The notes beneath the pieces are model-generated. The model saw only the letters and a program-made list of their open reading frames with translations, was not told the origin of the DNA and made no database searches. From an uncultured Verrucomicrobiota bacterium (lineage in GTDB: Bacteria > Verrucomicrobiota > Verrucomicrobiia > Limisphaerales > UBA9464): 43,932 bases of DNA. The stretch spans positions 1-43,932 of the forward strand of contig CAINWP010000021.1 of assembly GCA_903854475.1 (NCBI GenBank), written 5' to 3'. The position numbers and the translations under genes were made by a program. This document shows positions 1 through 43,932 of the stretch, piece by piece (the first letter of the stretch is position 1; every line of letters starts with the position of its first letter).

Positions 1-275
1 CCCTATCCAGTACCCCAGGGACGGACCGCTCGGAGATCGGTCCCTACCTCGGAGCCGGATCAGAATGGTCGGCGGATTCCTGCTACAAACCCCACCTCAC
101 CCACGCTCCTCCGAGGGTAGGGCGATTTCTCCGAAAGCGCCGCGTCGGCGAACATGAAAAAGAATCGCCACTCTCCCTATCCAGTACCCAAGGGACGGAC
201 CGCTCGGAGATCGGTCCCTACCTAGGAGCCGGATCGGCTCACACGGACCGCTCGGAGATCGGTCCCTACCTCGGA
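1..275. repeat. Cluster of dispersed repeat (three short cores, one long unit)
   Basis: Three near-identical 28-nt cores lie at 22-49, 196-223 and 244-271; each contains ggaccgctcggagatcggtc, an imperfect hairpin with 6-bp outer arms. A longer unit of about 152 nt (72-223) ends in the second core and recurs at 9533-9683 with few differences. Bases 1-49 match 177-223, so the window opens inside another long unit. Reverse-strand reading gives a repeated GRDRSPSGP peptide, but the two long copies differ by a 1-nt indel (30 versus 29 nt between the shared aacatgaaaa and ctctccctat blocks), which shifts the frame. I therefore read it as a non-coding repeat of unknown function. Confidence 0.85.
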
Positions 276-455
276 GGTCGATGGATTCATCGGCATCCCT
301 TCTTTTAGCCGGTGTCACCCTTTTGGGGTCAACGACCTCATCCCCCTACCGCCAAGCCCATCCCACAGGGTATCAAAAGTTTTGAGGCGACCGGCGGAGA
401 GTTTTATAGCCGTTCGAGTCGTGCCTTTCAGCCCGAAGCAGCTCACGGTTCTTGA
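276..455. other. Intergenic, no gene recognised
   Basis: This stretch separates the repeat cluster from the CotH-like gene. Both strands have short open frames, but none has a recognisable domain or a start with a ribosome-binding site. A promoter for the downstream gene probably lies here, but I cannot point to convincing -35/-10 boxes. Confidence 0.4.
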
Positions 456-1913
456 GTGCGCCGATACCTCTGCGATCTTCCATTCCTGATCCTCGTCGCA
501 GTCGTTCTCGTCCTCCGATCCGGAGCCGAACCGACCCCTCCTCCCCCGTCGACTTCGGTGTTCTCGGTCGCCGAGATCCTGCGACAAGACGGGGCAGGAT
601 TGCCGGCAATCTGGGGGCGCGAAGAGGGCTGGGAAGCACCTGCCTGGTATCGAATGTCGGTGCCGGCCGATGGGGCGGCCAAAACTGAACAACGACTGCA
701 AGAGGCCCTCGAGGCCCTTCCCCATCTGTTCTTAAACCTGAAGAACGAAGACCTCTACGGCGAGGAACGAGGTCTCTACCGGCATACCCAAGAATCCGGG
801 GACACCTGGGAACGGCCGGTCCAACTCACCTTTCGGACCTCCCCCCGCGGTCCGGGTTTTCAAGTTCAGGCCGGTCTGAGAATTCAGGGAGGATGGAATC
901 GCCGTCCCAAAGAATCACCGAAGCATTCCTTCCGTGTCGTCTTCCGTTCCCGCTATGGGCTGCCATCCCTCAAGAATGCGTTGTTCCCCGGGCAAGAGGG
1001 GGACCTTGATCAGTTTGTACTCCGGGCCGGAAACAATCACTCTTGGCTGCACTGGGACGGAAAGGAACGCCGGAGCGCCGACTACCTGCGAGACCCTTGG
1101 ATGCGGGCGACGTATTCCGTAATGGGTCATTCTGCCTCCCGCAGTCGCCCCGTGCACTTGCATCTCAATGGCCTCTATTGGGGAATCTACGATTTGTGCG
1201 AACGCCCGGACGCTGGCTTCGCAGCCCGGACCTGGGGCGGTCGAAGCGTCGATTACGATGCGCGCAACGCCGACAAGGTTCTCTCCGGCGACACCATCGC
1301 CTGGGATCGGTTGATGAGGTTGATCAACGCAGGCATTACCAACGAGGTGACTGAGAATGCCCTCCACGCCGAGTTGAATGTGCCCGACTTCATTGATTTC
1401 ATGCTTCTGAACCTGTACGGCGCCAACGGCGATTGGGACCGCTCATCCAATTGGTACGCAGCCCGGCGTCGGAATCCTCCCGGTCTATGGCAGTTTCTAG
1501 TCTGGGACGGGGAGCGAACCCTCGAAGACCCACACGACAATCGCCTGAAGGATGACGACGACCAATCGCCGACCCGCATTTTTCAAAAGCTCCGCCAGTC
1601 TCCAAACTTCTGCCGTGAGTTCGCAACGCGAGCCAGAAAGCACATGGCCCCGGGGGCCGCTCTTTCGGCCGACGCATCGGCCGCCCGATACCGCTCGATG
1701 GCCGATCATTTGGAACCGGCCTTGTTTGCGGAGGCCTTGCGATGGGGCGACTACCGGAACAAAATTCACCGTTACAAGGAGGGATCCTTCGAAACGTACA
1801 CGGTCGAGGGACATTGGAAGCCGGAGGTCGAACGCATTGTTCAACGGTATTTCCCGGCGCGTGTGGAGGCGTTCAAGGCGCAACTCCGAGAGGTCGGACT
1901 TTACGAACCCTGA
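456..1913 (+). CDS. CotH-like kinase-fold secreted protein
   Basis: A 485-residue protein resembling the CotH family, atypical protein kinases first known from Bacillus spore coats and common as secreted proteins in Verrucomicrobiota and Planctomycetota. Residues 1-24 form a signal peptide (Arg-Arg, then a Leu/Val-rich core, then a small-residue cleavage region). CotH-type segments follow in order: LRAGNNHSW, then DYLRDPWMRATYSVMG, then HLNGLYWGIYDLCERPD, and near residue 345 FLVWDGERTLED, which should hold the metal-binding acidic residues. The start is GTG; a TGA lies immediately upstream in frame, so it cannot begin earlier, and no Shine-Dalgarno is visible. The C-terminal part (YFPARVEAFKAQLREVGLY) is the usual end of these proteins. 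Substrate and role in this organism are unknown. Family assignment is fairly sure; kinase activity is inferred. Confidence 0.8.
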   Translation: MRRYLCDLPFLILVAVVLVLRSGAEPTPPPPSTSVFSVAEILRQDGAGLPAIWGREEGWEAPAWYRMSVPADGAAKTEQRLQEALEALPHLFLNLKNEDLYGEERGLYRHTQESGDTWERPVQLTFRTSPRGPGFQVQAGLRIQGGWNRRPKESPKHSFRVVFRSRYGLPSLKNALFPGQEGDLDQFVLRAGNNHSWLHWDGKERRSADYLRDPWMRATYSVMGHSASRSRPVHLHLNGLYWGIYDLCERPDAGFAARTWGGRSVDYDARNADKVLSGDTIAWDRLMRLINAGITNEVTENALHAELNVPDFIDFMLLNLYGANGDWDRSSNWYAARRRNPPGLWQFLVWDGERTLEDPHDNRLKDDDDQSPTRIFQKLRQSPNFCREFATRARKHMAPGAALSADASAARYRSMADHLEPALFAEALRWGDYRNKIHRYKEGSFETYTVEGHWKPEVERIVQRYFPARVEAFKAQLREVGLYEP

Positions 1914-1934
1914 CAGGACCAGCCCGGGTCCTGT
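1913..1934. terminator. Weak hairpin after CotH-like gene
   Basis: An 8-bp perfect inverted repeat, acaggacc/ggtcctgt with a 6-nt loop, begins at the stop codon of the CotH-like gene. No T-run follows on the plus strand, so it is at best a weak or Rho-assisted end. Confidence 0.3.
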
Positions 1935-2018
1935 CTGAGCCTAAGTCGAGACCCGACTTCCCTGCCCCTCCCCGGTCTCTTGGACAAACAAGGAGCCCTT
2001 ACCTACTGAAAACGACGA

Positions 2019-2053
2019 GGCCGTGCGATCCGTTCGAAACGGCCCGCACGGCC
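2019..2053 (-). terminator. Possible terminator of the SNF2 gene
   Basis: The arms ggccgtgcg (2019-2027) and cgcacggcc (2045-2053) are perfectly complementary. On the minus strand the hairpin lies just past the helicase stop codon and is followed within about 8 nt by a short T-run (CGTTTTC). The poor T-tract keeps confidence modest. Confidence 0.4.
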
Positions 2054-2079
2054 CCGATACTTTCCAAATAGACCAGCGA

Positions 2080-5000
2080 TTAGTCCTCGCTGAAGAGGTA
2101 CTCAAGGTCGTCCTTCGACAGGTTGCTGGCGAAACCTTCCTCGCCGAGCACGTCGGCGATGGTGGCCGACTTGCGCTGCTGAAGGTCCCAGATCTTTTCT
2201 TCCACAGTGCCCGGGGTGATCAACCGATAGGCCATCACGGTCTGGGTCTGGCCGATGCGATGCGAGCGGTCGATGGCCTGCGCCTCGACGGCCGGGTTCC
2301 ACCACGGATCGTACAACACCACATAACTGGCGTTGGTAAGGTTCAGCCCCGTGCCCGCCGCGCGGAGCGACAAGAGGAACACGCAGGGTTCCGGGTCGGC
2401 CTGGAAGGCATTGACCACCTCCATACGCCCCTTGGTCTCGCCGGTCAGGATGTGAGTCTTGATGCCCCGTTCACGGCAGGCGGCCTCCAAGAGCTTCAGC
2501 ATCTCAACGAACTGGGAGAAGAGCAGGATCTTGTTGCCGGAAGCCAAAATAGGCTCGAGTAGCTCAAAGAGCGTCTCAGTCTTGCCCGAAACGCAGTCGT
2601 TGCCGACAAGCTTCGGATGGCAGCAAATCTGACGCAGGCGAGTAAGAGCCGCCAAAACGTGCATCTTGGACTTGGCCACCCCCTTCTCTTGCATGGTCTT
2701 CATTACTTGCTCGCGGCTGCGGCGCAGCTCGGCCAGATACAGCTTGCGCTGATCGTCGTCCAATTCGCAGTCGCGGCGCTCCTCGATTCGGTCAGGCAGG
2801 TCCTTGGCCACCTGCTTCTTGAGGCGGCGCAGCATGATCGGGCGTAGCTTGGCACTCAGGCGACGGCGCTTGGCTGAGCCATCCCATTCGGGACCATCGC
2901 CCTTGGCCTCATAAACCTCATTGAAGTTCTGCTGGTTGCCCAAGTATCCCGGCTGCGAGAAGTCCACGATCGACCAGAGATCGAGCATGCGGTTTTCCAG
3001 CGGGGTACCCGTGAGGGCCAAACGGTGTTCAGCCTCAATCTCCTTCACAGCAACCGTCACCTGAGCCGTCGGGTTCTTGATGAATTGAGCCTCATCGAGC
3101 ACCAGGGCGCGGAAGTGAAACTTGCCCAACTCTTCCAAGTCTCGCCGCAGGATGGCGTAGTTGGTGACCACGATATCGGCGTCGGGGATCTGCTTTCGCA
3201 AATTGTGTCGCTGCTGGCCTGACTGGAGCACCAGCACCTTAAGGTTCGGGGCGAACTTCTCGGCCTCACGACGCCAGTTATGCAGTACCGAGGCCGGACA
3301 CAGGACCAACGACGGCTTTTTATCTTTCTTGGAAGCATTCTCATGCAGCCAGGTGAGCCAAGCCAAGGTCTGGAGAGTTTTACCCAAACCCATGTCGTCC
3401 GCCAAAATGCCACCCAAACGAAGCCGAGTGAGGTTTGCCAAGAAGTTGAACCCTTCCTGCTGATAGGGTCGTAGCTCGGCGCAAATGCTCGCCGGCAATT
3501 TCGTTTCGGGCACCCCCTTGAAATTGGCCAACTTGGCCCGCAATTCGGCGACCACCTTGTTGGCTCCAAGGGCATCCAAGGTTGTTTCATCCAACTGAGT
3601 CGCGTGGACCAGAGACGTCTTCTGGGCGTCCGCCGAGAGACCTTCGAGACCCAGAGTGGCAGCCATCTCGTGGGCCTTGCGGTTGGCGTCGATGTCCAAC
3701 TCCACCCACCCGCCGTCGGGCAGCTTGACGAAGCGCGAGGTGGCCGCGGCCAGTCGTTCCAAGTCGGCCTTGGAAAGCTTCATGCCCTCGGCTTCCCACT
3801 CGGCGCTCACAGACAGCCAGTCGATACCAGAACCCTTGAGCACCAGCTTGGGCTTCACGAGCCGCCGGTTGAGGAAGAGGCGCTGGAAGCTGGGGTTACC
3901 CAGGTAATCAGCCTCCTTAGGGCGGTCGAACCAAGCCGTAGCCAACTGAGACAGGCAGTTTTCATTGGCATCGAGCACCCAAAGACCTGGCTCCGGAGTA
4001 AACCAATCGGCCTGCTGCAGCCAATGGATCGCCGGCAACAGCCGAATATCGTCGAGGAGTTCCGGACGGTTTTCAGTTCCCTGACGCTCCACCACCCGAG
4101 TCCATTCGTGGCCGTTCCATTGCCACTCGGAAGCGTCCTTTTCACTAATAGCCAAGAGACGGACCCGAACCACCTCGTCGGCCAGTTCGAAGGTGAACTG
4201 GGGGCGGGCCGTATGAGTCTCGCACAGCTCGCTCCAATTGGCGTTGGGCTGCTCCTTGGCCTGGGTGCGGCGCAATTCGGTGAGCAGGCGCTGAGACAAC
4301 CGCTTCACCGGCACCACCGGCCGTTGGGCCCATGGGCCCAGCAGTGTGGCCGGAGGCGCGTGGCGCAGGACAAAGAATTCGTTGCCTACCAACACCAGCG
4401 GAGGTTCTCCGACGAAGAACTGACATTCCGGCAACGGCTGGTTCACCCCATTGGGCAGCGACAGCACGTGAGTAAAACTCATCTCACCTTCGATCGTCTC
4501 CAAACGCGGCTTCAATTCGGCCACTCGTCCCACAAAATCAATGTTGGTCGCCTTGCCCAGCAGCTCAAGCCGCTGTCCGTGGGCCCACTTGGCAAGCCAG
4601 GTCAGCAAGTCCGGGCCGTCGAGTAGCATGACTTCCCCCTCGGGCACTTTCTCCGACCAGTGACCATGCAACCAATCGATCACCTGCCAGTCTTCGGCCG
4701 GGAAAAGTTCCGCCTCGTGAGCCGCACGAGTGCGCAAGTCGCACAGGTCCGAAACAAAGCGCTCTTTCTCACCGGAGCGGGAACGGAACAGGAAGAAATG
4801 AACGGCCAGACGCCACTGATTGGAGTTCTCGTCTTCCCGCTTCGGCTCACAAACGACCCGCAAGGCCGCACGAGGTGAATCCAGATGCGTGTGGTTAGGG
4901 GGGAAGAGCCAGTTCTCCAGCTCTTGAACGAAGCCGGTCTCCTTCTCAGTCTGTTCGACGGCCGCAAACTTTTCGAAGTTGGCGTACTGGAGCAATTCGG

Positions 5001-5355
5001 TCGGTAACGACCGATTGTTTCGCAGGAACAGCATGGCCACTTCCTCCAGACGGGGCTTGCCCGTCGAGGATTGCATTCGCGGCCACCATTCCGACTGACC
5101 GAAGTCCTTGCGGCTCAGGGACAACTTCTCGAGATAGTCATCCAGCAGCAGGAATGCCCTCTGAGGATCCATGCAGGTGGCGAAGAGCTTCAACACGCTC
5201 TCCCGTTCAGAGACCTTCTCCTTGGAGTCGGCCAGCTCGCGGCGCAAGTCCGCGAAAGAGCCGTAGGTCGTGTTGAGCACCTTGTGGTGCGCGTCGTATT
5301 TGGAACTGGCCGCCGATTTGATCGCAGGGCCCGCCTTCCTCACTATTCTCGCCAT
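2080..5355 (-). CDS. SNF2-family DEAD/DEAH-box helicase
   Basis: A 1091-residue SNF2/RapA-superfamily ATPase that should translocate on double-stranded DNA and remodel protein-DNA complexes. The N-terminal ~600 residues are a poorly conserved domain in which I see no SWIM-type zinc ligands. The helicase core begins near residue 645 with the Walker A region ADDMGLGKT (about 650-657). It continues with VLDEAQFIKNP (motif II, DEAQ form, about 753), ALTGTPLENR (motif III), LFSQFVEML (IV), LRAAGTGLNLT (V) and the terminal motif IDRSHRIGQT (VI, about 1027). Such genes are widespread in bacteria and generally described only as bacterial Snf2 proteins. The start is ATG, with only a GGAAAAA stretch upstream. 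It lies alone, about 220 nt downstream of the ASPIC/UnbV gene on the same strand. Confidence 0.93.
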   Translation of the reverse strand: MARIVRKAGPAIKSAASSKYDAHHKVLNTTYGSFADLRRELADSKEKVSERESVLKLFATCMDPQRAFLLLDDYLEKLSLSRKDFGQSEWWPRMQSSTGKPRLEEVAMLFLRNNRSLPTELLQYANFEKFAAVEQTEKETGFVQELENWLFPPNHTHLDSPRAALRVVCEPKREDENSNQWRLAVHFFLFRSRSGEKERFVSDLCDLRTRAAHEAELFPAEDWQVIDWLHGHWSEKVPEGEVMLLDGPDLLTWLAKWAHGQRLELLGKATNIDFVGRVAELKPRLETIEGEMSFTHVLSLPNGVNQPLPECQFFVGEPPLVLVGNEFFVLRHAPPATLLGPWAQRPVVPVKRLSQRLLTELRRTQAKEQPNANWSELCETHTARPQFTFELADEVVRVRLLAISEKDASEWQWNGHEWTRVVERQGTENRPELLDDIRLLPAIHWLQQADWFTPEPGLWVLDANENCLSQLATAWFDRPKEADYLGNPSFQRLFLNRRLVKPKLVLKGSGIDWLSVSAEWEAEGMKLSKADLERLAAATSRFVKLPDGGWVELDIDANRKAHEMAATLGLEGLSADAQKTSLVHATQLDETTLDALGANKVVAELRAKLANFKGVPETKLPASICAELRPYQQEGFNFLANLTRLRLGGILADDMGLGKTLQTLAWLTWLHENASKKDKKPSLVLCPASVLHNWRREAEKFAPNLKVLVLQSGQQRHNLRKQIPDADIVVTNYAILRRDLEELGKFHFRALVLDEAQFIKNPTAQVTVAVKEIEAEHRLALTGTPLENRMLDLWSIVDFSQPGYLGNQQNFNEVYEAKGDGPEWDGSAKRRRLSAKLRPIMLRRLKKQVAKDLPDRIEERRDCELDDDQRKLYLAELRRSREQVMKTMQEKGVAKSKMHVLAALTRLRQICCHPKLVGNDCVSGKTETLFELLEPILASGNKILLFSQFVEMLKLLEAACRERGIKTHILTGETKGRMEVVNAFQADPEPCVFLLSLRAAGTGLNLTNASYVVLYDPWWNPAVEAQAIDRSHRIGQTQTVMAYRLITPGTVEEKIWDLQQRKSATIADVLGEEGFASNLSKDDLEYLFSED

Positions 5356-5577
5356 GTGTTTTTCCGGAGTCGCGCCGGATCGGATCCGTCACGTCCCTAA
5401 GGTTGTCCACAACACACGCCTTTGCGGTCAATAGGAATCCCATTCATTGAAAAAGCTCATGAATCGCCGCCTTGACTAAGAAGAGCCATTTCCTGGTTTT
5501 GCAGCGCAGATCCCACTCGGCCCGTCACGGATCGAGGCCAGATTGTCAACAGAACCTCCTGCAGGGTTCCCTCAGAC

Positions 5578-7734
5578 TCAGGGACGGAGGCCAATCCGAT
5601 GCCATCGGTCGAGAGTGCGGGGCAACTCTTGGCGAGCGCCACCGAGGCGCACCCATTCCGCCTTGAGGACCTCGGCGCCCTGCCCCAACCCGAAGTGGGC
5701 CTCGGTGTCCGACTGGGATCGGTAGCCATCTCCGTTGACCCACCAGTGACGCCGGATGCCCTCCCGGGTGGTTACTTCCAAGTGGGAACCCGGAGCCGGA
5801 GCGTTCAGCCGATACCCAATCCAGTGTCCGTCGTTGACGGAACGATTGCGGAAGATCAACAGCCTCTGGCGAGTCACTGGCCATTGTTCGTAGGTCGTCA
5901 AAGCCAGGTCCATCCGGCCGTCTTCATCAAAATCGCCGGCCACCACATTGCGGCAATCCTCGGTCACTGCCACCCCAAGGATCCAAGCATTCTCGACGAA
6001 GGAGTCCCTGACCGTCTGGGTGAACAGTCGATTGGCCTGCCACCCACCGTAGGACTGCCGGGCGGCCCGACGCCGCTCATTAGCCTGCATGAAGTAGAGC
6101 TGGGCTGCCGGATCGGGAGTTGATCCGCCGACGTAGATATCGTGCTGCCAGAACTGGCGCTCAAACTCGGACCGACTTTCGAAGGTCTCATGCCCATTGA
6201 CCAAATGAATGTCGTCTCGTCCGTCGTTGTTCCAATCCAACACCGCAGCCCCCCACGCCCAACCGGCCCGACGCAAGTCTTCAGAGAGCGGACTCAATTC
6301 CATGCCACGGCTTCTGGAACCGACGAAGAGCCGATTGCCATAAGTCATGGCCCCTCGATGCACCGTGTGTCCGGGAAACTCCGACCGACCTAGTCCTAAG
6401 GCGTCTAATTGCGAAGCCACCGGTGAGTCCATCCCCACCATAAGAAGATCGGGCAACGCGTCGTGATTGGCGTCCCAGACCACATGAGCCATTCCGAAGG
6501 CATGCCGCGTCAGACCGAGTCCGGACGTCATGTCGGTGAAATGACCCCGCCCGTCGTTGCGATAGAAATCCAAACCCGCGAAGTCGCTCACGTTGACGAG
6601 GTCCAAGTCGCCATCGCCGTCGAAGTCGAGCCACGAGGCACTGTAAGTGCGCCGATAACGCTTTGGCGCGAGACCGGAGACTTCGGTGATATCCAGCCAC
6701 TGGGTTCCGTCATTGCGCAACAGGTAGGAAGGGAATCCATCGTTGGCATCGTAGTACGGTGTGGGGAACTGGCCGTTGACGAACGGCAACCGGTATTGGG
6801 TGACCCACAAATCGAGGTCACCGTCGCCATCGATGTCACCAGCGGTGATGGACTGCGGATGCCTGAGCTTGGCCGGAGCCACCCAGGCCTGACGCCACCC
6901 ATCGCGTCCCCGAACCTGAACTCCGGAGGCATCCGCGACCACCACCTCAGTGATTCCGTCTCCGTCCAGATCGGCACGAACGATGGCTTTTACCCGGTCG
7001 GGCGGCCCCATATCGCCTGTCTCCCAGCGCCACCCTTCCGCGACACGAACGGCCGTGACCCCCGCCCCTGCCAAATGCAATTGAACTCCCCGCTCCGTGG
7101 TCTCCTTCAGTAGGGGGTCGGTGAAAAGTCCAACGCCATTGGTGGGAATCAGGAGGTCGGCCCAGGGCTCGAAAACCGGAACACCGCTCTGGACCGTTGG
7201 AGGCTGGCTGAGGCGATAGTTGCGAAGACGAGGTGTCTCACCGTCAGACCAATCCGACTCCGCGAGGAAGCGCGCGGTCCAAATCGCTCGCGAGGACTTC
7301 GCGTCAGTGGGTCCTTCAAGGACAACCTCCGACTCCAAGTCGGCCAGAAATCCCGCCGTGAGTCCCTCGGTCTGCGGATTGGGGCGTACCCGCATTAATC
7401 GGACCTGCATCCAACGCAGAGAGTAACCCGCCGGTGCGGAAATCTGCTGAGCCAGATTGGGCAGCACGCCGGCGTCGAGACTGCGGGCTCCCATCGCTCG
7501 CTCCACCCCCAAGACCAACTCTCGCTCGATGCGGACCGCCAGCTGGGTCGGATGCCAGACCTCGCGATCGGCCAATTCTTCTGCCTCACGGAGGGCCATG
7601 AAGCGGCGTGCCGCTGCGTCAGCCTGAGCCTCGAGCTTACGCCCATCGGGAGTCAGCGCAGGCCCTCGTCGCCAGAGGGCGATCGAACCCACCACCAGCA
7701 AGACTACCAACAGAATTGCCGTCCTCCGGTTCAT
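5578..7734 (-). CDS. Secreted FG-GAP/VCBS and ASPIC-UnbV repeat protein (CRTAC1-like)
   Basis: A 718-residue exported protein. Residues 1-22 (MNRRTAILLVVLLVVGSIAL) form a signal peptide or signal anchor. The middle holds at least six calcium-binding FG-GAP/VCBS blades marked by DLDGDGITEV, DIDGDGDLDL, DFDGDGDLDL, DANHDALPDL, DWNNDGRDDI and DFDEDGRMDL, predicting a beta-propeller. The C-terminal ~100 residues (NRSVNDGHWIGYRLNAPAPG onward, ending with a HFGLGQ segment) are an ASPIC/UnbV domain. These proteins are abundant outside the cytoplasm in Verrucomicrobiota, usually with no known ligand; adhesion or polymer binding is a guess. The start codon is only 7 nt from the T-run of a terminator hairpin, leaving no room for a ribosome-binding site. 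Confidence 0.85.
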   Translation of the reverse strand: MNRRTAILLVVLLVVGSIALWRRGPALTPDGRKLEAQADAAARRFMALREAEELADREVWHPTQLAVRIERELVLGVERAMGARSLDAGVLPNLAQQISAPAGYSLRWMQVRLMRVRPNPQTEGLTAGFLADLESEVVLEGPTDAKSSRAIWTARFLAESDWSDGETPRLRNYRLSQPPTVQSGVPVFEPWADLLIPTNGVGLFTDPLLKETTERGVQLHLAGAGVTAVRVAEGWRWETGDMGPPDRVKAIVRADLDGDGITEVVVADASGVQVRGRDGWRQAWVAPAKLRHPQSITAGDIDGDGDLDLWVTQYRLPFVNGQFPTPYYDANDGFPSYLLRNDGTQWLDITEVSGLAPKRYRRTYSASWLDFDGDGDLDLVNVSDFAGLDFYRNDGRGHFTDMTSGLGLTRHAFGMAHVVWDANHDALPDLLMVGMDSPVASQLDALGLGRSEFPGHTVHRGAMTYGNRLFVGSRSRGMELSPLSEDLRRAGWAWGAAVLDWNNDGRDDIHLVNGHETFESRSEFERQFWQHDIYVGGSTPDPAAQLYFMQANERRRAARQSYGGWQANRLFTQTVRDSFVENAWILGVAVTEDCRNVVAGDFDEDGRMDLALTTYEQWPVTRQRLLIFRNRSVNDGHWIGYRLNAPAPGSHLEVTTREGIRRHWWVNGDGYRSQSDTEAHFGLGQGAEVLKAEWVRLGGARQELPRTLDRWHRIGLRP

Positions 7735-7741
7735 GGATCAC

Positions 7742-7773
7742 AAAAAAAGGGCGCCCGGGTTCTCCGGACGCCC
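7742..7773 (-). terminator. Rho-independent terminator between lipoprotein and ASPIC gene
   Basis: On the minus strand, GGGCGTCCGG, a 5-nt loop and CCGGGCGCCC (7749-7758 and 7764-7773, one mismatch) form a strong stem followed by seven Ts (7742-7748). It ends the lipoprotein transcript and nearly touches the next start codon at 7734. Confidence 0.85.
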
Positions 7774-7801
7774 GACTTCTGAGAAGACCAAAAGCAAGAC
7801 C

Positions 7802-8155
7802 TCAACGGCCGTTGATAATCCGGGACAAATTGGCCCAAGCTTCTCGGGCGGAGGGGTCGGAGTTCGAAGCCGCCATCAACTCATCCTGCAATTGCAGCAT
7901 GCGGGTCCGCTTGTCGTCGGGTAATGGGCGCATGGCGCGGATACGGGCCACTTCAGCCACTACAGCATCCCAGTTGCGCTTAGCCTCGGGAGCCGGAGCC
8001 GCCTCGGCGGGCGCTGAGGCAGCAGCCGGAGTCGTCTCAGCAGCCACCGGTGCCTCGGCAGCCGGTGCGGAAGCTGAGTCATCCTTGTCCTTCTTTGAGC
8101 AGGCGCTCACCAAACCCAACGACAACATCAATAGCAGGCAATATTCGCGTTTCAT
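7802..8155 (-). CDS. Small Ala-rich lipoprotein of unknown function
   Basis: 117 residues. A lipoprotein signal peptide is clear: MKREYCLLLMLSLGLVSAC with lipobox LVSAC (Cys19), then charged SKKDKDD. Residues 27-60 are an Ala/Pro/Glu-rich linker (APAAEAPVAAETTPAAAS), probably a flexible tether. The remaining ~55 residues are predicted helical (WDAVVAEVARIRAMRPLPDD) and match no family I recognise. After processing it should be lipid-anchored in the outer or inner membrane facing the periplasm. The gene lies 33 nt downstream of the pseudopilin gene on the same strand and ends in a strong terminator, so the two may be cotranscribed. Confidence 0.75.
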   Translation of the reverse strand: MKREYCLLLMLSLGLVSACSKKDKDDSASAPAAEAPVAAETTPAAASAPAEAAPAPEAKRNWDAVVAEVARIRAMRPLPDDKRTRMLQLQDELMAASNSDPSAREAWANLSRIINGR

Positions 8156-8188
8156 GGCGTTCGAATGGTAACGAAGGCTATTAGACGA

Positions 8189-9115
8189 TCAATTCTTGTA
8201 AGCTGGCCCGATCCAGACGTAGTTGTTGTCGTCTTTCTGGGGCATGGCCTTGAGACCTGCGGGCATGCCTTGAGGAGTGCCACCTCCCATGATGGTGAAG
8301 TCGTTGAACCGGATAAAGTTGGCGCTGCCATCCATGCGACCAATGGACGACTGACCACCCCAGTTCTGATTGAGCACCCCGCGTTTGTAGGCCGAAGCGC
8401 GGTGGCGCTGCGAGATACCCTCGGTCGGTTGGTTGCCTGCGTCATTGAAGAGGAAGGGTTCCGCTTCGGCCGTCTCCCAGAACAAAATGTCAAGAGGGCG
8501 GAAGGCAGAAAGCTTTCGGGCCTTGCCTGATTCATAACCTTGATATGTTCCCAGGTCGATGATGCAGCCGTTGAAGGTGTAGCTGGTGATCTTGACGCTG
8601 CGACCAGTCCATTCGTTCTTCTTAGAACCAGCGACTTCAGTGAGATCTTTGGGGCAGAAGAGCACCTTCGGGGTGGTGAGGAATCGTCCCAACTGCCCCA
8701 TCATGAAGAAGGGCTGCTGCGCCAGAGACTTGGAACCTGGGCTCAGCGGCATCTTATTGTCGCCTGCGCCATCGGGAATAGACGTCGGCACGGCTTGGCC
8801 CGGAGTCTGGGACGGGGCACTCCCGTCATTGACGGCCGAATAGGCCCAACCGGTCTTGCAACCGGTGAGACCCCAGGTCGGACCCGGAAGTTCGTCTTGG
8901 TTGTCGGAGGCAAACATGTGCGAACTCAGCATGATTTGTTTGCAACCACTCAAGTCGATGGTCGACAAGGCCTTGTCTTTTGCCTTGGACAGGGCCGGCA
9001 GCAACATTCCGGCAAGAATGGCGATGATGGCGATGACCACCAACAACTCGATGAGGGTGAAGCCGTCGCGCTGGTTGCGCTCACGGCGAATGAGAGATGC
9101 AGGAGAGGGGTTCAT
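8189..9115 (-). CDS. Type IV prepilin-like (pseudopilin) protein
   Basis: 308 residues from the ATG at 9115; an upstream TTG at 9205 would add 30 unrelated residues before the leader and is not preferred. A basic leader (RRERNQRDG) precedes the prepilin peptidase/methylation site and helix FTLIELLVVIAIIAILAG, with Glu at position +5. The helix runs into LLPALSKAKDKA, the usual sequence of the large Verrucomicrobiota/Lentisphaerota set of pseudopilins. The globular part includes an FCPKD segment and a late SIGRMDGSANFIRFND motif, as in the family. It should be processed by a prepilin peptidase and sit in the envelope, possibly as a type II secretion or surface-fibre component. No assembly genes are nearby. 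Confidence 0.88.
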   Translation of the reverse strand: MNPSPASLIRRERNQRDGFTLIELLVVIAIIAILAGMLLPALSKAKDKALSTIDLSGCKQIMLSSHMFASDNQDELPGPTWGLTGCKTGWAYSAVNDGSAPSQTPGQAVPTSIPDGAGDNKMPLSPGSKSLAQQPFFMMGQLGRFLTTPKVLFCPKDLTEVAGSKKNEWTGRSVKITSYTFNGCIIDLGTYQGYESGKARKLSAFRPLDILFWETAEAEPFLFNDAGNQPTEGISQRHRASAYKRGVLNQNWGGQSSIGRMDGSANFIRFNDFTIMGGGTPQGMPAGLKAMPQKDDNNYVWIGPAYKN

Positions 9116-9465
9116 GCAAAAAGGTTTGTTGAACGACAGTGTATGGGGCTGTCCGAGATTAAGCGATCCGAGAGAAGAATCGTCAACGCCCGAGTTAGGG
9201 GCCAAACACCGGTTACCCGGGCGAGTATCAAAACTTGGGAATCATACCGCAGGTTCCATCGGGGTGCGCCGATCACTCTCAGTAAGTGCAGCGTCTCTGA
9301 TTTATGTTTATTAATTTCGTGCCAGGGCTAGCGTTCGAGAAGAAGTCGACCCCGTGAAGTCAGGAAGAGAATGACTACTCTCGAAACACCCCTTCTTTGG
9401 CAACATGCTCTCTTGAGCCAACGGACTGGGGAAAAATTATCGTCGCCGTACAAAGTTTGCAGAGC

Positions 9466-9683
9466 CGGACCGCTCGGAGATCGATCCCTACCTAGGTGCA
9501 CCATCGGACGGGGAGGCTCATCGGGCTGCATCGCGGATTCCTGCTACAAATCCCACCTCACCCAAGCACCTCCGAGGGTAGGGCGATTTCTCCGAAAGCG
9601 CCGCGTCGGCGAACATGAAAAAGAGCGCCTCTCTCCCTATCCAGTACCGCAGAGCCGGACCGCTCGGAGATCGGTCCCTACCT
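9466..9683. repeat. Second cluster of the dispersed repeat
   Basis: A core copy at 9466-9493 (one difference, tcgatccc for tcggtccc) is followed by a long unit at 9533-9683 that aligns end to end with 72-223. Shared landmarks in order are gcggattcctgctacaaa, gggtagggcgatttctccg, cgcgtcggcgaacatgaaaa, ccctatccagtacc and the final core at 9656-9683. Together with the cluster at 1-275 it brackets the CotH-to-pseudopilin block in the same orientation. Confidence 0.85.
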
Positions 9684-9708
9684 CGGAGGCTCATCGGAAT
9701 AGGAGGCG

Positions 9709-9915
9709 TTAATGCCGGTGATGTGGAGGTCGTTCAGCGAGGATCTTCCTTTTCAGGTGATTCAATAGGGCAATCTCATTGTCGTCTTTGCCTTCTGCGG
9801 CAAGCACTCCGATGAAAGCACGTCAGACCCACTTTGGGGGCGTTCTTGGCGCTTGAATCAGGCGCTGAAGCTCTGACCGGTGCTCAGGGAAGAGTTCGAA
9901 TTGAATCTCCGGACG
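9709..9915 (-). pseudogene. Decayed IS630-family transposase N-terminal fragment
   Basis: Translation of the minus strand in one frame gives a stretch including HRSELQRLIQAPRTPPKWV, a stop, then RAFIGVLAAEGKDDNEIALL. This resembles the helix-turn-helix start of IS630-type transposases (pattern ELERLVRARTTPQRLVRRA.IVLLAAEG.SNREIA). The in-frame stop, divergent residues and absence of the DDE domain show a remnant. Identification is by pattern memory only. Confidence 0.45.
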
Positions 9916-10048
9916 CGCCCTATCCAAAAAACAAGGTCGCTTGATTTTAATGAAAACTTAGTTGAGACACTGCACCAGAATTCTTAGCGCTCGGGGGAAA
10001 AAGCGCGGCACCAAAGACAGGTCGACACCGCAGAGGGTATTCGAACAC

Positions 10049-11677
10049 TCAGAGACATCCCTCCACCGCCGACCACCACCACCTGAGGTCCGGCTCGGGA
10101 AAACCATCCCCAGGCCGAGAAGTTTCCGGTCCATCCAAATGGGTAGTCCCCTCGACAAAGAGGACGGCTTTGGCAAGGTCCTCGAAGGCCTGCAGATGAC
10201 CTTCGACTCGGCGACGCGCGTAGCCTTCGGCGGTACCCATACGAATCAAAAAGGGCCAGTCACTGGCTTGGGCCAGCAGTAATTCCCGGCCCGCTTGCCG
10301 AGCCACCCCCCCGAGGCGCCCACCACGAGGATCACCGGATTCAATGGCGATCATGGCCGCACGGGCCACCGAAACCATCCTTGTTCCAGCTGATCGCAGT
10401 CGTGGCTGGAGGTCTGCGTTAGAGGGGTGAAGCCAAACCCCCAGGTGCCCACCAGCACCCCAACTCGACTCGGCAGGCTGCGACACCCAAGCCTGAGTAC
10501 TGTCAACGGAAGCTCCCGACAGAGTCTGCAGACTCATACCGAAGCGCGAAGCCTGACGCATCACGCCATCCAGAAACTCAGGTCCCTCAAACCACCAATG
10601 ACCAAAGAGTTCGGCATCGTAAGGGGCTACGATAACCGGTGCTCGGGTCAGTCCATCCCTGGCTTGTCGGAGCTGGTGCTGACGCTGCGACAAGAAATGA
10701 GTCACATGTTCCTCAACAGCCTGAATCGCCTCAGACCGATCATAGAACAACTTGTCGGCACTACCGCCGGTGACTCGATAGTATTTGAGTCCGCTCGGGT
10801 AGCGGACCCCGGCTCCCGGGAGAAACCGCGATATGGATTCCCACTCCGCCTCATCAGACAGGTCACGGTGAAATTCGCGATATCGAGGGTCTCCTGGGTA
10901 TCCACCCTGGCGGCTCCAAACCTGTCGGGCACTGAGAGGATCGCGCCCGAAAACCGTGATTCCCCCTGGGCTACGAATTGGCAGAAAGATCGCAGAAGGT
11001 GCGGGAGGCGATCCCTTCATTAGACCGTGGGTCTCCACAATGCTGTGGCGGACGCCCTCGGCCAACAGGTATGGCTCCAATGCAGGAGACCAGGCGCACT
11101 CCGGGAGCCAGAGCCCCGAGGGGCGATGACCGAATCGGCGCTCGTGCTCACGAAGTCCGAGACGCAATTGAGCCCGAAGGCTCCCGGGTTCATTGGCCAA
11201 CAGGGGCAGGATGGGGTGTGTGGCTGGGCCTGCGAGCAGTTCTAGCCTTCCTGTCTGGGCCCAGGCGGAAAAGGCTCCCACTAGGTCCGCTCCGCAAGCC
11301 ACCCACTCTTCCCAAACCTGGTCGTAGAACGCGCGGTGAAACTGGACCACCGCCTTCAGTTTTGGGATCAGGATCGTGCGCTCGCATTCAATACGCGTCA
11401 GGTCGCGGCGCTCTGCCAAGTATCGTTGAATCCGGAACTGCAGCAACGGGTCGGCCCACATGGCCGCAAGAGTTGGGGTGATCCCGAGGCTGAATCTCCA
11501 ATCCACACCATCGCGAGCCCAACCCCGGATGAGTCTCAAGAGCGGCAAGTAACACTCAGCCACCGCCTCAAATAGCCAATACTCCTCCAAGAAGCGATCC
11601 TGATCGGGATGTCGCACCCACGGAAGATGAGCGTGCAGCACGAGGGCGAGAGACCCGATCACCGCTGGTTCACTCAC
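10049..11677 (-). CDS. Glycoside hydrolase family 57, likely 1,4-alpha-glucan branching enzyme
   Basis: 542 residues, the usual size for GH57 branching enzymes. The N-terminus (SLALVLHAHLPWVRHP) is GH57 conserved region 1. WLPECAW near residue 190 carries the expected catalytic nucleophile Glu, and YDAELFGHWWFEGPEF near residue 354 carries the acid/base Asp. The C-terminal part matches the DUF1957-type domain. The enzyme should transfer alpha-1,4-glucan segments to alpha-1,6 branch points in cytoplasmic glycogen. Translation starts at GTG, overlapping the stop of the DUF4912 gene by 4 nt (GTGA), which indicates translational coupling; there is no Shine-Dalgarno. Exact specificity (branching versus alpha-amylase) cannot be fixed from sequence alone. 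Confidence 0.87.
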   Translation of the reverse strand: MSEPAVIGSLALVLHAHLPWVRHPDQDRFLEEYWLFEAVAECYLPLLRLIRGWARDGVDWRFSLGITPTLAAMWADPLLQFRIQRYLAERRDLTRIECERTILIPKLKAVVQFHRAFYDQVWEEWVACGADLVGAFSAWAQTGRLELLAGPATHPILPLLANEPGSLRAQLRLGLREHERRFGHRPSGLWLPECAWSPALEPYLLAEGVRHSIVETHGLMKGSPPAPSAIFLPIRSPGGITVFGRDPLSARQVWSRQGGYPGDPRYREFHRDLSDEAEWESISRFLPGAGVRYPSGLKYYRVTGGSADKLFYDRSEAIQAVEEHVTHFLSQRQHQLRQARDGLTRAPVIVAPYDAELFGHWWFEGPEFLDGVMRQASRFGMSLQTLSGASVDSTQAWVSQPAESSWGAGGHLGVWLHPSNADLQPRLRSAGTRMVSVARAAMIAIESGDPRGGRLGGVARQAGRELLLAQASDWPFLIRMGTAEGYARRRVEGHLQAFEDLAKAVLFVEGTTHLDGPETSRPGDGFPEPDLRWWWSAVEGCL

Positions 11678-13101
11678 GGAATGGCACCCGGAAGTGGGAG
11701 TCCAAAGATCGGTGGATGTGAACCCACCCCGCCGCGGACCTCTGTCTGTCGGGCCAAAGTTAGAACAGTTTGTCGGACATCAATCCCCTGCGGACTCACC
11801 ACCTGCATCGGCACCTCAAATCGACCGTCCGGCAGTGCACAACGGAAGGTGAAGGATCCGTCCGAACGCAGCTCAACCGGGCGATCAAATATTGTCACAC
11901 GAGACCCAGGTCGTGTGCTGCCAAAGAGAACCACCTCGGCGTTGACGCCAAACCAGAAGTCCTCCGAAGGCGATTCAGAGCCAGAACCTGGCGTGCCCAA
12001 GGCCGACGAGGATATTTCCGGGAACGGGATCGCCGCGTTCACATCCGAAGACGGAGCTTGGCTGGCGACACACCCCTGACCCGGTCGACCCGACATGGCG
12101 GACAGTCCGAGTTCCGAACTCCCCACAGACCCAAACTGAGGATCTAGAATGTGCTGAAAGTAACTCGCCATCACCCCTGGCCGAACGCCCGCGGACAATT
12201 GAAGTGAAACAGGGACCGGTGACACATCCGGAGCCACCGCTGACGGCGGCAGCGAAACCGGTCCCGAGGATGCCAAGCATTCCCATCCCCCCTGGGAGGA
12301 GCGCATCCCAATGTCGGCAATATGACCCGCAGCCTGCGGCGGATCTTGAAGGAAGATGAACCGACGGTCTTTAGGTAGTACTCCTTCAGCGAGTATGGAA
12401 TCCGGTTCAGTGACCGAACGAATCCGCCATTCCGTTGGGGAGGCTGGCGATACCGAAGGCTCATTCGGATCCTCCCAGCCCAGGAGCAATGTCCGCGGAT
12501 CGCATCCCGTCAACCAGACCGCTGATGCAGCCCCAGTAAATCCAGTAGAGCTCTGGCTTGATTCTTGGATTGGGAAATCCAGAACCTTAGGATCCCCCTC
12601 CAAGAGGATCGGGGGCATCTGAGGCAGTCCTTGTGGAATGTCCGTTGGGTCCAAATGGGCTGCTATTAGATGTTGGACCCATGGCAATTCCCCGACTGCC
12701 GACAATCCCGTCTTGGACTCAATCAACGGCAAAAGGTCTTTCCTGTCCCTCTTCCTCGAAACCTCGCTTTTAACCACTACTTTTCGAATCCGAATCGGCA
12801 TGGCCACCTGGGGCGAGGAACGCCGAGAGGTCCTTCGCCGGGTCGTTTTCGCGCGACGGACGAAGACAAATCTGAGTGAGGCTGCAGCTCCCTTTCCCGC
12901 GCGTCGCTCCACCGACCTCGAGCGTTGGCGGCGGATTAACAGAGCCGAAACTCTGAGTCCAAAACAGCCAAGAATGGGCTGCGGGATGGGATCGGGACCG
13001 AATCTGGGCTTGAAACGGCGGACGGGAGTTGGCTTCGCAGGAGTTGGCTCTGGGGGACGAGCAACACTACGACTCGGGGAAGAGCGGGACACCTTCTTCA
13101 T
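11674..13101 (-). CDS. DUF4912 domain protein
   Basis: 475 residues, start ATG at 13101. The first ~115 residues are strongly basic and Pro/Arg/Ser-rich, probably disordered. MPPILLEGDP then introduces a DUF4912 domain (AVWLTGCDPRTLLLGWEDP), a fold thought to bind carbohydrate or act as a DNA/sugar-associated scaffold. A second conserved segment (NAEVVLFGSTRPGSRVTIF through LRSDGSFTFRCALPDGRFEV) is usual in verrucomicrobial members. The 4-nt overlap with the GH57 gene suggests a function tied to glycogen branching, as far as I recall a recurrent pairing in this phylum. The central DUF4912 region looks more divergent than usual (for instance WEDP where WDL or WEI is typical). The molecular role is unknown. 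Confidence 0.75.
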   Translation of the reverse strand: MKKVSRSSPSRSVARPPEPTPAKPTPVRRFKPRFGPDPIPQPILGCFGLRVSALLIRRQRSRSVERRAGKGAAASLRFVFVRRAKTTRRRTSRRSSPQVAMPIRIRKVVVKSEVSRKRDRKDLLPLIESKTGLSAVGELPWVQHLIAAHLDPTDIPQGLPQMPPILLEGDPKVLDFPIQESSQSSTGFTGAASAVWLTGCDPRTLLLGWEDPNEPSVSPASPTEWRIRSVTEPDSILAEGVLPKDRRFIFLQDPPQAAGHIADIGMRSSQGGWECLASSGPVSLPPSAVAPDVSPVPVSLQLSAGVRPGVMASYFQHILDPQFGSVGSSELGLSAMSGRPGQGCVASQAPSSDVNAAIPFPEISSSALGTPGSGSESPSEDFWFGVNAEVVLFGSTRPGSRVTIFDRPVELRSDGSFTFRCALPDGRFEVPMQVVSPQGIDVRQTVLTLARQTEVRGGVGSHPPIFGLPLPGAIP

Positions 13102-13303
13102 GGGGGGAATCCAGAGCGGCAGGACTTGGGTTCAATCCGATCGCCAAGCCTTACATTGGAATTCAAGCCGGAGAGAAGCAACCGGTTTTCCCGTCGAGGC
13201 GACAGAATGCGAGGCAGGAACTTGACGAGAGAGGCGGTGGGCTGACTTCCCTTGCCGAACTTTTCTAACCCACAAACAGGTGCGCCCTGCCGGGCTCCCA
13301 TAA

Positions 13304-13336
13304 AGCAAAACAGGGCACCTGTTTCCAGGTGCCCTG
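13304..13336 (-). terminator. Rho-independent terminator of the rpoBC operon
   Basis: On the minus strand a 10-bp perfect stem CAGGGCACCT/AGGTGCCCTG with a 6-nt loop (13311-13336) is followed by TTTTGCTTT. It lies 21 nt past the rpoC stop codon. Confidence 0.9.
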
Positions 13337-13356
13337 CCAGATCTAATCCAAATCGG

Positions 13357-16300
13357 TCAGGCGACCGAAGGCGCCTCGTCGGCGGTAATGTCCATTACGG
13401 TCGGTTCATCTTCCGGAACTTCGACGAGCATCTTCACCTTGATGTTGCGATGCAGGTCGTAGCCGGTTCCGGCCGGGATGATATGGCCCATGATGACGTT
13501 CTCCTTAAAGCCGCGGAGATAGTCGAACTTGCCCATGGTCGCCGCTTCGGTGAGGACGCGGGTTGTGTCTTGGAAAGACGCGGCGCTCAAGAACGACTCG
13601 GTCTCCAACGATGCCTTGGTGATACCCAGAAGAACTGGCGCAGCCTCTGCAGGTTTGCCACCCATCTTCTCGACGCGATTGTTCTCTTCTTCGAAGACAA
13701 GCTTATCGATCTGCTCGCTCCACAGGAAGAGCGTGTCGCCCGGTTCGGTAATACGAACCTTGCGGAGCATCTGACGGATGATGATCTCGATGTGCTTGTC
13801 GTTGATGGTGACACCCTGGAGTCGGTAGACCTCCTGAATCTCGTTGACCAAGTGCTCCTGCAACTCGTGCGGACCGCAGACGTCTAGGATCTCATGAGGA
13901 ACAACCGGACCGTCGGTCAACTGCTGCCCCTTCTTCACGAAGTCGCCCTTATAAACGATGATGTGCTTTCCGATCGGAATGAGGTGCTCCTCTTCCACGC
14001 TGGTGTGGATGTCCTTCACCACCACGCAACGCTTACCGCGAATGGAGGATCCGAAATCAACAACGCCGTCGATCCGAGAGATCTCAGCGGCATCCTTCGG
14101 ACGACGGGCTTCGAACAACTCGGCAACACGCGGCAAACCGCCGGTGATATCCTTAGTCTTGGAAGCCTTTCGAGGGGTCTTGGCCAAGAGTGAACCTGCA
14201 CCGATCTCGTCGCCCTCAGAGACCACCAAGTGAGCTCCGGCGGGAATTGAGTACTGAGCCAATGGATCTCCGGACTTAGCGTCCTCGACAATGACTGTCG
14301 GGTGGAGGTCTTCCTTGTGCTCAATGATGACCATGTCCTCAGAACCAGTGGTCTCATCAACTTCTTGCTTCATGGTCACGCCTTCGATGATATCGAGGAA
14401 CCTGACCAATCCCGCCTTCTCCGAAATGATGGGAACATTGTACGCATCCCACTCAATGAACACGTCGCCCTTCTTAACCATTCCACCATCAGGAATTGAG
14501 ATAATAGAACCGACCACGATGGAGTGCGTGTCGAGCTCCTTGCCGTCCGGAGCGAGCAAGCTGACAGTACCATTCTTGTTCAGAACGATGTTGTTGCCAT
14601 CTCCCAAAGATACGACACGCAGATCATTGTATCGAACCTTTGAATCCTGCTTAGCCTTAATCTGGGGCTGCTTGTAGGTGCCGGTAGCGACGCCGCCGAC
14701 GTGGAAGGTACGCATGGTGAGCTGCGTGCCCGGCTCACCGATAGACTGTGCAGCAATGATGCCAACGGCCTCGCCCTTCTTAACCAACTTGCCGGTGCCG
14801 AGATGGCGACCATAGCACTTGGCGCAAATGCCGACCTTCGTTTCGCAGGTCAACACGGAACGAATCTTAACCTTCTCGAGACCGGAGCGGTCAATCGAGC
14901 GGGACTTGATCTCGTCGAACTCGTCGCCAGCGCAAATCAAGCGGTTCTTCAAGTCGGCCGGATCGTAGATGTCTTCGGCGGCATAACGGCCGACGACACG
15001 CTCACTGATCTTCACCACCTCTTCCTCACCCTCGTAAATCGACTGAACGGAAATGCCTGCGCTGGTACCGCAATCCTCGTCGCGAATGATCACGTCTTGG
15101 GCTGCATCGACCAACTTACGGGTCATGTATCCGGAGTCAGCGGTCTTGAGCGCGGTATCGGCAAGACCCTTACGGGCGCCGTGCGTCGAGATGAAGTACT
15201 CCAAGACTGTCAGACCTTCGCGGAAGCTCGAAAGAATCGGCTTTTCGATGATCTCACCGCTCGGCTTGGCCATCAAACCTCGTAGACCGGCCAACTGACG
15301 TACCTGTGCCTTGTTACCGCGGGCACCAGAATCAACCATCAGGCTAACCGGGTTGTACTCCTTCTTGCCTTGGTTGGCGTCCAGCGTCTTGAGCATCACT
15401 GAACCGATCTGATCGGTACAATGGGTCCAGATATCCACCACCTTGTTGTAGCGTTCCTGATTGGTGATGACACCCTTCTTGTGCTGCTTCTCAACCTCAC
15501 TGATCTGGTGAAGCGCCTCCTTGATTTCTTTCTGTTTCTCAGTCGGAACGATCATGTCGTCAATACCGATGGAAACGCCCGCACGGGTCGCCTGTTCGAA
15601 TCCGATTTCCTTCAGCTTATCGAGGGTGGTGACGGTGCGCTCGTGGCCTACAGTCTTGTAGCAGTTAAGGATCAGATCACCCAACTTGCTCTTGCCCACT
15701 ACGATGTTGGCGAAGCCCAACTCGGGCGGCCAGATCTCCGAGAAAATCACGCGACCCACAGTGGTCTCGATGACATGGTCGGTCGCATTGCCGTAGACCG
15801 TCTTCTTGCCGAAGTCCGGATTCTTGAGACGCACACGATCGTGGGTCTTCAAGGCACCGTCCATCTGGGCGAAGATGACTTCTTCTTTTGATCCACACAA
15901 AACGATGCGTTCGCCCTCCTTGCGGGCCTTGCGCGGTTCGGCAGTGAGGTAATAGCAACCCAGAGGAATGTCCTGAGTTGGCGTCATGATCGGCTTGCCG
16001 CTCGACGGGCTGAAAATGTTCAGCGGCGCCATCATAAGGAGGCGGGCCTCCAACTGGGCTTCGACCGAAAGCGGAACGTGCACGGCCATCTGGTCACCGT
16101 CGAAGTCCGCATTGTAGGCGGTACAAACCAATGGATGAATTCGAATGGCCTCGCCCTCGATGAGGACGGGCTCAAACGCCTGCACTGAAAGACGGTGCAG
16201 TGTGGGAGCGCGGTTGAGCAGCACAGGATGCCCGCGGGTAACCTCTTCGAGGATATCCCATACTTCCTTGGTCTGACGCTCGATCATCTTCTTGGCCGAG

Positions 16301-17496
16301 CGGACCGTATGGACGTAGCCGAGTTCCTTAAGGCGGCGAATGATGAAGGGCTCAAAGAGCACCAACGCCATCTTCTTCGGAAGGCCGCACTGGTGCAGCT
16401 TGAGCTCCGGTCCGATGACGATGACGGAACGACCCGAGTAATCGACACGCTTGCCCAGCAAGTTCTGACGGAAGCGGCCCGACTTGCCCTTAAGCATGTC
16501 AGACAGGGACTTCAATGCGCGGTTGCCCGCACCGGTAACAGCGCGACCATGGCGGCCGTTGTCGAACAATGCGTCGACCGCCTCCTGCAACATGCGTTTC
16601 TCGTTCCGGATGATGACTTCCGGAGTCTTGAGCTGAAGCAGGTTCTTGAGACGGTTGTTCCGGTTGATGACCCGACGGTAGAGATCGTTGAGATCGGAAG
16701 TCGCGAAACGTCCACCTTCGAGGGGCACCAGCGGACGTAGATCGGGAGGAATGACTGGCAGCACCGTCAAGATCATCCACTCCGGACGCATCACCGATTT
16801 GGAGAAGCCCTGGAACAGCTTGATCCGCTTGGAGATCTTCTTTCGGTTTTGCTTGGACTTGGTCTCCGTCATGGCGACCTGGAGTTCATCCACCGTCTTG
16901 TCCAATTGGAGATTTGCCAAAGCACCGTGAACTGCCTCGGCACCCATCTTAGCAACGAACGCATCGTTACCGTAGGTAGTGCGGGCCTCGCGATACTCGT
17001 GCTCGGAGAGCAACTGGTGAACCTTCAACGCAGTGCTTCCTGGGTCAATGACCAGGTAGTCTTCGTAATAGATCACGCGTTCCAAGTGGCGTGCGGTCAT
17101 ATCCAGCATCAGACCGATGCGGGACGGCATGCACTTGAAGAACCAGATGTGGGAAACAGGCACGGACAACTCGATGTGGCCCATGCGCTCGCGACGGACG
17201 CGAGCCAGAGTCACTTCGACGCCGCATCGATCGCACACCACACCCCGGTGCTTGATCCGTTTGTACTTGCCGCAGGAACATTCCCAGTCCTTAACCGGAC
17301 CGAAAATGCGCTCGCAGAAAAGACCGCCTTTCTCGGGCTTGAATGTGCGGTAGTTGATGGTCTCGGGGTTCTTTACTTCACCCTTCGACCAGGAGCGTAT
17401 GATCTCCGGCGAGGCGACCTGGATCGCGACGTGGTCGACCAGGTTAACCTTGTCTAGGCCCAGCAACTCGCGGGCAGTGTCCTTGGAGCTCAACAT
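13357..17496 (-). CDS. rpoC: DNA-directed RNA polymerase subunit beta'
   Basis: 1379 residues, full length. The N-terminal zinc site is present (C73, C75, C88 and C91 in [10 protein letters not shown]...VVCDRCG). The catalytic motif [12 protein letters not shown], with the three Asp that hold the active-site Mg2+, is near residues 461-472. The second zinc cluster uses the DCGTSAG Cys plus [13 protein letters not shown] near residue 880. The trigger-loop region follows ([13 protein letters not shown]). It forms the polymerase core with RpoB. It begins 33 nt after the rpoB stop codon with no visible Shine-Dalgarno and ends in a strong terminator. No large insertions are apparent. Confidence 0.98.
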
Positions 17497-17529
17497 AGTT
17501 CGTGTGCGTTCAGCAGATGATCGGAAGGA

Positions 17530-20500
17530 TTAGACAAAGGCCGCCAAAGCATTCGAGGCGGTTTGAGGGGCATCAGACGGGTTGGAATACCCCACTTTCA
17601 CGTCGAGGCCCAGAGATTGCATCTCCTTGACCAAAACGTTGAAGGATTCAGGAACACCGGCTTCGAGCGAGTTATCGCCTTTTACGATGCTTTCGTAGAT
17701 GCGTGTACGCCCCTGAACGTCGTCAGATTTCACGGTCAGGAGTTCCTGCAACATGAAGGCTGCGCCGTAAGCTTCCATCGCCCAGACTTCCATCTCACCG
17801 AAGCGTTGACCACCGTACTGCGCCTTGCCGCCCAGCGGTTGCTGGGTGACGAGGGAATAGGGGCCCACAGCACGGGCATGGATCTTGTCGGCCACCAAAT
17901 GTCCGAGTTTGAGCATGTAGATATACCCAACCACAATCTCCTGATCGAACCGCTCGCCGGAGCGACCGTCGTAGAGGTGCACCTTGCCGTGTTCCGGCAA
18001 CTTTGCCTCCCGGAGGTAGCCGCGGATTTCTTTCTCCTTGATGCCGTCGAAGACCGGGGTAGCGATCTTGATGCCCAATAGTTTGCAGGCCCAACCCAAG
18101 TGGGTTTCGAGCAGCTGTCCGACGTTCATGCGCGAAGGCACGCCAAGCGGGTTCAGCACGATCTCAACAGGGGTACCATCCTCTAGGAACGGCATGTCCT
18201 CTTCGGGCACGATCTTGGCGACGACACCTTTGTTGCCGTGACGTCCCGCCATCTTATCACCCACCGATAGCTTGCGCTTAGAGGCTACATACACCTTAAC
18301 CTGCTTAACGATGCCGGAATCAAGCTCTTCACCCGCCTCGACGCGATCCATTTCCTCGTCGTGCTGGCTTCGCAGTTCGTCGAAACGCTTTTTGAACTGG
18401 CTGATGATTTCGCTGATCTTGTTACGGATCGGCGACGGATCGATCTCAATGCGATCATAGACATCTGCCAACTTCTTAAGCAGCGTCTTGGTGATCTTGC
18501 GGTTGGCCGGGATAATGATCTCGCCAGTCTCGCTATTGAGGACGTCGAGCGGGATCTTCTCACCGAGAAGAATGTTAGAGAGTGCCTCCGTGAGCTGGTC
18601 GAGCAGTTCGGAACGCTTCTGCTTGAAGCCGTCCTCGATCTCCTTGGCCGCCCTGCGAGGAACGTCCTTGCCATCCTTCTTTCCGACCACCTTGTCGCTG
18701 TCCTTCTTGGAGGACACCTTCACATCCATGACGATGCCGTAGGTGCCGGAGGGAACCTTGAGCGAAGTATCCTTCACGTCGGCCGCTTTCTCACCGAAGA
18801 TGGCTCGCAGGAGGCGCTCTTCGGGAGCCAGTTCGGTCTCGGATTTAGGTGTAATCTTACCGACCAGGATGTCACCCGGCTTCACCTCAGCACCGACGCG
18901 GATGACACCATCCAGAGCCAGGTTCTTTAGTGCTTCTTCACCCAAGTTAGGGATATCTCGGGTAATTTCCTCAGGCCCAAGCTTGGTATCACGAGCCACC
19001 ACCTCGAACTCATCGATGTGAATGGAGGTAAATATGTCATCCTTGACGATCTTCTCTGAGATCAGGATCGCGTCCTCGAAATTATAACCATTCCAAGGCA
19101 TGAACGCGACCAGCACATTGCGACCCAACGCGATCTCGCCGCCTTGAGTACACGGACCGTCGGCCAGAACTTGGCCCTTCTTCACGGATTCACCCTTAGA
19201 CACCAGAATTTTCTGGTTAATGCAGGTGGCCGCGTTGGACCGCATGAACTTGCGAACCGGGTAGATCCAGACGCTGTCCTCGGGGGCATGCTTTAGCTTC
19301 TTCTTACCCTCGGGGATCTTGCCATCCTTGGTAATGATAATCTGGCAACCGGTGACACTGGCCACCTTACCTGCCTCATCAGCGATGATCACCGCGCGGG
19401 AATCTTGAGCCACTCGGCCCTCGAGACCCGTAGCCACCAAGGGGGCCTCCGTCACCAAGAGCGGGACGCCTTGTCGTTGCATGTTGGAACCCATCAGCGC
19501 GCGGTTCGCGTCATCGTGCTCCAAGAACGGAATCAATCCGGCAGCCACAGAAACCAACTGCTTCGGGGAGACGTCCATGTAGTCGACGCGTTCGGGCTCA
19601 ACGTCGATGAAGTCGCCTTTGCAGCGGCAAGTGACACGGTCGCCAACAAAATTACCCTTGTCATCGAGCAGAGAATTAGCCTGAGCGATAACGAAACCTT
19701 CTTCACGGTCACCGGTGAGGTAATCCAACTGACCCGTCACACGCCCCTTCTCGGCCTTGCGGTAGGGTGTCTCAATGAAACCGAAGTCGTTGACTCGTGC
19801 GTAGGTCGCCAAGGAGGCGATCAAACCAATGTTCGGTCCTTCAGGAGTCTCAATCGGACAAATACGACCGTAGTGGGACGGATGAACGTCGCGAACCTCA
19901 AATCCAGCACGGTCACGGGAGAGACCCCCGGGCCCGAGAGCAGACAGACGACGCTTGTGCGTCAACTCGGCCAAAGGATTGATCTGGTCCATGAACTGAC
20001 TGAGCTGGCTACGACCGAAGAAGTCGCGAACCACCGCTGACAGGGCCTTCGGATTGATGAGCTTCTGAGGCGTCATCGTGTCGAGGCTCTGATCGAACAA
20101 GGTCATGCGCTCCTTAACCAAGCGCTCCGTACGGGCCAAGCCCACACGGCACTGGTTCGCAAGCAATTCGCCCACGGTCCGGATTCGACGGCTTCCCAAG
20201 TGATCGATATCGTCAACGCTTCCCTGCCCTTTCTTCAGGCGCAACAGGTACTTGGTTGCTTCGAGGAGGTCGCGACCACGCAGGATGCGGTCCTCGCCAT
20301 TATCCTTGAAGTTGAGCTTCTGGTTGATCTTGTAGCGACCCACCCGACCGAGGTCATAACGCTTGGCATCAAAGAACAAGCGCTTGATGAGGGCCTTTGC
20401 GTTGGCCGCAGTGGGGGGATCTCCAGGCCGGAGGCGACGGTATATGTCTTTAAGGGCTTCTTCCGCGTTCTTGGTCGGATCCTTCTTAAGGCACTTGATG

Positions 20501-21408
20501 ATGATTCCGTCGTCTACCGACGTATCCACCACGCGAATCTTGGAAACTCCCAGATCAGCGATCTGGCGGACGACAGCTTTGGAAAGCGGCTCAAAGGCAC
20601 GGGCCACAACAATGCCGCGATCGATGTCGAGAGCGTCCTCCACGAGGACCATGTTCTGGATATCTTCGATCTTCTCAGCGTCCTTCACGGAAACATCCTT
20701 GATCGAATAGAACAACTTCAGGATGTCGCCATCACTACCGAGCTTGTCCGGAGAAGTCTTCGGATCGGAATCAAACTTGGCTTCCGCCAAGGTGAAGAGA
20801 GCCCGGAAGAACGTGGTGGTCAGGAACTTGCGACGGCGTTTCTTGCGGTCCAAGTAAACGTAAAGCAAGTCGCTGGTGTCGAACTGGGCCTCATACCAAG
20901 ATCCACGGTCCGGTATAATCCGGAAGCTGTGGAGGGTCTTGCCATTCGGATGTTGCGTAGTCTCGAAAGCCAGACCCGGCGAGCGGTGCAATTGGCTGAC
21001 GATAACCCGCTCGGCACCGTTGATGACAAAAGTGCCTTGGGGGGTCATGAGCGGAATCTCGCCCATGAACACTTTTTCCTCCTTGGTACCCTTCTCTTCC
21101 TTCAGCAGGAAGGTGACGTAGAGCGGCGCTCCGAAGGTCAAGCCCTCACGGAGACACTCCAACCAGTCGATCTTTGGCTCCTGGATGTCGTAGGAGTGGA
21201 AGTCCAGGACAGTCTTACCATCATAGCTTTCGATAGGGAAAACTTCGGTAAAGACCGCCTGCAACCCGAGATTCCGGCGTTTGGACGCGGACAGGTTGGA
21301 CTGAAGGAATTCGCGATACGAGTCGAGCTGGATCTCGATCAGGTTGGGGGGGGCGATGACTTCCTTGATCTTGCCGAAATTAATTCGCTCGGATTGTTTC
21401 GTTGCCAT
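17530..21408 (-). CDS. rpoB: DNA-directed RNA polymerase subunit beta
   Basis: 1292 residues from the ATG at 21408 ([18 protein letters not shown]), chosen because CGAGGT precedes it at suitable spacing, one of very few Shine-Dalgarno-like sequences here. An ATG at 21465 and a TTG at 21504 are in-frame alternatives that add residues unlike RpoB. Landmarks include the rifampicin-pocket region ([21 protein letters not shown], with [19 protein letters not shown] following), [19 protein letters not shown], the catalytic-side Lys segment ([20 protein letters not shown]), and the C-terminal clamp ([20 protein letters not shown]). The rifampicin-region residues look wild type by eye. It lies downstream of rplL, separated by a hairpin-containing spacer of about 300 nt. 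Confidence 0.97.
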
Positions 21409-21657
21409 TGCGACCTCGTGACTCGGAGATTTCTGCGGCACCTGCCTTGAGACTGTTTTCGCCATAAAATACAATACGACGAGATCCGGTGAAGGTTCTT
21501 TCAACTTCTCCGGAACTCGTCCTACTGAAACACTATTTCAAGCCGTACAAAACTGGTGACCTATGCCTTAGGTTAACCGAAAGCGGACACTGCTGACACC
21601 ACATTGCCGAGATCTTTAAAAATTCAGACCTTCAGCGGAGTGGTGAAGAAAATAGAT

Positions 21658-21697
21658 CCGCGCGTCGGGTAACCTTACAGTAACACCCGACGCACGG
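21658..21697 (-). promoter_or_regulatory. rplL-rpoB intercistronic hairpin (candidate attenuator)
   Basis: 13-nt arms (21685-21697 and 21658-21670, one mismatch) enclose a 14-nt loop and begin about 10 nt after the rplL stop codon. On the minus strand the stem is followed by ATCTATTTTCTT, an imperfect T-tract. The position matches the partial terminator known between rplL and rpoB in Escherichia coli, which lets ribosomal protein mRNA outnumber polymerase mRNA. Function here is inferred. Confidence 0.7.
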
Positions 21698-21706
21698 ATT
21701 GCAAAA

Positions 21707-22090
21707 TTACTTCAGCTCAACCTTACCACCAGCCTCTTCGATCTTCTTGGCGGCGGCATCGGAATCAGCCTTGTTGGCACCCTCGAGCAGCAGCTTAGGA
21801 GCACCTTCGACCAAGGCCTTCGCCTCAGCCAGACCGAGACCGGCCTTGACCTCACGGACGGCCTTGATCACACCGATCTTCTTGTCGGCGGGCACCGAAG
21901 CGAGCCACACATCGAAGGTGGTCTTGACTTCAGCAACCGGAGCGGCGGCACCGGCTGCCGGAGCAGCTGCGGCGGCCACCGGAGCGGCGGCGGTCACACC
22001 CCACTTGGTCTCGAGAGCCTTCACCAGTTCGGCGGCCTCGAGAACGGTGAGCTTGCTCAGTTCTTCGACGATATTATTGATGTCTGCCAT
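21707..22090 (-). CDS. rplL: 50S ribosomal protein L7/L12
   Basis: 127 residues from the ATG at 22090 ([20 protein letters not shown]); in-frame sequence further upstream is not L7/L12. The N-terminal dimerisation helices, an Ala/Pro-rich hinge ([16 protein letters not shown]) and the C-terminal factor-binding domain ([20 protein letters not shown], ending [10 protein letters not shown]) are complete. It forms the multi-copy ribosomal stalk that recruits translation factors. The 147-nt gap from rplJ contains the palindrome gagcggccgctc (22121-22132) and a 6-bp hairpin at 22140-22156. No Shine-Dalgarno is seen. Confidence 0.96.
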
Positions 22091-22237
22091 GGTATTTTCT
22101 TTTATTTCGTCTCGTCGCCAGAGCGGCCGCTCCGAATTAGTCCACTGCCTGTGGACCGACGATTTACTATTGTTTCGTTGTATTCCGCCCAAGCACTTCG
22201 CCTGAGAGGAAAAGAGTGGAAATCTGAAGCCGAACGA

Positions 22238-22750
22238 CTAGGCCGATTTCTCGGCGTAGGCTCCGATGACGCGGGCGACCTGTGTTCCAGGGGTGTTTAT
22301 CAACGCCACGAGCTTCTGGGCAGGCGCTTGGAGCAGGCCCAGGATCTTGCCCTGAATCTCGGGGAGCGGGGGCAGGTCGGCGATGACACGCACTTCTTCG
22401 GCCGAAAGCGGCTTGTTGCCAAGCACACCAAACTTGAGCTTGGGCTTGTCGAACTCGGCTTGGAAGGTCTTGATGACCTTAGCCACGGCGGCGATGTCCT
22501 TGTTGCCAGTGACGGCGGCCACCTGACCGGACAGCATGCCGGACAAATCAGCCAAACCGGCTTCTTTGGCAGCGATGCTGAAGATGGTGTTCTTCACCAC
22601 GTGAACCTCACCGCCGGCCTTGATAAGGCGCTTGCGGAGTTCCGTGAATTTCTGGACCGTCAGACCTTTGTAGTCGACGACCAGGAAAAACGGCGAGGCA
22701 TTGAGGCGGGCCACATATTCCGCCGAGATGAGCTTCTTTTCTGCGCGCAT
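22238..22750 (-). CDS. rplJ: 50S ribosomal protein L10
   Basis: 170 residues, normal length. The globular N-terminal domain is recognisable (FFLVVDYKGLTVQKFTELRK and HVVKNTIFSIAAKEAGL). The C-terminal helix (LVALINTPGTQVARVIGAYA) should anchor the L7/L12 dimers. It starts at ATG 27 nt after the rplA stop codon, so the two are almost certainly cotranscribed. In many bacteria L10 with L7/L12 represses this mRNA by binding its leader; the short rplA-rplJ gap leaves little space for a classical leader. Confidence 0.96.
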   Translation of the reverse strand: MRAEKKLISAEYVARLNASPFFLVVDYKGLTVQKFTELRKRLIKAGGEVHVVKNTIFSIAAKEAGLADLSGMLSGQVAAVTGNKDIAAVAKVIKTFQAEFDKPKLKFGVLGNKPLSAEEVRVIADLPPLPEIQGKILGLLQAPAQKLVALINTPGTQVARVIGAYAEKSA

Positions 22751-22777
22751 GGTATGTTGCAGTATGGGAAGTTTAGG

Positions 22778-23473
22778 TTAGGCGGAGACGAATTCCTTGA
22801 GTTCCACGGAGACCGGAGGGCTCATCGTCATCGACAGCGTGACGCTGCGGACGTAAAGACCCTTGACGCTCGAGGGACGGGCTCGATAAACGGCCTCGAC
22901 CACGGTGCGGGCATTCTCAGCGATCTGCAGGGGGGTAAAACTGGCCTTGCCCACGGGAACGTGGATGTTGCCGGCTTTATCCACCTTGAACTCGACACGA
23001 CCGGCCTTGACCTCACGAACAGCCTTACCAGTGTCGTCGGTTACAGTTCCAGTCTTGGGGTTCGGCATCAGGCCACGAGGTCCGAGAACCTTACCGAGCT
23101 TACGCACTTCGGTCATGGCTTCGGGCGTGGCAACTGCGACATCAAAGTCAGTCCAGCCTTCAACGCACTTCTTGATCATGTCCTCGAAACCGACAAACTC
23201 GGCTCCTGCAGCGCGGGCGGCATCAGCTGGTGCACCCGGTTTTGTGAAGACCAAGACGCGAACAGTCTTGCCGGCACCATGGGGCAGTGGTGTGGTTCCG
23301 CGAACCATCTGATCGGACTGCTTCGGGTCAACCCCGAGGCGGAAGGCCAGGTCTATGGTCTCGTTGAACTTGGCTTTCGGGAACTTGGCGAGTACCTCAA
23401 CGGCGGCGTCGAGGGGATAGGCCTTGTTGGAGTCCACGAGGGACAGGGCCTTCTTATAGCGTTTGCTAGGCAT
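22778..23473 (-). CDS. rplA: 50S ribosomal protein L1
   Basis: 231 residues, normal length. Conserved segments include MPSKRYKKALSLVD, FNETIDLAFRLGVDPKQSDQ, GPRGLMPNPKTGTVTDD and VGKASFTPLQIAENARTV. L1 binds 23S rRNA at the E-site stalk and often represses its own operon. Here it is the first gene of the cluster. The usual upstream rplK is absent, and a divergent LAB_N gene begins 163 nt away. The leader contains two hairpins that could serve L1 autoregulation. Confidence 0.97.
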   Translation of the reverse strand: MPSKRYKKALSLVDSNKAYPLDAAVEVLAKFPKAKFNETIDLAFRLGVDPKQSDQMVRGTTPLPHGAGKTVRVLVFTKPGAPADAARAAGAEFVGFEDMIKKCVEGWTDFDVAVATPEAMTEVRKLGKVLGPRGLMPNPKTGTVTDDTGKAVREVKAGRVEFKVDKAGNIHVPVGKASFTPLQIAENARTVVEAVYRARPSSVKGLYVRSVTLSMTMSPPVSVELKEFVSA

Positions 23474-23511
23474 TTTAGTTGCGGTTCTTACGGACCTAAG
23501 TCCTCCCGCGT

Positions 23512-23545
23512 TGAGGTTTATCCTCAGGGTGAAATCGGTTTCACC
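23512..23545 (-). promoter_or_regulatory. Two hairpins in the rplA leader (candidate L1 autoregulatory site)
   Basis: On the minus strand GGTGAAA-CCGA-TTTCACC (23528-23545) has a 7-bp perfect stem, followed by TGAGG-ATAAA-CCTCA (23512-23526) with a 5-bp stem, about 40 nt before the rplA ATG. L1 represses its operon in several bacteria by binding an mRNA mimic of its rRNA site. Similarity to that site was not tested here. Confidence 0.35.
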
Positions 23546-23561
23546 TACAGAGGAGCGGTCT

Positions 23562-23590
23562 ATCTATCGGAAAACACCCTCCCGCGTCAA
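23562..23590 (-). promoter_or_regulatory. Candidate sigma-70-type promoter for the rplA operon
   Basis: On the minus strand TTGACG (23585-23590) and the weak -10 ATAGAT (23562-23567) are 17 nt apart, upstream of the leader hairpins. The -35 is good and the -10 poor. Confidence 0.35.
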
Positions 23591-23635
23591 AAGAATTTCC
23601 GCGCCAACGGCAACTTTCTTTTCCATGCTGTCTCT

Positions 23636-24070
23636 ATGGAGTGGTTGGCAGGCTCAGGATTAATCTGGATCGAGGGACGGTTTTTGGGGATCGAGTGGCA
23701 TGTCTGGAAGGTGGTGGGATGGGTTGGCAACGCCATTTTTTTCAGCCGCTTTATCGTGCAGTGGTATGCCACCGAGCGCCAACGACGCGTGGTCATTCCG
23801 CAGGCGTTCTGGTGGCTGAGCCTCATGGGCTCATTAATTCTGCTCAGCTACGCTCTCCAGAAACGCGACAGCGTTTTCATTGCTGGACAGGCCTTCTCCT
23901 GGATTCCTTACCTCCGCAACTTGTGGATTCACCGGAGAAACAAATCGATCCAGGTTACCTGCTCTGCCTGCAGTCGCATTAGCCCTTCCGACTACCGACA
24001 TTGTCCGGAATGCGGGAGGACGCTTTCCGGGCCCTCGAACAAAGAATCAGTCCTTACCGTAGGCCATTGA
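23636..24070 (+). CDS. LAB_N-domain membrane protein with C-terminal zinc ribbon
   Basis: 144 residues from the ATG at 23636. The first ~100 residues match the LAB_N domain (lipid-A-disaccharide synthase N-terminal type): VGWVGNAIFFSRFIVQWYAT, then RVVIPQAFWWLSLMGSLILL, then FIAGQAFSWIPYLRNLWIHR. They predict three membrane helices. In other bacteria this domain is stand-alone or fused to LpxB or a glycosyltransferase. The last ~40 residues contain CSAC and CPEC spaced by 13 residues (ISPSDYRHCPECGRTL), a compact zinc-ribbon pattern I do not know from this family. The gene is divergent from rplA, and its 3' end overlaps the convergent kamA gene by 24 nt. A lipid A or undecaprenyl-linked role is only inferred. 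Confidence 0.78.
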   Translation: MEWLAGSGLIWIEGRFLGIEWHVWKVVGWVGNAIFFSRFIVQWYATERQRRVVIPQAFWWLSLMGSLILLSYALQKRDSVFIAGQAFSWIPYLRNLWIHRRNKSIQVTCSACSRISPSDYRHCPECGRTLSGPSNKESVLTVGH

Positions 24071-25294
24071 GGAATCGCAGAGCGGTGCCATTACCGTCGC
24101 CTCCGCTGTCTCCGCTGCCTCCGGGTACTCGAAGACTTTGCCCTCGAAATTTCGAAGAATGATCTTGGTGGCTGATTTGCGCAAAATGTAGCCCGGATTG
24201 ACCGGAATCTTGCCACCGCCACCCGGGGCATCGATGACATACTGCGGGACAGCGTACCCGGTGGTGTGGCCCCGCAGAGAATCCATAATTTCCAGCCCAC
24301 GCGAAACCGTGGACCGCAGGTGGGAACTCCCTGAAATGAGATCGCACTGGTAAATGTAATACGGGCGGACCCGGCACATTAGAAGCTTCTGGACCAGCGC
24401 CTTCATCACCACAGGTTCGTCGTTGACGTGGCGCAGCAACACCGACTGATTGCCCAAGGGGATACCAGCATCGGCTAGTCGCCCCAACGCCTCGCGGACT
24501 TCGGTGGTCAGTTCTCCGGGATGGTTGGTGTGGATGCTAACAAAGAGCGGGTGGAACTTCCGGAGCATGGTACACAATGCCGGTGTGATCCGCTGCGGCA
24601 GAAAAATGGGAATACGGGTGCCGATCCTCAGGAATTCGACGTGGGGAATAGCCCGCAAACGGCCCAGCAAATACTCTAGTTTTTCGTCGCTGAGGAGCAT
24701 TGGATCGCCGCCACTCAACAGCACATCTCGAATCTCGGTATGCTCGGCGATGTAGGCGATTTGGCGGTCGAATTCAGGGTGAAAATCGTAGCCACTGGCG
24801 TTGCTCACCAGTCGGGATCGGGTGCAATAGCGGCAGTAGGCCGCGCATCGGTCGGTCACCAAAAAAAGGACGCGGTCGGGATAGCGATGCACAAGGCCTG
24901 GCACCGGCGAGTGATCGTCTTCGCCGACCGGATCCAATCTTTCCCACGGGGCGGTCGTGGTCTCCTCCAACCGCGGAATAACCTGACGGCGGATGGGGCA
25001 CAACTCATCAGAGGGGTCGAGTAAGTTGAAGTAATACGGGGTGATGGCCATTGCCAGCTTCGACTCCCCAGCCAGAAGCACTCCGGCTCGCTCCTCTCGA
25101 GTCATGCTCGGCAACAAGCGCTCCAACTGATCAATCCGAGTGACGCGATTCTTGAGCTGCCACTTCCAATCGTTCCATTCCGCGTCCGGGACCGATGCCC
25201 AACTCCCCTTCCCTGCGGATCGGAACGTTTTCAAGGTGAGCAATTGTTCCTGATCTTCGGATGAACCTTCTTGAGGGGGGAGGGGTGACTCCAT
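24047..25294 (-). CDS. kamA: Lysine 2,3-aminomutase (radical SAM, PLP)
   Basis: 415 residues, close to the Clostridium enzyme and longer than EpmB. The radical SAM cluster motif is CAAYCRYCTRSR (C-x3-C-x2-C), followed by the SAM-binding LLSGGDPMLLSD. APGGGGKIPVNPGYI contains the Lys that should bind pyridoxal phosphate, with an Asp just before it and another in YQCDLISGSSH, matching the two Asp that recognise the substrate lysine amino group. It would convert L-lysine to L-beta-lysine. No beta-lysine acetyltransferase, 5,6-aminomutase, epmA or efp lies in the window, so the pathway (osmolyte, catabolism or EF-P modification) is open. The 3' end overlaps the LAB_N gene on the opposite strand. 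Confidence 0.9.
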   Translation of the reverse strand: MESPLPPQEGSSEDQEQLLTLKTFRSAGKGSWASVPDAEWNDWKWQLKNRVTRIDQLERLLPSMTREERAGVLLAGESKLAMAITPYYFNLLDPSDELCPIRRQVIPRLEETTTAPWERLDPVGEDDHSPVPGLVHRYPDRVLFLVTDRCAAYCRYCTRSRLVSNASGYDFHPEFDRQIAYIAEHTEIRDVLLSGGDPMLLSDEKLEYLLGRLRAIPHVEFLRIGTRIPIFLPQRITPALCTMLRKFHPLFVSIHTNHPGELTTEVREALGRLADAGIPLGNQSVLLRHVNDEPVVMKALVQKLLMCRVRPYYIYQCDLISGSSHLRSTVSRGLEIMDSLRGHTTGYAVPQYVIDAPGGGGKIPVNPGYILRKSATKIILRNFEGKVFEYPEAAETAEATVMAPLCDSSMAYGKD

Positions 25295-25327
25295 GTATCG
25301 GGCAAACTAGGAGGGGGCTTCGTAGAG

Positions 25328-26218
25328 TCAAGGACACGAACGCGGTCCGAGCGTCAGTCGCCCCCCTGCCTGAAGCCGATGATAGGGCTGCTGAAGGGCC
25401 TGGCATCGGGCTTCAAAGTCCGCGGGCGAGGCCGTATTAAACTCAAACAATTCGTAGTGGCACGGGACCACGGCGCCCATGCCCGATTCATAGGCCAGTG
25501 CGGCAGCCTCATAGCCCCAGAGATTGCCCGCGACTCGGCGCTCGGGAGATCGACCGTTAATGGGCAGAAAGGCGAGATCGATCCGGGCTTCTCTCAAGCA
25601 GTCGACCATGCCTGGAAAGAGGACTGTGTCGCCCGAATGGTAAAGAGTCCACGAACCCACCCGTATGATGAAACCCAGGCAAGACAAGCGACCCATCGGA
25701 TCGCAGTCCAACGCCTCATGGGCCGCGGGTACGGCTTGAATTTGAAAGGGTTCTACGGTCGCTCTTTGCATCGATCCAGTTCCCGCGGGCCGGCCGGGTG
25801 ATGGAGCGTCTAGGCCAATGAGCGACTCGTGTGGCAGGCCAGAGCGGGCCGCGGCCAAACTGCGAATAGCCTCGGGGAAAATTAGCCGCAGGCCCGGGTT
25901 GGAGCGGGCCAACGGGATGAGTGTTTCCGCATCGAGGTGATCGGTGTGGGCGTGAGTGGCCGTGACGAGCCCGACACCCGAAAGGAGGGAGGGATCCACC
26001 ACCCGTTCGGTCATGCGCACATGGGGCTTGTCGGTGGCGGCGTATTTGCTCGTCAGGGAATCGGAGAGGTACGGATCGAGCAGCAAGCGCTTCTCGCGCC
26101 ACTGGACCAAAAATCCGCTCTGCCCCAACCACCACACATGCAGAGACTCGGGCGCCGACTCCCCGGCCCGGTCTAGGTCGGCCAAAAACACTTCATCCTG
26201 CTGGAGAGGCAAGATCAT
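25328..26218 (-). CDS. UlaG-like metallo-beta-lactamase-fold hydrolase
   Basis: 296 residues from the ATG at 26218; a TTG at 26242 would add eight residues. The metal-binding motif THAHTDHLD is present. WLGQSGFLVQWREKRLLLDP and SLTSKYAATDKPHVRMTERV precede it, YHSGDTVLFPG and FLPINGRSPERRVAGNLWGY follow, and PCHYELFEFNT is near the end. This arrangement is typical of the UlaG (L-ascorbate-6-phosphate lactonase) branch. The substrate is unknown, and no ascorbate genes are near. It lies 47 nt downstream of the MetE-like gene on the same strand and is probably the last gene of the SIS-purU-MetE-like operon. Confidence 0.82.
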   Translation of the reverse strand: MILPLQQDEVFLADLDRAGESAPESLHVWWLGQSGFLVQWREKRLLLDPYLSDSLTSKYAATDKPHVRMTERVVDPSLLSGVGLVTATHAHTDHLDAETLIPLARSNPGLRLIFPEAIRSLAAARSGLPHESLIGLDAPSPGRPAGTGSMQRATVEPFQIQAVPAAHEALDCDPMGRLSCLGFIIRVGSWTLYHSGDTVLFPGMVDCLREARIDLAFLPINGRSPERRVAGNLWGYEAAALAYESGMGAVVPCHYELFEFNTASPADFEARCQALQQPYHRLQAGGRLTLGPRSCP

Positions 26219-26265
26219 CGCAGAAACCGATATTGAGGACAAAAATTGGGGTCAATATCCACGAT

Positions 26266-27315
26266 TCAGAGAGTTTTACGCACCAACGTCGCACCAGCAC
26301 ACAGCGCCTGCAACTTGCGTCGCGCCGCCCAACGGGCCGTCTGACTCAGTCCGCAATCCGGAGCCAAAACCAACCGGTCTGCCGGCACATATTCTAGGCA
26401 TCGACGCACGCGGGAGGCGATGTCCTCCGGCGTCTCGATGTAGTAACTCTTCACGTCGACAATGCCGACGGCCACGTCGCGATGCCGCGCCACCTGCGCG
26501 ATCAACTCCAGTTCCGAGAACTCCCGACTGGCCATCTCCACGTGCATCTCATCGCAGTGCATGTCGAGAAAGGCTGGAAACAACGGTGCTATCTGCCGCG
26601 GTCCGATGGCCCGGGCCTTGTAGTTGCCGAAACAGAGGTGCATGCAAACCCGAGTCTTGCCGATGACCGTTTCCACCGTCCGGTTGAAGAGATCTACAAA
26701 CCGGCGGACCTCTTCCTTGTAGCCATAGCAACTCATCGAAGGCTCATCGACGCTGATCTCGCGACATCCCGCGGCGACCAACGCCTCCAATTCTTGGCGT
26801 ACCAGGGGCAGGAGAGCTTCAGTCAGGGCCCAACGGTCCGGGTAGCCCAAATCGGCGTTAGGCAAGAGGCGACCGGACAGCGTGTAGGGACCGGGAATCG
26901 AGGCTTTGAGCGTCACCCGACCGGCCGCACCCAGTTCGCGGGAGACGGTCTCCAGGCGACGGTATTCCTCGACGGCTCCCAGTCCGCGAGGGGCCTGCAA
27001 TGGAGCCACTACCGCATGGCGTCCCCGTTGGTCATGAGCTGGCGGGCCCCACCGACGGGGCGAGGCTGACTCCAGATCGATTCCCTGGAGATAGCCGTAG
27101 AAGCTGAGATTGAAGTCTAACCGGCTTTGTTCGCCATCGGTGATGACATCCAATCCCGCAGCCAACTGATCCTTCACAGCACAAGTGACCGCATCGGATT
27201 GCAGTTCGCTCCGGTCCTCCGAACCAAAGCGGTCCAGATGTTGCGAGGCATGCTCCAACCAAGCCGGAAACGGATAACTGCCGATGACCGAAGTTCGCAG
27301 TGGGCACTGATTCAT
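26266..27315 (-). CDS. Core-MetE-like (cobalamin-independent methionine synthase family) methyltransferase
   Basis: 349 residues corresponding only to the C-terminal catalytic barrel of MetE; the N-terminal half of classical MetE (about 750 residues) is absent. Conserved parts are the start (TSVIGSYPFP), VITDGEQSRLDF, LKASIPGPYTLSG, CREISVDEPSM, HLCFGNY with the zinc-ligand His and Cys, DEMHVEMASREFSEL with the likely Glu ligand, and LAPDCGLSQ with the final Cys ligand. Core-MetE proteins transfer methyl groups to thiols, in some organisms from methylcobamide or methyl-corrinoid protein rather than methyltetrahydrofolate. It lies 51 nt downstream of purU, and metF is 11.5 kb away. Whether it makes methionine here is unknown. 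Confidence 0.85.
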   Translation of the reverse strand: MNQCPLRTSVIGSYPFPAWLEHASQHLDRFGSEDRSELQSDAVTCAVKDQLAAGLDVITDGEQSRLDFNLSFYGYLQGIDLESASPRRWGPPAHDQRGRHAVVAPLQAPRGLGAVEEYRRLETVSRELGAAGRVTLKASIPGPYTLSGRLLPNADLGYPDRWALTEALLPLVRQELEALVAAGCREISVDEPSMSCYGYKEEVRRFVDLFNRTVETVIGKTRVCMHLCFGNYKARAIGPRQIAPLFPAFLDMHCDEMHVEMASREFSELELIAQVARHRDVAVGIVDVKSYYIETPEDIASRVRRCLEYVPADRLVLAPDCGLSQTARWAARRKLQALCAGATLVRKTL

Positions 27316-27366
27316 AAGGTGGAGAAAGACACCGTAAAAAAGGAAAACTCTCGCAACCGATACGGC

Positions 27367-28206
27367 TCAGTCGAAAATCACTGTCCGGTTGCCCGCCAAA
27401 AATACGCGGTCTTCAAAGACCAATCGGAGCGCCTGGGCCAAAGCGAATTGCTCGACATCGCGACCGGCTCGGACGAGATCCGCGGCGGCGTGGGTATGGT
27501 CCACAGGGATCACCTGCTGGACCAAAATAGGACCCGCATCCAGGTCATCGGTCACCAGATGAGCCGTGGCCCCAATGACCTTCACCCCACGCTGGAAGGC
27601 CTGATGGTAGGGCTTGGCTCCCACAAAGGCCGGGAGGAAGGAATGGTGGATGTTGATAATCCGCGACGGGTATTGGCCCACGAAATCGGGCGACAACACT
27701 CGCATGTATTTGGCCAAGACGAGGAACTCAGGCTGAATTTCGTGGAGAATGCACCGAACGGCCGCCTCGTGGGCCGCACGTTCCAACCCCTCGGCAGGAA
27801 CATGATGGAAAGGCACCTCAAACTTGCGAACTAGGTCGCCCAGCACGGCATGGTTGCTAATCACGGCCTCGATCCGAGCATTGATGCCTCCGAATTGATG
27901 GCGTATGAGCAAATCTCCCAGGCAGTGGTGTTCGCGGGAGGCTAAAACCACGATCCGCTTAGGCCCCGGATGCGCCAAGCGGACCTGTGCACCGGTCGGT
28001 AAACTGGACAGGGTTTCCGCCACGAGCTGTTGCCCAGTGGCGGAACCCTCAGGACCGTCGAACTCGGTGCGCATGTAGAAATGCCCCGACGCGGCGTCTA
28101 CGAACTCCTGATTACCAACGACGTTACAACCATGGCGGAGCAGCACACCACTGATGGCGTGCACCAAGCCCCGTTGATCCGGGCACTCGACCAGAAGGAC
28201 CGCCAT
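27367..28206 (-). CDS. purU: Formyltetrahydrofolate deformylase
   Basis: 279 residues, the normal length. An N-terminal ACT domain (VECPDQRGLVHAISGVLLRH) is followed by a formyltransferase-fold catalytic domain with the expected catalytic residues in ISNHAVLGD (Asn), INIHHSFLPAFVGAKPYHQA (His) and ATAHLVTDDLDAGPILVQQ (Asp). It hydrolyses 10-formyltetrahydrofolate to formate and tetrahydrofolate, balancing one-carbon pools. It lies 12 nt downstream of the SIS gene and 51 nt upstream of the MetE-like gene, giving a probable four-gene operon. Confidence 0.93.
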   Translation of the reverse strand: MAVLLVECPDQRGLVHAISGVLLRHGCNVVGNQEFVDAASGHFYMRTEFDGPEGSATGQQLVAETLSSLPTGAQVRLAHPGPKRIVVLASREHHCLGDLLIRHQFGGINARIEAVISNHAVLGDLVRKFEVPFHHVPAEGLERAAHEAAVRCILHEIQPEFLVLAKYMRVLSPDFVGQYPSRIINIHHSFLPAFVGAKPYHQAFQRGVKVIGATAHLVTDDLDAGPILVQQVIPVDHTHAAADLVRAGRDVEQFALAQALRLVFEDRVFLAGNRTVIFD

Positions 28207-28218
28207 GGTTGAATGGTT

Positions 28219-29745
28219 TTAGTTCCGACGACCACGCCCACCTCGGCGATTGCCATTGTCGCGGCCACGATCTTCACGTCCGCGGCGCTCGCCACCCTCC
28301 GAACGGTCCGAACGGGGGGCAGGAGCCGGAGCTTGACCGTTCTCGCGCAACCAGAGACGGCGTTCAATGTCATCCATCCGGTCCCAATTGGCCGGCTTGG
28401 GCACCTCGACGGGAGCGCCCCCTCCGGAGGAGGACTCAGGGGCCGACTCAGCCTGGGGCTGCGGGGCGCGCTGAGGACGCTCCGAAGGCTCCTCCATGCG
28501 ACGAGGGGCACGACCAGCCTCGCTGCGTTCGCCACCACGGTCAGGACGTTCACTCCGCTCGCCAGTGCGACCACGGGTTTCTTCACGCGGCGCGCGCTCC
28601 TCGCGCTGCGGACGCTCAACCCGCGGTTCACGGACCTCACGAACTTCACGAACCTCGCGAACTTCGCGCGGCACTGGGATCTCGCGAGGCACTGCACTCT
28701 CACGCGGAGCAACACTCTCACGGGCTCCGCGCGGATCGCGATCGCCACCTCGGCCCCGGCCGCCGTCACGGCCTCCAGAGCGCTCTCCACGGTCATCGCG
28801 AGCGCGTTCGGGACCTCGTTCCTGACCCCGATCATCACGCGGACGCTCTTCTGTACGCTCCGGTCGAGCATCACGGCGCGGTCGGGCTGCCGGGGCTTCG
28901 GCCGGGGCTTCACCGATGTGGGCATACAGCTTGGCTAAGCGGCGAGCGTGCTCGTCGTAGGCCGATTCAAACAACTGGGAGGCCTTCTCATTACCCACCA
29001 GCGCGGGCGCCGTGAGCACCGTCGGAGGCTTTCCAGCCTCGGTGAGCAGCGCGGCAACCTCGACCTTGATGGCATTAATGAGCATGCACCCGCCGATGGT
29101 GGAGCCGGGACCCACGGGGGTTTCGAGACCAGGAATTTCGATCATGGCGTCACCCGCCGGAGCACCCGTGTCGAGAACGACGTCGGCAAAGTCCTGCAGC
29201 TTGCGGCCATCGCGGCGCTGGCTGCGACTGGCCTCGCTATGGGCCTTGGAGATGATGGCTACCACCTTCACGCCACGGCGCTTGAACTCCTCCGCCATTT
29301 CGATCGGCACCAAATTGCATCCCGACGAGGAGGCCACCAGGGCGGTATCCTTAGGGGAAAGGTCGTAGTTGCGGAGGATGCGGGCGGCCAAGCCGTGGAC
29401 GTTCTCCAAGAACATCGCCTGCCGCTGTCCATTGGCACCCACCACGAGGTTGTGGAAGCTTAGGGAGAGCTCCACGATGGGGTTAAACCCGGGGAACGAT
29501 CCGTAGCGGGGCCACATTTCCTCAACGAGGATGCGGCTATGCCCGGAGCCAAAACAATGCACCATTCGGCCGGCCAAGATGGTCTCGGCAAAGAGGCTCG
29601 CGGCCTCCGCGATGGTCTCCTCTTGGGCGACGGCCGTGTCCAGAAGACTGCGGCACTGGTCAAGATAGTCAGCGATCACGGAAGGGAGGCTATCAGAAAC
29701 TCCCACCAGAAGTGGATGCCAAAGATTGACCTTCGATCCATTCAT
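28219..29745 (-). CDS. SIS-domain sugar isomerase-like protein with long Arg-rich C-terminal tail
   Basis: 508 residues. Residues 1-280 form a phosphosugar-binding SIS domain of the UPF0309 type: HCFGSGHSRILVEEMWPRYG, ALVASSSGCNLVPIEMAEEF, KVVAIISKAHSEASRSQRRD and the late VGPGSTIGGCMLINAIKVEV. Residues from about 285 are a low-complexity, mostly Arg/Glu/Asp/Gly/Pro tail (RPRRDARPERTEERPRDD, then PREVREVREVREVREPRV, ending GREDRGRDNGNRRGGRGRRN). One ordered-looking segment, WDRMDDIERRLWLREN, interrupts it near residues 460-475. Tails like this are typical of RNA-associated or condensate-forming proteins and are unexpected on a sugar-phosphate isomerase. The gene is first in the run purU, MetE-like, UlaG-like, and diverges from the DUF1549/DUF1553 gene 56 nt away. 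The substrate is unknown. Confidence 0.85.
   Translation of the reverse strand: MNGSKVNLWHPLLVGVSDSLPSVIADYLDQCRSLLDTAVAQEETIAEAASLFAETILAGRMVHCFGSGHSRILVEEMWPRYGSFPGFNPIVELSLSFHNLVVGANGQRQAMFLENVHGLAARILRNYDLSPKDTALVASSSGCNLVPIEMAEEFKRRGVKVVAIISKAHSEASRSQRRDGRKLQDFADVVLDTGAPAGDAMIEIPGLETPVGPGSTIGGCMLINAIKVEVAALLTEAGKPPTVLTAPALVGNEKASQLFESAYDEHARRLAKLYAHIGEAPAEAPAARPRRDARPERTEERPRDDRGQERGPERARDDRGERSGGRDGGRGRGGDRDPRGARESVAPRESAVPREIPVPREVREVREVREVREPRVERPQREERAPREETRGRTGERSERPDRGGERSEAGRAPRRMEEPSERPQRAPQPQAESAPESSSGGGAPVEVPKPANWDRMDDIERRLWLRENGQAPAPAPRSDRSEGGERRGREDRGRDNGNRRGGRGRRN
28627..28675. repeat. 9-nt tandem repeat coding for Val-Arg-Glu units
   Basis: Within the SIS tail, imperfect tandem 9-mers of the type cgaacttca/cgaacctcg encode four consecutive Val-Arg-Glu triplets. 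Copy-number change would keep the reading frame, so the tail could vary in length. Confidence 0.6.
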
Positions 29746-29801
29746 CCCGGAGTTGCATCCTGGGCTCCAACAAAACCAAACTTAGCGACTCTCCCGATGC
29801 C

Positions 29802-32800
29802 ATGACTGTCTCTCTACGCCCGGTGCGGTTTTCCGGCCCATTTGCAGCAATACTCGAGTTTCTAGTCGGGATCCTTCGATTGGCCGCCGCCGAACCCGCA
29901 GTTCCCTTTCCAGCAGACCACGCCGAACGCTTCACCCGCGGCCTTGAACTGTTCCGAAAAGAAATACGACCGCTCCTGACTACGCACTGTCTGCAATGCC
30001 ACGGTGGCGAAAAAACACAAAGCGACTTCAGTCTGGCCAGCCGCGAAGACCTTTTGAAGGGCGGAGCCGAGGGTCTGGCCATTCGTCTGTTTGACGGGCC
30101 GGGCAGCAAGCTTGTCCGCTTAGTCTCCCGCGCGGAAAAGCCCCACATGCCCTCCAAAGGAGAGCCTTTGCCCGAGGCCTCGGTCCAAGTCCTCTCCGAG
30201 TGGATTCACAACGGGGCCCCCTATGACGGCCCGCTCATCGCCGGACGCTCCAGTGGAACCCAGTCTGGGTCCGATTCGAAGGCGCTCAAACCCTTCACCG
30301 GATGGCCCTACCAAACGCTGGCCCAGGTCACGCCTCCCGAGGACCCGTCCTCAGGCTCCCACCCGATCGATGCCTTCATCCAGGCCCGCCTAGTGGAGAA
30401 AAACCTCTCACTGAATCCCGAGGCCGATCGTCGCACCCAACTCCGTCGGGCCTCTTTCGATTTGCTCGGCCTGCCCCCTACCCCGGCTGCTCTGGAGGCC
30501 TTTAAACTAGATTCTGCCCCGGGGGCGTGGGAACGGGCGATCGACACACTGTTGGCCCAACCTCAGCACGGCGAGCGCTGGGCGCGTCATTGGTTAGATG
30601 TGGCACGATTCGGCGAAAGCTCAGGCTTCGAACACGACTACGACCGACCGGGCGCCCATCACTTCCGGGACTTTGTTATCAAGGCTCTGAATGCCGATAT
30701 GCCCTACGACCAGTTCGTGCAGTGGCAGTTGGCCGGTGACGAGTTCGAGCCGGGGAACCCGCTGGCACTGATGGCCACCGGGTTCCTTGGAGCCGGGGTG
30801 TTCCCCACGCAAATCACTGCCAACGAGGTGGAGCGGACCCGCTATGACGCAATGGACGACATGCTGTCCACCACGACCTCCGCCATGCTCGGTATGACCG
30901 TGGGGTGCGCCCGATGCCATGACCACAAGTTCGATCCCATTCCCAACCGGGATTACTACCGTCTGCTGTCGACCTTCACCACCACCGTCCGCAGTCAGCG
31001 GCAACTCGACCTCAATCCGGAACAAACCCAACGTCGGTTGGCCGCCTTTGATGCCGACCACGCCCAATATAAGGCCGAACTCACTCAGTACGAGCAAGCC
31101 GTGCTCCCCAAGCACTTCGAGACGTGGCTGGGATCCGGGGCGGCACCAAAAGTTGCGGCCGACTGGGAATTACTGGAATCCCCCGTCTGGAAATCTCTAG
31201 GCGGCGCCAGCTTCCGGGCGATGGCCGACGGGTCCTTCCTGGCCGAGGGCAAGAACGCCGACCACGATACCTACACCGTCACCGGACAAAGCCCGAGCCC
31301 GACGCTGCGATCGCTGCGCTTGGAGGCACTGCCCGATCCGAGCCTACCCCATGGCGGACCCGGCCGGGCCGACAATGGAAACCTAGGGCTGAGCCGCATC
31401 CGGGTCTTTGCCCAACCGTTGTCGGGAGGTGAGCGGCAGGAGATCCGCTTGGTGCGCCCCCGGGCCACCTTCGAACAAAACGCCGGCAACCTGTCCATCG
31501 CAGGATCATTGGACAACGACCCGCACACCGGATGGGCGGTCGACCCAAAATTCGGCACCCGACACGCCGCCATCGTCGATTTCGAGTCTCCCATCCGGAT
31601 GGCTGGAGGTGTCCGCTTGAGCGTCGAATTGGAGTTCAAGGTTAATAGCCGTCACCACATCGGACGGCCGCGCATTTCGGTGACCTCAATGGCCGCAGCC
31701 CCGTTCGACTCCGAGGGCGTTCCGGCCGGGATCGCCGGCCTGTTCGAGCGAATCAAGGCCCCAGGAAGCGGCCCCGCCTCGTTCTCGGCCAGCGAACGGA
31801 AGACGCTATTGGATTGGTGGAAGACTTCGGACGCGGGCTGGAGCCAGGCTCACCAAAAGGTCCAAGCCCACGAGAAAAACCGTCCCAAGCCTGAGTTGAC
31901 ACAGGTCCTCATGTGCGGCGAGGGCTATCCGGCCCTTCGCATGCACACCCAGGGCGGAGACTTCCTGCCGGAGACCCATTTTTTGCATCGGGGCAGCGCC
32001 GACCAAAAACGCGGCGTCGCCAGCCCGAGCTTTCTACAAGTGCTCATGAAGTCACCCGACTCCGAATCTCACTGGCGCTGGCAGCCACCCACCGGAGCCC
32101 CGTATTCGGGCCGACGTCGCTCGCTGGCCCTCTGGATGACCGACAGCAGTGAGGGTGCGGGGCACCTGCTCGCCCGGGTCATCGTCAATCGCTTGTGGCA
32201 GCACCACTTCGGTCAAGGGCTTGTTGCCACACCCAATGATTTTGGCGTCCAGGGGGGCAAACCTTCGCATCCTGAACTGCTCGATTGGCTGGCGGGCGAA
32301 CTCATCCGCGGGGGCTGGCGACTCAAGCCCCTGCATCGCCTGATGATGACTAGCCGCACCTATCGCCAGTCCTCAGCGCCCTCCGAGGCGAAGGCTCAGC
32401 AAGACCCAAACAACTCACTCCTGTCTCGACGTGTTCCAAGCAGGCTCGAAGCCGAGGCCATTCGCGACACCCTGCTCTGGATCACCGGTGCCCTCGATGC
32501 CACCCCGTTCGGGCCTGGGACCTTGGATGAATCCAGCCGTCGCCGGAGCATTTATTTCACAATCAAACGCAGCCAACTCATTCCGGCCATGCAGGTCTTC
32601 GATGCTCCAGAACCACTGGTTAGCCAGAGCACCCGCCCAGCCACCACCGTTGCGCCCCAAGCCCTCTGGCTTATGAACAACCCGAAAGTTCGGGAGTGGG
32701 CCACTGGATGGGCCCATCGATTGGCGGACACCGCTTCCCAGGAACCGTCCCAATGGGTTACCATCGCCTACCGACGGGCCCTGCAGCGGTCTCCCAGCCC

Positions 32801-32945
32801 GCTGGAATTGAAGGCCTCCATCGACTTCATGAAGCAGCAAACCGAACGGTATCGACTGGCAGGGACCGCTCGGCCTGAACTGCAGTCCGCCACGGATTTG
32901 CTGCAAACCCTCATTAGCCTCAACGAGGTCATCTATGTGGACTGA
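29802..32945 (+). CDS. DUF1549/DUF1553 protein with planctomycete-type cytochrome c domain
   Basis: 1047 residues with a signal-like hydrophobic segment (about 12-28). A PSCyt1-type domain carries the haem site CLQCH (C63, C66, H67). DUF1549 follows from about residue 185 (IDAFIQARLVEKNLSLNPEA, FDLLGLPPTP, WARHWLDVARFGESSGFEHD). It includes a second CxxCH, GCARCHDHKFDPIPNRDYY, near residues 369-373. A spacer beta-rich region comes next, then DUF1553 from about residue 760 (VIVNRLWQHHFGQGLVATPN, PSHPELLDWLAGEL, LMMTSRTYRQSS, near-terminal TLISLNEVIYVD). Such proteins are a hallmark of Planctomycetota and Verrucomicrobiota and usually pair with DUF1501 genes, as here. They are thought to be periplasmic redox or polysaccharide-related proteins; the reaction is unknown. 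Start ATG, no Shine-Dalgarno. Confidence 0.9.
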   Translation: MTVSLRPVRFSGPFAAILEFLVGILRLAAAEPAVPFPADHAERFTRGLELFRKEIRPLLTTHCLQCHGGEKTQSDFSLASREDLLKGGAEGLAIRLFDGPGSKLVRLVSRAEKPHMPSKGEPLPEASVQVLSEWIHNGAPYDGPLIAGRSSGTQSGSDSKALKPFTGWPYQTLAQVTPPEDPSSGSHPIDAFIQARLVEKNLSLNPEADRRTQLRRASFDLLGLPPTPAALEAFKLDSAPGAWERAIDTLLAQPQHGERWARHWLDVARFGESSGFEHDYDRPGAHHFRDFVIKALNADMPYDQFVQWQLAGDEFEPGNPLALMATGFLGAGVFPTQITANEVERTRYDAMDDMLSTTTSAMLGMTVGCARCHDHKFDPIPNRDYYRLLSTFTTTVRSQRQLDLNPEQTQRRLAAFDADHAQYKAELTQYEQAVLPKHFETWLGSGAAPKVAADWELLESPVWKSLGGASFRAMADGSFLAEGKNADHDTYTVTGQSPSPTLRSLRLEALPDPSLPHGGPGRADNGNLGLSRIRVFAQPLSGGERQEIRLVRPRATFEQNAGNLSIAGSLDNDPHTGWAVDPKFGTRHAAIVDFESPIRMAGGVRLSVELEFKVNSRHHIGRPRISVTSMAAAPFDSEGVPAGIAGLFERIKAPGSGPASFSASERKTLLDWWKTSDAGWSQAHQKVQAHEKNRPKPELTQVLMCGEGYPALRMHTQGGDFLPETHFLHRGSADQKRGVASPSFLQVLMKSPDSESHWRWQPPTGAPYSGRRRSLALWMTDSSEGAGHLLARVIVNRLWQHHFGQGLVATPNDFGVQGGKPSHPELLDWLAGELIRGGWRLKPLHRLMMTSRTYRQSSAPSEAKAQQDPNNSLLSRRVPSRLEAEAIRDTLLWITGALDATPFGPGTLDESSRRRSIYFTIKRSQLIPAMQVFDAPEPLVSQSTRPATTVAPQALWLMNNPKVREWATGWAHRLADTASQEPSQWVTIAYRRALQRSPSPLELKASIDFMKQQTERYRLAGTARPELQSATDLLQTLISLNEVIYVD

Positions 32946-33271
32946 CCTCTGCTCCTCCACTGTGGCGATGCATCCGCCCAAGGCATGGGTCGATCGGTTC
33001 CCGAAATCCTGGGATGACGAACCCTATCGGGAGCAGAATGGCTCCCTGCCTCACCCCCGCCCGCGTGCGGCCTACGCGGCCATGATCTCGGACCTGGATG
33101 AACCTGTAGGCCAAGTGCTGCGGGCCCTGGATTCAGCAGAGCGGACCGACCTCGCAACCTGGCACCCGAAGCTCATCGCCCGTGCCGAGGAGATCCTTCG
33201 GGATCAGGTCCATGACAACCCCGTCGTTCCTGTTCCATTCCCGGCCTTCGACCGAAGAACCCCAACGTTCC

Positions 33272-34732
<1,461 letters not shown>

Positions 34733-34881
34733 GAAATTCGAGGAGCAGTCGCTTCAAAAAACCCGAGATTGGATTTGGAAGGTTTCAGGAACATCCTTGA
34801 AGCCCGTGCTGAGCGCGTCGCGCCGTCCTCCTGGGTTGTCCGGTGTCGCCGATGAACTCCGCCACAGCTCTCATTCCATCC

Positions 34882-36015
34882 ATGCCCCTGAAACGCACCC
34901 CCCTCTTCACAGCGCACCAGCAACTCGGCGGCAAGCTCATCGAGTTCGGAGGCTGGGAAATGCCCGTCCAGTACACCTCGATTGTCGAGGAGCACCATGC
35001 GGTCCGCCGCTCGGCCGGAATCTTCGATATCAGCCACATGGGCGAAATCTGGTTCGAAGGGCCAAAGGCATTGGAATTCCTCAATGGATTGCTCACCAAC
35101 GACCTTCGAAAACTAACCATCGGCTTCGGCCAATATACCCACTTGTGTCTCGAAACGGGCGGCACCATCGATGACTTGTACGCCTATCGGGTCGCCGAAG
35201 AAACCTACCTGCTCATTATTAACGCCGGCCGCATTGACGCGGACGTGGCATGGCTGGAGACCCACTGGAACGCCTTTCCGGATCGCGCTGACGTGCGCAT
35301 GAACCACGTGTCGGCCACTACGGGTGCCATCGCCATTCAGGGGCCCCGAGTTCCAGAATTCATCGATGCACTGTTCCCGGGCCACTCGCTCGGCGGTGTC
35401 ACAGCAGTGTCTGCATCAGCGTTGGCCAAAAACCAAATCGGGCGGTGGGATCGGGACGGTGAAACTCTCTGGGTAGCCCGTACCGGCTACACCGGTGAGG
35501 ACGGATTCGAGGTGGTCGCTCCGAACGCCTTACTGGAGCCCCTCTGGCAAGCAGCCCTTGCCGCTGGGGCCTCGGTGGGCATCCGCCCCTGTGGCCTCGG
35601 AGCCCGAGACACCTTGCGGACGGAAGTTTGCTATCCGCTCTACGGCCACGAACTTGACGAACAAACCTCACCAGTGGAGGCGGGACTAGGCTTCTTCATC
35701 GCCTGGGACAAGGGAGACTTTGTCGGTCGTTCCGCGCTGTTGAAACAAAAGGAGGAGGGGCTTTCCAAAAAGTGTGTCGCCTTCCGGATGACCGAAAAAT
35801 CAGCTCCGCCTCGTCCGAGCTATCCGGTCGTGGTTGCCGAGACCGTGGTCGGTACGGTGGTCAGCGGCACCCAAAGTCCAACGCTGACCGCAGGCATTGG
35901 CATGGCCTATGTACCGCCCTCCCTCGCCACCCCGGGAACCGCCCTTCAAATCGAAATCCGAGGTAAGCGGTTTGCCGCCGAAGTGGTCAAGAAACCCTTC
36001 TATCGCAAGGCCTAG
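34882..36015 (+). CDS. gcvT: Glycine cleavage system T protein (aminomethyltransferase)
   Basis: 377 residues from the ATG at 34882 (MPLKRTPLFTAHQQLGGKL), which matches the usual GcvT beginning; ATG 34852 and GTG 34843 are in-frame alternatives and none has a Shine-Dalgarno. Conserved parts include IEFGGWEMPVQYTSIVEEH, GIFDISHMGEI, GGTIDDLYAYRV (folate-binding Asp), ARTGYTGEDGFEV, GLGARDTLRTEVCYPLYGHE and FVGRSALL. It transfers the methylene group from the H-protein-bound aminomethyl to tetrahydrofolate, releasing ammonia. gcvH and gcvP are not next to it. No glycine riboswitch is apparent in the 119 nt upstream. Confidence 0.93.
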   Translation: MPLKRTPLFTAHQQLGGKLIEFGGWEMPVQYTSIVEEHHAVRRSAGIFDISHMGEIWFEGPKALEFLNGLLTNDLRKLTIGFGQYTHLCLETGGTIDDLYAYRVAEETYLLIINAGRIDADVAWLETHWNAFPDRADVRMNHVSATTGAIAIQGPRVPEFIDALFPGHSLGGVTAVSASALAKNQIGRWDRDGETLWVARTGYTGEDGFEVVAPNALLEPLWQAALAAGASVGIRPCGLGARDTLRTEVCYPLYGHELDEQTSPVEAGLGFFIAWDKGDFVGRSALLKQKEEGLSKKCVAFRMTEKSAPPRPSYPVVVAETVVGTVVSGTQSPTLTAGIGMAYVPPSLATPGTALQIEIRGKRFAAEVVKKPFYRKA

Positions 36016-36030
36016 ACCCGTCTAAAAACC

Positions 36031-36078
36031 AACAGGGTCCGCCTCATCGGTAGAACACCGTGTGAAGCGGACCCTGTT
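36031..36078. terminator. Bidirectional terminator between gcvT and desaturase gene
   Basis: 12-bp perfect arms aacagggtccgc (36031-36042) and gcggaccctgtt (36067-36078), with a smaller inner stem cggt/accg. On the minus strand GGTTTTTAG follows, which suits the convergent desaturase transcript; on the plus strand the T-run is weak. Confidence 0.7.
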
Positions 36079-36149
36079 CGAGTTAGAAATTTTGGTGGGA
36101 ATGGAAACGGCTAATCCTGCTGTCTAGGCTGTCTCAGCTCTTTCTAACC

Positions 36150-37076
36150 TCAGTGGGCCACTTGAACATTCGAGGCCAACCCGAAGATATTTAGAATCCG
36201 AATCAGGATCCAGGTCAGATCCATCTGATACCAGCGAAGACCATGTCGGGCCGACTGCGGATGTGCGTGGTGGTTATTATGCCACCCCTCACCGAGCGAA
36301 ACGACTGCGACGGCCGCATTGTTGCGGCTCTCATCCCGAGTCTTAAAGGGTTGTGTACCCCAAAGATGGCAAATGGAATTCACGCTCCAAGTGGCGTGGT
36401 GCCCCATGAATACCCGGGCCAGACCGCCCCAGAGAAATCCCGTTAAGGCCCCCATCCAAGTTTGGGTGATCAAGCCACCCAGAATTCCGGGAAGAACCAA
36501 CCCGGTCAGTGCCCACCAAACAAAACCGCGGTGAATCACACGGGCCACCGGATCCTTGGAGAGGTCGGGCAGGCTGCGAACGGTCATCGCATCGGCGCCG
36601 CGGAACATCCAGCCCATGTGGGAATGCCAGAAGCCGAGCATCAAGCCCTTCATGCCCTCACCGTGTTCGTGGGGTGAATGGGGGTCACCTTTCACATCGC
36701 TGTGCTGGTGATGACGGCGGTGCGTGGCCACCCAGAAGAACAACGGCCCTTGGACCGCCATCGATCCGGCGATGCCGAACAACGCGCGAATAAAGGCTGG
36801 GCAGGTGAAGCTGCGGTGGGTGAAGAGGCGATGGTAGCCCCCGGTGACACCAAAACCTGCGATCAAGTACATGATCACAAAGAGGATGACGTCCAACGGG
36901 CGAAGGATCTTGTTCCAAGCAAGCACGGCGGCCGTCATGAAACCGATCCAAGGTACGAGGACTGCCACCAAGGTGAAAACCTGGGTACGACGAACGCCCG
37001 CACTAGGGGCAGAGGTTGATGGCTGACTGGTCACTTGTGTGGAACCTGCAGATCCTGGAAGTGGAAAACGAGACAT
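36150..37076 (-). CDS. Membrane fatty acid (acyl-CoA/delta-9-type) desaturase
   Basis: 308 residues from the ATG at 37076 (MSRFPLPGSAG); an ATG at 37097 and a TTG at 37118 are alternatives. The three histidine boxes of stearoyl-CoA-type desaturases are intact: HRLFTH, HRRHH and HNNHH (in SLGEGWHNNHHAHPQSARHG). Four hydrophobic stretches (for example VLVPWIGFMTAAVLAW and GLVLPGILGGLITQTW) predict a membrane di-iron enzyme introducing a cis double bond to adjust membrane fluidity. It converges on gcvT, with a shared terminator. Confidence 0.92.
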   Translation of the reverse strand: MSRFPLPGSAGSTQVTSQPSTSAPSAGVRRTQVFTLVAVLVPWIGFMTAAVLAWNKILRPLDVILFVIMYLIAGFGVTGGYHRLFTHRSFTCPAFIRALFGIAGSMAVQGPLFFWVATHRRHHQHSDVKGDPHSPHEHGEGMKGLMLGFWHSHMGWMFRGADAMTVRSLPDLSKDPVARVIHRGFVWWALTGLVLPGILGGLITQTWMGALTGFLWGGLARVFMGHHATWSVNSICHLWGTQPFKTRDESRNNAAVAVVSLGEGWHNNHHAHPQSARHGLRWYQMDLTWILIRILNIFGLASNVQVAH

Positions 37077-37173
37077 TTTAAAAAAATTAACCAACATCAA
37101 TTGCTTATAGGACAACAAAACCTACAAAGGTCTTTTTGTCTACCTTCGGCCTGCAAGACCCATGACCAGCCCT

Positions 37174-38526
37174 CTACACCGATGCGGCCGTAGGATGGGT
37201 CCAGGGACTACGATAAGGCCGCGCCAACAGATGTGTCGCCTCGGTGTCCCCGACAATGGTGTGGGTCTTAGGATCCCAGCGCAGTGTTCGCCCGCCGAGT
37301 TGCTGCGACAAATTGGCTAAGACGCACGACGCTGTGGAAATGTGCCCCTGCTCGATATCGGCCACCGGCTTGGAACCGCTGCGGCGGCACTCCAGCAAGT
37401 TGCGCATGTGTCCACGAATGGCCGGAGCACAGTGCTTCTCTAGGTCCTTCTCAGTCTGGTCTTCCGGATACTGGTCGAGCTCCATGCCGACATCCTTGTG
37501 CACCGGATTACCAGCGCCCTGCGGTGTGTAGTCGTAGCCAAAGACACTGGCCTTGAGAGTGCCCTTGTCGCCGTAGAACGTGGCACTCCAGGGGTACTTG
37601 GGATCGCCGCCTTCGCCCCAGGTCCGGTGGGTCCAGCGCACTTGCACGTTGCCGTAGTCGAAGGTCGCAGTCTGCGTGTCGGTGATGTTGGCCCGGCTCG
37701 CCTTGTCCACCAAGATGCCGCCATTGGAACTCACCGAGTTGGGCCATCCGAGGTCCATCATCCAGCGCACCATGTCCAGCATGTGGATGCACATGTCACC
37801 CACGATGCCATTTCCATATTCCGAGAACGCCCGCCATCCACGCGGATGGACCATTTTGTTGTAAGGCCGCATGGGTGCGGGGCCAGTCCACATCTCATAA
37901 TCTAGCCATTCTGGTGGCGCGGTGTCGGGCGCGGTGGCCAGGGTGTCCCGGGCGCGCATGTGCCAGTAGCAGCAGATTTCCACATGGGCGATGGTGCCCA
38001 GCTTGCCCTCGCGAAGAATGCGATCACGCGCCTCGATGAGGTGCGGTGTGCTGCGGCGCTGGGTGCCTACTTGCACCGTCCGACCATATTTGCGAGCCGC
38101 CGCCAGCATGGCCTGACTCTCGACGATGTCCACGCCTGTGGGTTTCTGCACATAAATGTCAGCCCCCGCCTTGCAGGCCTCGATCATAGGCAAGGCGTGC
38201 CAATGATCCGGAGTCCCGATGAGCACCACATCCAGATCTTTCTCTGCGAGCATCTTCCGGTAATCGCCGTAGGTCCGGGGCTGCTTGCCGGACTTCTGCC
38301 GCTGGGCCACCAACGCCGCCGCGTCGGTCAGCATACGACGATCCACATCGCACAGCGAAACCACGTCCACCGGGGCAACCTGAATGAGTCGCAGCAAGTC
38401 CGCCTTGCCGTACCAACCCGTTCCAATCAATCCCACCCGAAGGGCTTTTTCCTGAGCGAAGGTCGTCGGAACAAAGGTGGCGGCCGACAAGGCTGCGCCA
38501 GTCTGAAGAAACTTTCGGCGTGTCAT
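37174..38526 (-). CDS. Gfo/Idh/MocA family oxidoreductase, exported
   Basis: 450 residues with a Tat-like signal (MTRRKFLQTGAALSAATFV). The Rossmann dinucleotide fold begins at LRVGLIGTGWYGKADLLRL. Later markers are VVSLCDVD, VLIGTPDHWHALPMIEACKA, GADIYVQKP (Lys of the usual EKP motif, here QKP) and VGTQRRSTPH. The C-terminal substrate domain follows (MWTGPAPMRPYNKMVHPRGW, NGIVGDMCIHMLDMVRWMMD). These enzymes oxidise or reduce sugars using tightly bound NAD(P); secreted forms are numerous in Planctomycetota and Verrucomicrobiota. The specific sugar cannot be read from the sequence. Confidence 0.9.
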   Translation of the reverse strand: MTRRKFLQTGAALSAATFVPTTFAQEKALRVGLIGTGWYGKADLLRLIQVAPVDVVSLCDVDRRMLTDAAALVAQRQKSGKQPRTYGDYRKMLAEKDLDVVLIGTPDHWHALPMIEACKAGADIYVQKPTGVDIVESQAMLAAARKYGRTVQVGTQRRSTPHLIEARDRILREGKLGTIAHVEICCYWHMRARDTLATAPDTAPPEWLDYEMWTGPAPMRPYNKMVHPRGWRAFSEYGNGIVGDMCIHMLDMVRWMMDLGWPNSVSSNGGILVDKASRANITDTQTATFDYGNVQVRWTHRTWGEGGDPKYPWSATFYGDKGTLKASVFGYDYTPQGAGNPVHKDVGMELDQYPEDQTEKDLEKHCAPAIRGHMRNLLECRRSGSKPVADIEQGHISTASCVLANLSQQLGGRTLRWDPKTHTIVGDTEATHLLARPYRSPWTHPTAASV

Positions 38527-38875
38527 GGCTCTTTGCTAGACAATCGAGCCCGCCAACTCAAGCCCGCTCCGGGCCCAATGCCGCCCTGATGTCGGCCGAG
38601 CATGTCCTTGGAGTACTTTGAACCTGTCACTTTATCATCACCCAGAGGCAAGGCTGAACCGATCCCACACTTTGAACCTGTCACTCTGTTGTCCTGTCAC
38701 TCTGTTGTGATTGCTGGGCACTGGGGCAACGTCGCTGCCGAGCCCAAAGGCAGCGATCCAGGCCTTGCTCAAACATCGAACCGGTCACTGGAGGTCGCCG
38801 GCCAACATATCATCCCATCAGGATCGATTGATTTGACTCTTGATTCCCCATCCGGACCGGCCACTGTTGAAACTC
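38527..38875. other. Intergenic region upstream of metF with short repeats
   Basis: The 349-nt gap between the divergent oxidoreductase and metF genes has no supported ORF. It holds the direct repeats at 38615-38708 and an 8-bp perfect hairpin tcgctgcc/ggcagcga at 38732-38756. I compared it by eye with SAM, SAH and cobalamin riboswitch signatures and saw no match. Confidence 0.5.
38615..38708. repeat. Short direct repeats
   Basis: The 17-mer actttgaacctgtcact occurs at 38615-38631 and 38669-38685. The second copy runs into a perfect 16-nt tandem repeat, cctgtcactctgttgt, at 38677-38692 and 38693-38708. Function is unknown. Confidence 0.8.
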
Positions 38876-39769
38876 ATGATCCGCCACATCCACGAGATCC
38901 ATCGGGAGAACGCCGGACGGGGCCGCCCCTCGTATTCCATCGAATTCTTTCCGCCCAAGACTGAGGAAGGTGAGCGGGCGTTGTTCGAAAAGACCCTCCC
39001 TGCCCTCTTGGCCGCTCGGCCAGATTACTGTTCGGTGACCTACGGAGCCGGCGGATCCACCCGTGAAAAAACCCTAGGGATTGTCGAGCGCATCCAACGC
39101 GACTTCGGGTTGACGACGATGATGCACCTGACGTGCGTCAACGCCGACAAGACCGAACTGGGTTCGGTCATCGACGAAGCAAAAGCCCGCGGTGTGCGCA
39201 ACATCTTGGCGCTGCGCGGAGATCCTCCCGGCGGTTCTGGCGAGTGGGTGCCGACCGAAGGGGGATTCCGTTATTCCTCGGAACTCGTGGCCTACCTGAA
39301 AGAGATCGGCGACCTGAGCATCGGCACGGCCGGATTCCCGGAAGGCCACATCGCCCAGACCGGGGGTAAGCATCAGGATTGGCAGCACCTGGCCGACAAA
39401 ATTCACCAAGGAGCCCATTTCGTGGTGACTCAATTGTTTTACGACAATGACGACTACTTCGCCATGCGGGACCATCTGACAAAGACACTCGGCGTCGATG
39501 TGCCATTGATCCCCGGCCTCCTGCCCGTTGTGGCTCGCAACCAGACCAAAAAATTCACAGCGCTCTGCGGAGCGCGGTTGCCCGAGCGATTCCTCTCCCG
39601 CCTCGAAGCCCTAGGTGACGACGATGCCGCCGTGACCGCATTCGGCATCGAATACTGCACGCAGCAAATCGAAGAACTCATCCGAGGTGGCGCTCCGGGC
39701 GTGCACTTCTACACCCTGAACAAAGCTCACTCCACGGTTCAGATTCTCAAAAACTTGGGCCACGCCTGA
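38876..39769 (+). CDS. metF: 5,10-methylenetetrahydrofolate reductase
   Basis: 297 residues from the ATG at 38876 (MIRHIHEIHRE); a TTG at 38840 is the only longer choice. MetF motifs are clear: SIEFFPPKTEEG (catalytic Glu), CSVTYGAGGSTREKTLG, HLTCVNADK, GVRNILALRGDPPG, GTAGFPEGH, FVVTQLFYDNDDYF and IPGLLPV. It is a FAD enzyme reducing methylene- to methyltetrahydrofolate, the methyl donor for methionine synthesis. It fits with the MetE-like, purU and gcvT genes in the same window but is not in an operon with them. Confidence 0.95.
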   Translation: MIRHIHEIHRENAGRGRPSYSIEFFPPKTEEGERALFEKTLPALLAARPDYCSVTYGAGGSTREKTLGIVERIQRDFGLTTMMHLTCVNADKTELGSVIDEAKARGVRNILALRGDPPGGSGEWVPTEGGFRYSSELVAYLKEIGDLSIGTAGFPEGHIAQTGGKHQDWQHLADKIHQGAHFVVTQLFYDNDDYFAMRDHLTKTLGVDVPLIPGLLPVVARNQTKKFTALCGARLPERFLSRLEALGDDDAAVTAFGIEYCTQQIEELIRGGAPGVHFYTLNKAHSTVQILKNLGHA

Positions 39770-39798
39770 CGTTCAGGAACATAAACCGTCCCACCCCA

Positions 39799-40533
39799 AT
39801 GATTCGTGCCGTTTGCCTATCTCTGCTCCTCATCCAAATCGGACTGCTCCGACTCCAAGCCGAGTCTCAAGCCGAGTCTGAATGGCGTCCGTGGGTGGAA
39901 AAAATCAACGCACGACTCGTCGACACGCTGACCCCGCAGCAGCAGTCCCGTTGGGGCAAACCTCCGGTGAAGGCCTCGAACGGCAAAAACGCGTGGGTGG
40001 AATCCATCGAGCGACAAGTGGTGGTCAGTGACGCCACCACTGAATTGTGGTCCCGCATCGCCTTGGCCATCGGCCGGGATGCCTCGTGCCCGGGTTATTT
40101 GACAGAATTCCTGCGCCGGTGTGCAGACGCTCCGAACGGTATGGCCGCATTGCCGGATCCTTCAGAGCTTCCCAACAAGAAGGCCAAAAAGCCCATCGTC
40201 GATGACCGCAACCAGCAACTGACGGCCTTCAACCAACTGGCGGCCACGCTCATTTCCACCGAACTGGTCCGACCCTCGATCGTCCCGCAAGACGGCGCAT
40301 CCAAGGGCGCTGCGCGACTCACCGATGCCCAAGCCCGTGAAGTGCTGCTGGAAGGCACCCGATTGGCAGCCCGCAGCGGTTACACTTCCGAAGCCCTTCA
40401 AAGCCTGCTGACCGCCTTGCCGGCCGGAGCCCCTTCACCGGTTTGGGCAAATGCTTTCCTTCCGGCCCAGACGCGGGGTGCGGCCTTGGCCAAGGAGATC
40501 AAAAAAGTCGAACGCAAAGCGACGGGCCGGTGA
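39799..40533 (+). CDS. Secreted protein of unknown function
   Basis: 244 residues. Residues 1-21 (MIRAVCLSLLLIQIGLLRLQA) form a signal peptide with a plausible cleavage before ESQAES. The rest is soluble and mostly helical (WRPWVEKINARLVDTLTPQQ, LTDAQAREVLLEGTRLAARS) with a basic C-terminus (AKEIKKVERKATGR). I recognise no domain. It starts 29 nt after metF on the same strand, so cotranscription is likely, though the functions need not be related. Confidence 0.7.
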   Translation: MIRAVCLSLLLIQIGLLRLQAESQAESEWRPWVEKINARLVDTLTPQQQSRWGKPPVKASNGKNAWVESIERQVVVSDATTELWSRIALAIGRDASCPGYLTEFLRRCADAPNGMAALPDPSELPNKKAKKPIVDDRNQQLTAFNQLAATLISTELVRPSIVPQDGASKGAARLTDAQAREVLLEGTRLAARSGYTSEALQSLLTALPAGAPSPVWANAFLPAQTRGAALAKEIKKVERKATGR

Positions 40534-40719
40534 CATCCGACTCGGGTTAATCGAAGTCTTTCGAAAGCTTTCGGACTCTCGAGTTACCGAGCGGTACAGC
40601 AGTCGTGATGGAAGAGATTCGAGCTCTCCCACAGGCTTGGATCCCTGCGACACAGAAGAAACTTTGCCTTCAGCCTTGCCGTAGAGGCCACCATCCTGTA
40701 TCACTTTGCGCCTCGGGAT

Positions 40720-40796
<77 letters not shown>

Positions 40797-40802
40797 ACTT
40801 TT

Positions 40803-40835
40803 AGGCCGTTTTCCTTCGGGAAGACGGCCTTTTTG
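40803..40835 (+). terminator. Rho-independent terminator of the tRNA
   Basis: A 12-bp stem aggccgttttcc/ggaagacggcct (one G-T pair) closed by a TTCG tetraloop is followed by five Ts, 6 nt after the tRNA. Confidence 0.92.
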
Positions 40836-41003
40836 TTTGGTCCGTCGTTGGTTTGTGACCCTTCCCTCCAGCCAGGTATCGGCATCGGTTCGGTTTTTTA
40901 CCGTATAACGGCGGATCCGCTCTGGATTCCTAGTCCTGAAACCTTCAACGTTTAAATCCATTCCTAGGGAAACTCCGTAGTCGAATCACCCCCCCTAAGC
41001 CTG

Positions 41004-42272
41004 ATGAACTGGATCGCCCCCTCCGCCAAAGATCCCCTGACAGACACCGTGGAACAGCGCCTTTGGGCGAGCGCCGACCAATTCCGCGCCAATTCCGGAC
41101 TGAAGGCCCAGGAATACTCCGGCCCGATTCTCGGGATCATCTTCCTCCGGTTCGCCGAAGGCCGATTCGGCATCCAGCGCGCCCGCCTGGAGACGGCAGC
41201 CAGTTCTTATCGCCGAGGCAGCCGCATCGATGAACCGGCCTCCTATCACGCCGACAGCATCCTCTACCTCGCGTGCGGCTCGGGCGGCATGTTCGTCTCG
41301 TCGGCCCGGTTCGTCTCGGAACACAAAAAGAATCCCAGCGCAGAACTCTCCATCCACGGCGTCGAGAAGACCGACGAAACCGGACGCCTCGCCCGGATGA
41401 ACCTAGCGGTGCATGGCCTCGAAGGCGACATCCGGTACGGCGGGCAGGTGAACAGCTATTACGACGACCCGCACAAGGCCACCGGCCAGTTCGACTTCGT
41501 GCTGGCCAACCCGCCGTTCAACGTCAACGCCGTGGACAAGGAGCGGTTGACCGACGCGGTCGGCGCGGGCCGCCGCTTCCCCTTCGGCCTGCCCCGCACC
41601 GACAACGCCAACTACCTCTGGATCCAGCTTTTCCACTCGTCGCTCAACGCCCGAGGCCGCGCCGGATTCGTGATGGCCAACTCCGCCTCCGACGCGCGTT
41701 CCTCGGAGCAGGAAATCCACCAGAAACTCATCGAGAGCCGCGCCGTGGACATGATGGTCGCCGTGGGCACTAACGAGTTCTACACCGTCACGCTTCCCTA
41801 CACGCTGTGGTTCTTCGACCAGGGCAAAGCCACCACTCCGCGCAAAGACAGCGTTCTGTTCATCGATGCTCGGCACATCTACCGGCAGGTGGACCGCGCG
41901 CACCGCGACTGGACCGCCGCCCAGATCAGCTTTCTCTCCAACCTCGTGCGTCTCTATTGCGGTGAGGTCCTCGACCTCACCCTGGGCGGTTCCGAGACCG
42001 AAGCCCGGCTCAAGGAGGTGTTCGGCGAGCAACCCCGCTACGCCGATATGCCGGGCCTATGCCGCGCCGCCACGCTCCAGGAGATCGAAGTGCAAGGCTG
42101 GTCGCTCAACCCCGGACGCTATGTCGGCGTTGCACCGGGTAAGGCCGTGAGCGACGAGGACTTCAAGCAACAGCTTCAAACCCTGAATGAAGAACTTGAG
42201 ACCCTGAACGCCCAGGCCCGGGAGCTCGAACAAACCATCGCCCGCAATATCGCCGAAATCCTCGAAGCATGA
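41004..42272 (+). CDS. hsdM: Type I restriction-modification methyltransferase subunit, internally deleted
   Basis: 422 residues; family members are usually 500 or more. Present are the N-terminal helices ([30 protein letters not shown]), motif [36 protein letters not shown], motif IV ANPPFNV near residue 170, [18 protein letters not shown] and a C-terminal coiled coil ([20 protein letters not shown]). At residues 88-90 the protein passes from ADSILYL directly into ACGSGG. In homologues about 120 residues lie there, including a GxFxTP motif that binds AdoMet and the DP of motif I. The subunit is therefore probably inactive. The last four bases (ATGA) overlap dinD. Confidence 0.85.
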
Positions 42273-43123
42273 ACACCGAGATCGTTCAAACCCTCACTTC
42301 CACGTTCGAAGCGAGTGCTCAGCAGACCGACGCTGGCGTGGAATACTGGTTGGCCCGCGACCTCCAATACCTCCTCGGCTACACCAAGTGGGATAATTTC
42401 CTCAACGTCATCTCCAAGGCCAAAACTGCCTGTGACGTCTCAGGCCGTCAGGTCGCCGACCATTTTGCCGACGTCGGGAAAATGGTCGACCTGGGTTCTG
42501 GGAGCCAACGTGAGGTCGACGACATCATGCTCACGCGCTATGCCTGCTACCTGGTCGCCCAGAACGGCGACCCGAAGAAGCATGAAATTGCGTTCGCACA
42601 GACCTATTTCGCCATCCAGACCCGGCGAGCTGAATTGATCGAGCAGCGGCTCCTTGAAGCGGAGCGCGTTTCCGCAAGGCACAAGCTTTCCGCCACAGAA
42701 AAGGAACTTTCGCTCGTCATCTACGAACAAACCGGTGACGACGACAATTTTGCCCTCATCCGCAGCAAAGGCGATCAGGCCCTGTTCGGCAAAACCACTC
42801 AGGCCATGAAGGCGCAGTGGAAAGTGCCCGATAACCGTCCGCTGGCCGACTTCGCACCCACCATCGTCCTGAAGGCGAAGGACTTCGCCACTGAGATCAC
42901 GATCTTCAACGCCCGCCAACATGCGATGGACAGCGGGTCCGCCATCTCCCGCGAGCACATCACCAACAACGAGGCCGTCCGAAAGACCCTGCTCGAACGC
43001 GGCATTCGCCCCGAGTCACTACCGCCTGCCGAGGATGTAAAGAAAGTGGAACGACGGCTCGCCTCCGAGGAAAAGAAGTCCCTCAAAAACCCGGATGGCT
43101 TGGGCAGCACCCCAGGCGAATGA
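42269..43123 (+). CDS. dinD: DinD-like (DNA damage-inducible protein D) protein
   Basis: 284 residues, the normal length. Conserved parts are the N-terminal BRO-like segment ([60 protein letters not shown]) and the C-terminal helix-rich part ([40 protein letters not shown]). Escherichia coli DinD is SOS-induced and antagonises RecA filaments. Here it is nested between hsdM and hsdS with ATGA overlaps on both sides, so it is translated as part of the restriction-modification operon. Such placement is seen in other type I loci; its role there is unsettled. No LexA box is apparent directly upstream, as expected inside an operon. Confidence 0.9.
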
Positions 43124-43809
43124 GTACAATGAAACTCGAAAGCTTGAGCAGCGGACCCCGCGGGGTCGAACAAACCGACGCCCCCCATGGCGGGGATGCT
43201 GGATGCGGAACGATGGCAACAAACGGGATGCGCAAAATCAAACTCAAGGAGGTGTGCGAACGCATCACTGTCGGCCACGTCGGGCCAATGGCTGACAAAT
43301 ACACTTCTGAGGGGGTCCCGTTTCTTCACTCCCAAAATATTACGCCGTTCCAGCTGAACTTGGATGACATCAAATTTATACCGCAGGAATTCCACCAGAA
43401 ACTTAGCAAGTCTGCGCTGCGCGCCGGTGACGTTGCCGTAGTTCGCACTGGCTACCCCGGCACGGCTTGCGTGATTCCTGATTCGTTCAAGGAATTAAAC
43501 TGCGCTGACTTGGTCGTCATCACGCCAGCGAAGGACCTTAATCCGTCTTATCTCGCGGCCATCTTCAATTCAGCTTGGGGTATGGCGTCGGTTGCGGGGA
43601 ATCTGGTTGGCGTCGCGCAGCAGCATTTCAACATTGGTGCAGCGCGCGAGCTTGAGGTTCAGCTCCCGCCTCGGAAAGCGCAGGACCGGATTGCGGGCAT
43701 ACTGTCTGCCTACGATGAGCTGATGGAGAACAGTCAGCGGCGCATCCAGATTTTGGAGGCGATAGCCCGCGCCCTCTACCGCGAGTGGTTCGTCCACTTT
43801 CGGCGCTAG
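43120..43809 (+). CDS. hsdS: Type I restriction-modification specificity subunit, truncated to one half
   Basis: 229 residues from the ATG that overlaps the dinD stop; the conserved part begins at residue 37 ([20 protein letters not shown], nt 43228), so 43213 or 43228 may be the true start. It contains one target-recognition domain ([30 protein letters not shown]) and the first conserved coiled coil ([30 protein letters not shown]). Full HsdS proteins of about 400 residues continue here with FPG and a second domain. The stop codon lies inside IS66 homology, so the gene is cut. A half-size HsdS could dimerise in principle. Confidence 0.85.
43155..43215 (+). repeat. Palindromic stretch at the start of hsdS
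   Basis: The perfect palindrome accccgcggggt (43155-43166) is followed by a GC-rich imperfect inverted repeat (ccccccatggcgggg, 43181-43195). The stretch lies between the ATG overlapping dinD and the first conserved HsdS residue and looks like a small insertion that stayed in frame. Confidence 0.4.
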
Positions 43810-43932
43810 GAAAAAAGAACTGGTTATTCTTCGGGGAAGCCGGAGCCGGGGAACGCGGCGCGATCCTGTACACAGTGATCGAGAGTTGCCGTCGGCGGGG
43901 AATCGATCCGTATGCCTACATCAAGGATGTCC
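43803..43932 (+). pseudogene. IS66-family transposase fragment, runs off window
   Basis: The frame starting at 43803 reads [20 protein letters not shown], then ILYTVIESCRRRGIDPYAYI and KDV, closely like the C-terminal end of IS66 TnpC transposases (ALGRKNWLF, YTLIES, GIDPYAYL.DVL). The catalytic DDE domain that should precede it is missing, so this is a 5'-truncated remnant fused to hsdS. It continues past the window. Confidence 0.85.

Follow-up and report, generated by a model that had tools for sequence, protein, structure and literature searches.

What a sugar-phosphate enzyme would do with a long arginine-rich tail is the question raised by one gene of the DNA analysed here, a stretch of 43,932 nucleotides from an uncultured Verrucomicrobiota bacterium that is called the window below. 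The preliminary description of this DNA had proposed that the tail may bind RNA or drive condensation, and so may couple metabolism to RNA or ribosomes.

One reading frame encodes domain and tail

Analysis of the reverse strand revealed a single open frame at positions 28219-29745 (508 codons from the first ATG, plus the stop), in which SIS_2 and PRK02947 profile matches are followed by a tail of about 230 residues; the preliminary description had the two parts joined in frame without a break, and they are. Residues are numbered throughout from the ATG at 29745. Judging from the orthologues, the true start is probably a GTG at 29679, giving a gene of 28219-29679 and a protein of 486 residues: this position holds GTG in 22 of the 22 orthologues viewed, and an in-frame stop lies a few codons 5′ of it in four orthologues (L022, L023, L027 and L031). 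The 22 residues that the ATG frame has ahead of this GTG are thus probably leader. Some 40 nt 5′ of the GTG, at 29719-29727, AATCTTTGG keeps even its third codon positions in 15 of 17 members of the genus and is replaced by AATCTTTCG in the remaining two; the unchanged third positions suggest a non-coding element, for example part of a promoter.

A search of 50 genomes of the family, with its loci read, showed the fusion in each of the 17 genomes in which the window's genus has the complete gene. The genus comprises 19 genomes including the window's own, and in the other two (G025 and G029) the contig ends within the SIS gene. Codon comparison of 13 chosen pairs of orthologues put dN/dS at 0.01-0.09 in the SIS domain (finite in 11 pairs) and at 0.11-0.46 in the tail ahead of its conserved island (finite in 12 of the 13), the tail values being approximate owing to the uncertain alignment of low-complexity sequence. 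By these values the tail frame is real and the tail is under purifying selection that is weaker than on the domain. An assembly error, which the preliminary description had named as a way for its reading to fail, or a frame fusion is ruled out, since 17 different genomes carry the fusion and codon-level selection continues through the tail. Several open reading frames in other frames or antisense across the tail are regarded as a by-product of GC-rich arginine codons.

The domain belongs to the UPF0309 family

The SIS_2/PRK02947 (UPF0309) phosphosugar domain occupies residues 23-270 (28936-29679, reverse strand), as delimited by profile and fold matches. Pfam SIS_2 matched residues 26-166 (E 5e-34), and the whole-domain NCBIfam profile PRK02947 (NF002805) matched residues 23-270 with E 2.5e-80 and 269.2 bits, above its curated cut-off of 135, which places the protein in the PRK02947/UPF0309 family. 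An AlphaFold2 model built on a 68-row alignment gave ten-residue mean pLDDT values of 80-98 over the domain, except at about residues 71-100 (47-75); it supersedes an earlier model from a 17-row alignment, in which the SIS domain was poor. Fold comparison of the model confirmed the SIS alpha/beta fold, with Z 30.2 for 3cvj and Z 29.5 for 9eol. The first of these, BH3325 of Bacillus halodurans, a putative phosphoheptose isomerase, is the closest solved relative (sequence E 7e-36), and its chain of 243 residues has no tail.

The second is NagS (SCO4393; PDB 9eol, 9f7o and 9f7v), the GlcNAc-6-phosphate dehydratase of Streptomyces and a member of UPF0309, which has the same fold at 2.2 Å over 242 residues. 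According to the accessible part of its report (PMC12680351), NagS activity is lost without H53, R64, E94 or D179. By an alignment numbered by hand, these correspond to identical residues here, H69, R80, E114 and D199, in columns that are invariant in the 68 alignment rows, and the phosphate-binding S54, S119 and S121 of NagS likewise align with identical residues. S91 and N228, also important for NagS catalysis (PMC12680351), are not kept, Met 111 and Ala 248 standing in their places by the same hand numbering. Since the four essential residues and the phosphate-binding residues are kept, the window protein is very likely an active phosphosugar enzyme. A NagS function is not claimed, because the two catalytic residues, the identity and the synteny all differ: NagS is recognised by at least 58.7% identity together with dmdR1 synteny, and homologues of 25.7-35.7% identity had absent or negligible NagS activity (PMC12680351, same part), whereas the domain studied here is 26-28% identical to NagS and its gene adjoins purU, not dmdR1. 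NagS is, moreover, a chain of 251 residues without such a tail. The window's own genome holds a second SIS paralogue, 33% identical and tail-less (L002, 1504-2238).

The tail is charge-balanced and predicted to be disordered

The tail covers residues 279-508 (28222-28911, reverse strand; ~230 residues). Its 58 R are nearly balanced by 51 acidic residues (36 E and 15 D), and it further contains 28 G, 27 P, 21 A and a single K, with f+ 0.257, f- 0.222, FCR 0.48 and NCPR +0.035 per residue. Of the arginine dominance put forward in the preliminary description, the richness in arginine therefore stands and simple dominance does not. The charges of the window tail are mixed more tightly than in 500 of 500 shuffles. 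Among the orthologues, the charge-mixing value lay under the shuffled mean in 17 of 17, with at most 1 of 300 shuffles lower for 12 of these tails and 8 to 34 lower for the other five. Exactly one lysine occurs in every one of the 17 tails, and it is the lysine of the island. High arginine together with acidic residues, near-neutral and mixed, is the composition of an arginine-rich mixed-charge domain (R-MCD); the clearly cationic character of an RGG-type tail is confined to the last ~30 residues.

These last 30 residues carry a net charge of +4 to +8 in 17 of 17 orthologues (in the window, +5 over 30 residues and +6 over 31). The protein closes with the basic end RRGGRGRRN (28222-28248, reverse strand, placed by orthologue comparison) and ends like RRGGRGRR are present in most of the 17 orthologues, in agreement with the RGG-like end already noticed; 12 RG and three RGG were counted among 227 tail residues. 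Binding of RNA by the bulk of the tail is argued against by its charge balance and good mixing, as it is not a polycation; nucleic-acid binding is plausible for the basic last ~30 residues alone.

Almost the whole tail had pLDDT under 50 in the 68-row model, as anticipated in the preliminary description, which had called it disordered. The low-complexity part holds short tandem repeats, and tail length varies among orthologues with the composition kept. A search of the window's own genome with the tail sequence returned only the SIS-tail gene at E ≤ 1, low-complexity filtering possibly hiding others, and a DNA pattern for R[DE]xR[DE]xR[DE] gave six matches in this genome (three overlapping in the tail, three single elsewhere) against one for the control. 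Its one RNase E/G match lacks any Arg-rich stretch. Among 20 loci read, one DEAD-box protein of this genome (L160) ends in an RG/G-rich segment, a type of tail more commonly linked to RNA. Our literature search found no report on an Arg-rich disordered C-terminal tail of a SIS or sugar isomerase domain protein in Verrucomicrobiota.

A conserved helical island lies near the end of the tail

The island, KPANWDRMDDIERRLWLRENG, comprises 21 residues (450-470; 28336-28398, reverse strand) with the consensus KPxNWxxMDDIERRxWxRxN. All 17 orthologues share its K, P, N, W, M, D, D, I, E, R, R, W, R and N without exception, and all 21 residues are identical in 12 of the 17 genomes. The 68-row model predicts a helix at model residues 440-449 (residues 459-468), with pLDDT 83-86 over the island, and the 17-row model gave the same helix, which bears out the one helical island of the preliminary description. 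Non-synonymous changes in the island numbered zero in eight of eight pairs of the closest subclade, synonymous changes 0-12, with 9-107 in the preceding tail; in five wider pairs the island showed 1-12 non-synonymous changes. Its hydrophobic moment was reached or exceeded by 575, 1046 and 574 of 2000 shuffles (L001, L015 and L014, respectively), and being no higher than in its own shuffles it does not support the word amphipathic.

Among the genomes searched, the island is restricted to the window's genus. Its coding pattern was found once each in 17 of 50 genomes of the family, all from this genus (17 of its 19), and did not occur in the family's other genera (31 genomes); the reversed control gave no match. 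An island profile run against 293 genomes of the order returned 11 strong matches (E 7e-21 or better), every one from the genus, and six weak ones (E 1e-4 to 0.01), about three being expected at that cut-off. Against 387 genomes of the phylum it returned the window's own genome and one weak match (E 4e-4); this sample probably held no further member of the genus, none other having matched. Two of the four weak order matches that were read have DIGRRLWLRE in common, a stretch that we take to resemble the first helix of class II aldolase. The other two were considered as relatives of the island and rejected, as they look like chance or Arg-rich composition. No SIS domain lies beside any of the four in the stretches read.

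Most relatives lack a tail

The carriers of the tailed enzyme are a group of lake bacteria. Among the best 80 loci of named public genomes, 218 of which encode a relative, 16 encode an island tail, seven another tail (27-151 residues) and 57 at most 17 residues past the domain. Across the order, 55 of the 116 genomes searched gave an orthologue, and in the 29 loci read from it besides that of the window no tail longer than ~10 residues was seen, three ends being judged by eye. Several metagenome-assembled genomes with related genes (L068, L073, L076, L079, L100 and others) are titled Akkermansia muciniphila or Klebsiella pneumoniae; these titles are probably wrong, the genes grouping with sequences titled as lake or pond Verrucomicrobiota.

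A second genus of the family (L024, L145-L149 and L019) bears Arg-rich tails of 32-189 residues in seven of nine genomes, the orthologue being not found or cut by a contig end in the other two. These tails have a single Trp in a W-x-P context (WSPG, WRPS, WMPA or WEPG), a positive end and no island. A third genus has a basic tail of 27 residues in three of three genomes. The origin of the tails was analysed in a tree of 67 rows out of 73 named, the other six having yielded no row, with 10 of the 17 island rows (L002, L153 and the long-branch rows L115, L119, L130 and L135 were left out beforehand). Island, Trp-motif and short basic tails each formed one clade (100/99, 97/85 and 100/100, respectively) and parsimony gave three changes for the tail types, yet the AU test did not reject a single origin, either for two groups (p 0.383) or for all three (p 0.335), the bootstrap being not quite settled. 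The label 'Wtail204' that L153 bore in an earlier 86-row tree proved an artefact, its SIS end lying in another frame.

The neighbouring genes look metabolic

Regarding the neighbourhood, five genes on the reverse strand (SIS, PurU, MetE-like, MBL and KamA-like; 24047-29745) form a run that is kept in relatives of the genus. PurU, a formyltetrahydrofolate deformylase (27367-28206), lies 12 bp downstream of the SIS-tail gene and is probably co-transcribed with it. It is followed by a MetE-like protein with the fold of cobalamin-independent methionine synthase (26266-27315), which does not reach the cut-offs of the methionine synthase equivalogs, by a metallo-beta-lactamase-fold hydrolase (MBL; 25328-26242) and by a KamA-family radical SAM protein (24047-25294). 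A PSD1/PSCyt protein is encoded on the other side of the SIS-tail gene. That a deformylase and a MetE-like protein stand together with a sugar-phosphate enzyme suggests that the pathway may free a one-carbon unit from a sugar derivative. By hand count over 80 loci, some of them cut by contig ends, a MetE-like gene is present in 57 and PurU in 25.

In several tail-less orthologues (among them L083, L084, L089, L095 and L101), the PurU or MetE-like gene starts within ~100 bp of the SIS end. The preliminary description had allowed for relatives that encode domain and tail as separate genes. No separate tail gene was seen, as far as this close spacing and a search for the island pattern, which is absent from the 31 genomes of other genera, can show it.

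A Larkinella locus (Bacteroidota, L085) places a ROK kinase, a xylose-isomerase-like protein, an FAD oxidoreductase and a phosphotriesterase-family protein beside its SIS gene, a context that suggests sugar metabolism rather than RNA; the other loci scanned had unrelated upstream neighbours. SIS, MetE-like and MBL genes are found in Larkinella (L085, 5097-12036; L106, L109, L118 and L134). Horizontal transfer is suggested, since these SIS domains are 72-75% identical to that of the window and stand near those of Verrucomicrobiota in the tree.

A proposed role for the tail

We propose, with a probability of about 0.5, that the genus has added to a UPF0309/PRK02947 (NagS-like) SIS phosphosugar enzyme a tail that tethers and docks it. 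The ~170 disordered, charge-balanced Arg/Glu/Asp/Gly/Pro residues would act as a soluble flexible linker, the helix-forming motif near the tail end would dock on one specific partner, and the basic RRGGRGRR end may add weak contacts with a polyanion or an acidic surface. Because NagS is a dimer whose active sites lie where the subunits meet (PMC12680351, accessible part), two tails per particle would be expected; a SIS dimer of this kind would present two docking motifs and could cross-link the enzyme or concentrate it on an assembly. As the island has no Pfam match and its best match among PDB sequences is at E 0.74, it is from conservation alone that we infer docking. Against this proposal, the island does change outside the closest subclade, the same enzyme is tail-less in most relatives and the hydrophobic moment does not exceed that of shuffles. 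Whether the genus has in this way turned a sugar-phosphate enzyme into a targeted, multivalent assembly component, with a 21-residue docking motif that would be new and a parallel Trp-motif version in the second genus, is rather doubtful.

Coupling to RNA, ribosomes or the nucleoid, in which the Arg-rich tail would bind RNA, DNA or the ribosomal surface and bring the enzyme there, draws on the 12 RG and three RGG, on the RRGGRGRR-like ends of most orthologues, on the net positive last 30 residues of all 17 and on the positive ends of shorter tails in two other genera. It is possible but not favoured over docking through the island, and we consider it unlikely: the tail has a net charge of +0.035 per residue and its acidic and basic residues are well mixed; a well-mixed, alternating Arg/Asp peptide did not phase-separate and had lost its affinity for neighbouring molecules, while a blocky one formed droplets that took up RNA (PMC9324279, accessible part); the neighbouring genes look metabolic, and the genome's own RNase E/G match is without such a tail. 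The same alternating peptides, which did not phase-separate alone, make it improbable that an R-MCD tail drives the enzyme to associate with itself or to enter a bacterial condensate, so bringing a metabolic pathway together while the island tunes specificity. The R-MCDs described there act in animal-cell nuclei, and the accessible literature on bacterial mixed-charge polyampholytes shows no such tail. An FCR of 0.48, 58 Arg to one Lys and a single Lys in each of the 17 tails would suit condensation, as would the multivalency of a dimeric core, and the BR-bodies of RNase E, as far as the accessible literature describes them, are bacterial condensates built on a disordered tail.

The tail might also work within the enzyme, either with the tail or island folding back on the SIS domain of its own or the partner subunit and gating substrate entry, or as an entropic solubility brush with no outside partner. 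Short tandem repeats, variable length at constant composition and a strictly conserved island adjoining a strictly conserved enzyme are consistent with such internal regulation, which we judge distinctly unlikely; most of the tail was modelled without order, weak evidence against it since the model gave no confidence for placing the island relative to the domain. That loss of a stop codon or growth of repeats simply added a harmless, nearly neutral extension would account for the fast divergence, the repeats and the very different tail lengths in the second genus. It is highly improbable and appears largely refuted by the selection results, given the purifying selection on the tail, an island that hardly changes within the close subclade and the retention of the tail in every genus genome with a complete gene.

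If docking through the island is correct, a targeted multivalent enzyme would amount to a bacterial targeting system of R-MCD type for metabolism, and recruitment to an assembly would provide a bacterial example in which charge-balanced Arg tails organise metabolism. The island, a 21-residue peptide identical in 12 genomes, is a concrete bait, and the occurrence of the same enzyme with and without the tail in relatives is a natural experiment on what the tail adds.

Relation to known systems

Docking motifs on disordered tails are familiar from RNA-processing and cell-division proteins; to our knowledge such tails are unusual on small-molecule enzymes. Within the SIS fold, DiaA is a protein that acts through protein contacts. 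Proteins of the DiaA/GmhA type (2yva and 4u6n) have this fold in common with the window protein at Z 17.4-17.8, far below the values for NagS and 3cvj, but are shorter chains of 193 residues with no tail.

In composition, the closest likeness is to the R-MCDs of SNRNP70 and NELFE, which are likewise rich in arginine and acidic residues and near-neutral, as described in the accessible part of PMC9324279. The window tail differs from them in having more Glu than Asp and many Gly and Pro, in belonging to a bacterial metabolic enzyme and in embedding a conserved helix motif. In architecture, it recalls the C-terminal region of RNase E in gamma-proteobacteria (PMC4435900, accessible part), where a folded enzyme also bears a long disordered end with short conserved microdomains for partner docking. 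RNase E is an RNA-degrading enzyme, unlike the window protein, and the likeness is one of architecture, with no sequence relation claimed.
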